From contig JAILZL010000002.1 of the NCBI GenBank assembly GCA_023512475.1, positions 62,001 to 126,000 on the forward strand: a DNA stretch of 64,000 nt, read 5' to 3'. The notes beneath the pieces are model-generated. The model was not told where the DNA came from, searched no databases, and worked only from the letters and a program-made list of their open reading frames with translations. Source of the stretch: Syntrophobacterales bacterium. GTDB taxonomy: Bacteria; Desulfobacterota; Desulfobaccia; Desulfobaccales; 0-14-0-80-60-11. Both the position numbers and the translations under genes were made by a program. How positions within the stretch are numbered: position 1 is the stretch's first letter; every line of letters begins with the position of its first letter. Positions 1-64,000 of the stretch are shown in pieces.

Positions 1-177
1 CCGCCCCAGCTGTCTGAGGCCGAGCTGGAGGCGGAGATCGACCGCATCATCGCCGAGGTGGGGGCGGCCTCGGCCAAGGATCTGGGGAAGGTCATGAAAG
101 CCGCCATGGCCCAGTTGGCCGGCCGGGCGGAAGGCAGGCTGGTGCAGGAGATCGTCCGGCGACGGCTCGGCTCCTGA
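1..177 (+). CDS. GatB/YqeY domain protein, 3' part (5' end outside window)
   Basis: Open frame 1 from the window edge: PPQLSEAELEAEIDRIIAEVGAASAKDLGKVMKAAMAQLAGRAEGRLVQEIVRRRLGS*, typical YqeY C-terminus; upstream of mutS2/dnaG/rpoD. Confidence 0.8.
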   Translation, partial: PPQLSEAELEAEIDRIIAEVGAASAKDLGKVMKAAMAQLAGRAEGRLVQEIVRRRLGS

Positions 178-207
178 TCCGCATCGCCACAGGGGGAATG
201 GCGAGGC

Positions 208-2544
208 ATGCCGGATAAGACCTGGACTGCCCTGGAGTTTCCGGACCTGGTGCGGGTTCTGCAGGGGTTCGCGGCCTCCCGCCTGGGAAAGGCATTCCTC
301 GCCACCCTCTCTCCCAGCGCCGATTTTGCCCTCCTGCAGCAAAAATTCCAGGAAATCCGCGAGTTAAGGGACCTGGAGGACCGGGCGGGGGAGCTCCCCT
401 TGAGCGAGCTTCCCGATCTCGCGCCGTGGCTCTCCCGGGCGGTGGTGCCCGGCAGCCTGCTGCCCCCGGAGGCCTTCAACGACCTCCTCCTGGTGCTGCG
501 CCGGGCCCGGGAGGTGCGCCAGCACCTGGAGCAGCTGCCCCAACCCTCCTTGGCCCGTTTCCTGGCGGGTCTCCCCGACCTTGCCCCCTTGCGCCAGGCC
601 ATCGTCGCCGCGGTGAGCCCCCACAATTTCCTCCTGGACAGCGCCTCCCCCGGTTTGGCCCAGGTGCGCCGGGAGCTGGCCGCCACCCGGGAGCAGCTCC
701 AGCGCTTCATCAAGCAGCGCTACTTCAGCCCGCCCCAGGCGGAGGCGGTGCAGAGCCCCGTCATCTCCCAGCGCGGCGGCCGCTTTGTCATCCCGGTGAA
801 GGCCGATCATCGGGGGGCCATCCCGGGCATCATCCATGATCAATCCCAGACCCGGGCCACCCTCTTTGTGGAACCCCTGGAGATCGTGGAGCAGAACAAC
901 GCCCTGAACCTCCTGGCCTCCCAGGAAAAAAGGGAGGAGGAGGCGGTCCTCCGGCGGCTCACGGACCTGGTGCGGGCCTATCGCCTGCAGCTCGAGGAGA
1001 CCCTGGCCACGCTGGCGGAGGTGGACGCCCTGGCCGCCAAGGTGCGCTTCGCCCGTGCCTTTCAGGCCCGGGAACCCCTGCTGAGGAGCGCGGGCGGGGT
1101 GGAGTTCCGCCAGGCCCGGCATCCGCTGCTGGTGGCCCGGCGCCTTCAGGACCCCAGCGCCCCGCCGGTGGTGCCCATCGACCTGCGCCTCACCGAGGAG
1201 ACCCGCTTCCTCATCATCTCCGGGGCCAACGCCGGGGGCAAGACCGTGGCCTTAAAGACCCTGGGCCTCCTCACCCTCATGGTGCAGTGCGGCCTGCCGG
1301 TGCCGGTGGCGGAAGGCTCCAGTTTCGCGCCCTTTGACCAGGTCTTCGCCGACATCGGCGACCCCCAGGACCTGGCCCAGTCCCTGAGCACCTTTTCCGC
1401 CCACCTGAAGCGGGCCCTGGAGATGCTGGCGCATCTGCCGCCCAAGGCCCTCATCCTCCTGGACGAGCTGGGCACCGCCACCGACCCCACCGAAGGCGGG
1501 GCCCTGGCGCTGGCTCTGCTTCGGGCCTTTTACCGCCGGGGGGCCTGGGGTGCGGTGACCACCCATCTGCCCCTCCTCAAGGCCTTCGCCGGCCGGGAGC
1601 CGGGTTTTGAAAATGTGGCGGTGGTCTTTGATGAGCAGACCCGGCGGCCCACCTACCGGCTGGCCTACGGGGTGGTGGGGGCCAGCAACGCCCTCACCAT
1701 TGCCCGGGAGCTGGGGCTGGACCCGGCCATCCTGGCCGAAGCGGAATCCTACCTGGACTCCGAGGAGCTGAAGGCCTACCGCCTGCTGGCGGAGGTGGAG
1801 GCGGCCCAGGAGCGCCTCACCCGGAAAGAGCAGGAGCTGGCCGCCCGGGAAGCGGAACTCCTGGCCGCCCAAGCCGAGCTGGCCGCGGCGCGCCGGCGTC
1901 TGGAGGAGACCCGGCGCCACCTGGCCGAGAAGCTGCAGGCTGAGGCCCGGGCCCGCATCCGCCAGGCGGAGGCCGAGTTCAAAGACATCCTGAAGCGTCT
2001 GCGGGAGGGAGGGGAGTCCTGGGGAAAGCTGCGCCAGGAGCTCTCGGTCCGGGCCCGGGAGCTGGCGGCGGACCTCACCCCCCCGGAGGTGGCGGCCCCG
2101 GAGCCGGTCACCTTCCGCGTGGGGCAGCGGGTCTTCCTCCCGGCCCTCAACCTCACCGGCGAAGTGCTGGGGCCGGCGGGCAAGGACGGCCGCCTGACGG
2201 TGCGGGTGCGCCAGGTCAAGCTCCGGGTGCGCCCGGAGGAAATGACGCCGGTGGCCGGCGACGGCACCCGGGAGGTCCGGATCCCGGGGGCCTACCAGGT
2301 CGCTCCGGGGCCCCTCCCCCGGCTGAACATCGTGGGCCTGCGGGTGGAGGAAGCCTTGCCCTTGGTGGACCGGCTGCTGGACCAGGCCATCTTGCAGGGC
2401 CAGGAACGGGTGGATATAATTCACGGCACCGGCACCGGCCGCCTGAAAGCGGCCGTTCATGAACATCTGAAGCACCATCGGGCGGTGAAAGCCATCCACG
2501 GGGAGATCAACCCCGGGGTGACGGAAGTGGAACTGAAAGACTGA
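208..2544 (+). CDS. mutS2: Endonuclease MutS2 (MutS-like ATPase with C-terminal Smr domain)
   Basis: Walker A GANAGGKTVALKTLGLL, ILLDELGTATDP Walker B, C-terminal Smr-like IIHGTGTGRLK. Confidence 0.95.
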   Translation: MPDKTWTALEFPDLVRVLQGFAASRLGKAFLATLSPSADFALLQQKFQEIRELRDLEDRAGELPLSELPDLAPWLSRAVVPGSLLPPEAFNDLLLVLRRAREVRQHLEQLPQPSLARFLAGLPDLAPLRQAIVAAVSPHNFLLDSASPGLAQVRRELAATREQLQRFIKQRYFSPPQAEAVQSPVISQRGGRFVIPVKADHRGAIPGIIHDQSQTRATLFVEPLEIVEQNNALNLLASQEKREEEAVLRRLTDLVRAYRLQLEETLATLAEVDALAAKVRFARAFQAREPLLRSAGGVEFRQARHPLLVARRLQDPSAPPVVPIDLRLTEETRFLIISGANAGGKTVALKTLGLLTLMVQCGLPVPVAEGSSFAPFDQVFADIGDPQDLAQSLSTFSAHLKRALEMLAHLPPKALILLDELGTATDPTEGGALALALLRAFYRRGAWGAVTTHLPLLKAFAGREPGFENVAVVFDEQTRRPTYRLAYGVVGASNALTIARELGLDPAILAEAESYLDSEELKAYRLLAEVEAAQERLTRKEQELAAREAELLAAQAELAAARRRLEETRRHLAEKLQAEARARIRQAEAEFKDILKRLREGGESWGKLRQELSVRARELAADLTPPEVAAPEPVTFRVGQRVFLPALNLTGEVLGPAGKDGRLTVRVRQVKLRVRPEEMTPVAGDGTREVRIPGAYQVAPGPLPRLNIVGLRVEEALPLVDRLLDQAILQGQERVDIIHGTGTGRLKAAVHEHLKHHRAVKAIHGEINPGVTEVELKD

Positions 2545-2740
2545 GGGACAAAAGGGGAACGCCGGGCACCGGGGAGCTGGGGCGCGGCACCGGGCCGGCC
2601 CTCACGGTCAGGTCCGAGGGTGGCCCCGGGTGATGGCCGCGAACGGCTCCAGGGGGGGCCGGACTGACAGCCCGGCGGCGCCCGCCCCTTGTCCCGGGTG
2701 ACTGTGCCGCCCCGGTTTCTCGGGTCGCCAGGAGAAGACA

Positions 2741-4527
2741 TTGGCTCCGTACATACCGGAAGACAAGCTCCTGGAGATCAAAGAGGCCGCCGCCATTGAC
2801 GAGGTGGTGGGGCAGTATGTCAAGCTCACCCGCCGCGGCCGCAACCTGGTGGGCCTGTGCCCCTTCCACCCCGACAGCAAACCCTCCTTCACCGTCTCTC
2901 CGGAGCGGGGCATCTTCTACTGCTTCGGCTGCGGCGCCGGGGGTAATGTCATCGCCTTCCTCATGCAGCACCTCCGCCTCAGCTTCCCCGAAGCGGTGGA
3001 GGAGCTGGCCCGCCGGTATCATATCCCCCTCAGCCTCAAGGACGTGGGCCCGGAGGGGGCCCGACAGGCGAAAAAGCGCCGCACCCTCCAGGAGCTGCAT
3101 GCCGAGGCCGCGGCCTTCTACCAGCGGGTGTTGGCCTCCGCCGCCGGTGCCGGCGCCCGGGAATACCTGGCCCGCCGGGGCCTCACCCCCGAAGTGATTC
3201 AGGCTTTTCAGCTGGGCTATGCCCCGCCGGAGTGGGAGGCCATGACCCGGCATCTCCAGGCCCGGGGCTTCCCCCTGGAGCTGGCGACGGAAGCGGGTCT
3301 GGTGCTGCCCCGGGCCTCCGGGGGGTTTTACGACCGCTTCCGGGACCGGGTGATGTTTCCCATCCATGACCGCCAGGGCCGGGTGGTGGCCTTCGGCGGC
3401 CGGGTCCTGGGCGAGGGCGAGCCCAAGTACCTCAATTCCCCGGAAAGCCCCCTCTTTGCCAAGGGGCGGCTCTTCTACGGCCTGCCCCAGGCCGCCGCGG
3501 CGCTGCGGCGGGACGATGTGGCCCTGGTGGTGGAGGGCTATCTGGACCTGCTCTCCTTAAGGGTGCACGGCATCGAGCCGGTGGTGGCGACTCTGGGGAC
3601 CGCCCTCACCCGGGAGCACGTGCGCCTGCTCAAAAGCCAGGTCTCCCGGGTGGTACTGGTCTTTGACGGCGATGCCGCGGGGGCCCGGGCCATGCTCCGG
3701 GCCTTTCCTTTGTTTGCCGCCGAGTCCCTGGCGGTGCGGGTTCTGGTGCTGCCCGCCGGGCAGGACCCGGACGACTACGTCCGCACCCAGGGTCCGGACC
3801 TCTTCCGCCGGCCCTGGGAGACGGCCCAGCCCTGGTTCGCCTACCTCCTGGACACCCTCCTGGCCTCGTATGGCCGGGAGGTGGAGGGGGTGATGCGCAT
3901 CATCGCCGAACTCAAGCCCTTTCTGGCCGCGGTGGCGGACCCGGTGGAGCAGGACCTGTGGCTCAGGCAGGCGGCCGCCCGCCTGGAGGTGGAGGAGGCG
4001 GGTCTGCGCCGCTCCCTGGCCCAGGCGGTGCCGCCGGCGGTCTCTCGTCTGCTGCCCGCCCAGCACCTCAGTGTCAGTCTGGAGCGCAATTTCCTCAAGT
4101 GGATCCTCAGCCAGCCGGAGGCGGTGACCCCGGCGGAGCTGGAGGAATGGCTCGACGAGTTCGAGGATCCGGAGCTGCGGGAGCTCATGGAGCGCATCCT
4201 CGCGGTCACCCGGCGGTATGGGCGCTTGGATCTCAGCCTCCTTTTGGAGCAGGTGGAGGAAGACGGCCAGCGGCAGCTCCTGTTGGCGCTGGCTTTCGGA
4301 GAGGAGGAATTTGACGGGGTTTCGGCCGGACCCTTGCGGCAGGAGTGGCGGAATGCCTTTCTTAGGCGTCGGCTGAAGAAGGTGCAGGCGCACCTGCGCC
4401 ACAAGCTGGCCCAGGCCGCGGCCGAGGCGGCCGCCGGCGAACTGGTGGCCTTGCAGCTCCAGAAGCAGGAGGTGGACCGACAGTTGGCAGCCTTGATGGA
4501 GCACGGGTGTGCAGGAGGAGAACGTGG

Positions 4528-4531
<4 letters not shown>
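2741..4531 (+). CDS. dnaG: DNA primase DnaG (TTG start likely)
   Basis: CHC2 zinc finger [29 protein letters not shown], Toprim [11 protein letters not shown]; upstream of rpoD. Confidence 0.96.
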
Positions 4532-6255
<1,724 letters not shown>

Positions 6256-6446
6256 GCTCCCACGCCCGCCCGGTTCCACCAGGAGGAAGAAGGCGCGGGG
6301 GGCCAAGGGTTGGCGCCGATGGGCTGCCTTCTCCCCTGCCGCCCCCACCGGACCGGCGGGAGGACGGATAGCCTGTCAGGGCCGGGGTCAGAAAGAGCCC
6401 CGGCCCCGGCTTCTCCGGGCCCGGCAAACTTTTCCCCCTTGCCCCC

Positions 6447-6475
6447 TTGTTATCGCCGCCGGGACAGATTAAAAT
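6447..6475 (+). promoter_or_regulatory. Sigma70-type promoter for tRNA(CAT): TTGTTA-N17-TAAAAT
   Basis: Hexamers read directly; -10 ends 17 nt before the mature tRNA 5' end. Confidence 0.6.
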
Positions 6476-6492
6476 TATGTAAGTTCGTGCGG

Positions 6493-6565
6493 GGGCCCAT
6501 AGCTCAGCGGTGAGAGCAACCGGCTCATAACCGGACGGTCCCTGGTTCGAATCCAGGTGGGCCCA
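6493..6565 (+). tRNA. tRNA with CAT anticodon (elongator Met or Ile2; not resolved)
   Basis: Cloverleaf: acceptor GGGCCCA/TGGGCCC, D-arm TAGCTCAGCGGTGAGAGC, anticodon loop CTCATAA, T-arm CCTGGTTCGAATCCAGG; CCA not fully encoded. Confidence 0.93.
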
Positions 6566-6635
6566 CAGGCTCTATGGAGGAACGAAAAACCTTTCAGGTC
6601 CCGGGATATACGCGGCTCTCGGGGAGAGTCATCGT

Positions 6636-6668
6636 GAGGGGTGCAATTTACGCACCCCTCTTTCTTTT
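6636..6668 (+). terminator. Rho-independent terminator GAGGGGTGC-aatttac-GCACCCCTC-TTTCTTTT
   Basis: Perfect 9-bp stem and T-rich tail. Confidence 0.85.
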
Positions 6669-6674
6669 GCACCA

Positions 6675-7799
6675 ATGGCGATTTCGGTGGGAGATCTCTT
6701 GACCTGCCTGGATGCGGCCTGGCCCTTTGCCTGGGCCGCCCCCGGCGACCGGGTGGGCCTCCAGGTGGGAAGCCCTCAGCAGGAGGTGGCCCGCCTGCTG
6801 GTGGCCCTGGAGGCCAGCGAGGCGGTGGTGGCGGAAGCCCGGGAGCTGGGGGCCGACCTCCTGCTCACCCACCACCCCCTGCTTTACGCCCCGGTGACAG
6901 AGATCCGGGAGGACCGGCCCGCGGGGCGCCTGCTGGCCCAGATCCTCCGGGCCGGCCTGGCAGTGGTGGCCTGCCACACCAACCTGGATGTGGCGCCCGG
7001 AGGCCTCAATGACTACCTGGCAGCCCGCCTGGGGCTCACCCAAGCCGCGCCCTTGTCCCTCCAGGGCCGGGATCCCTGGCTGAAGCTGGTGGTGTTTGTG
7101 CCGCTGGGTTATGAGGACCGGATCCGGGCGGCCCTGTTCGACGACCGGGTGGGGGTCATCGGCCGCTACTCCCATTGCTCCTTCGCCGCCCGGGGGCAGG
7201 GCACCTACCTGCCGGAGGAGGGGGCCCGGCCCTGGCGGGGGCAGGTGGCCCGGCTGGAGCGGGCCGAGGAGGTGCGTCTGGAGGTCATCCTGCCCCAGAG
7301 CCGGGCGGCCGCCGCGGTGGCCCGGATGATCGCCGCCCACCCCTACGAGGAGGTGGCGTATGATCTTTACCCCCTGGACAATCCCGCCCCTCCTTTGGGG
7401 TATGGCCGGGTGGGGGATCTGGCCGCTCCGTGCCCCTGGGCCGGATTCCGGGACCGCCTCCCGGAGATCTTCCCGGTGCGGGGCGTGCGGCTGTGGGGGG
7501 AGCCACCCCCGGAGGTGACCCGGGTGGCGGTGTGCGGCGGCAGCGGTGGGGAGCTCATCGCGGCCGCCCGGGACCAGGGCGCGCAGGTGTTCATCACCGG
7601 GGAGGTGCGCCACCATCAGGCGGTCCCCGGTGATTATCGGCATTTTGTGGTGCTGGAGGTGGGCCATTTCGCCAGCGAGGTGGTCTTCATGCCCGCCTGG
7701 GCCGACGATCTTCAGCGCCGCCTGACGGCCCAGGGGGCGGCGGTGGAGGTCCTGGTGTCCCGCCGGGAGGAGCCCCCCTGTGTCGTTTCCCTGTGGTAA
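6675..7799 (+). CDS. Nif3-like dinuclear metal centre protein (GTP cyclohydrolase 1 type 2 homolog)
   Basis: DLLLTHHPLLY, CHTNLDVAPGGLNDYLA, HPYEEVAYDLYPL insert domain, VFITGEVRHHQA. Confidence 0.92.
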   Translation: MAISVGDLLTCLDAAWPFAWAAPGDRVGLQVGSPQQEVARLLVALEASEAVVAEARELGADLLLTHHPLLYAPVTEIREDRPAGRLLAQILRAGLAVVACHTNLDVAPGGLNDYLAARLGLTQAAPLSLQGRDPWLKLVVFVPLGYEDRIRAALFDDRVGVIGRYSHCSFAARGQGTYLPEEGARPWRGQVARLERAEEVRLEVILPQSRAAAAVARMIAAHPYEEVAYDLYPLDNPAPPLGYGRVGDLAAPCPWAGFRDRLPEIFPVRGVRLWGEPPPEVTRVAVCGGSGGELIAAARDQGAQVFITGEVRHHQAVPGDYRHFVVLEVGHFASEVVFMPAWADDLQRRLTAQGAAVEVLVSRREEPPCVVSLW

Positions 7800-7882
7800 T
7801 GGACGCGGTCCCCGAGGTTCCGGGGACCCAACCGGGGCCTGAAGCCCCAGCGGTGTGGTGATCAAAACGGAGGCAGAAACCT

Positions 7883-8641
7883 GTGTTGCCGGAATTGCAA
7901 GCGTTGATTGAATTGCAGGAACTGGATAAAGAAATCTCCGGGGTGCAGCAGGCCCTGACCCGCCTGCCCCAGGAACTGACCGAGGTGCGGCAGCTCCTGG
8001 CGGACCTCACCGCGGCCGTGGAGGCCAAGGAAGGGGAACTGGAGGAGCTCCGGCGGCGCCGCCGGGAACTGGAGGCGGAGGTGGCCGACCTGGAGGCGGG
8101 CATCCTCGCCAGCCGCCAGCGCCTCATGGAGATCAAAAGCAACATCGAATACAAGGCCATGCTCAAGGAGATTGCCTTCAAGGAGGACCAGCGGGACCAG
8201 AAGGAGACCCTGGTCCTGGAGGTGCTGGAGCAGCTCGAGGCCGGGCAGCAGGAGCTGGCGGCCCTGAAGGAGCGCCGGGCGGAGCAGGAGGCGGTGGTGC
8301 AGCGGGTCTCCGGGGCGGTGGCGGAGGAAAGCACCCGGCTGGAGGCGGAAGTGGCGGCCCTGGAGGCGAAGCGTCAGGCCCTGCGCCAGGCGGTGCCCGC
8401 CGCCCTCCTCAAGCGCTATGAGTTCATCCGCAGCCGCCGCAACGGCAATGCCATCGCCGAGGTGCAGGAAGGCGTCTGCCTGGGCTGCCACATGAACATC
8501 CTGCCCCAGCAGTTCATCGACCTGCAAAAGGGGGAGGAGCTCCTGCAGTGCCCCCACTGCCAGCGCATCCTCTACTGGCTGGGGGAGCCGGAGGAGGAGC
8601 AACCGGAACCCAAGACCAAGGCCGCCTCCCGCTCGGCATGA
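7883..8641 (+). CDS. C4-type zinc ribbon domain protein (coiled-coil plus Zn ribbon, DUF164/CT398-like)
   Basis: Long coiled coil, C-terminal CLGCHMNILPQQF...QCPHCQRILYW. Confidence 0.88.
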   Translation: MLPELQALIELQELDKEISGVQQALTRLPQELTEVRQLLADLTAAVEAKEGELEELRRRRRELEAEVADLEAGILASRQRLMEIKSNIEYKAMLKEIAFKEDQRDQKETLVLEVLEQLEAGQQELAALKERRAEQEAVVQRVSGAVAEESTRLEAEVAALEAKRQALRQAVPAALLKRYEFIRSRRNGNAIAEVQEGVCLGCHMNILPQQFIDLQKGEELLQCPHCQRILYWLGEPEEEQPEPKTKAASRSA

Positions 8642-9213
8642 GGGACGGACCCGCCTCCTCCCCGGTCACCCGGGCGGCGGTGCTGACAGCCTTGGCCGAG
8701 ACCCTGGACATCCCCGCGGTGCTGGCCCGCTTCGGGCTCACCCCGGTCCAACTGAGGGAACTCCTGCACCAGGCGTCACAGGAATGCCAAAAGGAAACGG
8801 AGGGCACCTGGCGCCTTTATGTGGATGGGGCCTCCCGGGGCAATCCGGGGCCGGCCGGCGCTGGGGCCGTCCTGCTGGACCCTGCCGGCCAGGTGGCGGA
8901 GGCGGCCTCCCGCTTCCTGGGCCGGGCCACCAACAACGTGGCGGAATATCAGGCCCTGCTCCTGGGACTGGAGCTGGCCCGCCGCCACGGGGTGCGACAG
9001 CTGGATATCTTTGCCGATTCCGAACTGCTGGTGCGTCAGCTCACCGGCCGCTATCAGGTCCGCAGCCCCCATCTGAAACCCCTGTACCAGGCGGTGCGCC
9101 GGAGTCTGGCGGAATTCCCCGCCTGGCGTCTGACCCATCTCCCCCGGCGCCACAATGCGACCGCCGACCGGCTGGCCAATGAGGCCATTGACCGGGCGGC
9201 GGCGCCGCGCTAA
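8638..9213 (+). CDS. Ribonuclease HI family protein
   Basis: RLYVDGASRGNPGPAGAGAVL, NNVAEYQALLLGLELA, DSELLVRQLTGRYQV; ATGA overlap with previous stop; start trimmed from the ORF track. Confidence 0.92.
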   Translation: MRDGPASSPVTRAAVLTALAETLDIPAVLARFGLTPVQLRELLHQASQECQKETEGTWRLYVDGASRGNPGPAGAGAVLLDPAGQVAEAASRFLGRATNNVAEYQALLLGLELARRHGVRQLDIFADSELLVRQLTGRYQVRSPHLKPLYQAVRRSLAEFPAWRLTHLPRRHNATADRLANEAIDRAAAPR

Positions 9214-9216
9214 AAT
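9188..9216 (+). promoter_or_regulatory. Sigma70-type promoter of rnpB: TTGACC-N17-TAAAAT, inside the RNase HI 3' end
   Basis: -10 hexamer starts at the RNase HI TAA stop; predicted +1 falls at the RNase P RNA 5' end. Confidence 0.75.
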
Positions 9217-9220
9217 ATAA

Positions 9221-9589
9221 GAAGCGGAGCAGGCCAGATGATCGCCGGCCGCGTCCAGGCACGGCCGGAGGAAAGTCCGGGCTCCACAGGGCAGGGCGCT
9301 GGGTAATCCCCAGGGGGGGCGACCCCACGGAAAGTGCCACAGAAACCAGACCGCCGTGGTACGGCCACGGTAAGGGTGAAAGGGTGAGGTAAGAGCTCAC
9401 CGGTGCCGGTGGCGACACCGGCAGCCAGGAAAACCCCGCCCGGAGCAAGACCAAATAGGGGAGCGCTGGAGGGTGGCCCGCCCGAAGCTCCCGGGTAGGT
9501 CGCGCGAGGCCCCGGGAAACCGGCGGCCCCAGAGGAATGATCATCACCGGCTCGTCCGGCACAGAACCCGGCTTACGGCCCGCTCCGCC
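9221..9589 (+). ncRNA. rnpB: RNase P RNA, bacterial class A
   Basis: P4 strands GAGGAAAGTCCGGGCTCCACAGGGCAGGG and ACAGAACCCGGCTTACGG; terminal pairing GCGGAGC/GCTCCGC; GGTAAGGGTGAAAGGGTGAGGTAAGAGCTCACC. Confidence 0.96.
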
Positions 9590-9745
9590 ATCTGGGTTCC
9601 GGGGGGAGGGACCCAGGGGTTATCCACCCCGCCCCTCTCCCTCCCCACCCCCACCCCTGAGAGGGGAGCGGGAAGGGGGGATGGAGAAGGGCATGGGTCA
9701 GTGACTCGGGGCTCCCCCATCACACCGTGGGATGATGCTATATCC

Positions 9746-10741
9746 ATGAACCCAACCAGCGTTGTCCTGCCGGCGGTCAAGCCGGCTCCCTCCCCGTACC
9801 TTTCCGTGGTCATTCCGGTCTTCAACGAAGAGGACAATCTGGAGGAGTTGGGCCGCCGGCTTTTGGGCACTCTGGGTCAGGCCGGCCGCCCCTTCGAGAT
9901 CATCCTGGTGGATGACGGCTCCACCGACCGCTCCTGGGAGATCATTGCCGCTTTGCATGAGCGCCACCCGGAGGTCCTCCGGGCCATCCAGTTCCACCGC
10001 AACTTCGGGCAGCATGCCGCGGTCTTCGCCGGGCTGGCCGCGGCCCGGGGCCAGGTGGTGGTGACCCTGGATGCGGATTTGCAAAACCCCCCGGAGGAGA
10101 TCCCCAAGCTGGTGGCCAAGATCGAGGAGGGGTATGACGCGGTGGGGGGCTGGCGGGAGAACCGGCAGGACTCCTGGCTCCGGCGTCTGCCCTCCCGCCT
10201 GGTGAACTTCATCATGAGCCGGGTCACCGGCGTGCCCCTTAGGGATTACGGCTGCATGCTCCGGGCCTACCGCCGGGAGGTGGTGGACAGCATCAACCTC
10301 TGCCACGAGACCTCCAGCTTCATCCCCGCCCTGGCCAACCTCTATGCCCGGCGGGTGACGGAGATCCCCGTAGCCCACGCACCCCGGGCCGCCGGCGTTT
10401 CCAAATACAACCTCTTCAAGCTGTTGCGCCTCAATTTCGACCTGATGACCGGCTTCTCCAACTTCCCCATCCATCTGGTGGGGGTACTGGGCATCCTCAT
10501 CGCCCTCATGGGGCTGGGCTTCGGGTTGTTCCTCTTCATCCGCCGCCTCTTCGTAGGGCCGGAGGTGGAGGGCGTCTTCACCCTGTTCGCCATCCTCTTT
10601 GTCTTTGTAGGCTTGAACACCTTCGGCCTGGCTTTGATCGGCGAATACGTGGGCCGCATCTACCGGGAGGTCCGGGCCCGGCCCCGTTATGTGGTGCGTC
10701 AGGTCCTGGGGGGCGGGCAGGACCAGCCGGGGGCCCCCTGA
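9746..10741 (+). CDS. arnC: Undecaprenyl-phosphate 4-deoxy-4-formamido-L-arabinose transferase-like GT2
   Basis: NRNFGQHAAVFAG, TLDADLQNPPEEIPKLVAKIEEGYD, DYGCMLRAYRR, two C-terminal TM segments, GEYVGRIYREVRARPRYVV; start trimmed out of rnpB. Confidence 0.9.
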   Translation: MNPTSVVLPAVKPAPSPYLSVVIPVFNEEDNLEELGRRLLGTLGQAGRPFEIILVDDGSTDRSWEIIAALHERHPEVLRAIQFHRNFGQHAAVFAGLAAARGQVVVTLDADLQNPPEEIPKLVAKIEEGYDAVGGWRENRQDSWLRRLPSRLVNFIMSRVTGVPLRDYGCMLRAYRREVVDSINLCHETSSFIPALANLYARRVTEIPVAHAPRAAGVSKYNLFKLLRLNFDLMTGFSNFPIHLVGVLGILIALMGLGFGLFLFIRRLFVGPEVEGVFTLFAILFVFVGLNTFGLALIGEYVGRIYREVRARPRYVVRQVLGGGQDQPGAP

Positions 10742-10821
10742 TTCCCGGCATCACCCTTCCCGCCCCGGGGGTCGGCTGCCGGGGAGGCGGCCGTTCCTTA
10801 CCCCCGAGGCCTGAGACACGC

Positions 10822-11766
10822 ATGCGGTTGGTGTTTTTCGGCTATCACAACGTCGGTTATTTCTGCCTGCAGGCGCTCATAGAGATGTGCCGGGATTTCG
10901 GGGACGAGATCGCCGCGGTGGTGACCCATGCCGACCACCCCCGGGAAAACCTCTGGTTCGCCTCGGTGCGGGACCTGGCCCACCGGCATCACCTGCCCGT
11001 GTATCAGCCTAAGGATCCCAACGATCCGGCCTTTGTGGCGGCCATGGCCCGCCTGGAGCCCGATTTTCTTTTTTCCTGTTATTACCGCCACATGCTGAAA
11101 AAGCCCCTCCTGGAGCTCCCCCGGCGGGGGGCCCTCAACCTGCACGGCAGTCTCCTACCCCGCTACCGGGGCCGGGTGCCGGTGAACTGGGTGCTGGTGC
11201 ACGGCGAAACCGAAACCGGGGTCACCCTGCACTACATGGAGGAGAAGGCGGACCGGGGCGACATCGTGGCCCAGGAGGCCGTGCCCATCGCCCCGGACGA
11301 CACGGCCTACACCCTGTTTGCCAAGATCACTGCGGCCGCGGTGGCGGTCATGCGCCGGGCCTATCCCCTCCTGCGGGAGGGGACCGCACCCCGCATCCCC
11401 CAGGATCATTCCCGGGCCTCCTATTTCGGCGGCCGCACCCCGGAGGACGGCCGCATCGACTGGAGCCGGCCGGCGGCGGAGATCTTCAACCTGGTTCGGG
11501 CCGTCACCCATCCCTATCCCGGGGCCTTCACCCATCTTCAGGGCCGGAAGTGGTTCATCTGGTGGGGGCGGCCCCTGGTGAAATTTATCGCCCCGGAGCT
11601 GGCTCCCGGGCAGGTGGCGGAGGCCTGGCCCGGCCAAGGCCTGGTGGTGGCCACCGGCGACGGCGGCTTTCTCATTGAGCGGGCCCAGCTGGAGGGCGAG
11701 CCGGAGTTTCTGGGGCCCGTGTTGGCCCTCTTCACCCACCTGGTGGGCCTCCGCCTGGGGGAGTGA
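10822..11766 (+). CDS. ArnA formyltransferase domain as a stand-alone protein
   Basis: LNLHGSLLPRYRGRVPVNWVLVHGETETGVTLHYMEEKADRGDIVAQ formyltransferase core; next to ArnA dehydrogenase homolog. Confidence 0.9.
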   Translation: MRLVFFGYHNVGYFCLQALIEMCRDFGDEIAAVVTHADHPRENLWFASVRDLAHRHHLPVYQPKDPNDPAFVAAMARLEPDFLFSCYYRHMLKKPLLELPRRGALNLHGSLLPRYRGRVPVNWVLVHGETETGVTLHYMEEKADRGDIVAQEAVPIAPDDTAYTLFAKITAAAVAVMRRAYPLLREGTAPRIPQDHSRASYFGGRTPEDGRIDWSRPAAEIFNLVRAVTHPYPGAFTHLQGRKWFIWWGRPLVKFIAPELAPGQVAEAWPGQGLVVATGDGGFLIERAQLEGEPEFLGPVLALFTHLVGLRLGE

Positions 11767-11929
11767 GACCGGGGGAAGCCCGAGGTTCCCGTCTCCCGGG
11801 CACAGCCCTCCTGCGGCTCCCAATTCTGCCCCGGTTGGCGGGGCCCCCTGCCATTTGCCGGAAAATCGGCTATAATGGCTCCGGGCAGCCCTGGAGCGGC
11901 CCCGATTCCCTCATGTCAGACCCACTCCC

Positions 11930-12970
11930 ATGAAAATTCTCATCCTCGGCGTCAACGGTTTCATCGGCAATGCCCTGGTGCGGCGCATCCTGACCACCCG
12001 GCCGGACTGGGAGGTCTTCGGCATGGACCTCTACGCCAACAAGATCAGCGAGGTCCTGGATCACCCCCGCTTCCACTTCCTGGAGGGCGACATCGCCATC
12101 AACAAGGAGTGGATCGAATACCATATCAAGAAGTGTGATGTGGTGCTGCCCCTGGTGGCCATCGCCACGCCCATGACCTATGTGAAAAAGCCCCTGGCGG
12201 TCTTTGAGCTGGATTTCGAGGAGAACCTGCGCATTGTCCGCCAGTGCGTCAAATACGGCACCCGCATCGTCTTTCCCTCCACCAGCGAGGTGTACGGCAT
12301 GTGCACCGACCCGGAGTTTGATGAGGACCAAAGTCCCCTGGTGCTGGGGCCCATCCACAAACAGCGTTGGATCTACTCGGCGAGCAAACAGCTCCTGGAC
12401 CGGGTCATCTGGGCTTACGGCCAGGAAGGGGCCCTGCAGTTCACCCTATTTCGGCCCTTCAACTGGATCGGCCCCAAGCTGGACGACCTGGACGCCGCCA
12501 AGGAGGGGAGCTCCCGGGTGGTGACCCAGTTCATTCTCAACTTGCTGTTGCGGGAGCCCATCAAGCTGGTGGACGGCGGCTTCCAGAAGCGCTGCTTCAC
12601 CTACGTGGAGGATGGCATCGACGCCCTCATGACCATCATCGAAAACCCCGGCGGCGCGGCGGACGGCCAGATCTTCAATCTCGGCAATCCCGCCAACGAA
12701 GCCTCGGTGCGGGAGCTGGCCCATATTTTGAGGGAACTCTTCATGCAGCACCCGGACCACCGAAACGACGGGGTCTATTCCGAGATCGTCGAGACCTCCT
12801 CTGAGGACTATTACGGCAAGGGCTATCAGGACATCCTCACCCGCAAGCCCTCCATCGCCAAGGCCCGGCGTCTCCTGGGCTGGGAGCCCAAAACCGATCT
12901 GGTGACCTCCCTCAAGTACACCCTGGACGCCTTCCTGGCGGAGGCCAAGGAGACCCAGGCGAAGGGGTGA
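11930..12970 (+). CDS. ArnA decarboxylase/dehydrogenase domain as a stand-alone protein (SDR, UDP-glucuronate oxidative decarboxylase type)
   Basis: [13 protein letters not shown] Rossmann motif, [81 protein letters not shown]. Confidence 0.93.
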
Positions 12971-13938
12971 GCCGGCCGTGGGCAGGAGGCAGGGCGCGCA
13001 GTGGTTCATTCGGCGGGACGGGGGCTGTGGGCGGATTGGGACTGAAGATTGATGTGGACACCCTGGCGGGCCTGGTGCAGGGGGTGCCGGCCTTGCTCCG
13101 CCTCCTGGGGGCGCGGGGGGTGCGGGCCTCCTTTTTCGTGGCCCTGGGCCCCGACAACTCCGGCCGGGCCATCTTCCGGGTCTTCCGCCAGCGGGGTTTT
13201 CTGGCCAAGATGCTGCGCACCCGGGCCCCTTCGCTCTACGGCTGGCGCACCCTCCTCTCCGGCACCCTGCTGCCGGCGCCGCATATCGGGGCCCACGCCG
13301 GGGAGCTCCTGCCCCGGATGGCCGCGGCGGGGCACGAAGTGGGGCTGCACGGCTACGATCATGTGCTCTGGCACGACCGGCTGCTGACCATGAGCAAAAA
13401 GGACATTCGCCGGCAGGTGGAGGGCGCCCAGGCGGTCTTTGCCGGCGTGCTGGGTCAGCCGGCCCACGCCTTTGCCGCCCCGGGCTGGCAGGCCAGCCGG
13501 GCCTCCCGGGAGGTGCTGGCGGAGATGGGCTTCCTGTATGCCAGCGACACCCGGGGCACGGGCCCGTATCTCCCCCGCTTCGGGGACTGGGTGAGCCCGG
13601 TGCTGGAGTTGCCCACCACGCTCCCCACTCTGGATGAACTCCTGGGCTTCCAGGGCCTCAGCGCCCGGGAGGCCTTCCGTCTGGTGGAACAACGGGTGCT
13701 GCGCCGGACCCTCCCCCAGGTCTTCACCCTGCATGCCGAACTGGAAGGTGGCCCCCTGCAGGAGGAATTCGCCCGCTTTCTGGACCGTCTGGGGGAGCAG
13801 GGGGTGGAGTTTTTCCGCCTGGGGGACTGGGCCGCCAAGCTGCGTCCCCGGGAGGTGCCGCCGGCTGCGGTGGTGAGGGGCCGTCTGCCGGGCCGGGCCG
13901 GCTGGGTGAGCTGCCAGGCCCAGGAGGAGAGAGCGTGA
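12967..13938 (+). CDS. Polysaccharide deacetylase family protein, ArnD-like deformylase
   Basis: [72 protein letters not shown]; operon position after arnA-DH. Confidence 0.88.
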
Positions 13939-14639
13939 AGGCCGCCGCCCTCATCGCCGCCGCGGGGGTGGGCACCCGCATGGGCACCGCCACCCCCAAG
14001 CCCTACCTGACCCTGGCCGGAAAACCCATCCTGGCCCACACCCTGGCAGTGTTTGAGGCCCTGCCGGAGGTGCAGGAGATCACCCTGGTGGTGCATCCCC
14101 GGGAGCTGGAGCAGTGTCAGGAGCGCATCATCATCCCGTACGGCTTCCGGAAGGTGCTGCGCCTGGTGCCCGGGGGCAAAGAGAGGCAGGACAGCGTCTA
14201 TCACGGCCTCAAGGCCCTGATGGGTGTCGGGGGGGTGGATCTCGTCCTGGTGCATGACGGGGTGCGGCCCCTGGTGCGGCCCGAGGACATCCGCCGGGTG
14301 CTCCGGGCGGCCCGGCGGTATGGCGCGGCGGTGCTGGGCTGGCCGGCCCAGGACACCCTGAAGCGGGTGAGCGCCCAGGGGGAGGTCCTGGAGACCCTGG
14401 ACCGGCGCCAGATCTGGCAGATCCAGACCCCCCAGGCCTTTCGGGCGGAGCTGCTGTGGCGGGCTTATGTCACCGCCTATGAGCGGGGCTTCTACGCCAC
14501 CGACGAAGCCGCCTTGGTGGAGGCCCTGCCCCATCCGGTGCGGGTCCTCCAGGGTGCCCCCTTCAACCTGAAAATCACCACTCCGGCGGACCTGGTGGTG
14601 GCGGAGGCCTTGCTGGTCCGGGCGGCGGAGGGTTCCTGA
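13935..14639 (+). CDS. ispD: 2-C-methyl-D-erythritol 4-phosphate cytidylyltransferase
   Basis: AALIAAAGVGTRMGTATPKPYLTLAGKPILAHTL; VLVHDGVRPLV; QIQTPQAFRAELL. Confidence 0.95.
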   Translation: MKAAALIAAAGVGTRMGTATPKPYLTLAGKPILAHTLAVFEALPEVQEITLVVHPRELEQCQERIIIPYGFRKVLRLVPGGKERQDSVYHGLKALMGVGGVDLVLVHDGVRPLVRPEDIRRVLRAARRYGAAVLGWPAQDTLKRVSAQGEVLETLDRRQIWQIQTPQAFRAELLWRAYVTAYERGFYATDEAALVEALPHPVRVLQGAPFNLKITTPADLVVAEALLVRAAEGS

Positions 14640-15133
14640 TGCGGGTGGGGTTCGGCTACGACGCCCATCGTTTCACCCCCGGCAGGCCCCTGATCCTGGG
14701 AGGGGTGGAGATCCCCTACCATCAGGGGCTGGCGGGGCATTCCGATGCCGACGTCCTGGCCCACGCGGTGGGGGAGGCGCTGCTGGGGGCCGCCGGCCTG
14801 GGGGATCTGGGCCGGCATTTCCCGGACACCGATCCCGCCTACCGGGGCATCTCCAGCCTGGTGCTGGTGGGCCGCATCCGGGAGCTGGCGGCGGCCGCGG
14901 GCTATGAGCCGGTGAATGTGGATGCCACCGTGGTGGCGGAAAAGCCGAAGCTGGCGCCCTTCATCCCGGAGATGCAGCGGCGGCTGGCCACGGCCCTGGG
15001 CCTGCCGGCCCACTTGGTGAACGTCAAAGCCACCACCACCGAGGGCATGGGGTTTGCCGGGCGGCAGGAGGGCATTGCGGCCTACGCGGTGGCCCTGGTG
15101 CGACCCCTGTCCCTGAAGGAGGAAGGCGGATGA
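14639..15133 (+). CDS. ispF: 2-C-methyl-D-erythritol 2,4-cyclodiphosphate synthase
   Basis: RVGFGYDAHRF, GHSDADVLAHAVGEALLGAAGLGDLGRHFPDTDP, KATTTEGMGFAGRQEGIAAYAV. Confidence 0.97.
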   Translation: MRVGFGYDAHRFTPGRPLILGGVEIPYHQGLAGHSDADVLAHAVGEALLGAAGLGDLGRHFPDTDPAYRGISSLVLVGRIRELAAAAGYEPVNVDATVVAEKPKLAPFIPEMQRRLATALGLPAHLVNVKATTTEGMGFAGRQEGIAAYAVALVRPLSLKEEGG

Positions 15134-15765
15134 GGGGGCCGAAGGGACGGTCCGGGTCCTGGCCGGCGGAGCTCGGAGGGGCCGCGGTGCGGGTGCCCAC
15201 CTGGGCCGAGTGCCTGGCCCTGATGGAGGAGTTCGGCATGCTCCCTCACATCCGGGAACACTGCTTCATGGTGCAGGCGGTGGCCCGGGAGCTGGGCCGG
15301 GCGCTGGCGGCGGCCGGGATGCCGGTCCACCTCCCTCTCATCGTGGCCGGAGCCCTCCTCCATGACCTGGGGAAGACCCCATGCCTGGGGACCGGTGAGG
15401 ACCACGCCCGCTTCGGCGCCGGCGTGCTGGCGGCCCGGGGGTACCCTGAAGTGGCCCGGGTGGTGGCCCAGCACATTCATCTGGAGGACCTCCCCGCGCC
15501 CGGCCGGCCCATCCGGGAGGCCGAGGTGGTGAATTATGCCGACAAGAGGGTGCTCCACACCCGGGTGGTGCCCCTGGCGGAGCGCTTTGCCGACCTGAAG
15601 CGCCGCTACGGCCGCACCCCGGAGCACCTGGCCCGCATCTCGTATTATGAAGAGCGCAGCCGCCGGCTGGAGGAGCGACTCTTTGCCCCTCTCTCCCTGA
15701 CGCCCGACGATCTCTTGCACCTGAATGACAGGAGGATGCCATGGCAAAGCTCAGGCTCGCCCTGA
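15130..15765 (+). CDS. HD domain protein (HDIG-type phosphohydrolase)
   Basis: HIREHCFMVQAVARELGRAL, GALLHDLGKTPCL. Confidence 0.85.
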   Translation: MRGPKGRSGSWPAELGGAAVRVPTWAECLALMEEFGMLPHIREHCFMVQAVARELGRALAAAGMPVHLPLIVAGALLHDLGKTPCLGTGEDHARFGAGVLAARGYPEVARVVAQHIHLEDLPAPGRPIREAEVVNYADKRVLHTRVVPLAERFADLKRRYGRTPEHLARISYYEERSRRLEERLFAPLSLTPDDLLHLNDRRMPWQSSGSP

Positions 15766-16679
15766 TTGCCGGAGGGAAGTCCGCCGAGCGGGAGGTGTCC
15801 CTGAAAAGCGGCGAGCAGGTCTTCCAGGCCCTGGACAAGGACAAGTATGACATCCGGCGCTATGACCCCAGAGACGACCTGGAACGCCTGGTCCGGGAGG
15901 CCCCGGAGCTGGACGTGGCCCTCATCATCATGCACGGCCGGGGGGGCGAGGACGGCACCCTGCAGGGACTCCTGGATCTCCTGAACCTCCCCTACCAGGG
16001 CTCCGGAGTCCTGGGAAGCGCTTTGGGGATGAACAAGGAACTGAGTAAAATCCTCTACCGCCAGGCGGGCCTGGCGGTGCCCCCGGCAGTGGTGTTCAAT
16101 CGGGAGGAGGCCCCCGCTCCGGCGGCCATCATCGCCGAGCTGGGCCTGCCGGTGGTGGTGAAGCCGGTGAACGAGGGCTCCAGCATCGGGGTGAGCAAGG
16201 CGACCAGCCCGGCGGACCTGGAGGCGGCCCTGGACAAGGCCTTTGCCTACGACCGGCGGGTGCTGGTGGAAAAATTCATCCCCGGGCGGGAGATCACCGG
16301 CGCGGTGCTGGGGAACGACCACCCCACCGCGCTGCCCCTGGTGGAGATCATTCCCGGCGAGCAGTATGCCTTCTTTGACTATGAGGCCAAGTACCAGCCC
16401 GGCGCCTCGCACGAGATCTGCCCGGCGCCCCTGGACGCGGAGCTCACCCGCCGGGGTCAGGAGTGCGCCCTCACCGCGCACCGGGCCCTGCAATGCCGGG
16501 GCTACAGCCGCACCGACATGATTCTGGCGGACGGCGTCTTTTACGTTCTGGAGACCAACACCATCCCGGGCATGACCGCCACCAGCCTCTTTCCCCAGGC
16601 AGCCCAGGCCTATGGGCTTACCTTTTCCCAACTCCTGGACCGGCTGGTGCAACTGGCCCTGGAGGGTCGCCGCCCCTAG
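15741..16679 (+). CDS. ddl: D-alanine--D-alanine ligase
   Basis: LIAGGKSAEREVSLKSGEQV, GRGGEDGTLQGLLDLLNLPYQGSGVLGSALGMNK, EGSSIGVSKA, ETNTIPGMTATSLFPQAA. Confidence 0.96.
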   Translation: MAKLRLALIAGGKSAEREVSLKSGEQVFQALDKDKYDIRRYDPRDDLERLVREAPELDVALIIMHGRGGEDGTLQGLLDLLNLPYQGSGVLGSALGMNKELSKILYRQAGLAVPPAVVFNREEAPAPAAIIAELGLPVVVKPVNEGSSIGVSKATSPADLEAALDKAFAYDRRVLVEKFIPGREITGAVLGNDHPTALPLVEIIPGEQYAFFDYEAKYQPGASHEICPAPLDAELTRRGQECALTAHRALQCRGYSRTDMILADGVFYVLETNTIPGMTATSLFPQAAQAYGLTFSQLLDRLVQLALEGRRP

Positions 16680-16706
16680 CCGGGCCGGGAAAGGGAGCAG
16701 TCCGGG

Positions 16707-17876
16707 GTGGGGTGCGAGCCGGAACAGGGCTGGCGGGAGGTGGAGGCACTCCTCGAGGCCGGCGTGGGAGAGCTCTATACCGCCGCCGCGGCCGTGGTGG
16801 GGGTGGCAGGGGAAGTCCGGTGGCAAGGGGCGGCGGGACGCCTCAGCCGGGAGCCGGATTCCCCCTCCGCCTCCCTGGACACTGTGTTTGATCTGGCCTC
16901 CCTCACCAAGCCCCTGGCCACGGCATTGGCCGTGCTCCTGCTGGCGCAGGCGGACCGGGTCAGCCTGAGGGAGCCCCTGCGGCGCTGGCTCCCGGCCCCC
17001 TGGCTGCCGCCGGACAAAGGGGAGCTGACCCTGACGCAGCTTTTGACCCACCGGGGCGGACTGCCGGCCTGGCGGCCCCTGTACGCGGAGCTGCTCACCG
17101 CCCCGGCGGAGAAGCGGCCCCGGCTCCTCCCCCGGCTGGCCGCGGCGGTGCCCCTGGAGCACCGCCCGGACACCGTCACCCTATACAGCGATCTGGGTTT
17201 CATGCTCCTCCAGGGGGTGGTGGAGGAAGTGGCGGGGCTGCCCCTGGATGAGTTCTGCCGCCGGCATCTGTATGAGCCCCTGGGGCTGACGGTGATGGGC
17301 TTTACCCCCCGGCAGCGGCCCGGAGGGGACTCTTACCCCTTTGCCGCCACCGAGCCGGGGCTCCTCCCCGCCCGGCCCCCGGCCGGCGAAGTACATGACG
17401 AAAACGCCTGGGCCGCGGGCGGGGTGGCCGGCCATGCCGGGTTGTTCGGCACCGCCCGGGAGGTGTTCGCCCTGGTGGCGGCCCTGGGGCGGGCCTGGCA
17501 GGGGGAGGCGGTGGGCCCCCTCTGTCCGGAGTGGGTGCGCCGTTTCCTCACCCCGCCTCCCGGGGCGGCGCGGGCCTTGGGCTTTGACCGGCCGCCCCCG
17601 CCCCCGGAGCAGGGCGCCGCCGGCCGCTATTTCTCCCCCGCCAGCGTGGGGCATCTGGGCTTCACCGGCACCTCCTTCTGGCTGGAGCCGGCCACCGGCC
17701 AGGTGGTGGTGCTCCTCACCAACCGGGTGCACCTGGGGCGGGAGGACACGGGCCCCATCCGGGCCTTTCGGCCCCGCTTCCACGACGCCGCCTGCCGGGC
17801 CCTGGGCTGCGCCTTTGGGCGGGAAGAGCATCCGGCCCGCTGCCATTCCTCTAAGGAACGGAGGTCCCGGTTGTGA
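16707..17876 (+). CDS. Serine hydrolase, beta-lactamase/class C family
   Basis: SxxK in FDLASLTKPLATALAVLLLAQ; YSDLGFMLLQGVVEEVAG; HAGLFGTAREV. Confidence 0.9.
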   Translation: MGCEPEQGWREVEALLEAGVGELYTAAAAVVGVAGEVRWQGAAGRLSREPDSPSASLDTVFDLASLTKPLATALAVLLLAQADRVSLREPLRRWLPAPWLPPDKGELTLTQLLTHRGGLPAWRPLYAELLTAPAEKRPRLLPRLAAAVPLEHRPDTVTLYSDLGFMLLQGVVEEVAGLPLDEFCRRHLYEPLGLTVMGFTPRQRPGGDSYPFAATEPGLLPARPPAGEVHDENAWAAGGVAGHAGLFGTAREVFALVAALGRAWQGEAVGPLCPEWVRRFLTPPPGAARALGFDRPPPPPEQGAAGRYFSPASVGHLGFTGTSFWLEPATGQVVVLLTNRVHLGREDTGPIRAFRPRFHDAACRALGCAFGREEHPARCHSSKERRSRL

Positions 17877-19330
17877 TGGACTCCCTAGGGCTGCCTTGCC
17901 GTCGCTCCGACGCCATGGGCGCCTCCCCCCGGCACATCCACCTCCTGGGCATCTGCGGCACCGGCATGGCGGCCCTGGCAGGCATCCTCCATGAACAGGG
18001 TTTTGTGGTCACCGGGTCCGATGAGCATGTCTATCCCCCCATGAGCACCTTCCTGGCCGGCCTGGGCCTGGCCATTCGGGAGGGCTACCGGCCGGAGAAC
18101 CTGGAGCCGCCCCCCGATCTGGTGGTGGTGGGCAACGTCATCCGGCGGGAGAACCCCGAAGCCCAGGCGGTGGAGGCCCGGGGGCTGCCCCGCCTGTCTC
18201 TCCCCGAGGCGTTGAACCGCTTCCTGGTGAACGGCCGCCACAGCCTGGTGGTGGCCGGCACCCACGGCAAGACCACCACCACCGCCCTTTTGGCCTGGCT
18301 GCTCTATGCCGCCGGCCTGGACCCCGGGTTCATGGTGGGAGGCCTCAGCCGCAATTTCGCCAGCAACTACCGGGTGGGGGCCGGGCCCTATGTGGTGCTG
18401 GAAGGGGACGAATACGACACCGCCTTTTTCGACAAGCGCCCCAAACTGGTGCATTTTCAGCCCCGGGTGGCCATCCTCACCAGCGTGGAGTTCGACCATG
18501 CCGACATCTACCCGGACCTGGCGGCGGTGTGCCGGGCCTTCCGGGACTGGGTGGCGGGACTGACCCCGGAGGCGACCCTGCTGGCCTGGGGGGATGGACC
18601 CCTGGTCCGGGAGGTGGCTGCCTCCACCCCGGCCCGGCGGCGGTTTTACGGCTTCGGCGGGGAAAACCACTGGCAGGCCCGGGAGGTCCGGCCGGTGACG
18701 GGCGGCATGGCCTTCCGCGTCTGGCGGGGCGGGGAGCGATTCGGGGAGTTCACCGCGCCCCTGCTGGGGCGCCACAATGTCCTCAACTGCCTGGCGGCCC
18801 TGGCCGCCCTGATGGAGCTGGGGCTGACCCCCGGGGTTCTGAAGGAGGGCCTCTCAGGCTTTCAGGGGGTGAAACGCCGCCAGGAGCCGGTGTGTGGGTA
18901 CCAGGGCATTCTGGTGCTGGATGATTTCGCCCATCATCCCACCGCGGTGGCCGCCACCCTGGAGGCGGTCCGGGAGGGCCACCCCGGGCGCCGGCTGCTG
19001 GCGGTCTTTGAGCCCCGCACCAACACCAGCCGCCGCCAGGTCTTTCAGGCCGACTATGCCAGGGCCTTCGGGGCGGCCGACATGGTCTTCGTCCGGGAGC
19101 CCCCGGACCTGTGGAAGGTGCCGGAGGGGGAACGGTTTTCCTCGGAAAGGCTGGTGCAGGACCTTCGGGCTCGGGGCCAGGAGGCCTTCTATTTCCCCGA
19201 TACCGACGGATTGCTGGCGGGGCTCCTGAACACGGTCCGGCCCGGGGATGTCGTTCTGGTGATGTCCAACGGCGACTTTGACCACCTGGTGCCCCGGCTG
19301 TGCGCCGCCCTGGGCGGGACGCCGGAGTAA
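17873..19330 (+). CDS. mpl: UDP-N-acetylmuramate:L-alanyl-gamma-D-glutamyl-meso-diaminopimelate ligase-like (start may be internal)
   Basis: HLLGICGTGMAALAGILHEQGFVVTGSDEHVYPPMS; GTHGKTTTTALLAWLL; DDFAHHPTAVAATLEAVR. Confidence 0.9.
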   Translation: MMDSLGLPCRRSDAMGASPRHIHLLGICGTGMAALAGILHEQGFVVTGSDEHVYPPMSTFLAGLGLAIREGYRPENLEPPPDLVVVGNVIRRENPEAQAVEARGLPRLSLPEALNRFLVNGRHSLVVAGTHGKTTTTALLAWLLYAAGLDPGFMVGGLSRNFASNYRVGAGPYVVLEGDEYDTAFFDKRPKLVHFQPRVAILTSVEFDHADIYPDLAAVCRAFRDWVAGLTPEATLLAWGDGPLVREVAASTPARRRFYGFGGENHWQAREVRPVTGGMAFRVWRGGERFGEFTAPLLGRHNVLNCLAALAALMELGLTPGVLKEGLSGFQGVKRRQEPVCGYQGILVLDDFAHHPTAVAATLEAVREGHPGRRLLAVFEPRTNTSRRQVFQADYARAFGAADMVFVREPPDLWKVPEGERFSSERLVQDLRARGQEAFYFPDTDGLLAGLLNTVRPGDVVLVMSNGDFDHLVPRLCAALGGTPE

Positions 19331-19383
19331 GGGTGCCGGCTGCCGCCTGGCCTCGGGAGCGGGCTTCCTGGGCAGGCGGAGGA

Positions 19384-19445
19384 ACGGGGTGGGGGGAGGG
19401 GTCCGGGGAGGGGCAGGGGTCTGGGATCCCTGGCCCCCTGCCCGG
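19384..19445 (+). repeat. Partial copy (3' G-rich hairpin module) of the dispersed intergenic repeat
   Basis: ACGGGGTGGGGGGAGGGGTCCGGGGAGGGGCAGGGGTCTGGGATCCCTGGCCCCCTGCCC resembles 61235-61294. Confidence 0.55.
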
Positions 19446-19448
19446 CGC

Positions 19449-20069
19449 TCACTCCACCGCCTCGTACCCCGCCGGGGTGATGGTGGCGAAGTGATAGGGA
19501 GGGCCCACCTCGTCTTTCACCGCCGCCATCTTTTCCAAAAACTCCCGGCACATGGCCAGCAGGGCCGCCAGGTCCTTCCCCGCCGCCAGCGCCTGAAACA
19601 GCCGCATCTCCATCCCCAGGTTCCGGGGCATGACCACCAGGTTGCCCACCGGCATGGGGTGCAGCGGCTCCCCTTCCTCGCTCCCCAGAAGCAGCAGCCG
19701 GTAGCCCGGCAGCGGCAGGCCGGGGCTGAAGCCCCCCAGGATGAAATAGATGCGTTTGAGCTCCTCCCCCCGGGGCGGGTGGACGGCCTGGTGCTTCACG
19801 ATCCCCTGACGCAGGAAGGCGGCGGCGAAATCAAAGACATCCTCCAGGTCCTCCAGTCCCCGGCGCCGGGAGATCTCCCGGGCCAGCACCTGGGAGAGGG
19901 GGACGCTCACCCCGGCGCCGCCGCTTATGATGGCGGAGTGGCGGGTCAAGGGGAAGAGCTTGGTGACCACGAAATACTCCGCCTTCTCCCCCTCCCGGAA
20001 GCGGGTGGCCCGGGAGTCGGTGGCGAAAAATAGCCCGTGTTCATTGTAGCCGGCCAGGGCCTGGGTCAT
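19449..20069 (-). CDS. Proteasome-fold Ntn-hydrolase-like protein
   Basis: M-T1QALAGYNEHGLFFATD17SR19AT; VVTKLFPLTRHSAIISGGAGVSVPL resembles the proteasome K33/G47 region; similarity by eye only. Confidence 0.65.
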   Translation of the reverse strand: MTQALAGYNEHGLFFATDSRATRFREGEKAEYFVVTKLFPLTRHSAIISGGAGVSVPLSQVLAREISRRRGLEDLEDVFDFAAAFLRQGIVKHQAVHPPRGEELKRIYFILGGFSPGLPLPGYRLLLLGSEEGEPLHPMPVGNLVVMPRNLGMEMRLFQALAAGKDLAALLAMCREFLEKMAAVKDEVGPPYHFATITPAGYEAVE

Positions 20070-21382
20070 GGGGCAACCTCCAGGGGTGGCAGCGGCGGCA
20101 GCGCCGGGTGGAAAAAGAGCCGGATATCATAGGGGTCCAGCCGGAGAGGGCCTGCCGCCAGCCAGGGGGCCGGGTCCCGCAGGGGGGTAAGCTCCCGCCA
20201 CTCGCCGGGGCTGCCCCCCGCCGCCTCCGGGAAGGCCGGGATTTCGGCGACCTCCGGCCCGGGCTGGATGACCGCCAGCACCCGGCCCGGGCCCTGGTCC
20301 TGACTCTTCAGGAGGAGCACCGGCACCTCGCCTGGGGGGGTAAGGCGCACCTGCGGCCCCTCGGTGAGGAGCACCGGACAGGCCGCTTTCATGGCATGGG
20401 TGCGGGTGATGAACTCCGTGAGGTCGTAGGTGGGCTCCTCCCAGTCCTCGGGGCGGGTGTGCACCACGTGCAGGTGCTTCTGAAAACCGAACTCATAACC
20501 GATGGGCAGCATCAGCCCGGTGGAGAAGTAGGCGGCGAAAAGATACCGCTGCTTCGCCACCGCCGGGTTGCCGCCGCTTTCGGCGCTGAGGCGGGGGGTG
20601 TCGTGGGTCTCCGGGAAGCTCACCGAGGGGGCCACGTGCCGGAAGAGCTCATACTGCTCCAGGCACCAGGGCGCCTGAAAATCCCACCACTTGGAGCTGT
20701 TGTAGATGAAATCAAAGCCCGCCTCCGCCAGCTGGGTGCATTCCTCAATCCGGCACCCCAGGGTTTCGGCGAAGAACTGCACCTCCGGGTCCAGGCTTTT
20801 GGCCTCACTGATGAGGCGCTGCCAGAACCAGCCCGGAATCTTGTAGGCCGCATCGGCCCGGAAGCCCGCAAAGCCCAGGCGCAGGTAATGGGAGACCACC
20901 TGGTCCCAGAAGTGCAGCAGACCCTCGGGGTCCGGGACCGGCCAGTAGGCCAGCTCCGCCAGGTCCCCCCAGATGGTCACCCGGGTGGCGTCCGCCGGGT
21001 CAATGCAGCCCGGGTTTTTCACCGTGCCGTCGGGATTTTTGGCATACCACTCCGGGTGTTCCTGCACCAACGGCGCATCTATGGCGGTGTGGTTGATGAC
21101 CAGGTCCAGCATCACCCGAAGACCGTGTTCCCGGGCGGCGGCCACAAAGCCCTCCAGGGCCTCCTGGGGGTCGGAGCCGTCCTCCGGGTGGAAACGGGGG
21201 TCGATGCCGAAGTAATCCTTCACCGCGTAGAGGCTGCCGGAAAGCCCCGTCGTGTGGATGGGATTGAGGTAGATCCAGGTGCAGCCCAGGGACGCGATGC
21301 GGTCCAGGTGCGGATGCCAGCGGTTGATGGGGCCCGCGAGCAGCGGGAAGAGATTGTAGATCAGGGTGGGGGGCATGAACAC
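20066..21382 (-). CDS. GH13 alpha-amylase family protein
   Basis: DLVINHTA, GFRADAAYKIP (nucleophile Asp), FFAETLGC (acid/base Glu), PETHDTPR (third Asp); 4-nt overlap with the Ntn gene. Confidence 0.88.
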   Translation of the reverse strand: MFMPPTLIYNLFPLLAGPINRWHPHLDRIASLGCTWIYLNPIHTTGLSGSLYAVKDYFGIDPRFHPEDGSDPQEALEGFVAAAREHGLRVMLDLVINHTAIDAPLVQEHPEWYAKNPDGTVKNPGCIDPADATRVTIWGDLAELAYWPVPDPEGLLHFWDQVVSHYLRLGFAGFRADAAYKIPGWFWQRLISEAKSLDPEVQFFAETLGCRIEECTQLAEAGFDFIYNSSKWWDFQAPWCLEQYELFRHVAPSVSFPETHDTPRLSAESGGNPAVAKQRYLFAAYFSTGLMLPIGYEFGFQKHLHVVHTRPEDWEEPTYDLTEFITRTHAMKAACPVLLTEGPQVRLTPPGEVPVLLLKSQDQGPGRVLAVIQPGPEVAEIPAFPEAAGGSPGEWRELTPLRDPAPWLAAGPLRLDPYDIRLFFHPALPPLPPLEVAP

Positions 21383-21444
21383 CTCGTCCGGATAAGCTGA
21401 CCCCTGCTTTCACCCTCGCGCCGTTTCCGGAGCGGGGAGGGGGT

Positions 21445-22293
21445 TTAGGGCCACAGGCTCAGGAAAGTGGCGCCGCAGAGCACCAGTCCCACCAGGCCGT
21501 TTAAGGTGAAGAAGGCGTGATGCAGGCGGGAGAGATCCTCGGGGCTGAGGAGGTGGTGCTCCAGGAGCAGAATGACGCCGGCCAGCAGGGCCGCGGTGAG
21601 ATAAAGCGGCCCCAGCCCTGCCAGAAGGCCGGTGAGAAGAAAGCCCAAAGCCGCCGCCAGATGAAATCCCAGGGCCAGGCGCATGGCCCGGCGCCGCCCC
21701 AACTTCACCGGCAGGGAATGGAGCCCCACCTGGCGGTCAAAGTCCTCATCCTGGAGGGCGTAGAGCACATCAAAGCCCGCCACCCAGAAGACCACCGCCA
21801 GCCCCAGGACCACCGGCGTGAGGGCCGGTTCTCCCGTGACCGCCAGCCAGCCGGCGATGGGCGCCAGCCCCAGGGCCGCGCCCAGAAAAAAGTGGGAATA
21901 GGCGGTGAAGCGCTTGGTATAGGAATAAAAGAAGACCACTCCCAGGGCCACCGGCGAGAGCATCAGGCAGAGGCGGTTCAGCTGCCCGGCGGCGAAGATG
22001 AACAGGGCGGCGCTGGCCAGGGTGAAGAGCCAGGCGGCCCGGCGGCTGATGAGCCCCGCGGGCAGGGCCCGGTCCCGGGTGCGGGGGTTTTGGGCGTCAT
22101 AGTGATGATCCGCCAGGCGGTTGAAGGCCATGGCGGCGCTCCTCGCCCCCACCATGGCCAGGAGGATAAAGAAGGCCTGGCGGCCGCTGGGAAGCCCCCG
22201 GGCCCCCAACAGCGCGCCCATGAAGGCAAAGGGGAGGGCAAAGACCGTGTGCTGGATTTTGATCATGTCCAGGAGAGTCCACAGCCGCCGCAT
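21445..22293 (-). CDS. UbiA-family prenyltransferase (MqnP-type by context)
   Basis: AFNRLADHHYDAQNPRTRDRALPAG; DVLYALQDEDFDRQVGLHSLPVKLG; multiple TM segments. Confidence 0.92.
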   Translation of the reverse strand: MRRLWTLLDMIKIQHTVFALPFAFMGALLGARGLPSGRQAFFILLAMVGARSAAMAFNRLADHHYDAQNPRTRDRALPAGLISRRAAWLFTLASAALFIFAAGQLNRLCLMLSPVALGVVFFYSYTKRFTAYSHFFLGAALGLAPIAGWLAVTGEPALTPVVLGLAVVFWVAGFDVLYALQDEDFDRQVGLHSLPVKLGRRRAMRLALGFHLAAALGFLLTGLLAGLGPLYLTAALLAGVILLLEHHLLSPEDLSRLHHAFFTLNGLVGLVLCGATFLSLWP

Positions 22294-22356
22294 CGTTGCT
22301 CCTGCCGGGTAAAAGATCTCAGGGTATTCCGGGCTCTGGCGGAGGCAGACCCCGGG

Positions 22357-22938
22357 TTATCCCCCGTCGCCGGACCCCTTCTCCCCCCAGCGGGGGGCAA
22401 GGTCGTGCTCCAGCCCCAGGTAATCCAGGATACGGCCCACAAACCCCCGGGCCAGGTCCGTCAGGGTGCGGGGGTGATGATAAAAGGCGGGCATGGCCGG
22501 GAAGATGGCCGCGCCGGCCTCCGCCGCGGCCAGCAGATTGCGCAGGTGCACCCGGCTTAAGGGCGTCTCCCGCACCGCCAGCACCAGGGGCCGACCCTCC
22601 TTCAGGGTCACCTCCGCCGCCCGGTGCACCAGATGGCGGGCGGTCCCCTGGGCGATGGCCGCCAGGGAGCCCATGGTGCAGGGGATGACCACCATGGCCC
22701 GCACCGCAAAGGAACCGCTGGCGATGGGCGCGAAGAAGTCCCCGGGAGAATACAGCACCGCCCGGGGGCCGGCCAGCTCCGGGAGGCTGAGGCCCAACTC
22801 GTGGCGCAGCACCTGCTCTCCGGCCTCCGAGGCCACCACATGCACTTCCAGTTCCGGGCGGCCCTGGAAGTAGGCCAGGAGCTCCCGGGCATAGAGCATG
22901 CCGCTGGCCCCGGTGATGCCGATGATGTAGCGCTCCAT
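22357..22938 (-). CDS. UbiX-family flavin prenyltransferase
   Basis: IIGITGASGMLYARELL, APIASGSFAVRAMVVIPCTMGSLAAIAQG, LVLAVRETPLSRVHLRNLLAAAEAGAAIFPAMPAFYHHP. Confidence 0.95.
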   Translation of the reverse strand: MERYIIGITGASGMLYARELLAYFQGRPELEVHVVASEAGEQVLRHELGLSLPELAGPRAVLYSPGDFFAPIASGSFAVRAMVVIPCTMGSLAAIAQGTARHLVHRAAEVTLKEGRPLVLAVRETPLSRVHLRNLLAAAEAGAAIFPAMPAFYHHPRTLTDLARGFVGRILDYLGLEHDLAPRWGEKGSGDGG

Positions 22939-23029
22939 CTCCCCCCTCCCGGAGACCGGCAGGGCTCAGGCGGCCCTGGGGTCGGTCCCTCTCCTGTGCG
23001 GCCGTCTGACGCCGGCTGCCCCTCCCGGA

Positions 23030-24478
23030 TTAATCCAGCCCCAGCTGGGGCCAGAGCTCATCCACTTTCTTCTGCACCTCGGGACTCATGACGATGACCT
23101 CGGGCCACTCCCGGGTGAAGCCCTCCTCCGGCCACTTGCGGGTGCAGTCAATCCCCATCTTGGAGCCGTAGTGGGGCAGGGGCGAGGCGTGATCCAAAGC
23201 GTCCACCGGGCCGTCCACGAAGACCACGTCCCGGCGGGGATCCACATTGTTCCCCAGCCGCCACAGCACCTGGCTCATGTCCTGGACGTCCACCTCCTTG
23301 TCGAAGATGAGGATGATCTTGGTGAACATCATCTGGCCCAGGCCCCAGAGGGCGTGCATCACCTTGCGGGCGTGGCCGGGATAGCGCTTGTCGATGCTGA
23401 TGCAGGCCAGGTTGTGGAACACCCCCTCCACCGGCAGGTTCATGTCCACGATCTCCGGCAGGGTCTTTTTGATGAGGGGGAGGAAGATGCGCTCCGTGGC
23501 CTTGGCCATGAAGCAGTCCTCCATGGGGGGGCGCCCCACGATGGTGGCGGGATAGATGGGCCGGCGCCGCATGGTCACCGCCTGCACGTGAAACACCGGA
23601 TACTCGTCGGGGAGGGAATAGTAACCGGTATGATCCCCGAAGGGGCCCTCCACCCGCCGCTCCCCCGGCTCCACCCAGCCCTCCAGGACGATCTGGGAGT
23701 TGGCCGGCACCTGGAGGGGCACGGTGAGGCAGGGCACCATCTCCACCGGCTCCTGCCTGAGGAAGCCCGCAAAGATGATCTCGTCGATATCCTCGGGCAA
23801 AGGGGCGGTGGCGGCGTAGGTGACCGCAGGGTCCGGGCCGATGACCACCGCCACCGGCAGCCGCTCGCCTCTGGCCTCTGCCACCCGGTAGTGCTGGGCC
23901 CCCCCTTTGTGGCGGTGCCAGTGCATGCCGGTGGTGTTTCTGTCATAGACCTGCATGCGGTACATGCCCACATTGCGGCGGCCGGTCTCCGGGTGATGGG
24001 TGATGACCACCGGCAGGGTGATGAAGGGGCCGCCGTCCCCCGGCCAGCAGGTGAGGACCGGGATCTTCCCCAGATCCACCTCCTCCCCCTGCCAGACCAC
24101 CTCCTGGCAGGGGGCCCGGGAGACCGTTTTGGGGAAGATGTTGGCCAGCCGGGCCAGCTTGGGGAGGAGCTTCAGCTTCTTGATGAGGGTGTCCGGGGCC
24201 TCCGCCTCCAGGAAGGTGAGGATCTCCCGGGCGATATCCTCCAGGCTCTCCACCTCCAGGGCCAGGCACATGCGCCGCAGGGAGCCGAAGGCGTTCATCA
24301 AAACCGGCATGTCATAGCCGGGCACGTTTTCGAACAGCAGGGCCGGGCCGCCCCGTTTGCAGACCCGGTCGGTGATCTCGGTGATCTCCAGATACGGGCT
24401 CACCGGCGCAGCAAGGCGCTTCAGCTCCCCTTTGGCTTCCAGAACCTCGATGAAATGCTGCAGGCTGCGATAGCCCAT
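23030..24478 (-). CDS. UbiD-family decarboxylase (menaquinone-associated)
   Basis: MGYRSLQHFIEVLEAKGELKRL; NVGMYRMQVYDRNTTGMHWHRHKGGAQHYR; EGPFGDHTGYYSLPDEYPVFHV; start trimmed from track. Confidence 0.95.
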   Translation of the reverse strand: MGYRSLQHFIEVLEAKGELKRLAAPVSPYLEITEITDRVCKRGGPALLFENVPGYDMPVLMNAFGSLRRMCLALEVESLEDIAREILTFLEAEAPDTLIKKLKLLPKLARLANIFPKTVSRAPCQEVVWQGEEVDLGKIPVLTCWPGDGGPFITLPVVITHHPETGRRNVGMYRMQVYDRNTTGMHWHRHKGGAQHYRVAEARGERLPVAVVIGPDPAVTYAATAPLPEDIDEIIFAGFLRQEPVEMVPCLTVPLQVPANSQIVLEGWVEPGERRVEGPFGDHTGYYSLPDEYPVFHVQAVTMRRRPIYPATIVGRPPMEDCFMAKATERIFLPLIKKTLPEIVDMNLPVEGVFHNLACISIDKRYPGHARKVMHALWGLGQMMFTKIILIFDKEVDVQDMSQVLWRLGNNVDPRRDVVFVDGPVDALDHASPLPHYGSKMGIDCTRKWPEEGFTREWPEVIVMSPEVQKKVDELWPQLGLD

Positions 24479-24491
24479 GGGTCTCCTTCCG

Positions 24492-25316
24492 TTATCCGAC
24501 AAACCGCAGTTCCGGCACCTCTTCCAGCTGTCCCAGGCGGTGGAGATAGCGGTAAAAGGCGTACAGGCCCTCCTGCTGCCGGGGCCCCAGGTCATAGTTC
24601 AGGCGTCGGAAGTAGCCCTCCAGCTCCGCCGGGCTCAGCTCCACCCGGGCGGCGGCCAGACGGCAGATGTCCGGCAGGTGGGCCAGCCCCAGGGCCTTGC
24701 TGTGGTGCAAGAGCCGGACCAGCTCCCGGACCTGCTCCGGGGCAGTGTGGGCGATCTCCCGCCGCACCGCCCAGACGCCGAAGACGAAGGGCAGGCCGGT
24801 GAGTTCGTGCCAGGCCCGGCCCAGGTCCAGAAAATAGGGGTAGCGGCCGCTGGCCCGCAGGCGCAGGGCCTCATCCCCGATGGCCAACAGGGCGTAGACG
24901 CCCTCCGGTAGCTCGGTGGTCACTGGCGCGGTGCGGTAACACGGCCGGGCCCCATATAGCTCATAGAGGAGGATGCGGGTCAGGGCGGCGGAGGTGGCGG
25001 AGGCCTCGCTCAGGCGCACCTCCCGGCCGGTGAGGCGGTGAAAGGGCACCCGGCTGAACAGGAGCACGCTCCCCACATCGCCTTCAGTGCTGATGGACAG
25101 ATCCGGCACCAGGTAATACTGCCGGAAATTGCGGGCGTATTCCACCGAGGAGACGGCGCTTACGTCCACCTCACCGGCGGCCAGCCGGGCGTTGAGCTCC
25201 GCCGGGGTGCCGGAGAGTACCGCCAGCCCGTTTTGCGGGAAACCCATTTCCAGGGCGTAGTAGATGGGCAGGACGTTGATGTAGCGGATCCGTCCCAGGC
25301 GCAGGCTGATGGTCAT
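24492..25316 (-). CDS. mqnA: Chorismate dehydratase, futalosine pathway
   Basis: RLGRIRYINVLPIYYAL; VDVSAVSSVEYARN; LLAIGDEALR; YPYFLDLGRAWHELTGLPFVFGVWAVRR. Confidence 0.93.
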   Translation of the reverse strand: MTISLRLGRIRYINVLPIYYALEMGFPQNGLAVLSGTPAELNARLAAGEVDVSAVSSVEYARNFRQYYLVPDLSISTEGDVGSVLLFSRVPFHRLTGREVRLSEASATSAALTRILLYELYGARPCYRTAPVTTELPEGVYALLAIGDEALRLRASGRYPYFLDLGRAWHELTGLPFVFGVWAVRREIAHTAPEQVRELVRLLHHSKALGLAHLPDICRLAAARVELSPAELEGYFRRLNYDLGPRQQEGLYAFYRYLHRLGQLEEVPELRFVG

Positions 25317-26536
25317 GCTTCCCCCTCCTCATCCGGGGTGGCCAGCCATTCGATGCGGCCGGCGGCGCCCCCCGACAGCAGACCCGCCCAGAAATCCGGC
25401 CCGGCTTCCGGGGTAACCCCGATGAGGGCCGCCTGCTTGCCGGGAGTGAGGCTCCCCAGTTCCGCCTCAAAGCGCAGGGCCCGGGCGCCTCCCAGGGTCG
25501 CCAAGGCGATGAGCTCCTCCCCCGGTACCTCCGGGAAGTCCTGGTGCAACAGGAGCAGGTCCCGGAAGAGATTGTAGTCCTCCACGCTGGCCAGGGAATC
25601 GGTGCCCACCGCCAAGGGGAGGCCGGCCTGCCGGAACTGCCGGAAAGGCGCTTGTCCGGCGCCGGTGTGGCGATTGGAACGGGGGCAGAGGATCACCGTC
25701 ACCCCTTCCCGGGCCAAGAGCTCCACCTCCGCCCCGGTGACGTGCAGACAATGGGCCGCCAGGGTATCGGCTCCCAAAACCCCCAGGGAATGGAGATAGG
25801 CCACCGGGGTCACCCCCGGGGGCCGGAACTCATCCCGCCAGCGCCCCCGGGCCTGCAGCAGCTCCCGGAAAAAACCCCGGCCGGTCAGGAGAAACTCCAC
25901 TTCGGCGGCGGATTCCGCCACATGCACCGCGGTGGGGCGCCCCCGGCGCCGGTTCCAGGCCGCCACCCGCCGGAAGAGGGCCGGGGAGACGGAATAGGGC
26001 GCATGGGCCGCGGCGGAAAAATGGGGATCCTGCAGGGCCGCCTCGGTCAGGAAGATGGGGAAATCCCGGGCCAGCGGGCCGTCATCCTGGAGATGAAACC
26101 CCAGGCATTCATAAAAGTAATGATGATCCAGGCCGCTCTGTTTGAGGGCCTCCAGGCTGAGGCCGGTGTTGCTCACCTCCCCCACCAGCCCGATGCCGAA
26201 GCGCCACAGCTCCCGCAGGCCCATCTCCAGCCCGCCCTCCCGTTCATAGGGGCTCAGACGGTCGGCGGCCGCCAGGGTGGCGGACAGCCAGGCCGGGAAA
26301 TCGGACTGGGGCGGAACGCGGTTTTTGAGGGCGGAAAATTCCAGATGCACGTGGGCGTTCACCAGGCAGGGGAGGATGGCCACCTCCCCGTGATCCAGGA
26401 CCGGCCCCCGCCAGTGGTGTTTCAGCTCGGCGAATCTCCCCACCTCCCGGATGATCCCCCGGGCCACCGCCACCGCGCCGTTGGCGATGACCGGCCGGTC
26501 CACGGGCACCACGTGGCGGGCCCGGTGCAGGGTCAC
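25313..26536 (-). CDS. Amidohydrolase, probable aminodeoxyfutalosine deaminase
   Basis: ILPCLVNAHVHLEFS, AAHAPYSVSPALFRRV, AHCLHVTGAEVELLAREGVTVILCPRSN, GTDSLASVEDYNLFRD; likely GTG start overlaps the preceding stop (GTGA). Confidence 0.85.
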   Translation of the reverse strand: MTLHRARHVVPVDRPVIANGAVAVARGIIREVGRFAELKHHWRGPVLDHGEVAILPCLVNAHVHLEFSALKNRVPPQSDFPAWLSATLAAADRLSPYEREGGLEMGLRELWRFGIGLVGEVSNTGLSLEALKQSGLDHHYFYECLGFHLQDDGPLARDFPIFLTEAALQDPHFSAAAHAPYSVSPALFRRVAAWNRRRGRPTAVHVAESAAEVEFLLTGRGFFRELLQARGRWRDEFRPPGVTPVAYLHSLGVLGADTLAAHCLHVTGAEVELLAREGVTVILCPRSNRHTGAGQAPFRQFRQAGLPLAVGTDSLASVEDYNLFRDLLLLHQDFPEVPGEELIALATLGGARALRFEAELGSLTPGKQAALIGVTPEAGPDFWAGLLSGGAAGRIEWLATPDEEGEA

Positions 26537-28611
26537 GGAAACCACGTGCGCCAGTCCTCCCCCAGATCGCCCCGCCGGCGGTAGCGCTCCATCAGCCGGG
26601 AACAGAAACACTCCTCCGTGGCTGTGGCCAGGGCCGGGAGCAATTTCAGGGCCAGCTCCCCGAAGGCGGCCTCCACCGCCTGCACCCGGGCCGTCTCCTC
26701 CTCCGTGGCCAGACCTTCAAAGAGCACCCCCGGCTGATACGGCCGCGGTGCCACCCCTTCGGCAAAATTCACCACATAGCAGAGGGCCACATAACAGAGT
26801 TCCAGCTCCCGGGCCAGAAAGACCTCCGGCACCAGGGTCTGCCCCACCAGATCGCCGCCCAGAAGCTTCAGCTTGCGGATCTCCGCCACCGTCTCCAAAC
26901 GGGGGCCGGTGGTGGCGGCATAGACCCCGCCGTCATGCACCGGGAAGGGGCAGCCCTCAAGGGCCGCCAGCAGGGCCCGGCGCAGGGAGGGGCAGAAGAC
27001 CGGCTGGTGGCGGATGAACCCCGGCCCCCGGCCGGGGAAAAAGGTGTAGGGCCCATGGGTGGTCTCATCCAGGATGTCATGGGGTACCACCAGATGCCCC
27101 GGGGCCATGGCCGGGTTAATGGCCCCGGGCGCACACCAGGCCAGGATGCGCCGCACCCCCAGGGTCTTGAGGGCGTACAGATTGGCCCGGTCATTGACAA
27201 AGGGGGCCGAGACCTCGTAGCCCGCCTCCCCGTGCCGGGAGAGCACCGCAAAGCGCAGTCCCCCCTGGCGGAAGACATGCACCGGGTTGGCCTGTCCGAA
27301 GGGCGTCGTGAGGAGCCTTGACCCCTCATACTCCACCCCCCGGTCCAGAAAATCCCTATGCGCCCCCACCCGGGCGATGAGGGCCACCGGGATGGCGTCA
27401 GGCGGGGGCCAGGGGGCGGACGTCCCGGGGGGGCAGGCGCTATTTCCCCTCTCCCCCCCGGCAGGGGGTTGCGGCGCGGCCGCACCTTCGGGGGGCGTCT
27501 CCGGGGGAAAGGCCCCGGCGGACGCCTGGGCAGGGCGGGCCTCCCGGATATTCCCCTCCACCGGCCGGTAGAGGTGGTCCCGCTGCCGGGGGGTATAGCC
27601 GGCCTGCGAAATCAGGCGCACGATCTCCTCCCGGGAGAGGCGGAAGGTGACCCCGGTGGCGGCCACCACGTTTTCCTCGATCATGGTGGAGCCGAAGTCA
27701 TCGGCGCCGAACTCCAACGCCACCTGAGCCACCTTGTCCCCCTGGGTCACCCAGGAGACCTGCAGGTGGGGGATATTGTCCAGCACCAGGCGGGAGACGG
27801 CCAGGGTCCGGAGGTATTCGTGGGCCCCCACCGCCTCGCCCCCCAGGGCGGTGCCCCCGGGCTGGAAGGTCCAGGGGATGAAGGCGGTGAACCCTCCGGT
27901 CCGGTCCTGCAGCTCCCGGAGTTTGAGGAGATGCTCGGTGCGCTCCGCCCGGGTCTCCAGGTGGCCGAACATCATGGTGGCGGTGGTGCGCAGCCCCAGA
28001 CGGTGGGCCGTTTCCATGACCTGAAGCCACTGGGCGGCGGTGGCCTTGCCCGGGGAAAGGAGCCGGCGCACGCCATCGCACAAAATCTCCGCCCCGCCTC
28101 CGGGAATGGAGGTGAGCCCTGCGGCCATGAGGCGCCTCAGCACCTCCTTAAGGCCAAGGCCGCTTTGGTGGGCGAAAAAGACGATCTCCGGGGGGGAAAA
28201 GCCGTGCACCTGCAGGCCGTAACCCCGGATGAAGGCCACCAGGTCCTCGTAAAAGGACAGGGGGAGGTCGGGATGGAGGCCGCCCTGCAGGAGGATACCG
28301 GTGCCGCCCAGCTCCCGGGTCTCGGCGAGTTTGCGGGCCAGTTCCTCCCGGCTCAGCACATAGCCCCCGGGGTGCCCCGGAGGACGGTAGAAGGCACAGA
28401 AGCGGCAGCCGGAGAGGCAGATGTTGGTGTAGTTGATGTTGCGGTCAGAGACAAAGGTGACCACCCGTTCCGGATGGAGGCGGAAGCGCACCCGCCGGGC
28501 CAGGCTGCCCAACAGGAGCAGGTCCAGATCCCAGAGGGCCAGGGCCTCCATGGGGGAGAGGCGCTCCCCGGCCAGGATTTTCTCGACAGCGGTGGCGGCC
28601 AGACGGTCCAT
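26533..28611 (-). CDS. Fusion: cyclic dehypoxanthinyl futalosine synthase (MqnC-like radical SAM) plus C-terminal MTAP/PNP-family domain
   Basis: CLSGCRFCAFYRPPGHPGGYVLS (CX3CX2C) in the N-terminal half; after a Pro/Ala/Gly-rich linker, TPFGQANPVHV, LSRHGEAGYEVSAPFVNDRANLYALKTLGVRRIL, TTGPRLETVAEIRKLKLLGGDLVGQTLVPEVFLARE. Confidence 0.9.
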   Translation of the reverse strand: MDRLAATAVEKILAGERLSPMEALALWDLDLLLLGSLARRVRFRLHPERVVTFVSDRNINYTNICLSGCRFCAFYRPPGHPGGYVLSREELARKLAETRELGGTGILLQGGLHPDLPLSFYEDLVAFIRGYGLQVHGFSPPEIVFFAHQSGLGLKEVLRRLMAAGLTSIPGGGAEILCDGVRRLLSPGKATAAQWLQVMETAHRLGLRTTATMMFGHLETRAERTEHLLKLRELQDRTGGFTAFIPWTFQPGGTALGGEAVGAHEYLRTLAVSRLVLDNIPHLQVSWVTQGDKVAQVALEFGADDFGSTMIEENVVAATGVTFRLSREEIVRLISQAGYTPRQRDHLYRPVEGNIREARPAQASAGAFPPETPPEGAAAPQPPAGGERGNSACPPGTSAPWPPPDAIPVALIARVGAHRDFLDRGVEYEGSRLLTTPFGQANPVHVFRQGGLRFAVLSRHGEAGYEVSAPFVNDRANLYALKTLGVRRILAWCAPGAINPAMAPGHLVVPHDILDETTHGPYTFFPGRGPGFIRHQPVFCPSLRRALLAALEGCPFPVHDGGVYAATTGPRLETVAEIRKLKLLGGDLVGQTLVPEVFLARELELCYVALCYVVNFAEGVAPRPYQPGVLFEGLATEEETARVQAVEAAFGELALKLLPALATATEECFCSRLMERYRRRGDLGEDWRTWFP

Positions 28612-29708
28612 CAGGAAATCACGTTATACAGGGTGTCCCGCTCCACCGGCTCGCAGCCCGCCTCTCGGATGAGGCGCTCCAGGGCCTGGCGGGGCAGCCC
28701 GGTGGGGGTCTGGGCCCCGGCCATGTGGGTGATGCGCTCCTCAATGACCGTGCCGTCTATGTCATCGGCCCCGAAGGTGAGGGAGAGCTGGGCCAGCTTG
28801 GGTCCGATCATGATCCAGAAGGACTTGATGTGGGGGAAATTGTCCAGCATCAGCCGGGCCACGGCGATGGTTTTCAGGTCATCGAAACCGGTGGTGTGGC
28901 TCAGGTGGGAGAGCCCGGTGTTGGCCGGATGGAAGGCCAGGGGGATGAAGGTGAGAAAGCCCCCGGTCTCGTCCTGGGCCGCCCGCAGGCGCAGCAGGTG
29001 TTCCACCCGCTCCTCCAGGGTCTCCAGGTGGCCGTAGAGCATGGTGGCGTTGGTCCTGAGCCCCAGGCGATGGGCGGTCTGGGCCACCTGAAGCCAACCC
29101 TCGGGGGAGAGCTTCCTGGGGCAGAGCTCCCGGCGGATGCGGCTGCTGAAGACCTCCGCGCCGCCCCCGGGGAGCGAACCCAGACCCGCCTCCTTCAGGG
29201 CCTCCAGGGTGTCCGCCACCGACAGGCCGGCCAGCTCTGCCAGATGCGCGATCTCCACGCAGGTGAAGGCCTGCAGATGCACCGTGGGCCGGAGGCGCTT
29301 GATGCCCCGGAGCATCTCCAGATAATAGGAGAAGGGGAGATCCGGGTGCAGCCCCCCCACGATGTGGATTTCGGTGATGGGCTCATGCAGCCGCGCCTCG
29401 ATCTTGGCGAAGATCTCCTCCAGGCTCATCTCGTAGGCCTGGGGGTCCCCCTTGGGTTTGCCGAAGGCGCAGAAACGGCAGCCGTTGACGCAGACGTTGG
29501 AGTAATTGAGGTGCTGGTTGTAGATGTAGTAGGCCCGGTCGCCGTGCAGGCGGCGGCGCACCAGGTTCGCCAGGAAGCCCACCCCCAGAAGATCCGGGCT
29601 GCGGTAGAGGGTGAGCCCGTCCTCGAAGTCCAGGCGCTCCTGGGCCATGACCTTGTCATAAACAGGGAGGAGGGCGGCATCCGAAATGTAAGGTTCCGGT
29701 CCGGTCAT
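28611..29708 (-). CDS. mqnE: Aminofutalosine synthase MqnE (radical SAM)
   Basis: CVNGCRFCAFGKPKGDPQAYEMSLEEIFAKIEARLHEPITEIHIVGGLHPDLPFSYYLEMLRGIK; start trimmed to MTGPEPYISD. Confidence 0.93.
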   Translation of the reverse strand: MTGPEPYISDAALLPVYDKVMAQERLDFEDGLTLYRSPDLLGVGFLANLVRRRLHGDRAYYIYNQHLNYSNVCVNGCRFCAFGKPKGDPQAYEMSLEEIFAKIEARLHEPITEIHIVGGLHPDLPFSYYLEMLRGIKRLRPTVHLQAFTCVEIAHLAELAGLSVADTLEALKEAGLGSLPGGGAEVFSSRIRRELCPRKLSPEGWLQVAQTAHRLGLRTNATMLYGHLETLEERVEHLLRLRAAQDETGGFLTFIPLAFHPANTGLSHLSHTTGFDDLKTIAVARLMLDNFPHIKSFWIMIGPKLAQLSLTFGADDIDGTVIEERITHMAGAQTPTGLPRQALERLIREAGCEPVERDTLYNVIS

Positions 29709-29799
29709 GATTCTCTCCCGCCGCGCAGGCGCGGCATGTGGTGAGACGACGGCAAAAACGCCCGGCCGGCAGGCGGAGCCTGAATCCCCGGCTGCCGGG

Positions 29800-30489
29800 T
29801 CAGCCCGGGTTTCCTTCCCCTTTTGCGCCTGCGGCGGCGGGGGGCGCCAGCCCCCGGCGCAGCAGCTCGATGAGCTCCCGGCCCCGGGCGGCCACCTCCT
29901 CCGGCGCCGCCCGGTCCAGACCCAGGGTGACGTCAAAGGCGGGCATGGCCACTGCCTGCAGGAACCGGTCCAGCACCGCGTCCAGCAGAAAGATGACCGC
30001 CTCCCGGGGCACATCGGCCCGGATCTCCCCCCGGCTCAAGCCCTGGCGCACCAGGGAGGTGAAGTAGTCCGCGGCGAAGCGGCGCACCGCCTGCAACAGC
30101 TCCTGGCGCCGGGGGGTGCGCTGATCATAGAGAATCCGGAGATACAGGCCGAAGAGCCGGGGGTGCCGACGGATGAAATCCACCCCGGCCCCCAGCGATT
30201 TCTCCAGCCGGGTGAAGACGTCGGCCTCCCGGGTCTCCTCCTTCACGCTGAGGAGAGTGCGCCGCACCACCCCCACCGCCACCTCAAAAAGGTAGAGAAA
30301 AATTCCCTGTTTGTCGGTAAAATACTGATACAGGGAGCCCTTGGCGATGCCGGAGGCCGCCACCACCGCATTGAGGCTGGCCTGCTCATAGCCCTTGTCG
30401 GCAAACTCCGCCAGGGCCGCGTCAATGATGCGCTCCCGCTTTTCCGGGGGCAGATTGAGGAAGGTGGGGCGGACCGGGGACGTCTCCAT
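29800..30489 (-). CDS. TetR/AcrR family transcriptional regulator
   Basis: N-terminal helix-turn-helix RERIIDAALAEFADKGYEQASLNAVVAASGIAKGSLYQYFTDKQGIFLYL. Confidence 0.92.
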   Translation of the reverse strand: METSPVRPTFLNLPPEKRERIIDAALAEFADKGYEQASLNAVVAASGIAKGSLYQYFTDKQGIFLYLFEVAVGVVRRTLLSVKEETREADVFTRLEKSLGAGVDFIRRHPRLFGLYLRILYDQRTPRRQELLQAVRRFAADYFTSLVRQGLSRGEIRADVPREAVIFLLDAVLDRFLQAVAMPAFDVTLGLDRAAPEEVAARGRELIELLRRGLAPPAAAGAKGEGNPG

Positions 30490-30506
30490 ATGACCACCTG
30501 GTCATA
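30489..30506. promoter_or_regulatory. Candidate TetR operator: perfect palindrome TATGACCACCTGGTCATA
   Basis: 18-bp perfect inverted repeat overlapping the first base of the TetR start codon. Confidence 0.65.
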
Positions 30507-30552
30507 CCATACCTGCCGGAAGGTTGTCAAGCTATCGGTCTGAAAACCGGCC

Positions 30553-31128
30553 TTGGACACCGAGGAGGGCATGGAGGATACGCGGCATTTCGGCCTGGAC
30601 GAATTGGCGGATTATCTGGAGGGCCTGGCCCGGCAGCTGAAAAGCCGGAGTTTGACGGTGGCGGGCGAGCGCTTCAGCCTCTCCGGGGATCTGGAAGGCA
30701 AGGTGGAGCTGTGGGCCGCGGACGGGCGGTTCGGCCTGAAACTGAAGGCCAGATGGTCCCGGGGCCCGGTCCCCGGGAGACCTCCCCGCCCCCACGGGCC
30801 TGTGCCCCGGCCGGGCATAGCACCCCCGCAGGCCCCGGCGCGTGGGTTTAAGGAGATCAAAAAGCGGTTGGGGCGGGTTTTTGGCCAGCTTAAAAAAGCC
30901 GCGGCTCAAGGGGAACTGCCCCCTGCGGCCCTGGTCGGGGAGTTTTTGACCCTTTCCCGGGACTCGGCCCGGTTCGCCGAGCCGCGGTGGGAGCCCCAGA
31001 TGCAGGAGTTCCTGGACCACGCCGACAACCTGGAGCGGGCCTGCGCCCACGGCCACCTGGAGCTCTTCGCCCACGAGCTGAGGGATCTGGAGAGCCGTAT
31101 GCGCACCTGCCATGAGGAGTTTGCCTGA
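30553..31128 (+). CDS. Small protein with N-terminal amphi-Trp-like and C-terminal XXXCH-like region
   Basis: LDELADYLEGLARQLKSRSLTVAGERFSLSGDLEGKVELWAADGRFGLKLKARW and C-terminal FLDHADNLERACAHGHLELFAHELRDLESRMRTCHEEF; family by recollection, not searched. Confidence 0.5.
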   Translation: MDTEEGMEDTRHFGLDELADYLEGLARQLKSRSLTVAGERFSLSGDLEGKVELWAADGRFGLKLKARWSRGPVPGRPPRPHGPVPRPGIAPPQAPARGFKEIKKRLGRVFGQLKKAAAQGELPPAALVGEFLTLSRDSARFAEPRWEPQMQEFLDHADNLERACAHGHLELFAHELRDLESRMRTCHEEFA

Positions 31129-31559
31129 TGGCGGTGAAGATTCTCACCACCCCCCGCCTGGAGCGCTGCATCGGCTGTTACTCCTGCTCTTTGGCCTGCG
31201 CCCGCCTGGTGCACCGGCGGCTGTCCTGGGAGACCGCCGGCATCCGCATCTTCACCTCCGGAGGGCTGTCCACCGGGTTTGAGGCCAAGGTCTGTCTGGC
31301 CTGCGAGCCGCCGCCCTGTGCTGCGGCCTGCCCCACCGGCGCCTTCGCGCCCCGCAAAGGGGGCGGGGTGGTGGTGCGGCGGCGGCTGTGCATCCGCTGC
31401 GGGGAGTGCGCCCGGGCCTGCCCGGTGGACGCCATCTCCCTGGACCCCCAGGGCGAGCCCTTCGTCTGTCTGCATTGCGGCCGCTGTGTTCCTTTCTGCC
31501 CCCATGACTGTCTGGCCATGCGGCCGGTGAGCGCCGATGGCCGGGAGGAAGCGCCATGA
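31128..31559 (+). CDS. 4Fe-4S dicluster ferredoxin-type protein associated with AOR
   Basis: CIGCYSCSLACARLVHR, CLACEPPPCAAACPTGAF, CIRCGECARACPVDAISL, CLHCGRCVPFCPHDCL. Confidence 0.9.
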   Translation: MAVKILTTPRLERCIGCYSCSLACARLVHRRLSWETAGIRIFTSGGLSTGFEAKVCLACEPPPCAAACPTGAFAPRKGGGVVVRRRLCIRCGECARACPVDAISLDPQGEPFVCLHCGRCVPFCPHDCLAMRPVSADGREEAP

Positions 31560-33304
31560 TCCGGGACACCTTCCGGGTGCTGTGGGTGGATCTGGCCACC
31601 GGCAAGGGCCGGGTGGAGGAGCTCCCGGGGCGGGAGGAGGTCCTGGGCGGCAGCGGTCTGGCGGCCCGGCTCTTTGAACAATACGGCCGGCCGGAGCTCC
31701 CCTGGAACCACCCGGAGCAGCCCCTCATCTTCACCATCGGCCCCCTCACCGGCTATTTCCCTCTGATGAGCAAAACGGTGGCGGGTTTCAAGTCCCCTTA
31801 CCACGATCAGTACGCCGAAAGCCATGCCGGGGGCCGTTCCGCCCTGGCCCTGCGCTTCGCCGACCTGGACGCCCTGGTGGTCAGCGGCCGGGCCCCGCGG
31901 CCCAGCGTGCTGGGGGTGGGCTCCCGGCATCTGGAGGTGCGGGAGGCCCATTACCTGTGGGGCCGGGATGTCCTGGCGGTGGGGAAATACCTGCGCCGCA
32001 TGTTCTCCGGGGCGGGCCACCGCAGCATCCTGCGCATCGGTCCCGCCGGGGAGCAAGGCTGCGCCTATGCCTGCATCAACGTGGACACCTACCGCCACTT
32101 CGGCCGGCTGGGGGGCGGGGCGGTGATGGGGGCCAAACACCTCAAGGCCATCGTCATTCAGGGGGACGCCACCTTCCCCCTCCCCGAGGGAAAGGAGTAT
32201 GCCGCCCTTTTTGAGCGGGTCTTCCGGCTCCTCACCGACACCCCCATGATGCAGAAATACCACAACCTGGGCACCCCGGCGAATATCCGGGTCTTAAATG
32301 ACCTCAAGGCCCTGCCCTGGCGCAACCTCACCGCCACCAGCGACCCCCGGGCGGAGGAGATCAGTGGCGAGCGCTTCGCCGAGGCGGTGCTGCTGCGGAA
32401 CACCGCCTGCGCCGGCTGCCCGGTGGGCTGCATCCACCTGGGCTTTGTGCGGGAGAAGTTCCGGGCGGAAAACCGCTACTTCTTCCGGCAGATCGGCTAT
32501 GACCACGAGCCCATCTACGCCATGGGCTCCATGCTGGGGGTGACGGACGCCTTCCAGGTGCTGCGTCTCATTGAGACCACAGACCGGCTGGGGCTGGACG
32601 TCATGAGCGCCGGGGTGGCCCTGGCCTGGGCCGTGGAGGCCTGGGAGCGGGGCCTGCTCACAGAAAGCGACACCCTGCTGCCCTTGGGGTTCGGGGACGT
32701 GCCCGCCCTGGAACAGGCCCTGCACCATCTGGCCCGGGGGGCCACCGACTTCTACCGCCTGCTGGCCCAGGGCACCGCCAAGGCCGCCGCGGTCTATGGC
32801 GGCGGGGATTTTGCCTGCGTCCTGGGGCAGGAGATGGCCGGCTACGCCACCGGCGAGGTCTTTTTCGTCTCCCAGGCCCTGGGCTTCCGCCATTCCCACC
32901 TGGACGCCGCCGGCTACTCTTTTGACCAGAAGGCCCGGGAACGGCGGGTGGAGGAGGCCCTGGACTACCTTCTGGCCGAGGAGCGCCAGCGGGTGATCCT
33001 CACCTCCCTGGTGGCCTGCCTCTTTGCCCGGGAGGTCTATCGCCCGGAGCTGGTGGCGGAATGTCTGGCGGTTCTGGGCTACGGGGAGCTGGCGGCCCGC
33101 CTGGGCGAAGTGGGGGAGGCCATCCAGCGCCGGCGCTGGCGCCTGAAGCTCGCCACCGGCTATGACCCCGACCGGGTGGAGATCCCCCGGCGCCTCTTGG
33201 AGGTGGAGAACTGGAAGGGGAAGGTGGATGCGGACTTCATGACCGCGCTGAAAGCCGCCTATGCCCGGGTCATCCGGGAGCTGGGCCGGCCGGCGCAGGG
33301 CTGA
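31556..33304 (+). CDS. Aldehyde ferredoxin oxidoreductase family protein
   Basis: LGGSGLAARLF, SPYHDQYAESHAGGRSALALRFADLDALVVSGRAPRPSVL, CAYACINVDTYRHFGRLGGGAVMGAKHLKAIVI, CAGCPVGC; ATGA coupling to the ferredoxin. Confidence 0.93.
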   Translation: MIRDTFRVLWVDLATGKGRVEELPGREEVLGGSGLAARLFEQYGRPELPWNHPEQPLIFTIGPLTGYFPLMSKTVAGFKSPYHDQYAESHAGGRSALALRFADLDALVVSGRAPRPSVLGVGSRHLEVREAHYLWGRDVLAVGKYLRRMFSGAGHRSILRIGPAGEQGCAYACINVDTYRHFGRLGGGAVMGAKHLKAIVIQGDATFPLPEGKEYAALFERVFRLLTDTPMMQKYHNLGTPANIRVLNDLKALPWRNLTATSDPRAEEISGERFAEAVLLRNTACAGCPVGCIHLGFVREKFRAENRYFFRQIGYDHEPIYAMGSMLGVTDAFQVLRLIETTDRLGLDVMSAGVALAWAVEAWERGLLTESDTLLPLGFGDVPALEQALHHLARGATDFYRLLAQGTAKAAAVYGGGDFACVLGQEMAGYATGEVFFVSQALGFRHSHLDAAGYSFDQKARERRVEEALDYLLAEERQRVILTSLVACLFAREVYRPELVAECLAVLGYGELAARLGEVGEAIQRRRWRLKLATGYDPDRVEIPRRLLEVENWKGKVDADFMTALKAAYARVIRELGRPAQG

Positions 33305-33365
33305 CCTCCGGGAGCCCACAGGCGGAGATCCCCGGCCTTTGCTCTTCGCCCTCCCTGAAAGCGAG

Positions 33366-33438
33366 GGGGATTAGGCGACAGGGGCGCGAGGGGGAAGGGC
33401 CGTTCTGCTCCGCCGTCCCCCTCGCCCCGATCCCCTTA
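33366..33438. terminator. Long G/C hairpin between convergent genes (bidirectional terminator candidate)
   Basis: GGGGAT...GGGGCGcGAGGGGGA / TCCCCCTCGCCCCgATCCCC inverted repeat. Confidence 0.55.
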
Positions 33439-33645
33439 CGGAGCCGGCGGGGCCAGGCAGGGGGGCGGGGTGTCGGTGAGCCGGTCCGGCCAGGCATAGG
33501 CGCAGAAGAGGTAGACCTGATCCTCGGAGCCGCTGGAAAACCACTTGCTGGCGAGATACGGGCAGGTACAGCAGACCTCCGGGACCTCATCCTGGTCCAC
33601 TCCCGGCAGACTGACGCTCAGGTGGCGGAATTCCTCCGGGCGCAT
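33436..33645 (-). CDS. Hypothetical Cys-containing small protein (69 aa)
   Basis: MRPEEFRHLSVSLPGVDQDEVPEVCCTCPYLASKWFSSGSEDQVYLFCAYAWPDRL...; RBS-like GGAGG upstream. Confidence 0.6.
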   Translation of the reverse strand: MRPEEFRHLSVSLPGVDQDEVPEVCCTCPYLASKWFSSGSEDQVYLFCAYAWPDRLTDTPPPCLAPPAP

Positions 33646-33742
33646 CGGTTCCTCCTTCGGTGGAACCCCTCCGCTGGGGTTCGAAGACAGCCGCCGCCGA
33701 GGAGCCGGTGGGGTGGCCGGCCATCTCATCTGGGAGGAGGGT

Positions 33743-34207
33743 ATGACCACGGAACACGCGGACCGGGGCGCCGCCGAGGCCCTCACGGCGGTGGCCGATC
33801 GCTACTGTTTCGTCTGCGGCCCGGACAATCCCCGGGGCCTCCGGATCAAGGTGCGCTATGAGCCCGAGGAGCAGGCGGCTCACAGCGAGCTCACCCTGCC
33901 CCGGGAGTTCCAGGGCTGGGCCGATCTCATCCACGGCGGCATCCTGGCCACGCTCCTCGATGAGATGATGGCCCATGCGGTGTGGCGCTTCGCCGGCCCC
34001 GGCGTCACCCTGTCCATGGAAGTGCGCTTCCACACCCCCCTCAAACCCGGAGAGGCCATCCGGGTGCGGGGGGTGCTGAGCCCCGGAAACGGCCGCCGCC
34101 GCCAGGCCGAGGCGGAGATCCTGCGGCTGACGGACGGCAAAAGGATCGCCAGCGGCCGGAGCCGCTTCCTGCTTTTGGAGGAGAAGCCCACCTTCCGGGC
34201 CACCTGA
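33743..34207 (+). CDS. Hotdog-fold thioesterase (PaaI family)
   Basis: CFVCGPDNPRGLRIKVRYE, GWADLIHGGILATLLDEMMAHA. Confidence 0.88.
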   Translation: MTTEHADRGAAEALTAVADRYCFVCGPDNPRGLRIKVRYEPEEQAAHSELTLPREFQGWADLIHGGILATLLDEMMAHAVWRFAGPGVTLSMEVRFHTPLKPGEAIRVRGVLSPGNGRRRQAEAEILRLTDGKRIASGRSRFLLLEEKPTFRAT

Positions 34208-34349
34208 GGGCCCCGGGGCGCCAGGGGGGGCCTTCCCGGGGATGGCCGCGAAGGGTAAGGGATGGGGCAAGGGGCAAACGCAGCCCGCCGCTCCCGGGCC
34301 CCTCTCCCCCAAGTGCCCGATTCCCATCTTTTCCTGTTCCCTGACGCCG

Positions 34350-34820
34350 ATGCTTCGGGTCAGCATCCTCATGGTGGGCCGGACCAAGGAGCCCTTCCTC
34401 CGGGAAGGGGTGGAGTTTTTCCGCCGCCGCCTGGCCCCGTACCTGCACCTTTCCCTGGTGGAGGTGCGGGCGGAGCGGGAGGTCAAGGGCCTCCCCCCCG
34501 AAACCATCAAGGCCCGGGAAGGGGAGCGCCTCCTGTCCCGGGTGCCAGAGCGGGCGTACCTCACGGCCCTGGACCCCCAGGGGCGGGAATACACCACCCC
34601 GGACTTCGCCCGCTGGCTGGCACGCCGGGAAGCGGAGGGCCGTCCCGTGGCCTTTCTCGTGGGCGGCCATCTGGGTCTGGCCCCGTTGGTGCTCTCCCGG
34701 GCGGAGGCCACCCTGGCCCTCTCCCGCCTCACCTTCTCCCACGAATTGGCCCGCCTGGTGCTCCTGGAGCAGCTCTACCGGGCCATGACCCTCCGGGCCG
34801 GTCACCCCTATCATGTGTAA
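34350..34820 (+). CDS. rlmH: 23S rRNA (pseudouridine1915-N3)-methyltransferase
   Basis: VAFLVGGHLGLAPLVLSRAEATLALSRLTFSHELARLVLLEQLYRAMTLRAGHPYH; start trimmed. Confidence 0.93.
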   Translation: MLRVSILMVGRTKEPFLREGVEFFRRRLAPYLHLSLVEVRAEREVKGLPPETIKAREGERLLSRVPERAYLTALDPQGREYTTPDFARWLARREAEGRPVAFLVGGHLGLAPLVLSRAEATLALSRLTFSHELARLVLLEQLYRAMTLRAGHPYHV

Positions 34821-34862
34821 GGCACCAGGTCCAGGTTCTCTCCTGACCCCGGTTCGCCGGCC

Positions 34863-35672
34863 TCAGTCCCAGGGCCAGATCCGGGCCAAATAGGCCAGGG
34901 AGGGCTCCAGACCTCCCTCGGCGTGGGGCTCCAGGGTGATGAGGGGCGGGGTGGCGAGGCGGGCCCCCAGGTAGTCCAGGATGAACTTCAGGGGCACCCG
35001 GCCGGTGCCCAGGGCCGCGTGCTGGTCGTGGCTGCCGTCGTTGTCATGCAGGTGCAGCAGGCCGAGATGGGGCCACAGGGCCGCCAGCCAGCCGTCATAA
35101 TCCCCGTCCCCGAAGGCCAGGAGGTGCCCCACATCCAGACAGACCTTGAGATTGGGGGCCCCGGCCCGCTCCAGGACCTCCAAAAAGAGGTTTTTATCCT
35201 CCCCCCGTTCAAAGACATTCTCCAGGACCAACAGGGTGTCGTGGGCCCGGGCGGCCTGGGCCAGCTCCCGGAAGGTGGCGGTGGCCCGGGTGAGCCATCT
35301 CCGCCGGGCATGGCGGTAGTGCCGGGCCTCATAGCCCAGGTGGCAGACCAGCGCCGCGGGCCGGAAGACCGGCAGCCAGCGGCAGACCTGGCGCAGCCGG
35401 GTGCGCGTGGCGGCCAGCACCAGGTCGTCCAGGGCCCCGGGGGCCATGTCCTGGAAGGGGGCGTGCAGGGTGAGGCGCCGCCCGGCTGCCAGGAAGCGCC
35501 GGGCGACGCCCTTCAGGATCCGGGGCGGATAACGGCTCAGGCTTCGGGCATCCAGGCCGATCTCCGGGTTCAGGCCCCGTTCCAGAAACCGCGACCCATA
35601 GCGCCCCAAAAGATAAGGGAACGGGATGTTGACCTGCACCCGGGGAATGAGGGCCTCAGGGGTGAGCCCCAT
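34863..35672 (-). CDS. Sugar phosphate isomerase/epimerase (xylose isomerase-like TIM barrel)
   Basis: LTLHAPFQDMAPGALD, LVLENVFERGEDKNLFLEVLERAG, KVCLDVGHLLAFGD, LLHLHDNDGSHDQHAALGTGRVPL. Confidence 0.87.
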   Translation of the reverse strand: MGLTPEALIPRVQVNIPFPYLLGRYGSRFLERGLNPEIGLDARSLSRYPPRILKGVARRFLAAGRRLTLHAPFQDMAPGALDDLVLAATRTRLRQVCRWLPVFRPAALVCHLGYEARHYRHARRRWLTRATATFRELAQAARAHDTLLVLENVFERGEDKNLFLEVLERAGAPNLKVCLDVGHLLAFGDGDYDGWLAALWPHLGLLHLHDNDGSHDQHAALGTGRVPLKFILDYLGARLATPPLITLEPHAEGGLEPSLAYLARIWPWD

Positions 35673-35684
35673 GCCGAGCCCAGC

Positions 35685-36098
35685 TCAGTGGGAGGTGGGA
35701 TACTGCACCAGCTCCACCAGCAGTCCGAAGGTGGCCTTGGGATGAATAAAGGCCACCCGGGTGTGGTGGGCGCCCTCCCGGGGGGTTTCGTCAATGAGCT
35801 TGACACCCGCGGCCTTCAGCTCCGCCACCGCGGCGTCGATATCCTCCACCTCCAGAGCAAGGTGGTGGAAGCCTTCCCCCCGGGTCTCCAGAAACTTGGC
35901 CACCGGGCTGTCCGGCGCGGTGGGCAGGAGGAGCTCCAGATTGCTTTCCCCCACTTTGAAGAAGCTCACTTTGACCTTCTGTGTCTCCACCACCTCTTCG
36001 CCCCCCAGCTCCAGGCAGAGATTCTCGCCGTAGAGCTTTTTGGCCGGGTCCAGGTCCTTCACTGCAATGCCCAGATGGGCGATGCGCTTGATTTTCAT
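35685..36098 (-). CDS. mce: Methylmalonyl-CoA epimerase
   Basis: KRIAHLGIAVKDLDPAKKLYGENLCLE, GEGFHHLALEVEDIDAAVAELKAAGVKLIDETPREGAHHTRVAFIHPKATFGLLVELVQ; start trimmed. Confidence 0.92.
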   Translation of the reverse strand: MKIKRIAHLGIAVKDLDPAKKLYGENLCLELGGEEVVETQKVKVSFFKVGESNLELLLPTAPDSPVAKFLETRGEGFHHLALEVEDIDAAVAELKAAGVKLIDETPREGAHHTRVAFIHPKATFGLLVELVQYPTSH

Positions 36099-36259
36099 GC
36101 TCTCCTCCTCGGGAAGGGTGCGGCCGTCCGGCCCTGATAATCTCTTGCCCAAATAAGCTGCCATTATATATGATGAAACGAGCCGGGGGAAGACGGTCCG
36201 GGCAGGGCGGCGCCCGTCCCCTGCCGGAGAATTTTCTGCCCCGGCCGCCGTGGAGTGCC

Positions 36260-37498
36260 ATGACCCCAGATGACCTTTTTGCCCGGGTGGCGGCCCGGCT
36301 GACGGAGCTGGCGCCGGAGATGGTGGAGCTGCAGCGGGAACTGGTGCGCCGGGTGGCGGTGGGCCCCGATGCCGGCGGCCCCGGCGAAGGGGAGAAAGCC
36401 GACTTCCTGGCCGGGCTGATGGCCCGCTGGGGGCTGGAGGTGCACCATTTTCCCGCCCCCGACCCCCGGGTGCCGGGTGGGGTGCGGCCCAATCTGGTGG
36501 CCTTCCTGCCGGGCCGGGAGGCGCGGAGGGTCTGGGTGCTGAGTCACCTGGACGTGGTGCCTCCGGGGGACCTCTCCCTGTGGGACTCCGACCCCTTCAC
36601 CCTGCGGGTGGAAGGGGACCGCCTCTATGGCCGGGGCACCGAAGACAACCACCACGGCATCGTCACCTCCCTCATGGCGGTCCGGGCCCTGCTGGAGGTG
36701 GGCGCCACCCCCGCCCGCACCGTGGCGCTGGCGCTGGTGGCCGACGAGGAGACGAGCAGCGGCAAGGGCCTGGACTTTCTCCTGCGGGAGCACGGGGAGC
36801 TCTTCAGCCCCGAGGACCTCATCATCGTCCCCGACGCCGGCAGTCCCGACGGCACCATGATCGAAGTGGCGGAAAAGAGCCTGCTGTGGCTGAAGCTCAC
36901 CCTGAGCGGCAAGCAGTGCCATGCCAGCCGCCCGGAGCTGGGCCACAACACCCTCAGGGCCGCGGCCCACGCCATCGTGGCCTTAGAGGCCCTCCGGCGG
37001 GAGTTTCCGGGGGAGAACCCCCTCTTCCGGCCGCCGGGCAGCACCTTTGAGCCCACCAAAATGGAGGCCAACGTCCCCAACGTCAACACCATTCCGGGGC
37101 GGGACGTCTTTTACCTGGACTGCCGGGTGCTGCCGGAGTATGACCTGGAGGCGGTCAAAGCCCGGGTGGCCGAGCTGGCTTGGGAGGCTGCCGCCCCCTT
37201 CGGGGTGACGGTGACCCTGGAGGCGGTGCAGGAGCAGCCCGCGGCGCCCCTGACCGACCCCGGGGCCCCGGTGGTCACGGCCTTAAGCCGGGCCATCCGG
37301 GCGGTCTACGGCCGGGAGGCGGTGCCCCAGGGCATCGGCGGCGGCACGGTGGCCGCCTTTTTCCGGCGGCGGGGCCTGCCCGCGGCGGTGTGGATGACGG
37401 TGAGCGACACCGCCCATCAGCCCAATGAATTCTGCCGCCTCAGCACCCTGGTGGGGGACGCCCAGGTGCTGGCCCATGTCTTTCTCTTCGGAGACTGA
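36260..37498 (+). CDS. M20 family metallopeptidase/deacylase
   Basis: VLSHLDVVPPGDLSLWDSDPF, GRGTEDNHHGIVTSLMAVRALLE, VADEETSSGKG. Confidence 0.9.
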   Translation: MTPDDLFARVAARLTELAPEMVELQRELVRRVAVGPDAGGPGEGEKADFLAGLMARWGLEVHHFPAPDPRVPGGVRPNLVAFLPGREARRVWVLSHLDVVPPGDLSLWDSDPFTLRVEGDRLYGRGTEDNHHGIVTSLMAVRALLEVGATPARTVALALVADEETSSGKGLDFLLREHGELFSPEDLIIVPDAGSPDGTMIEVAEKSLLWLKLTLSGKQCHASRPELGHNTLRAAAHAIVALEALRREFPGENPLFRPPGSTFEPTKMEANVPNVNTIPGRDVFYLDCRVLPEYDLEAVKARVAELAWEAAAPFGVTVTLEAVQEQPAAPLTDPGAPVVTALSRAIRAVYGREAVPQGIGGGTVAAFFRRRGLPAAVWMTVSDTAHQPNEFCRLSTLVGDAQVLAHVFLFGD

Positions 37499-37505
37499 CC
37501 CGGCC

Positions 37506-37763
37506 CTACAGGCCCTCCCACAGGTGCCGGTCGTGGCAAAATTCCCAGTTGCTGTCGTCCACGATGAAGAAATTGTCCACATCTTCATCCAGCATCTCCG
37601 CCCATTCCTCCCGGGCGTCCACCGGGTCCTGGGACCCGAGCCAGAGGCGGACGCTGAATTCCTGGGCGAAACCCGGATGGCGCAGGAGTTCCCGGGGATG
37701 CTGGTCCAGGACCAGATAGGACGTGACCCCCATATGCCGTCGGATGATCACCGGATAGGACAT
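37506..37763 (-). CDS. Hypothetical protein (85 aa)
   Basis: MSYPVIIRRHMGVTSYLVLDQHPRELLRHPGFAQEFSVRLWLGSQ...; isolated ORF between flanking genes. Confidence 0.5.
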   Translation of the reverse strand: MSYPVIIRRHMGVTSYLVLDQHPRELLRHPGFAQEFSVRLWLGSQDPVDAREEWAEMLDEDVDNFFIVDDSNWEFCHDRHLWEGL

Positions 37764-37812
37764 GGCCTCCTCCTGGAAGCCCCGCCGGTCACACCTGAGG
37801 GCGGGCCGTGAT

Positions 37813-38310
37813 ATGCTGAGGATATATAACTCCTTGCCAGAATTCTGGCGACGGGGCAAGGGGGTTGTGGGCGGCCTCCTCCTCGCCGCGGCCCTGACCG
37901 CAGCCTGCGGCCGACTGGGGCAGGTGCCCACCGCCTTGGCCCCCGACGATTACCAGGAGGTGAGTCTGGCCCAGCTGCGCCACCCCGCGGCCGCCCAGGC
38001 CCTGGTGGGCCGGCGGGTGCGTTTTCCGGCGTTTTTCTGGGAGTATGTCACTTACGACCCCGCCATGTTCAGCAATTACGCCCTGCTGGCCCGCCACCCC
38101 CGGGGCTGGTGGGACCTCCGGTGGGCGGCGCTCTACGAGTCCCCCCGGATGCAGGGCTTTTATGACCGGTTGGCCCTGGATGCGGCCCAACAGACGCGCC
38201 TCAAGCCCCGACGCCTGACGCGCCTGCTCATCTATGGGGAGGTGCTCCCCCTGGGGCCCAGGCTCACCTACGTGCGCCTGCATCAGGCCCAGGAGCTGGA
38301 GCCCAACTGA
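37813..38310 (+). CDS. Putative lipoprotein
   Basis: Hydrophobic N-terminus GLLLAAALTAACG with lipobox; Met at 37813 chosen. Confidence 0.65.
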   Translation: MLRIYNSLPEFWRRGKGVVGGLLLAAALTAACGRLGQVPTALAPDDYQEVSLAQLRHPAAAQALVGRRVRFPAFFWEYVTYDPAMFSNYALLARHPRGWWDLRWAALYESPRMQGFYDRLALDAAQQTRLKPRRLTRLLIYGEVLPLGPRLTYVRLHQAQELEPN

Positions 38311-38441
38311 AACCGGGAGGAGACGTCAGGAAAGGGGCGGGGGGAAACAGCCTAGACACCGGGGCAGCCGGGGCCCGGAAGGAGCCCCTGGGGTCTCTGG
38401 CAGGCCCACCGGACCGACCCGGGGGTCCTGAGGCAGCGCCG

Positions 38442-39008
38442 ATGAATCTGCTGGATCTGGGAATCATCCTGTTGTTGGCTCTCATTGTGCTGCGCGGCTA
38501 TTACCGCGGGTTCTTTCAGGAGCTGGCGGTGCTGGCCGGGGTGGTCGGGGGAGTGCTGGTGGCGGCCCACGGCTATCCCCGGGTGGGGGCCTGGCTCACC
38601 CCCCTCTTCCAGAACCCCACCTACGCCCGCTGGGCCGCCTTCGGCCTCCTGCTGGTGGGGGTGTACTGGGGGGTGCGGCTCCTCGCCTTCGGCCTGCAGC
38701 GCATCTTCCACTACCTCTACCTGGATTTTTTCGACCGTCTCCTGGGCGGCGCCCTCGCCTTGGCCAAGGGCGGCCTGGTGCTGGGCTTGGCGCTGATGCT
38801 GGTGGGTGTGGTGCTCCCCAAGGACTCCCCCCTGATGAAGGAGTCCCGCACCGCGCCCATATTGGTGGGGGTGGCGAAGCAGGCCCTGGGGTATCTGCCC
38901 CCGGATTTCAAAAAACACTTGCAGGAATTCTTGCGGGGGCAGTCCCGCCGGGAGCGCGGCCGAACCGTGGGGCTGCCCCGTGCAGGGGAGGGGATGCGTG
39001 TCGGCTGA
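38442..39008 (+). CDS. CvpA family membrane protein
   Basis: Four TM helices; LDLGIILLLALIVLRGYYRGFFQELAVLAGVVGG; DFFDRLLGGALALAKGGLVLGLALMLV. Confidence 0.88.
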   Translation: MNLLDLGIILLLALIVLRGYYRGFFQELAVLAGVVGGVLVAAHGYPRVGAWLTPLFQNPTYARWAAFGLLLVGVYWGVRLLAFGLQRIFHYLYLDFFDRLLGGALALAKGGLVLGLALMLVGVVLPKDSPLMKESRTAPILVGVAKQALGYLPPDFKKHLQEFLRGQSRRERGRTVGLPRAGEGMRVG

Positions 39009-39807
39009 CGATGCCGCTCCCCGGATGGTGGAGCGGTTTCTGGAGATTGTGGCCCGGCTGCGGGGGCCGGGCGGGTGCCCTTGGGACGCCCGGCAGACCC
39101 CGGAGACCCTGAAGACCTACGTCCTCGAAGAGGCCTACGAACTCGTAGAGGCGCTGGACCTGGGGGACCCGGCCAAGATCCGGGAGGAGCTGGGCGACCT
39201 CTTTTTGCACATTGTTTTTTTAAGCGACCTCTATCGGGAACGGGGCGCCTTCACCTTTGAGGAGGTGGTGCAGACCATCACCGCCAAGATGATCCACCGC
39301 CATCCCCACGTCTTCGGGACCGCCGAAGCCCGCACCCGGGAGGATCTGCGCCACCTGTGGCAGGAGGCTAAGGCCCGGGAGGGCAAGCCCCACAAGGACG
39401 CCTCCCTAGGGGAGATCTCCGCCGCCCTGCCGGCCCTGACCCAGGCCCGGCAGCTGGGGGAAGCCGCCTCCCGCCTGGGCTTTGACTGGCCGGACCTCCA
39501 GGGGGCGTTGGGAAAAGTGGAGGAGGAGTGGCAGGAGTTCCGCCAGGCCCTGGCCGGTCCGCCGGATCCCGCCCGGGAGGAGGAGCTGGGGGATCTCCTC
39601 TTCGCCCTTGTGAATGTGGCCCGCTTTCTCAAAATCGATCCGGAGCACGCCCTGCGGCGCACCCTCTACAAGTTCATCAAGCGCTTTCATGTGGTGGAGC
39701 GCACCCTGGCCAAGGCCGGCAAGACCCCGGAGTCCGCCACCCTGGAGGAGATGGACGCCATCTGGGAGGCGGCCAAAGCCCAGGAGCGGAAATGTCCTTC
39801 CGGGTGA
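38998..39807 (+). CDS. mazG: Nucleoside triphosphate pyrophosphohydrolase MazG
   Basis: RLRGPGGCPWDARQTPETLKTYVLEEAYELVEAL, REELGDLFLHIVF, EELGDLLFALVNVARFL; GTG start overlapping the cvpA end. Confidence 0.94.
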   Translation: MSADDAAPRMVERFLEIVARLRGPGGCPWDARQTPETLKTYVLEEAYELVEALDLGDPAKIREELGDLFLHIVFLSDLYRERGAFTFEEVVQTITAKMIHRHPHVFGTAEARTREDLRHLWQEAKAREGKPHKDASLGEISAALPALTQARQLGEAASRLGFDWPDLQGALGKVEEEWQEFRQALAGPPDPAREEELGDLLFALVNVARFLKIDPEHALRRTLYKFIKRFHVVERTLAKAGKTPESATLEEMDAIWEAAKAQERKCPSG

Positions 39808-39869
39808 GACCTGCGGTTGTCCTGCCCCGCGGGAAGTGATATTTTCAGGAAAACGAACCCGTTAAGGTT

Positions 39870-41681
39870 ATGAGCCTCAAGACCGCACCATCGCCCCGGG
39901 GGGCCATCTCTCTGCCGGTGGTTCTCGGCCTCATCCTCACCGGCGCCCTGCTGTTTGGCGGGGTCCTGATCTATCTGCTCCACCAGCTCAATTTCAAGGT
40001 GGAAAAGGTGATCCGGGACCAGTTCAATCAGCAGCAGCTGGTGCTGGCCCGCAAGATCGCCGACAGCGTGGAGAACCACCTGGACTTCCTGGAGAGCAGC
40101 CTCCTCACCATGAGCCGGGGCCTGGAGGAGGAGCCGGGCTCGCCGGGCTTCTACCGTCATCTGACGACCCGGCTGGAGGACCTCACCCCCCTGGGGGTGC
40201 TGGATCTGGCCTGGTACGGGGCGGATGGGGTCCTGAAACACTCCTGGCGGGGAGCCCCGGAGCCGGAGGCGGGGGTGTGTCTGGAAGGGGCGACCCTGGC
40301 CTGGGCCCGGGAGCCCGGCCACCGGGGCCGGCTGCGGCTGGGAAAGACCCGGCCCGGCCCCTACCCCCCCTTCCGGGAGCGCCTGGTTCTGTCCCTGACA
40401 GCCCCCCTTTACCATCAGGATGATTTTCGGGGCGTTTTGGTCCTCCTGGCGGATCCGTTCTTCATCTGCAGCCAGGCCACCAAGGAGGTGCGCTCCGGCG
40501 CCACCGGCTACGCCTGGATCATCAATCAGGACGGCATCTTTCTGGCCCACTACGAAAGGGATTTTGTGGGGCAGGACGCCATTGCCGTGCGCCTGGCCCG
40601 CAATCCCCGCATCTCCTTCGCCGGCCTCCGGGAGATGCATGAGCGCATCTTCCGGGGCGAGGAAGGCACCACCGAGTACATTTCCGGCTGGCATCGCCAG
40701 GAGATCGGCCAGATCCTGAAACTGGCGGCCTTCACGCCCATCCGCTTTGACAAGGGCCTCATCCGCAGCGTCACCGACGCCGAGGATCCGGCGCACCAGC
40801 TCTGGGGGGTGGCGGTGGTGGCGCCGGTGGCCGAGGTTTCCGGCCACATCTGGGAGATCCTGTATCAGGAAATCGCCTTGGCCGCGGTGTTCTTCCTGCT
40901 CTTGCTGGTGGGCAGCGGCGTCCTTATCGGCATGGCTCTGTCCTATAACCGCTCCCTCAGCCGGGAAGTGGAGGAAAAGACCCGGGAACTGCGGGAGTCC
41001 CAGGAGCGCCTGCTGCGGTCCGAGCGCTTCGCGGCGGTGGGGGAGGCGGCTGCCTATGTCAGCCATGAAATCAAAAACCCTCTCATGGTCATCGGCGGCC
41101 TGGCCCACCAGGTGGCCCGACGCCTGGAGGGCCAGACCGAGCTCCAGGAAAAATTGCGCCTCATCCGGGAGGAGGTGCGGCGCCTGGAGGCCTTTCTGGG
41201 CGACCTCCGGGACTTCACCCGGCCGGCCCAGCCGGCATTCACCCCCGTCGACCTGAACCGGGTGATCCGGGAAGTGGAGCAGCTGCTGGAATCCGAGGCC
41301 AGGAAACGGGGGGTGGAAATCGTGGAGGATCTGGACAGCCGTCTGCCCTCCGTCCCGGCGGACCCCAACCAGATGAAACAGGTGCTCCTCAACCTGATGA
41401 AAAACGCCCTGGAGGCCATGGACGGCGGCGGCCGACTGCTGCTGAAAAGCGGCGCCGAAGAACGGGAGGTGTGGTTCTCGGTCACGGATACCGGCGTGGG
41501 CATGCCCCCGGAGGTCCAGGCCAAGATCTTCAATCCCTTCTTCACCACCAAAGACAAGGGCACCGGCCTGGGCCTGGCGGTGATTCACAAGATCATCACG
41601 GATCACCACGGCAGCATCCAGGTGGAAAGCATCCCCGAGCGCGGGTCCACCTTTGTGGTGAAACTTCCCAAAGAGCAATGA
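39870..41681 (+). CDS. Sensor histidine kinase with periplasmic (Cache-like) sensor region
   Basis: TM segments flanking the sensor; AYVSHEIKNPLMVIGGL H-box; MKQVLLNLMKNALEAMDGG; GVGMPPEVQAKIFNPFFTTKDKGTGLGLAV. Confidence 0.93.
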   Translation: MSLKTAPSPRGAISLPVVLGLILTGALLFGGVLIYLLHQLNFKVEKVIRDQFNQQQLVLARKIADSVENHLDFLESSLLTMSRGLEEEPGSPGFYRHLTTRLEDLTPLGVLDLAWYGADGVLKHSWRGAPEPEAGVCLEGATLAWAREPGHRGRLRLGKTRPGPYPPFRERLVLSLTAPLYHQDDFRGVLVLLADPFFICSQATKEVRSGATGYAWIINQDGIFLAHYERDFVGQDAIAVRLARNPRISFAGLREMHERIFRGEEGTTEYISGWHRQEIGQILKLAAFTPIRFDKGLIRSVTDAEDPAHQLWGVAVVAPVAEVSGHIWEILYQEIALAAVFFLLLLVGSGVLIGMALSYNRSLSREVEEKTRELRESQERLLRSERFAAVGEAAAYVSHEIKNPLMVIGGLAHQVARRLEGQTELQEKLRLIREEVRRLEAFLGDLRDFTRPAQPAFTPVDLNRVIREVEQLLESEARKRGVEIVEDLDSRLPSVPADPNQMKQVLLNLMKNALEAMDGGGRLLLKSGAEEREVWFSVTDTGVGMPPEVQAKIFNPFFTTKDKGTGLGLAVIHKIITDHHGSIQVESIPERGSTFVVKLPKEQ

Positions 41682-41703
41682 CGGCAGCTATGGGAGGGCA
41701 CAG

Positions 41704-43986
41704 GTGAGCGGGCCCCCGTCGCCCCAGAGAGGCCGCACGCCGGAGCGGCTGCAGGGCGCCCCCGACGGCCGGACCCCGGAGGAGCGCAAGCGTCGCCGGG
41801 AGCGGCTCCTCATCGCCCTCACCCTGTTCTTGGTGGTGACCCTCACCGGGGTGGAGATCTATCTGGTGCGCCAGCGGGGCCACCCCCTCTTCGGCAGCCT
41901 CCTGGCCTTCGGCCTCCTCAACCTCAACGCCATCCTCTTTCTGCTCCTCACTTTTCTCGTTTTTCGCCACCTCACCCGGCTTTTTCTGGAGCGACGGCAG
42001 CGGGTCTTCGGCTCCCGCCTGCGGGTGCGGCTGGTGTTGACCTTCATCACCCTGGCCCTCCTTCCCACCCTGTTCATGTTCTTCATCGCCTGGCAGCTCA
42101 TCTCCAGCCGGGTGGATCTGCACTGGGGCGGGCGCCTGGGGGAGGTCCTGGATCAAAACCTCCTTTTGTCCCAGGCCTTTACGGAGGAAGCGGGCGAGAA
42201 GCTCAAGGCGTTAAGCCGCCTCTTCGCCCGGGAGCTCCTCACCCCCGAGGGTCGCCTGCGGCCGGGCCCCCGGGAGCTGGAGGGGCTCCTGTCCGAGTGG
42301 CGGGCCACCTTCGGCTTGTGGGGCATTGCCCTGTTTCAGCCCGGCGGCGAGCTGCTGGCCGAGGCCCGGGACCCGGCGGCCGCGGCCGCGCCCCCCGTGG
42401 CCCTGCCGCCCACCGCCACCTTGGGGCGGAGCGAGGAACTCACCCTGACCCAGACGGTGCCCGGCGGGGGGCTGGTGAGCCTCCTCACCCCCCTGCCGGA
42501 TGCGGGCCCGCCGGTGGCCTATCTGGTGGTGCGGGACTATTACCCCCGGCTGTTCTGGGCCCGCCTCACCGGCACCGAGGCCAGCCTCCGGGATCTGAAA
42601 GCCGTGGAACTCCTCATCCGGCCGGTGCGTATCAGCCACTATCTGGCTTTGATCATCGTCACCCTGCTCACCCTCATGGCCGCCATCTGGGTGGCTTTCT
42701 ACCTGGCCCGGGAGATCACCACCCCCATCCAGCAGCTGGCCGAGGGCACCCACAAGATTGCCGGGGGCGATTTCACCTTTCATATCGACCTGGAGGGCAC
42801 CGACGAGATCGGCTTTCTGGTGCAGTCCTTCAACCGCATGACCCAGGAGCTGCACCAGAGCCGGGCCCAGCTGGCCCAGGCCTACGAGCAGCTCCGGGCC
42901 TCCCACGCCGAGCTGGCGGCCCGCAAGCGCCATATGGAAATCCTGCTGGAGAATGTGGCCGCCGGCGTGGTGGCGGTGGACGCTCAGGGGCGCATCACCA
43001 CCATCAATGAATCCGCCGCCCGGATGCTGGGGCTCCGGAGGGAGGAGGTGCTGGGCCGTCCGGCCCGGGATTTCGTCTCCCCGGAGCAGGCCGACCGGCT
43101 GGCCGAGGTGGTGGCCGAAGCCCGGCGGCACCCCCGGGGCATCGTGGAGCGCCCCTTCACCCTGACCCTGCCGGACCGCACCCTGTCTCTGCTCCTCAAG
43201 CCCACGGTGCTGAAGGACGAAAACGGCCAGGACCTGGGAGTGGTCATCGTCTTTGAGGACCTCACCGAGCTGGAACGGGCCCAGCGCCAGGCCGCCTGGC
43301 AGGAGGTGGCCCGGCGCATCGCCCATGAGATGAAAAACCCCCTCACCCCCATCAAGCTGGCGGCCCAGCGGCTGGCGCGGCGCTACGCCGGCAAACTGCC
43401 CGACGACGGTCAGGTCTTTGAGGAGTGCACCCGCATCATCAGCGACCAGGTGGATCACATCCGGGATCTGGTGAACGAGTTCTCCCGTTTCGCCCGCCTG
43501 CCGCAACTGCACCTGGCCCCCGCCGACCTCAATGAGCTCATCCGGGAGACCCTGAAGCTCTACCAGGGGGGGCGGCCCAACCTCCGGCTGAGCTTCACGC
43601 CGGCCCCGGACCTGCCGCCATTGCTGCTGGACCGGGAGCAGATGCAGCGGGTGCTCCTCAATCTGCTGGACAACGCCCTGGCCTCCCTTCGGGACGGAGG
43701 GGAGATCCGGCTGGCGGCCCGGCTCCTCCCGGAGCAGCAGCGGGTGGAGGTGGAGGTGGCGGATACCGGTCCCGGCATCCCGGACCGGGACAAAACCCGC
43801 ATCTTCGAGCCCTATTACTCCACCAAGCGGGGCGGCACCGGTCTGGGCCTGGCCATCGTGCACTCCATCGTGGCGGACCACGGCGGCCATATCCGGGTGG
43901 AGGACAATGAGCCCCAGGGCGCCCGCTTTATCTTCGACCTGCCCCTGAAATCCCCGAACCATGGCGACCATTCTCATCGTGGATGA
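41704..43986 (+). CDS. NtrY-like sensor histidine kinase (HAMP-PAS-HisKA-HATPase)
   Basis: HEMKNPLTPIKLAAQRLARRYAGKL, HAMP REITTPIQQLAEGTHKIAGGDF, PAS region, GPGIPDRDKTRIFEPYYSTKRGGTGLGLAIVHSI. Confidence 0.93.
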   Translation: MSGPPSPQRGRTPERLQGAPDGRTPEERKRRRERLLIALTLFLVVTLTGVEIYLVRQRGHPLFGSLLAFGLLNLNAILFLLLTFLVFRHLTRLFLERRQRVFGSRLRVRLVLTFITLALLPTLFMFFIAWQLISSRVDLHWGGRLGEVLDQNLLLSQAFTEEAGEKLKALSRLFARELLTPEGRLRPGPRELEGLLSEWRATFGLWGIALFQPGGELLAEARDPAAAAAPPVALPPTATLGRSEELTLTQTVPGGGLVSLLTPLPDAGPPVAYLVVRDYYPRLFWARLTGTEASLRDLKAVELLIRPVRISHYLALIIVTLLTLMAAIWVAFYLAREITTPIQQLAEGTHKIAGGDFTFHIDLEGTDEIGFLVQSFNRMTQELHQSRAQLAQAYEQLRASHAELAARKRHMEILLENVAAGVVAVDAQGRITTINESAARMLGLRREEVLGRPARDFVSPEQADRLAEVVAEARRHPRGIVERPFTLTLPDRTLSLLLKPTVLKDENGQDLGVVIVFEDLTELERAQRQAAWQEVARRIAHEMKNPLTPIKLAAQRLARRYAGKLPDDGQVFEECTRIISDQVDHIRDLVNEFSRFARLPQLHLAPADLNELIRETLKLYQGGRPNLRLSFTPAPDLPPLLLDREQMQRVLLNLLDNALASLRDGGEIRLAARLLPEQQRVEVEVADTGPGIPDRDKTRIFEPYYSTKRGGTGLGLAIVHSIVADHGGHIRVEDNEPQGARFIFDLPLKSPNHGDHSHRG

Positions 43987-45322
43987 CGAACCCCAGATCC
44001 TCTCCACCGTGGGGGGGATCCTGGCGGATGAGGGCTTCGAGGTCCTCACCGCGGCCGACGGCGAGGCCGCCCTGAAGCTGGTGCGGGAGGAGACCCCCGA
44101 CCTCATGCTCCTGGATATCTCCTTGCCGGGAAAAGATGGCCTGGAGGTCCTGGGGGAGGTGAAAAAGCAGGACCCCCTGCTGCCGGTGATCATGATTTCC
44201 GCCTACGGCTCGGTGGAAAACGCGGTCAAGGCCACCCGCCTGGGCGCCTATGACTTCATCGAGAAGCCGCCCCACGCCGACAAGATTCTCTTAAGCGTCC
44301 GCAACGCCCTGGAGCTGGCCCGGCTGGCGGAGGAGAACCGGCGGCTTCGGCAGCAGGCCACCCCGGCCCGGGAGATCATCGGCCACAGCCCCGCCATCCA
44401 GGCCCTGCGGGAGAAACTGCGCCTGGTGGCCCCCACCAACGCCAGCGTGCTCATCACCGGCGAAAACGGCACCGGCAAGGAGCTGGTGGCCCGGGCCCTG
44501 CATCAACTGAGCCGGCGGGCGCACCAGCCCTTTGTGGAGGTGAACTGCGCCGCCATCCCCGAGGACCTCATCGAAAGCGAACTCTTCGGGCACGAGAAAG
44601 GGGCCTTCACCGGGGCGGTGTCCCGGCGGCCGGGGAAGTTCGACCAGGCCCATGGCGGCACCCTGTTCCTGGACGAAATCGGCGACATGTCTCTCAAGAC
44701 CCAGGCCAAGATCCTGCGCATCCTGGAGGAGCAGCGCTTCGAGCGGGTGGGGGGCAGCCGCCCCATCCAGGTGGATGTGCGCATCGTGGCGGCCACCAAC
44801 AAAAATCTGGAGGAGGAGATCGCCCGGGGGAATTTCCGGGAGGACCTCTACCACCGCATCAATGTCATCCCCCTGCATGTGCCGCCCCTTCGGGAGCGCC
44901 CCGAGGACATTCCGCTGCTGGCGGCGCACTTCCTGGCGGAAGTGGCGGCAGAGAACCACGCGCCCCCCAAACGCCTCTCCCCCGGGGCTCTGGAGGCCCT
45001 GAAACACCGGCCGTGGCCCGGCAACGTCCGGGAGCTGAAAAACTTCCTCTGGCGCCTGGCCATTCTGGCGCCGGGGGAGGTGATTGAAGCCCGGGACCTC
45101 ACCCTGGCCCAGCCCCAGCCCCCTGCCGGAAGCGAAACCTCCCTGGAGGCCGCCCTCTTTCAGGAGACCTCCTTTCGGGAGGCCCGGGCCCGCTTCGAGC
45201 GGGAGTTTCTGCGCCGCAAGCTGGCGGAACACGGAGGCAATGTCAGCGCCACCGCCGAAGCCATCGGCCTGGAGCGCTCCCACCTGCACCGAAAACTCCG
45301 GGCCCTGGGCCTGGAAGGCTGA
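43961..45322 (+). CDS. Sigma54-dependent response regulator (NtrX/AtoC-like)
   Basis: Receiver ILIVDDEPQI...LMLLDISLPGKDG; ELFGHEKGAFTGAVSRRPGKFDQAHGGTLFLDEIGDMSL; C-terminal Fis-type HTH. Confidence 0.95.
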   Translation: MATILIVDDEPQILSTVGGILADEGFEVLTAADGEAALKLVREETPDLMLLDISLPGKDGLEVLGEVKKQDPLLPVIMISAYGSVENAVKATRLGAYDFIEKPPHADKILLSVRNALELARLAEENRRLRQQATPAREIIGHSPAIQALREKLRLVAPTNASVLITGENGTGKELVARALHQLSRRAHQPFVEVNCAAIPEDLIESELFGHEKGAFTGAVSRRPGKFDQAHGGTLFLDEIGDMSLKTQAKILRILEEQRFERVGGSRPIQVDVRIVAATNKNLEEEIARGNFREDLYHRINVIPLHVPPLRERPEDIPLLAAHFLAEVAAENHAPPKRLSPGALEALKHRPWPGNVRELKNFLWRLAILAPGEVIEARDLTLAQPQPPAGSETSLEAALFQETSFREARARFEREFLRRKLAEHGGNVSATAEAIGLERSHLHRKLRALGLEG

Positions 45323-45409
45323 AAAAGACCCCTTCTTCCCCCTTGTCCCCGCATTTTTCCCAGGTCGCTCTTCGCCTCAGGAATTTTCTGAAAAATCTGG
45401 TCAAAAATA

Positions 45410-45439
45410 TTGGCCAGGAGTTTATTTCTTTTTTATAAT
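45410..45439 (+). promoter_or_regulatory. Sigma70-type promoter TTGGCC-N18-TATAAT in an AT-rich pocket
   Basis: Perfect -10, 4/6 -35 hexamer; upstream of the 45520 ORF. Confidence 0.5.
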
Positions 45440-45519
45440 GCAGGAAATTATCTGATTGTCTGCTCAGGATTTTCCTGAGAAGCAGGTCATACTCCCACAC
45501 CGGAGAGGCGGGTTTCACC

Positions 45520-46299
45520 ATGGACCGGGATACACGACTGGCAGCGGTGAAGGCACTCACCCGCAGGGCGCTGAAAGAGCTGGCTCCCCCGGAGGAATCC
45601 ATTCATTTCGACGGCCGCTTCGGCCGCTTCGCCCAAATCGCCGGGCTGCCCCAGGCGGAGGAGCGGCTGGCCTTCTTCCGCTCCCGGGAACAGGGTCTGG
45701 ACCTAACCCTGGTGGCCGGCATGTTCTTCCAGGTGCTCCTGGAATCGGAGCAGCTCCCCGCCAGCCCCGGGGAACGGGCGGCCTATGTGCGCCGCCAGGC
45801 CAAAAACTACCTCATCACCCGGCTGGCCGGGGAGGTGCCTCTGTCCCGCTTCTTCCGCCTCCTGGAGCTCATCGATTCCCAGGTGCGGCATTATTTCGAC
45901 CACCTCCGGGACGGCTGGCTGCGACCGGGGGGCACGGACGCCCCGGAGCCCACCCCGCCGGCCTCCAGAAGCCGCATCAAGGTCCGGGAACTGCAGGAAG
46001 CCTTGGCCCGCATTCCCCTCCAGCCCAAGGGCCGCCGTAAGTTCACCCAGGACAGCCTGATGGCCTTCCTGGAGAGCAGCCAGGGCGGCTGGTTCAAGCT
46101 GCTGGATTTCGAAACCCACTTCCAGGTGAACAAAAAGACCGCCTGGGCCTACCTCCACCAGCTCCTCGAGGAGGGCATCCTCGAGCACAACGGCGAAAAG
46201 GCCAACAAGGTGCGCTACACCCTGGCCCGGCGCTTCCGGGAAGGGGAGCCGCCGCCGGAGCCCGCCGTCCGGCCCCGGCCGTTGCCCCTGGCTTTCTGA
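45520..46299 (+). CDS. Hypothetical protein with probable C-terminal winged-helix-like region
   Basis: SLMAFLESSQGGWFKLLDFETHFQVNKKTAWAYLHQLLEEGILEHNGEKANKVRYTLA; promoter and RBS-like upstream; no family recognised. Confidence 0.75.
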   Translation: MDRDTRLAAVKALTRRALKELAPPEESIHFDGRFGRFAQIAGLPQAEERLAFFRSREQGLDLTLVAGMFFQVLLESEQLPASPGERAAYVRRQAKNYLITRLAGEVPLSRFFRLLELIDSQVRHYFDHLRDGWLRPGGTDAPEPTPPASRSRIKVRELQEALARIPLQPKGRRKFTQDSLMAFLESSQGGWFKLLDFETHFQVNKKTAWAYLHQLLEEGILEHNGEKANKVRYTLARRFREGEPPPEPAVRPRPLPLAF

Positions 46300-46356
46300 G
46301 TCGGCCGCCGGACCGTCGGGGACCCATAAGGCGCCTGCGGACCGGAAACAGGCGGT

Positions 46357-46495
46357 GGAAAAACCCTCTTTACCTGATTTGGGTGGGCTGAGGCTGGCCG
46401 ATTTGGCCAGTCTGGCGAAGCCAAATCCCTCCCATTATGGGGTGGGGGAGGGGTAGAGTCTGTAACCCCTGGCCCTTTTCCCGAATTACCTTGTT
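46357..46495 (+). repeat. Dispersed structured intergenic repeat, copy 1
   Basis: GGAAAAACCCTCTTT...GGTGGGCTGAGGCTGGCCGATTTGGCCAGTCTGGCGAAGCCAAATCCCTCCCATTATGGGGTGGGGGAGGGG...CCCCTGGCCC; matches copies at 50473-50600 (reverse) and 61154-61310. Confidence 0.8.
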
Positions 46496-47248
46496 TCCAT
46501 GACCTGCTCAGGGGTCGCCCGACCGGAGGCGCCAAGGTATGGGCCTCCTCAGGGACAGGGGCCACGGGAGCCCTGAGGACGACGGGGACGGGGCCTCCCT
46601 CCCCCGGCAGGGCCGCATGAGGTCCCGGGGCGCCATACCCTCGCCGCCGGTTCCGCCTCCCTACGAGTGGCAAAATTTTCCCGGGCAGGATATATTGACA
46701 GACAGCAGGGGAGAGACTTCCGGGGGAGGCCCCCTTGCCCCTCTGCCAGGACGTTTCCCGCCCCCGGACCTTGGGGCCGATGCAGGCGGGCGTCGCGAAG
46801 GATCGGCCACGGAGGGCCGGGGAGGCGCCGGTGAAGGCCCGGTTGCCTTGCCAGGGGCCGGCCAGGGAGGGGAAAGGGGCAGCGGGAAAGCAGAGCCGTT
46901 GCGCCCCCTGTCCGTGCCGATATGAGTCCTGAGACGGGAGCCCCCGTGAGGACGGAAAAAGAGCCAGGGGGGAGCGGCCCGTCGCCCCGCTCCCTTACCA
47001 CCTTTCCCGCTTCCGGATCGAGGGTGAGGGGAGGGGGTCAGGGAGAGGCGGCAGGAGCCCCCGCTCCCTGGCCCTGGCTGACGGACACGGTTTGCCGCAG
47101 TCTCACCTTACCGGATATTCCTGAGGAAGGCGCCGGGGGCGGCTGGGCGCCTTCTCTGGCGCGGCCGGAGTACACCCCCGCCGCCGGGAGAGAGGACATC
47201 GGCGCCGCCGGGGAGGGCAGAGCCCTCCGGTGCGCAAGGAAGTGACTG

Positions 47249-47494
47249 ATGGCCAAAGAGAAGGGAAAAAATCACCGGGGGCAGAAACTGGAGATCCGGG
47301 TCATCCCGCCCAAATATCTGCATCTGCCGCTGGTGGAGATCGCCCGCCTCATGGGGGAGGGGCCGCTTTTGTGGCCCGGGGGGGCCGGCCGGGCCCAGGG
47401 GGTGAAATTTGTCCCCTGCGAGCTCAAAAAGAAACGGGGCCGCAAACCCAAGAATGACAAAACGCCCGCCAACGGCCAGGGGAAGGGCCTCTGA
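47249..47494 (+). CDS. Hypothetical small basic protein (81 aa) upstream of uvrA
   Basis: ORF with RBS-like AAGGAAG; basic KKKRGRKPKNDK tail. Confidence 0.55.
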   Translation: MAKEKGKNHRGQKLEIRVIPPKYLHLPLVEIARLMGEGPLLWPGGAGRAQGVKFVPCELKKKRGRKPKNDKTPANGQGKGL

Positions 47495-47542
47495 CGGCCG
47501 CCATCCCGCCGACGCATCCTGCTGACCCGTCACCCGCGACCC

Positions 47543-50383
47543 ATGCCCAGCGACCAGATCATCATCCGGGGCGCCCGGGAACACAATCTCAAGAACCTGG
47601 ACCTGGAGCTCCCCCGGCAGAAATTCATCGTCATTACCGGCGTGTCCGGCTCCGGCAAGTCCACCCTGGCCTTCGACATCCTGTATGCCGAGGGTCAGCG
47701 GCGTTATGTGGAAAGCCTGTCGGCCTATGCCCGCCAGTTTCTGGAGCTGATGGACAAGCCGGACGTGGAGTACATCGAGGGGCTCTCCCCGGCCATCGCC
47801 ATCGAGCAGCGCAGCGCCTCCCGCAATCCCCGCTCCACCGTGGCCACCGCTACCGAGATCTACGACTATCTCCGGGTGCTCTTCGCCCGGGTGGGCACCC
47901 CTTACTGTCCGAAATGCGGCGTCCCCATCGCCTCTCTGTCGGTCCCCCAGATGGTGGACCGCATCCTGGAGCTCCCCGCCGGCACCCGTTTCACCGTCCT
48001 GGCCCCGGTGGTGGTGAATCGCAAGGGCGAGCACCGGGCGTTGCTCGAGCGCCTGGCCCGGGAGGGCTTCGCCCGCATCCGCCTCAACGGCGAGCTCCTG
48101 GAGCTGGAGGAGCTCCCTCCCCTGGACAAGAACAAGCGCCACACCATCGAGGCGGTGGTGGACCGCCTGGTGGTGACGGACGACCTGGCTCCCCGCCTCA
48201 CCGACTCCCTGGAGCTGGCCCTGAAGCTGGCCGACGGTACGGTGCGCATCGCCGTCCAGGGCGGGGAGGAGTTCATCTTCAGCGAGAAATTCGCCTGCGA
48301 CCTCTGCGGCCTCAGCCTGCCGGAGATCACCCCCCAGCTCTTCTCCTTCAACAGCCCCCAGGGCGCCTGCCCCGCCTGCTCCGGGCTGGGGAGCCGCCTG
48401 GTGGTGGACCCGGACCTGGTGGTGCCCAACCCGGATCTCTCCCTTAGGGAAGGGGCCATCCGCCCCTGGGCCCGGCAATACACCGCCCGCCACCAGGAAC
48501 TCCTGGAAGCCCTGGAGAAGCATTACGGCTTCTCCAGCCGCACCCCCTTCCGGCTGCTGGATGAGGAGGTGCGCCGGGCGCTCCTCTATGGCTCCCAGGG
48601 CGCCGCCATCGACTTTTTCACCGAGCACGGCCACCGGCGCCATTTCCTGCCCCGGCCCTTCCCCGGGGTCATCCCCTGGCTGGAGGAGCGCTACCGGGAA
48701 ACGGATTCCTCCTATATCCGGGAGGAGATCGAGCAATACATGACCCTGCAGCCCTGCCCCACCTGCCAGGGGGCGCGCCTGAGGCCCGAAGCCCTGGCAG
48801 TGAAGCTGGGGGGCTTGAATATCAGCGAGGTGACCGGCTTCAGTGTGGCCCAGGCCCTGAGCTGGTTTCGGGAGCTCCGGCTCAGCCCCCGCCAGACGGA
48901 GATCGCCCGCCGGGTCCTGAAGGAGATCACCGAGCGGCTGGGGTTCCTCCTGGAGGTGGGGCTGGATTACCTCACCCTGAACCGGGCCACCGCCACCCTG
49001 GCCGGCGGCGAGGCCCAGCGCATCCGGCTGGCCACCCAGATCGGCTCCAAGCTCTCCGGAGTGCTCTACATCCTGGATGAGCCCAGCATCGGCCTGCACC
49101 CCCGGGACACCGCCCGGCTCCTCAGGACCCTGAAGGTCCTCCGGGACCTGGGGAACACCGTCATCGTGGTGGAACATGACCCGGAGACCATCCGCCAGGC
49201 GGATTTTGTGGTGGACATGGGCCCCGGGGCCGGCCGCCACGGCGGTGAGGCCGTCTTCACCGGGCCCCCCTCCCGCCTCCTGAGGGCGGAGACCCTAACC
49301 GGCCTCTACCTCTGCGGCCGCCGGGAGATCGCAGTGCCCGCCGCCCGCCGCACCCCCTCGGGCTGGCTGGAGCTCAGCGGCGCCCGGGGCCACAACCTCA
49401 AGGATGTCACCGTGCGCGTGCCCTTGGGGGTGCTCACCTGTATCACCGGAGTGTCCGGGTCCGGCAAGAGCACCCTGGTGATGGACACCCTCTACCCGGC
49501 CTTGCGCCAGAAGCTCTACCGGGCCCGGGTGCCGGCGGCGCCCTACGGGGAGCTGACGGGGAGCGAGCAGTTGGACAAGGTCATTCACATCGACCAAAGC
49601 CCCATCGGCCGCACGCCCCGCTCCAACCCGGCCACCTATTCCGGCGTCTTCACCCTCATCCGGGAGCTCTTCTCTCAGGTGCCCGAAGCGCGCCTGCGGG
49701 GCTACAAGCCGGGGCGTTTCAGCTTCAATGTCAAGGGCGGCCGCTGCGAGGCCTGCCGGGGCGAGGGGATCAACAAGATTGAGATGCACTTCCTGCCGGA
49801 TGTGTATGTGAAGTGCGACGTCTGCCACGGCCTGCGCTACAATCCCAGCACCCTGGAGATCCGGTACAAGGGCCTCAACATCGCTGAGGTCCTGGAGCTC
49901 ACCGTGGATCAGGCCCTGGAGGTCTTCGGGGCGGTGCCGGCCCTGAGGGACCGCCTCCGCACCCTGGCGGACGTGGGGCTGGGCTATGTGCAGCTGGGGC
50001 AGTCCGCCACCACCCTGTCCGGCGGCGAGGCCCAGCGCCTGAAGCTCTCCCGGGAGCTGGCCCGCCGGGCCACCGGTCGCACCCTCTACATCCTGGATGA
50101 GCCCACCACCGGGCTGCACCTGGCGGACATCGACAAGCTCCTCCAGGTCCTCAACCGCCTGGTGGACGCCGGCAACACCGTCATCGTCATCGAGCACCAC
50201 CTGGACGTCATCAAGACCGCGGATTATCTCATCGATCTGGGGCCCGAAGGCGGGGACGCCGGCGGCCGGGTGGTGGCCGCCGGGCCGCCGGAGCTGGTGG
50301 CCGAGGTGCCGGAATCCCATACCGGCCGCTTTCTCAAGCCCCTCCTGCCCTTGTCCCCCCGCCGGCGGGCCGCGGCCTCCTGA
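47543..50383 (+). CDS. uvrA: Excinuclease ABC subunit A
   Basis: [62 protein letters not shown]; zinc motifs; [18 protein letters not shown]. Confidence 0.98.
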
Positions 50384-50472
50384 GGCGGCGCCCCAGAGGC
50401 ACCCCCCAAGCCCCGAAGCGCAGTCGGGCTCTCCTCCCCGGCCCGGGAGGGGGGACCTGCCAGGTTGCTGAA

Positions 50473-50600
50473 CCAGCTGATTTGGGGAAGGGGCCAGGGG
50501 CCAAAGACCCCTCCCCCGCCCCATTAACGGGATGTGGCGCCGCCAAACCGGCATATTCGGCCGACCTCATCCCACCAGGCTCCGGAAAAGAGAGTTTTCC
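50473..50600 (-). repeat. Dispersed structured intergenic repeat, copy 3 (inverted)
   Basis: Reverse complement reads GGAAAACTCTCTTTTCCGGAGCCTGGTGGGATGAGGTCGGCCGAATATGCCGGTTTGGCGGCGCCACATCCCGTTAATGGGGCGGGGGAGGGGTCTTTGGCCCCTGGCCCC. Confidence 0.8.
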
Positions 50601-50930
50601 CACAGGCGGTCAGGCGCGGCTGGGTGAAACGACCGGACAAAGGCAGGGGCAGGGGAAGGAAGACGCCGGGAAACGCCGGACATTTCCTCCTTCCCCAGCC
50701 TGGCCTCCCGGGGGAGGGGATAGTGTCCAGGCAGTCCGGGGGGAATCCGGTCCCCGGCGTTTCTCTTCCCTCCTCCACCCGCCATGCCCATCCTTTGCGG
50801 CTGTTTCCCGGCCGCAGTGCGCCGGCGCCTGGAACGGGTCATTCAGGGCGCATCTCGGCCAGCAGGTGGCCGCAGGAAGGCTTAAACGGGATCGTGGGGC
50901 ACGCCGGCGGGTTTCCCCTGTCGTGGGGGA

Positions 50931-51578
50931 TCAGGCATTGCCCATGGTGAGATGGTAGGCCAGGTTGTCCAGTTTGACGGTGAAGTCCACGTTCTCCACC
51001 GCCATCCCCTCGGGCACCTGCAATTGGATGGGGGCAAAATTGAGGATGGCCCGGATGCCGGCCTGAATGAGGCGTTGGGCCACCTCCTGGGCCTGGGTGC
51101 CGGGGGTGGCGATGACCCCGATCTCCACGCCGGTCTCCTTGACCACCCGCTCCAGCTCGTCCAGGTGATGGATGATGAGGCCGTTGGGCAGCCGCCGCCC
51201 CACCTTGGCGGGGTCCACATCGAAGACCGCGGCAAATTCATAGCCCTGGCGGGCGAAGTTCTGGTGGGCCAGCAGCGCGGAGCCCAGATTCCCCACCCCC
51301 ACCAGGGCCATCTTCCAGACCTTGTTGAGGCCCAGGATGCGCTTGATCTCGAAGAGGAGCTCCTTGACGAAATAGCCCACCCCCCGGATGCCGAATTCGC
51401 CGAAGTAGGCCAGGTCCTTGCGGATCTGGGCGGGATTGATGCCGCACTTCTGCGCCAGCTTGTCCGAGGCGATGATCTTCACCCCCTCCTGGGCCAGGGC
51501 TTCCAGGTAGCGGGAATAAATGGACAAGCGGGTGATGCTGGCCGCGGGAATTTTGGAAAATTTCGTGGGAGAACGCAT
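50931..51578 (-). CDS. rex: Redox-sensing transcriptional repressor Rex
   Basis: IPAASITRLSIYSRYLEALAQEGVKIIASDKLAQKCGINPAQIRKDLAYFGEFGIRGVGY; LVGVGNLGSALLAH; DPAKVG. Confidence 0.96.
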   Translation of the reverse strand: MRSPTKFSKIPAASITRLSIYSRYLEALAQEGVKIIASDKLAQKCGINPAQIRKDLAYFGEFGIRGVGYFVKELLFEIKRILGLNKVWKMALVGVGNLGSALLAHQNFARQGYEFAAVFDVDPAKVGRRLPNGLIIHHLDELERVVKETGVEIGVIATPGTQAQEVAQRLIQAGIRAILNFAPIQLQVPEGMAVENVDFTVKLDNLAYHLTMGNA

Positions 51579-51632
51579 CCTTAGCCTACCGGGTGGGTAA
51601 AGCCTCGTACAAAATTGCACATAAAGCGGCGT

Positions 51633-51660
51633 GAAAAAGGGGAGGCCGTGTGGCCTCCCC
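51633..51660 (-). terminator. Rho-independent terminator after atpE: GGGGAGGCC-acac-GGCCTCCCC-TTTTTC
   Basis: 9-bp GC stem, 4-nt loop, T5 tail on minus strand. Confidence 0.9.
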
Positions 51661-51671
51661 CGATCTTCAGG

Positions 51672-52043
51672 TTACATCTTCAGGCCCAGGGCGGCGCCGA
51701 TGGGCTTGGCCATGGGGTAGGCAAAGAGGATGATGAGGGCCACGACCAGGGCGTAAATGGCCAGAGACTCGATCATGGCCAGACCGATGAGCATGGTCAC
51801 GGTGATCTTACCGGAGGCTTCGGGGTTGCGGGCGATGCCTTCCACCGACTTCTGGATGGCCAGACCCTGACCGATGCCGGTCCCGAAGGCGGCGATGCCC
51901 ATGCCGAAGCCGGCAGCCATCACCGCATAGCTGAAGAAGCTCCCCAGACCGGCAGCAGTACCGGCCGCGGCGGGCTCCGCCGCCCAGGCCGCAGACGCCA
52001 GCAGCAACGACACCAGCGCACCCAAAGCAAGACGCAGAGACAT
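51672..52043 (-). CDS. atpE: F0F1 ATP synthase subunit c with N-terminal signal-like extension
   Basis: [36 protein letters not shown]...[22 protein letters not shown]. Confidence 0.95.
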
Positions 52044-52087
52044 AGAAAAAAACCTCCTGTGTATGTTAAGTTGGCCTTCTTCCTCTA

Positions 52088-52765
52088 TCAGTGGGCGTGC
52101 TCCATGGCCCCGGCGAAATACATCATGGAGAGCAGGGTGAAGACGAACGCCTGCACCAGGCTGGTGAAGATCGCCAGGAACATCATAGGCAGCGGCGCCA
52201 GAAACTTGCCGGCCAGGAAGATGAGAATGATGAGCACCGTATCCTCCCCCATGATGTTGCCGAACAGACGCAGAGTCAGGGAGAGGACCCGGGCCAGGTG
52301 GCCGATGATCTCAATGGGGAAGAACAGGGGCGCCAGCCACGGGATGGGCCCCAGGAAGTGCTTGATGTATTTCGCCCCATGGAACTTGATCCCCAGGTAG
52401 TGGGTGTAGACAAAGGTGCACAGGGCAAAGGCCAGGGTGGTGTTGATGTTGGCCGTGGGGGAGAAAAACCCCGGAATCAGGCCGATGAGGTTGCACACCA
52501 GGATGAAGATGAAGGCGGTGCCGATGTAGGGGAAGAAAGCCCGCCCTTCCTCACCGGTGATGTCCACCATGAACTCTTCCAGCCCGCCCACGAAGAGCTC
52601 CATGACGTTCTGGGCCCCGGCCGGCACCAGCGCCACCTGCTTGCTGGCCATCACCCCCAACAGCACCAGGAGGCCCATGATCAGCCAGGCATAGGTCACA
52701 TGCGGCGGAATGTGGAGTCCGAATTTTCCTAACAGCAGGTCAAGAAACAGAATGGGGTGTTCCAT
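52088..52765 (-). CDS. atpB: F0F1 ATP synthase subunit a
   Basis: [81 protein letters not shown]. Confidence 0.96.
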
Positions 52766-53171
52766 GAGACGGGTGTGCCTCCTTCCTCTTTAACTTGACG
52801 GTTTCGGCGACGGCCGCCAGCATCAGGGTCAAGACCACGGTGGACAGACCCACCACCAGTCCGAGGACGTGCACCCGGCCGGACCCGACCAGGTAAAAGA
52901 TGACCGCCAGCACCACGATATAGCGCAGTGCCTGCCGCACAGCAAAATAGGCCTTGGCCCGCCCTCCCTGCTCCGGGGGCTGCCCCTGGGCCCGGGCGGC
53001 CAAGCCGTTCAGGGCCCGGTGCAGGGCGTGAAAGTTGAGCACGGCCAGCACGCCTCCCACCGCCACCCCGACGGCGAACTCCGTCCCCACCATCAGCCGG
53101 CTCAGGGCCGTCAAGGCGGCCAGGATCACCCAGTTACCGACCTTCAGGGTGCGGGGGGAGAGGAAGTCCAT
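52740..53171 (-). CDS. ATP synthase subunit I-like membrane protein
   Basis: Four TM segments between atpB and the AtpZ-like gene; FAVGVAVGGVLAVLNFHAL; start trimmed. Confidence 0.75.
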   Translation of the reverse strand: MDFLSPRTLKVGNWVILAALTALSRLMVGTEFAVGVAVGGVLAVLNFHALHRALNGLAARAQGQPPEQGGRAKAYFAVRQALRYIVVLAVIFYLVGSGRVHVLGLVVGLSTVVLTLMLAAVAETVKLKRKEAHPSHGTPHSVS

Positions 53172-53175
53172 GCCC

Positions 53176-53397
53176 TTACTTGTAGCGTTTGCCCATGAGG
53201 TAGAGATTGCGGAAGCCCGCAATGATCCCCATGATCAGGCCGATGTAAATGAAGATGCGGTTGTCAAAGATGATGGACAGCCAATAACCCAGCCCGAAGC
53301 CGATGAGAATCGCCAGGACCAGGGACAGGCCGATGGCCGAGGCTCGGTACCCCCCCTGGAGCAACTCCTTGATAAATTTCTTCGTCTCTTCCTTCAT
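53176..53397 (-). CDS. AtpZ/AtpI-like membrane protein
   Basis: GYRASAIGLSLVLAILIGFGLGYWLSIIFDNRIFIYIGLIMGIIAGFRNLY, typical AtpZ two-TM pattern. Confidence 0.85.
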   Translation of the reverse strand: MKEETKKFIKELLQGGYRASAIGLSLVLAILIGFGLGYWLSIIFDNRIFIYIGLIMGIIAGFRNLYLMGKRYK

Positions 53398-53603
53398 GCC
53401 GCAGCTCGCCTTCTGGCTGGGGGGAGGCCGGACTTTATGCCTCTTTTCACATGAGCCTGTCTATCACAGGCCTCCCCCCAAGTCAACTTTTTTTCCGGGA
53501 TGGCTGTCCAAAAAACGGACTGGCTGATTATGACAAAAATATCAGTTAGATAGCCAAAGAGACCGGGAAGGGCCCTTTGCGTCCGCCGCCCCCGGGGCCC
53601 CCT

Positions 53604-56075
53604 TCAGGGGTGCGCCTCGCTGCCCAGAGCCCCCGGCCTGGCCGTCGGCAGCTCCACCACAAAGGTGGTGCCGTGGGGGCCGGTGTCCGCCACGGCGATA
53701 CGTCCCAGGTGCTTTTCAATGATGCCGTAGCTGATGGACAGCCCCAGACCCACGCCCTTGCCCACCTCCTTGGTGGTGAAGAAGGGATCGAAGAGGCGGC
53801 TGAGGTGGCTTTCCGGGATACCGGGGCCGGTGTCGGTGAAGCGCACCCGCACCAGCTCGCCCCCCTGGGCCACCTCGGTGGACACGGTGAGCCGGCCCCT
53901 GCCCTCCATGGCTTCGGCCCCGTTCAGGAGCAGGTTGATAAACACCTGCTCCAGGCGGCTGCGGTCCCCCAGGACCGGGGGCAGATGCGGCTGGAAGAGG
54001 CGCACCACCTCCACCGACTGAAACAGCAGGTGATCGCTCACCAAGGCCAGGACGTTGTCCAGGATCTCATTGAGATTCACCGGCACCATGCGGGCCGGGG
54101 TGTAGCGGGAAAACTCCAGCAGCCCCTTGACGATCTCCTTGCAGCGGGTGGCCTCCCGGACGATCTTCTCCACCTGCCCCCACTCCGGGCTCTCCCGCTC
54201 CAGATCCTCCAGAAGCAGGTAACTCAGGACCAGGATGGTCCCCAGGGGGTTGTTCATCTCATGGGCCACCCCCGCCGCCAGCTGCCCCAGGGCGGCCAGC
54301 TTTTCGGTGTGGGCCAGGTGCTCCTCCAGCTGTTTCTTCCTGGTGATGTCCCGGAGATGGGTCTGGCTGGCGGGAGCCCCTTCATAGGTGGTGGGGAAGG
54401 AGATGGCCTCCAGACTGATGCAGCTGCCATCCTTTCTCTGACCCTTGAGCTCAAAGATGCGGGGGGTGGAATGCCCTTTCAGGAGCCGCAGCACCTGTTC
54501 CCGGGCCCGCTCCGGGCCGGGGAGGTTGAGGAAGGCGGTGAACTCCCGGCCCAGCATCTCCTCGGAGGCCTCACAGCCGAACATCTCCAGCGCTGCGGGA
54601 TTGGCATAGAGGATGCGGCCCTCCCGATGCAGCAGGATGCCGTCTAAGGAGGCCTCCGCCAACAGGCGGTACTTCTCCTCCGATTCCTTCAGCTGTCGGG
54701 CCAGTTGCTCCCGCTCGGTGATGTCCACGATGGACTGCACCGCGCCCAGCACCTGACCCTCCGGTCCGTAAATGGGGGAGGAGGTGCAATAGAAGGAGCG
54801 CTCCCGACCCCGGAAGTCCGGGAAATACTCATAGGCTTCATAGGCCACCGGGTGATAGGGGGAGCGCTTCAGGTCCTTGTTGCCGAAGAAGCGCTCCAGG
54901 GCCTTGAAGTTATGCTCCACCATCAACGAGGCCATGCTGGGGCCTTCCGGGGAGTAAAAGGGGAGCCAGTAGCTGAAGGTGCCGATCATCTCCTTCCGGG
55001 AGCAGCCGGTGAGCTCCTCGCAGGCCCGGTTCCAGGCGATGATGCGGTGATGGCGGTCGATGACGAAGGTGGGGAGGGGCAGGCCGTCCAGGATCCACTG
55101 GGTGGCGGTCTTCTCCCGGAGCAGGGCCTCCTCGCTCTCCTTCAGCAGGGTGATGTCCTTGATGAAGCCCTCATAGCCGGTGATCAGGCCGTCAGGGGTG
55201 CGCCGGCCGATGCCGGTGAGGAGGGCGGGCACCGTGCCGCCATCCGTGCGCTTGAGGGTGAGGCCCAGGTCCCGGGCGAAGCCGTCCTGCTCCACCGCTT
55301 CGAGGAAGCGCTCCCAGTCCCGGGGCTCCGCCAGAAAGCGCCGGAAACTGGTCCCCAGCACCTGCTCCTTGGCGGCCACCCCCAGAAGCTCCAGGCCGGC
55401 GGGGTTCATGTCCAAGAGAAGGCCGTCCCGGTCGGTGACGAAGATGAGGTCCATGCAGCCTTCAAAGATCCGCCGGTACCGCCGCTCGGAGCGCTTCAGG
55501 TCCCGGTAAAGACAAGCGTTGGCGATGGCCAGACCGATCTGGTTGCCCAGGATGGCATAAAACTCCGGATTCATGCCGCAGAAGGTGTCCGGATGAGCGG
55601 AGGCCAGGTTGAGGAAGCCCGTGACCTGCTCCCGGAACTTCAGGGGGATGCTCACCAGACTCTGATAGTGGCGGTAATGCTGGATGGAGCGGGAAAAAGT
55701 GGAGAGGGCCACCCGGGGATCGGAGTTCAGGTCCCGGATGAGGAGCGGGGCTGCCGCCCGGGTGAGGTAAGGGGTGATGATCTCCTCCAGGCCCCCGCTG
55801 GTCAATTCCTCCAGATAGTCGGGAGGAAAGCCGCGGGCCGCCAGGTTGCTCAGCCGCCGGCGCCGGCCGTCCCATAACAGCAGGATGCCGGCATCGATCC
55901 GGAAAAAATCCAGCAGGGCATCCAGGATCAGATCCACAATCTCCTGCAGATCCTGGGTATAGGAGGAGATGGTGGCAATCTCGTTGAACAGGGTAAGTTC
56001 AGGGCAATAATCCCGCACCCCCCGGCCGGCGGGCCGGCGGGGCAGGGGAGGGCGGTCCTCGGATTTCATGGCCAT
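53604..56075 (-). CDS. GAF/multi-PAS sensor histidine kinase
   Basis: GAF-like N-terminus, three PAS-like repeats, AAGVAHEMNNPLGTILVLSYLLLEDLERE H-box, FDPFFTTKEVGKGVGLGLSISYGIIEKHLG. Confidence 0.93.
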   Translation of the reverse strand: MAMKSEDRPPLPRRPAGRGVRDYCPELTLFNEIATISSYTQDLQEIVDLILDALLDFFRIDAGILLLWDGRRRRLSNLAARGFPPDYLEELTSGGLEEIITPYLTRAAAPLLIRDLNSDPRVALSTFSRSIQHYRHYQSLVSIPLKFREQVTGFLNLASAHPDTFCGMNPEFYAILGNQIGLAIANACLYRDLKRSERRYRRIFEGCMDLIFVTDRDGLLLDMNPAGLELLGVAAKEQVLGTSFRRFLAEPRDWERFLEAVEQDGFARDLGLTLKRTDGGTVPALLTGIGRRTPDGLITGYEGFIKDITLLKESEEALLREKTATQWILDGLPLPTFVIDRHHRIIAWNRACEELTGCSRKEMIGTFSYWLPFYSPEGPSMASLMVEHNFKALERFFGNKDLKRSPYHPVAYEAYEYFPDFRGRERSFYCTSSPIYGPEGQVLGAVQSIVDITEREQLARQLKESEEKYRLLAEASLDGILLHREGRILYANPAALEMFGCEASEEMLGREFTAFLNLPGPERAREQVLRLLKGHSTPRIFELKGQRKDGSCISLEAISFPTTYEGAPASQTHLRDITRKKQLEEHLAHTEKLAALGQLAAGVAHEMNNPLGTILVLSYLLLEDLERESPEWGQVEKIVREATRCKEIVKGLLEFSRYTPARMVPVNLNEILDNVLALVSDHLLFQSVEVVRLFQPHLPPVLGDRSRLEQVFINLLLNGAEAMEGRGRLTVSTEVAQGGELVRVRFTDTGPGIPESHLSRLFDPFFTTKEVGKGVGLGLSISYGIIEKHLGRIAVADTGPHGTTFVVELPTARPGALGSEAHP

Positions 56076-56234
56076 GGAATCACCGTGGCAGGCTCACGCC
56101 CGGGCCGGCGAAATATCGGGCAGCGGGGGTCAGGGAGCAGAGGCCCCGGCTCCCCTTCCACGTCTTCCCCTCCCCACCCGGGAAAAGAGAGGGAAGGGCG
56201 CGGCCGCCGGTGCCCCGGACCCTTTCCCCTTTTA

Positions 56235-56837
56235 TTATACCTGAAAACGGGGCGCCAGGTGCGGCCAGGAGATGCTGCTGCGCAGGCGGGCGGCGGTGAT
56301 GATGGCCTTCAGCTCCGTTTCGGCCGTGGCCAGATCCTCGTTGACCACCAGATAGTCATAGTGGCAGGCCTGCCGCAGCTCCTCCCGCCCCTGCTCCAGG
56401 CGCTGGGCCAGCTCCCGCAGGGACAGGCCCCCCCGGAGCCTCAGGCGCCGTTCCAGTTCCTCTAAGGAGGGGGGGAGGATAAAGATGAGGAGGGCCGCCG
56501 GGAAGAGGGCCTTGATGGCCCGGGCCCCCCGGGGCTCCAGATCCAGGAGGGCGTCGGCCCCGCCAGCGATGGTGCGCCGCACCCACTCCACCCCGGTGCC
56601 GTAGAAATAGCCGAACTGCTCCACCCATTCCACCAGGCCGCCACTGTCCCTCAGGCGCAGGAAATCCTCATGGCTGATAAAGTGATAATCCTTCCCGTGC
56701 ACCTCCCCGGGGCGAGGGGGGCGGGTGGTGTAGGAGATGGAAAATCTCAGCCGCGGGTCGGCGGCCAGGAGGCGCTGAATGAGGGTGCTCTTGCCGGCGC
56801 CGGAAGGGGCGCTGATGACCAGGATGCTCCCTTCCAC
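56235..56837 (-). CDS. gmk: Guanylate kinase
   Basis: LVISAPSGAGKSTLIQRLL, FSISYTTRPPRPGEVHGKDYHFIS. Confidence 0.96.
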   Translation of the reverse strand: MEGSILVISAPSGAGKSTLIQRLLAADPRLRFSISYTTRPPRPGEVHGKDYHFISHEDFLRLRDSGGLVEWVEQFGYFYGTGVEWVRRTIAGGADALLDLEPRGARAIKALFPAALLIFILPPSLEELERRLRLRGGLSLRELAQRLEQGREELRQACHYDYLVVNEDLATAETELKAIITAARLRSSISWPHLAPRFQV

Positions 56838-57116
56838 TCAGGCCTCTTTCACCAGGAGGGCCGGCCGGGCCCCGGAGTGGCCGTTGAAGCGCTGGGACAG
56901 GGTCTCCACCTGCACCGCCGACAGGATGACATGATTGCTGTCGGTGACGATGATGGCCCGGGTCTTGCGCCCGTGGGTGGCATCCAGGAGGAGGTGGTTT
57001 TTTCGGGCTTCTTCCCGCAGGCGCTTGCCGGGAGCCGAATTGGGCATCAGCACCGCCACCACCCGATGCACGGCCACCATGTTGCCGAAGCCGATATTGA
57101 CCAACCGCTCGTCCAT
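56838..57116 (-). CDS. DUF370/RemA family regulator
   Basis: [69 protein letters not shown]. Confidence 0.93.
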
Positions 57117-57132
57117 GACGTCCCCCTGGAGA

Positions 57133-58005
57133 TCATTCGACGTTGTGAATCTGTTCCCGGAGGCGCTCCAGGAGGCCCTTGAGGAGGAGCACTTCCTGGG
57201 TGATGCTCAGGTCCCCGGCCTTGGCGCCGATGGTGTTCACCTCCCGGAGCATCTCCTGCACCAGAAACTCCAGCCGCCGGCCCACCGGCCCCCCGGCGCC
57301 CAGGAGCTCCCGGAACTGACGCACATGGCTCTCCAGGCGGGCCAGCTCCTCGGCCACATCCCGGCGCTCCGCCAGAAAGGCCAGCTCCTGGGCCAGCCGG
57401 GCGTCCTCCACCTCTCCCACCTCGCCTTTGAGCTCCTCCAGCCGGGCGAGGATCTTCTGCCGCCAGGCCTCGGGGCTTAAGGCGGCCAGGGTCTGGATCC
57501 GTCCGGCCGCCGCAGCCAGCTCCTCCAGGTGGCGGCTCAGGTCGGCCCGCAGGGCCTCGCCCTCGGCCCGACGCATCTCCTCCAGGGAGTCCAGGGCCTG
57601 CTGCAGGGCCTGGGAGAGGAGGGCCCAGGTCTCCTCCAGGTTCGGGGCCTCCCGTTCCCGGGTGATGAGCAGGTCGGCAAAGCGCAGCAGGTGGTCCAGC
57701 CGCAGGGGCTCATCCAACCCGGCGGCCGCCTTGAGCTCGGTGAGCGCCGCCACCGCCTGGGCCGTGAGGCCCGGATCCAGGCGCAGGGCCCCTCCCGCGC
57801 CCGGCTGCATTTCATAAGAGAGCTGCATCTCCACCCGTCCCCGATGGAGGCGGGCCTTCAGCACCTGGCGGCAGCGGTCCTCCAGGGCCCACAGGTGGCG
57901 AGGCAGATTGAGGGCCAGATCCAGAAACCGGTGGTTGAGACTCCTCAGCTCCACCGTCCAGCGCTGGGCGGGACCCTCGGCCTCGCCCCGGCCGTAGCCG
58001 GTCAT
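57133..58005 (-). CDS. YicC family endoribonuclease-like protein
   Basis: [12 protein letters not shown]...[25 protein letters not shown]-terminal [34 protein letters not shown]; start trimmed, ATGA overlap with DUF4416 gene. Confidence 0.94.
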
Positions 58006-58550
58006 GCTTCGGAGACAATCTGCCGCCATTGCCGCAACTGCCAGAGATATTTGCGCCGCACCCGCTCCAGCCAGGGGAGTAGAGGTTCGGAGGCATAGTC
58101 CGGATAGGTCCAGGGCAGGGGAGTAAAGCCGCCCCGGGCCGCCACCAAGGTCACCTCGCCGTAAATCCCGTGGGACAGATAGAGGCGATGCCGGAAGTTC
58201 TTCCCGGTGGCCAGCACCAGGCGCTCCCCGGTGAGATAGCCCACATCCAGGTTGAGGAGCCGCCGCCCCCCCAGGCTCAGGGCCTGCTCCAGACGGTGAG
58301 CGACCAGCTTGACGGGGGGCAAAAACTCCGGGTCCGCCAGGTGCAGAAAGGAGGCCAGACAGCGCTCCAGGCCGACCCCCATCTCCGGGACGTAGTAGTC
58401 CGTATGGGGAAACGGCCACCAGGGGCTCACCATGTCCGGGGGGCCGAGGTGCTCCGCCAGCCGGGCCAACGCCCGGGGAACCAGCTCCCGGCGCACCGTG
58501 AGGAGACTCGCCACCGGCTTCACCGGCACAGGCGGCCTGGGCTCACTCAT
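58002..58550 (-). CDS. DUF4416 family protein
   Basis: WWPFPHTDYYVPEMGVGLERCLASF; NLDVGYLTGERLVLATGKNFRHRLYLSHGIYGEVTL. Confidence 0.85.
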   Translation of the reverse strand: MSEPRPPVPVKPVASLLTVRRELVPRALARLAEHLGPPDMVSPWWPFPHTDYYVPEMGVGLERCLASFLHLADPEFLPPVKLVAHRLEQALSLGGRRLLNLDVGYLTGERLVLATGKNFRHRLYLSHGIYGEVTLVAARGGFTPLPWTYPDYASEPLLPWLERVRRKYLWQLRQWRQIVSEA

Positions 58551-58611
58551 GCCTCCTCCGATGAGAACCCCATCTTACGGGACCCCGCCCTGGAAAGCAA
58601 TGAAATTTTCA

Positions 58612-58627
58612 TGTGAAAAATTGCACA
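58612..58627. promoter_or_regulatory. CRP/FNR-type site TGTGA-AAAATT-GCACA upstream of the DUF4416-yicC-remA-gmk operon
   Basis: 16-bp match to TGTGA-N6-TCACA with one mismatch. Confidence 0.45.
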
Positions 58628-58801
58628 GTTACCAGACTTGGCTTGATCATTTCCCGCCCCGGGGGGAGTCGGCGGGCCAGGCGGCAGGATCGGAGGCCCG
58701 GCCCCGCCGCCGCGTCACCTCTGCTTCACCTCAACTAACCGTCGAAAACCCTTTCCCTGCCTTTCCTGACTGATCTGCGGCGCTAAGGCCCCTCAGCCCT
58801 G

Positions 58802-59053
58802 CTAAAGATGCACCACCTCCACCAGTTTCTCCTGGAACGGGACCTCCTGGGCCGGCACGATTTCCCTTTCTTTGATCTCTTCGAGGGTCTCCCCCTTCAC
58901 CTCCGTGACAATCTCCCAGGAACGCGGGCCGCTCTCCGCCCAGATGACGCATTCCAGGGAGCGATCCTCCTCCACCTTGCCGCGTTTCCAGCCCGCACAC
59001 TCCGGGATGCACCGGAGCCCCAGCTCCGCCCGGACGCACTTTTCAAAGAGCAT
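58802..59053 (-). CDS. Hypothetical protein (83 aa)
   Basis: MLFEKCVRAELGLRCIPECAGWKRGKVEEDRSLECVIWAESGPRSWEIVTEV...; promoter upstream at 59219-59246. Confidence 0.55.
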   Translation of the reverse strand: MLFEKCVRAELGLRCIPECAGWKRGKVEEDRSLECVIWAESGPRSWEIVTEVKGETLEEIKEREIVPAQEVPFQEKLVEVVHL

Positions 59054-59218
59054 CAACACCCCCTTGTTGCAGTGAGGAGCCTGTCGATCTGCCACCCGGA
59101 GGCGCAGGGCACACTCCGCCGCCCCGGCCCCGCTCGGGTGGGTGGGATGGTGAGATCCGGGTTGTAAGGGTGCTAAATAGGACGTCAGAAAGAAAAGCGC
59201 GCCGACTCCAAATCTAAC

Positions 59219-59246
59219 ATTATACCCGGACGGATGGCGAACGCAA
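59219..59246 (-). promoter_or_regulatory. Sigma70-type promoter TTGCGT-N16-TATAAT
   Basis: Perfect -10 read on minus strand; upstream of 83-aa ORF. Confidence 0.5.
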
Positions 59247-59384
59247 CCCTTTTTAGCCGGGGGTCCAGGCCTTGGCGCCGGCTGGACCGCCTGATATAGT
59301 GTGAAAAAGGCCGAAACGGGGTGCCGCCCTTCCCCCGGCCCCGGTCCCTCGTCTTCGGTTGCATCCCGGCGGAAGGAGAACCCC

Positions 59385-59768
59385 GTGCACGAATACGCCC
59401 TCATGCAAGGCATCGTCACCGCTATCCAGGAGCAGCTGGCGGCCGAACAGGTGAGCGCCCCGGTCCTGGAGGTGGGCCTCACCCTCGGCATCTTCGAGGT
59501 CCATTCCGAGGCCGCCGCCCGCCAGGCCTTCCAGGTCCTCACCCAGGGGACTCCCCTGGAGCAGGCCGCCCTCACCCTCACCCTCCTGCCTGCCACCCTG
59601 ACCTGCCCGGCCTGCGGCCATACCGAGCCCTTCCTGGTGGACCACTTCCACTCCCATGACCCCCTGCCGGTGGTGGACTGCCCCCGCTGCGGTCAGACGG
59701 CCCACCTGACCGGCGGCCGGGGAGTGGAGGCCATCGAGGTGGTGCTGGCAGGCGAGGAGGACACCTGA
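59385..59768 (+). CDS. hypA: Hydrogenase maturation nickel metallochaperone HypA
   Basis: MHEYALMQGIVTAIQEQLA (GTG start); zinc motif CPACGHTE...CPRCGQ. Confidence 0.9.
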   Translation: MHEYALMQGIVTAIQEQLAAEQVSAPVLEVGLTLGIFEVHSEAAARQAFQVLTQGTPLEQAALTLTLLPATLTCPACGHTEPFLVDHFHSHDPLPVVDCPRCGQTAHLTGGRGVEAIEVVLAGEEDT

Positions 59769-59791
59769 AGAGAACCCCGGAGTCGCAGGCC

Positions 59792-60433
59792 ATGGCCCTG
59801 GTGGTCTGTGAAACCTTCGTCAGCATCCTGGGGGAGTCCTCCCGGGCCGGGCTGCCCGCCTTTTTCATCCGCCTGACGGGCTGCAACCTGCGGTGCCGTT
59901 GGTGCGACACCCCTTACTCCTATGACGGCGGGGAAAGCCGGGAAGTGGGTGAGCTCCTGGCGGCGGTACGGGACTCCCGCCTGCCCCGGGTCCTGGTCAC
60001 CGGCGGGGAGCCTCTCCTGCAGCCTGAGACCCCGGAGCTGCTGGCCCTCCTGTGCGACGCCGGCCGGGAGGTGCTGCTGGAAACCAACGGCTCTCTGCCC
60101 ATCGGCCCGGTGGATCGGCGGGTGAGGCGCATCGTGGACGTGAAGTGCCCGGGAAGCGGCATGGCCCACGCCATGTACTGGCCCAACCTGGCGCAGCTCA
60201 CCCCCCGGGATGAGGTCAAGTTTGTGGTCAGCCACCGGGAGGATTTCGCCTACGCCGAGGCCATCATCCGGGAGCACGGCCTGGCCGCGGGCCCCACCCT
60301 GCTCATCTCCCCGGTGTTCGGGGAGGTGGACTTGGCGGAGGCGGCCGGCTGGGTGGCGGCGAGCCCCCTCCCCTTACGGCTGAACCTGCAATGGCATAAA
60401 ATCATCTGGGGCCCGGAGAGGCGAGGGGTATGA
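59792..60433 (+). CDS. queE: 7-carboxy-7-deazaguanine synthase (radical SAM)
   Basis: ILGESSRAGLPAFFIRLTGCNLRCRWCDTPYSYDGGE; LVTGGEPLLQPE; LLETNGS. Confidence 0.95.
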   Translation: MALVVCETFVSILGESSRAGLPAFFIRLTGCNLRCRWCDTPYSYDGGESREVGELLAAVRDSRLPRVLVTGGEPLLQPETPELLALLCDAGREVLLETNGSLPIGPVDRRVRRIVDVKCPGSGMAHAMYWPNLAQLTPRDEVKFVVSHREDFAYAEAIIREHGLAAGPTLLISPVFGEVDLAEAAGWVAASPLPLRLNLQWHKIIWGPERRGV

Positions 60434-61152
60434 ACGCCAAACCCATTGCGGTGATCCTGGCCAGCGGTGGCCTGGACAGTTGCGTGGCCGCCGCCTGGGC
60501 CGCCCGGGACTATGAGCTCGCCTTCTTTCACGCCGACTACGGGCAGCGCACCCTCACCCGGGAGCGGGCCGCCTGTCGGGCCCAAGCCGCCCATTTTCAG
60601 GTGCACCGCCTGTGGGAGGTGGATCTGGGCTTCCTGGGGCGCCTGGGAGGTTCCAGCCTCACCGACCCGACCCTGCCCATCCCCCAGGGCGCCCGGGAAG
60701 CCCCCGGACTGCCCAGCACCTATGTGCCCTTCCGTAACGCCCTCCTCCTGGCCGCGGCCACGGCCTGGGCCGAGGTCATCCGGGCCGCGGCGCTGGTCAT
60801 CGGCGCCAACATCCTGGACAACCCCGGCTACCCCGACTGCCGCCCGGAATTCTTCCAGGCCTTTGAGAGGGTCATGGAGTTGGGCACCGGCCCCGACACC
60901 CGCCTGAAAATCCTCACCCCGCTCCTTTACCTGGACAAGGCCGGCATCATCCGCCTGGGGTTGGAATTGGGGGCTCCCCTGCACCTGACCTGGTCCTGCT
61001 ATCAGGAAAATCTCCTGGCCTGCGGCCGCTGCTCGTCCTGCCGGCTGCGCCTCCAGGGCTTCGCCGCGGCGGGGGTGGCGGACCCTGTTCGCTACGTTCC
61101 CGGAGGGCGTCACGCTTGGCGGGAGGCGGAGGGCCCGGGAGAAGGGGCCTAG
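60430..61152 (+). CDS. queC: 7-cyano-7-deazaguanine synthase
   Basis: AVILASGGLDSCVAAAWA PP-loop; TYVPFRNALLLAAATAWAE; CGRCSSCRLRLQGF. Confidence 0.96.
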   Translation: MNAKPIAVILASGGLDSCVAAAWAARDYELAFFHADYGQRTLTRERAACRAQAAHFQVHRLWEVDLGFLGRLGGSSLTDPTLPIPQGAREAPGLPSTYVPFRNALLLAAATAWAEVIRAAALVIGANILDNPGYPDCRPEFFQAFERVMELGTGPDTRLKILTPLLYLDKAGIIRLGLELGAPLHLTWSCYQENLLACGRCSSCRLRLQGFAAAGVADPVRYVPGGRHAWREAEGPGEGA

Positions 61153-61153
61153 C

Positions 61154-61310
61154 AGGCTGCTGAATAACACCCTCCCCGAAATCTGGTGGGATAGGCTGGC
61201 CGATTTTGCCCGTTTGGCTAAGCCAAATCCCATGTATGGGGTTGGGGGAGGGGTGCGGGGGAGGGGAGGGGTCTATGATCCCTGCCCCTCCCCTGAATAA
61301 CCTTTCCCCA
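61154..61310 (+). repeat. Dispersed structured intergenic repeat, copy 2
   Basis: CTGGTGGGATAGGCTGGCCGATTTTGCCCGTTTGGCTAAGCCAAATCCCATGTATGGGGTTGGGGGAGGGG...GGGGTCTATGATCCCTGCCCC. Confidence 0.8.
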
Positions 61311-61357
61311 CAGTCTGCCAAGCTGAAGCCCGCGGGCAGGAGGGGGAGGGCGCCGGA

Positions 61358-61780
61358 TCAGGAATGCTTCCGGCGGGGCAGGCGCCGCCCCGGCCGGGGG
61401 GCGGACACATGGCGGACGATGGCCAGGACCTCCCAGTCCTCCACCGGCGCCAGCAGGCAGGCGTAGACCCCGATCTCCATGGCCTCCCGAATGAGCTCCC
61501 GATGCCCCCGGTGCTCCTTGTGACAGAAAAGCACCAGGCGACAGCCCGGAGAGGCCACCTTCAGGCGGGAGTAGAGTCCCGACCCATAGCGCAGAACGGC
61601 CTCGCAGTCGACAAAGACCGTGGCCCGCTCCCGCCCCTTGAGCTCCTGCACCACCTCATCGGGGTCCAGCAGGATGACGGGCGAGTAAAAATGCTCCGCC
61701 AGGATCTCCGCCACCGCCCGGCGGGTCTCCTCCCGGAAGATCAGCAAAAAGAGGGGGATGTCCTTATCTGTCCCCACCAC
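61358..61780 (-). CDS. Hypothetical protein, possibly receiver-like domain
   Basis: FLLIFREETRRAVAEILAEHFYSPVILLDPDEVVQELKGRERATVFVDCEAVLRYGS...CRLVLFCHKEHRGHRELIREAMEIGVYACLLAPVEDWEVLAIVRH; GTG start. Confidence 0.65.
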   Translation of the reverse strand: MVGTDKDIPLFLLIFREETRRAVAEILAEHFYSPVILLDPDEVVQELKGRERATVFVDCEAVLRYGSGLYSRLKVASPGCRLVLFCHKEHRGHRELIREAMEIGVYACLLAPVEDWEVLAIVRHVSAPRPGRRLPRRKHS

Positions 61781-61830
61781 ACCATCCCTTGACGCTAGTC
61801 GGATCCCGGGGGCGGCCGGTGCTGGCAGGC

Positions 61831-61870
61831 GAAAAGAACAAAAGCCCCACGCACCGGCATTCCGTGGGGC
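61831..61870 (-). terminator. Rho-independent terminator GCCCCACG-gaatgccggtg-CGTGGGGC-TTTTGTTCTTTT
   Basis: Perfect 8-bp stem and T-rich tail on minus strand. Confidence 0.88.
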
Positions 61871-61916
61871 CTTGCTCTCCTCTTTCGGTAATCGGCGAAA
61901 AATTCCCTGTTAATAT

Positions 61917-61935
61917 TTTGCAAACTTCAGGCCAG
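61917..61935 (-). promoter_or_regulatory. Candidate sigma54 promoter CTGGCCTGAAGTTTGCAAA
   Basis: Minus strand TGGC-N8-TTGCA with the required GG-N10-GC spacing. Confidence 0.6.
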
Positions 61936-62078
61936 GATAATGCCTCATGATCCGGGGCGCCGGCAAGCAACTACTGTCCGGAATCGGACCCAAAGTCTGA
62001 CTGAGGGGGTGGCGTGGCGTGTCTTAGCTTCTTTTCTTTTGTCGCATTCCCGACCCGCTTTTCCTGATTTGCACAGCC

Positions 62079-63257
62079 TCAGGGGGAGGGGCGGCTTTGG
62101 GCCAGGCGGGCCAGCTCGTCCTTGAGCCGCCGGGTGAATTCCTCCCCGAAGGCGGGCAGGTCCAGGGCTTCCGCTTCCCGGCCGGAGAGGTACAGGGCCA
62201 TCCCCTGATAGACCTGGACCTCCTTGAGGTCAGGGCGCAGGGCTGCCGCCCGGTTCAGGGCCGTGAGGCTGTCCTCGTAGCGCCCCAGCCCCAGCAGGGC
62301 CACCCCTTTCCCCAGCAGGGCCTGGGCATGATCGGGCTCCTGACGGAGAATCCGGTCGAAAATGTCCAGGGCTTCCTGGCCCCGGCCCAGGTCGTTGAGG
62401 AGAAAGCCCTTCATCTCCAGCGCCCGGGGTTGGGGGGTCTCCTGAGCCAGCTCCCTGTCCAGATAAAAGAGGGCCTCCTCCAGCAGCCCCTGCTGGGCCA
62501 GCTGGGTGGCGCCCTCAAAGAAGGGCGTCTCCAGACCCACCACCCGCTTGATCAGGGCGTCATAGGTCTCATCCACCACAAAGCGGCCGATTCTGGGGGC
62601 CACGCCGCCATGCCCGGGGAGGATATGGTCGATCTGCCGCTGGCGCAATATCCGGAGGGAATAGAAATAGTGGGCCATGCTGCCGCCTGCCGCCTTGGTG
62701 TCCGGTTCCGCCAGGATGGTGGGAAGCACCGTGTCGCCGCTGAACAGGGTGCGGCTGGGGGCATGGTAAAAGCACAGGCCGTCAATGGTGTGCCCCGGGG
62801 TGTGGATCACCTCCAGCTCAAAGCCCGCCAAGATGATGGTCTCCCCGCCCTTCACCTCGGTGATGCGGCAGCCCAGGTTCTGCATCATCTCCTTGAATTC
62901 CAGGGGGCCGGCCTCATGCATGATGATCTCCAGCTCCGGGGTGCCGAAGCCCCGATGGCCCCGGAAGAGCTCCACCGCGCCCATGACGTGGTCGTGGTGG
63001 CCGTGGGTGACGGCGATCTTCTTGATATCCGTGGGCTTGATGCCCCGCTGCACCATCTGCATGTAGGCAGGATAGTCGTTGCCCGGATCGATAATGGCGT
63101 ACTCCTCCGGGCCGCAAAGCAGGTAGATGTTACTGGAGAAATCGTAGCCGAAAAGAAAAAGAGTGGCCTCGAAGAGGGGCTCCCGGATGCCGGTGAGCTC
63201 ACCTAACGGGGTCCAATCCTCCTGGGTATGCAGTTCAAAATCGCTGAATTCGTTCAT
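62079..63257 (-). CDS. MBL-fold metallo-hydrolase with C-terminal TPR region
   Basis: VTHGHHDHVMGAVELF, HTPGHTIDGLCFY, LFSGDTVLP, ILPGHGGVAP; TPR-like LLNDLGRGQEALDIFDRILRQEPDHAQALLGKGVALLGLGRYEDSLTALNRAAALRPD. Confidence 0.92.
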   Translation of the reverse strand: MNEFSDFELHTQEDWTPLGELTGIREPLFEATLFLFGYDFSSNIYLLCGPEEYAIIDPGNDYPAYMQMVQRGIKPTDIKKIAVTHGHHDHVMGAVELFRGHRGFGTPELEIIMHEAGPLEFKEMMQNLGCRITEVKGGETIILAGFELEVIHTPGHTIDGLCFYHAPSRTLFSGDTVLPTILAEPDTKAAGGSMAHYFYSLRILRQRQIDHILPGHGGVAPRIGRFVVDETYDALIKRVVGLETPFFEGATQLAQQGLLEEALFYLDRELAQETPQPRALEMKGFLLNDLGRGQEALDIFDRILRQEPDHAQALLGKGVALLGLGRYEDSLTALNRAAALRPDLKEVQVYQGMALYLSGREAEALDLPAFGEEFTRRLKDELARLAQSRPSP

Positions 63258-63368
63258 GCCGGTGGCAGGTCTCCTTGACTGGGGCGAAATTCCCCCTTTC
63301 CCATGGTCCCGGGAAGCAGGGGGATGGACATACCTTAGCAGAGATTCAGGTCGGGGTAAACGGGGAGG

Positions 63369-63683
63369 CTATTCGTTGAAGCCGCAGCCGACGATGAGGC
63401 CGGTCTTGGTTCTCCGGGCGTAAGTGCATTTGTTGGCCCCGGCCCACTGATAGCGGACAAAGGTCCCTTCCTCGGTGCCCTTGGCCACCTCTTCATACAC
63501 CGGGCCGGCCTTTTCCTTCAGGCTCTCCCCCTGGAGGGTGGGATGGACCAGAAGCTTGCCGCCGGCCTCCATGATGAAGGCGTAGGGGTCCTCCTGGGCC
63601 GCGGAGGCAAAATCCTCCGGTTTTTTCCCGGCATTGAGGGCCTCCACAATGTCATCCACCTTCTTTTTGACCACATCCTTCAT
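63369..63683 (-). CDS. Small Cache-like sensor-domain protein (104 aa)
   Basis: EDPYAFIMEAGGKLLVHPTLQGESLKEKAGPVYEEVAKGTEEGTFVRYQW resembles a single Cache repeat; start trimmed. Confidence 0.6.
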   Translation of the reverse strand: MKDVVKKKVDDIVEALNAGKKPEDFASAAQEDPYAFIMEAGGKLLVHPTLQGESLKEKAGPVYEEVAKGTEEGTFVRYQWAGANKCTYARRTKTGLIVGCGFNE

Positions 63684-63830
63684 AGCGCCACCTCCCTCTT
63701 TCGGGTTCACAGCCGATGCGCCGGGGAAGACCCCCGGGCGGGATGCCATGGGGCGGTCAGGACAATGCTCCGGTTCCACACGGGGAGCGCGGGCTGGCAG
63801 GCGGGAAGAATGGGAACCGGGGACAGGGGA

Positions 63831-63852
63831 CAGCCCCCTGGGAAGGGGGCTG
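63831..63852 (-). terminator. Hairpin CAGCCCCCT-tccc-AGGGGGCTG between minus-strand genes
   Basis: Perfect 9-bp stem; no clear T-tract. Confidence 0.45.
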
Positions 63853-63870
63853 CCCGTCATATGTCGGATC

Positions 63871-64000
63871 TTACGGCGCGGCGTAGGGCAGGAAGTAGCT
63901 CAGCTTCATCTTGCCATCCGGCCACCATTTCCGTTTCTTGGTCTCACCGGGATAGATCTCCTTCACCTCGCCCGTCTTGGTGACGATGTGGGTGAGCTCC
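63871..64000 (-). CDS. Hypothetical protein, C-terminal part (5' end outside window)
   Basis: Open minus frame from the window edge: ELTHIVTKTGEVKEIYPGETKKRKWWPDGKMKLSYFLPYAAP*. Confidence 0.5.
   Translation of the reverse strand, partial: ELTHIVTKTGEVKEIYPGETKKRKWWPDGKMKLSYFLPYAAP

Follow-up and report, generated by a model that had tools for sequence, protein, structure and literature searches.

Dispersed intergenic repeats in a Desulfobaccales genome are very probably fossil MITEs, with a right half drawn from an order-wide repeat that may fold as a DNA triplex in a relative

The window analysed here, a stretch of 64,000 nucleotides from a Syntrophobacterales bacterium, contains three similar intergenic sequences with serial hairpins, which raises the question of what kind of element they are and whether their hairpins are under selection. 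The original prediction described three copies of a unit of about 130 bp. When the sequences were read and aligned, all three proved to be present and homologous, and the unit was found to be about 170 bp long. Copy 1 spans 46345 to 46510 on the forward strand (166 bp; 142.3 bits, E 1.8e-37), copy 2 spans 61149 to 61321 on the forward strand (173 bp; 159.7 bits, E 3e-42), and copy 3 occupies 50457 to 50613 on the reverse strand (157 bp; 145.5 bits, E 2.2e-38), downstream of uvrA, whose UvrA domains were found. The second G-run block is missing from copy 1 and deleted from copy 3. A short fourth copy at 19369 to 19467 on the forward strand is internally deleted and keeps the G-rich hairpin module (32.8 bits, E 1.4e-7). 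A G-rich repeat-like stretch (9588-9780, 23.8 bits) also lies directly 3' of the RNase P RNA gene (9226-9590).

Many copies had been foreseen in the rest of the genome, and the searches bore this out. Copy 1 alone as the query gave at least 43 genome matches (best non-self E 3e-25), and a profile built from 25 copies gave at least 143 at E≤1. After weak matches and opposite-strand duplicates among these 143 were dropped, the family comprised at least about 130 copies in a genome of 2.78 Mb. The median copy length is 168 bp, and the mean pairwise identity is 0.69, with a highest value of 0.84. Judged by these sequences, the copies of the window genome are an old, star-like family.

Alignment of the oriented copies with their flanks revealed that they are bounded by imperfect 15-bp terminal inverted repeats (TIRs), YTRR-CAGGCKGTKGAAAAA. 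In a profile of 79 copies, the left-end consensus is YTRR-CAGGCKGTKGAAAAAC and that of the right end, after reverse complementing, is YTRR-CAGGTKGTTGAAAAAG; conservation in this profile drops to background past position -5. A TIR pattern search of the genome returned at least 144 matches, compared with 16 for the reversed control. Among the strict TIR matches listed, 34 fall in the window genome and none in the congeners G001 and G002. Sequence and 79-copy consensus place the left TIR of copy 1 (CAGGCGGTGGAAAAA) at 46349 to 46363 on the forward strand and its degenerate right TIR, ending CCTG, at 46492 to 46506 on the reverse strand. In copy 2, the left TIR (CAGGCTGCTGAATAA) lies at 61153 to 61167 on the forward strand and the right TIR at 61303 to 61317 on the reverse strand. 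The GGAAAA head noticed earlier as common to copies 1 and 3 is real, but it is the left TIR, an inverted copy of which closes the right end. Within a limited body of papers, nothing relevant was found about this TIR or about repeats of Desulfobacca.

A likely partner element was found in a related genus. The genome G003 carries a 1,352-bp insertion sequence (IS) with a perfect 16-bp TIR, CAGGCTGTTGAAAAAC, and a transposase of 376 aa assigned to the IS5 family (NCBIfam NF033581, 295.9 bits); complete or partial IS copies with the same ends occur in other relatives. Because this IS5-family element is flanked by the same inverted repeats, the window repeat is identified as a MITE, and the earlier suggestion of a MITE-like element is upheld by the TIRs, the copy number and the IS sharing the ends. 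The core of the window TIR is identical to that of the G003 element, and the YTAR-like outer bases and the short non-coding derivative in the window genome also agree with IS5-family elements and their MITEs, whereas the interior of the TIR differs from that of the IS. The window genome retains only a broken fragment of a related transposase, 40% identical and with a stop, and no intact copy of the matching IS was found there. Another IS1182/IS5-like element of this genome, with a transposase ORF of 333 aa (G000:C33, L144 2877-3878) and candidate ends TGAGACTGTTGCAAAA and TGTGACCGTTGCAAAA, was set aside as a partner. A MITE of 138 bp in the relative G006 (L277-L283) is younger; it shares the TIR and has other cargo (TGTCATTCTGAGCGAAGCGAAGAATCT...), and 5 of its 7 copies are flanked by exact 4-bp YTAR duplications. 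No target-site duplication was statistically detectable among 79 of the old copies of the window genome. We infer that an IS5-type element moved the window MITE, a non-coding DNA transposon. An IS5-family DDE transposase acting in trans would have recognised its terminal repeat, CAGGCKGTTGAAAAA, and placed copies at 4-bp targets resembling YTAR.

We then compared the insertion sites with those of congeners. The genes flanking the window copies are collinear in G001 and G002, and the site of copy 2 is empty in both: G001 reads CTAAAGCT, and the window reads CTAG-element-CCAAGCT. The CTAG, the outer YTRR of copy 2 (61149 to 61152, forward strand), includes the TAG stop codon of queC at 61150-61152 (QueC, PF06508), so that copy 2 is inserted on a stop codon. 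Where copies 1 and 3 lie in the window, the congeners have shorter intergenic DNA that is too diverged for a clean empty-site comparison. The MITE probably amplified after the split from these two congeners. A simple codon-usage gene call placed 39 copies between tandem, 20 between convergent and 7 between divergent genes, with 13 unresolved. In an independent pass, 14 of 87 gene-3'-facing ends coincided precisely with the stop codon (10 TAG and 4 TGA), the stops of all 87 being TGA (54), TAG (22) and TAA (11). YTAR-like targets would often be TAG stops in a GC-rich genome, leaving many surviving copies on gene 3' ends. A YTAR preference combined with the loss of gene-disrupting insertions would thus explain the stop-codon placement without any special tropism.

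The hairpins quoted in the original prediction are present as majority pairings. Across 84 copies of the window genome, TGGC/GCCA is paired in 85.5% of cells, the CCCAT/ATGGG pairs in 69.5-93.6%, and the GGGGTC/GACCCC tip in 82.5%. The pairings do not covary. RNAalifold predicted six pairs from 25 copies, none of them covarying or with a compensated change. With 84 copies, the quoted hairpins, the GGGGTC/GACCCC tip and the TIR pairing together showed 62 both-side changes against 59.2 ± 5.9 in shuffled alignments, and a covariation score of 0.112 against 0.108 ± 0.005; an alternative outer stem likewise lacked covariation in these copies. The argument that pairing preserved despite drift reflects selected structure therefore fails, on both the 25- and 84-copy tests, for the window genome, where the pairing is inherited and decaying. 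Only the last hairpin (GGGG/CCCC) is part of a covarying module, which covaries between species and inside G001 and not among the copies of the window genome.

This module, modelled as a G-run plus hairpin H3, corresponds to the right half of the MITE. The model matched 26 of the order's 29 genomes, with at least 150 candidates each in G001 and G006, and none of 113 genomes sampled from the rest of the phylum. When 85,462 species were searched with an exact 28-base pattern, the only hits were metagenome-assembled genomes labelled Desulfobaccales, Syntrophobacterales or Deltaproteobacteria, plus one uncultured bacterium. In some relatives, including G022 from another family, the module lies inside TIR-bearing MITEs; in G001 and G006 it forms units without the TIRs of the MITE, and the window genome also carries a TIR-less form (L290, L291). 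A stretch at 47022 to 47074 on the forward strand of the window, matching dozens of places in G001, is probably what remains of a three-hairpin unit of the form lacking TIRs. In G001, module copies occur within about 130 bases of the start of contigs C48, C50, C41, C18, C33 and C7, so the repeat probably breaks assemblies. Across the order, H3 covaries: 29 cells are changed on both sides against 13.1 ± 3.0 in shuffled alignments, and the covariation score is 0.210 against 0.156 ± 0.009, slid versions reaching at most 0.124. The three serial hairpins of G001 covary as well (17 pairs, 51 cells against 12.1 ± 3.8), H3 being 100% paired. We read the right half of the MITE as a degenerate version of an older repeat spread across the order, which in G001 takes the form of three serial hairpins without the MITE TIRs. 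We consider it very probable that the three window sequences are fossil MITE copies whose right half came from this older repeat, which may be triplex-capable in G001.

The triplex signature was found in G001, where R1, the G-run preceding H3, mirrors the 5' arm of H3 (R2), as in GGGGGAGAGGG-CTT-GGGAGAGGGGG. The rules for purine-motif triplexes are stated in PMC4666352. A mirror-guided parse of 37 G001 copies, covering 407 cells, yielded 335 G·G-C, 52 A·A-T, 11 T·A-T, 3 T·C-G and 2 C·A-T triads; no Watson-Crick pair was present in the rest. When the mirror relation was ignored, 309 of 315 triads were compatible, compared with 269.0 ± 4.4 after shuffling. Restricting the analysis to the 11 distinct haplotypes left 114 of 121 compatible against 100.3 ± 2.7 (0 of 20,000 shuffles), a p-value that overstates independence because the haplotypes share ancestry. 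The rule was tested on the same G001 copies in which the mirror pattern was first seen, none of them a fresh set, and the loops and stems of the parse were chosen by the analyst. Direct-repeat and slid registers gave at most 83% compatible triads in G001. Hairpin H2 does not explain R1: of the 217 cells in that part, no more than 113 are paired with the C arm upstream. Support for the rule is weak outside G001: in relatives, 66 of 72 triads were compatible against 62.3 ± 1.7 (141 of 3,000 shuffles); six copies of G006 gave no signal of the rule, and an A·G-C mismatch occurs in three relatives (L066, L071 and L072). The MITE copies of the window genome do not keep the rule (29 of 36 triads against 28.0 ± 1.0, with 4 of 79 copies parsable). 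Copy 2 retains nine compatible triads, formed by R1 (GGGGAGGGG, the would-be third strand by the mirror rule, 61245 to 61253), R2 (GGGGAGGGG, mirroring R1 across the 4-nt loop TGCG, 61258 to 61266) and Y2 (CCCCTCCCC, the 3' arm of H3, 61285 to 61293), all on the forward strand; one G block has been lost from copies 1 and 3. In G001, changes in R1, R2 and Y2 go together and follow the purine-motif rules G·G-C, A·A-T and T·A-T. As a single DNA strand, the G001 form may thus adopt a class I intrastrand triplex at the hairpin base, with the constraint acting at the DNA level.

Several other explanations were weighed against this one. The covariation in G001 could be mutational, with template switching during replication perfecting imperfect palindromes in the absence of selection. 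The variable base just 5' of H1 can indeed pair with its inner partner in 17 of 22 G001 copies (L240-L256, L295-L307), compared with 6.5 by chance, which could reflect pairing drift or template-switch correction. However, template switching yields inverted or direct copies, whereas R1 and R2 are mirrors that tolerate T opposite A-T, a relation hard to obtain by ordinary copying; we regard this explanation as unlikely. It is quite improbable that selection acts on the repeat as RNA, in a terminator or structured RNA family such as the original prediction had also proposed. The strong hairpins, the compensatory pairs in G001 and the location of copies near gene 3' ends, with convergent outnumbering divergent placements (20 versus 7 here, 8 versus 1 in G001), would suit such a family, but no Rfam match was obtained: at gathering score only RNase P and a tRNA were detected in the window, and the only RNA-family candidates were sub-threshold matches of microRNA type. 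No terminator-like site was found around copies 1 and 2, and the lack of covariation in the window genome likewise argues against selection as RNA. An RNA hairpin, moreover, leaves the mirror relation of R1 and R2 unexplained, and RNA reportedly does not form purine-motif triplexes (PMC4666352). Preservation of the G-runs as a G-quadruplex motif, the mirror pattern being incidental, would agree with the several runs of 4-5 G in a row; a quadruplex needs G-runs only and does not predict A/T interruptions of R1 opposite A-T pairs of the R2-Y2 stem, and we hold it to be very improbable. Finally, REP/BIME and REPIN elements (PMC3733652, PMC3116915) are likewise high-copy extragenic palindromes in serial array, and the TIR-less three-hairpin form of G001 looks BIME-like, but dispersal by a RAYT (TnpA-REP) Y1 transposase is scarcely credible, since PF01797 had zero matches in the window genome (G000, 99.99% complete), G001, G002 and the module carriers G022 and G023, so that there is no RAYT gene here, the window elements have DDE-type TIRs instead, and stems of about 20 bp are a further difference.

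The intrastrand triplex reading places the G001 repeat beside BoxC/PIT/TM-ECO (Holder et al. 2015, PMC4666352). Both are G/C-rich, intergenic and present in high copy, with two purine stems 3 nt apart, a stem of the GGGAGAGGG type and purine-motif triads, which were found in G001 and not in the copies of the window genome. TM-ECO is class II, with its C-rich stem first, whereas the Desulfobaccales module is class I, with the matched C stem last. The module also has a further hairpin at the base of the putative triplex, so its second loop is far beyond the 1-6 nt of the ITxF finder, and, unlike BoxC/PIT/TM-ECO, it is embedded in three-hairpin or MITE units. By its sequence, the G001 repeat agrees with a class I intrastrand triplex akin to these elements.

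The MITE of the window genome illustrates how, when a genome is GC-rich, a preference for YTAR targets can direct insertions to stop codons. As a wider and more tentative proposal, to which we give somewhat less than an even chance, an order-wide Desulfobaccales repeat, numbering over 100 copies in several genomes, has been preserved in its capacity as an intrastrand purine-motif DNA triplex, and in the lineage of the window a copy of this repeat is borne by an IS5-type transposon. Published in vivo tests of the intrastrand triplex motifs BoxC/PIT are negative or indirect (PMC4666352). Copies that vary in three strands at once offer a sequence-based, assay-free test of a triplex role, and, if the proposal is true, their three-strand covariation would be evolutionary evidence that intrastrand triplexes matter in living cells.
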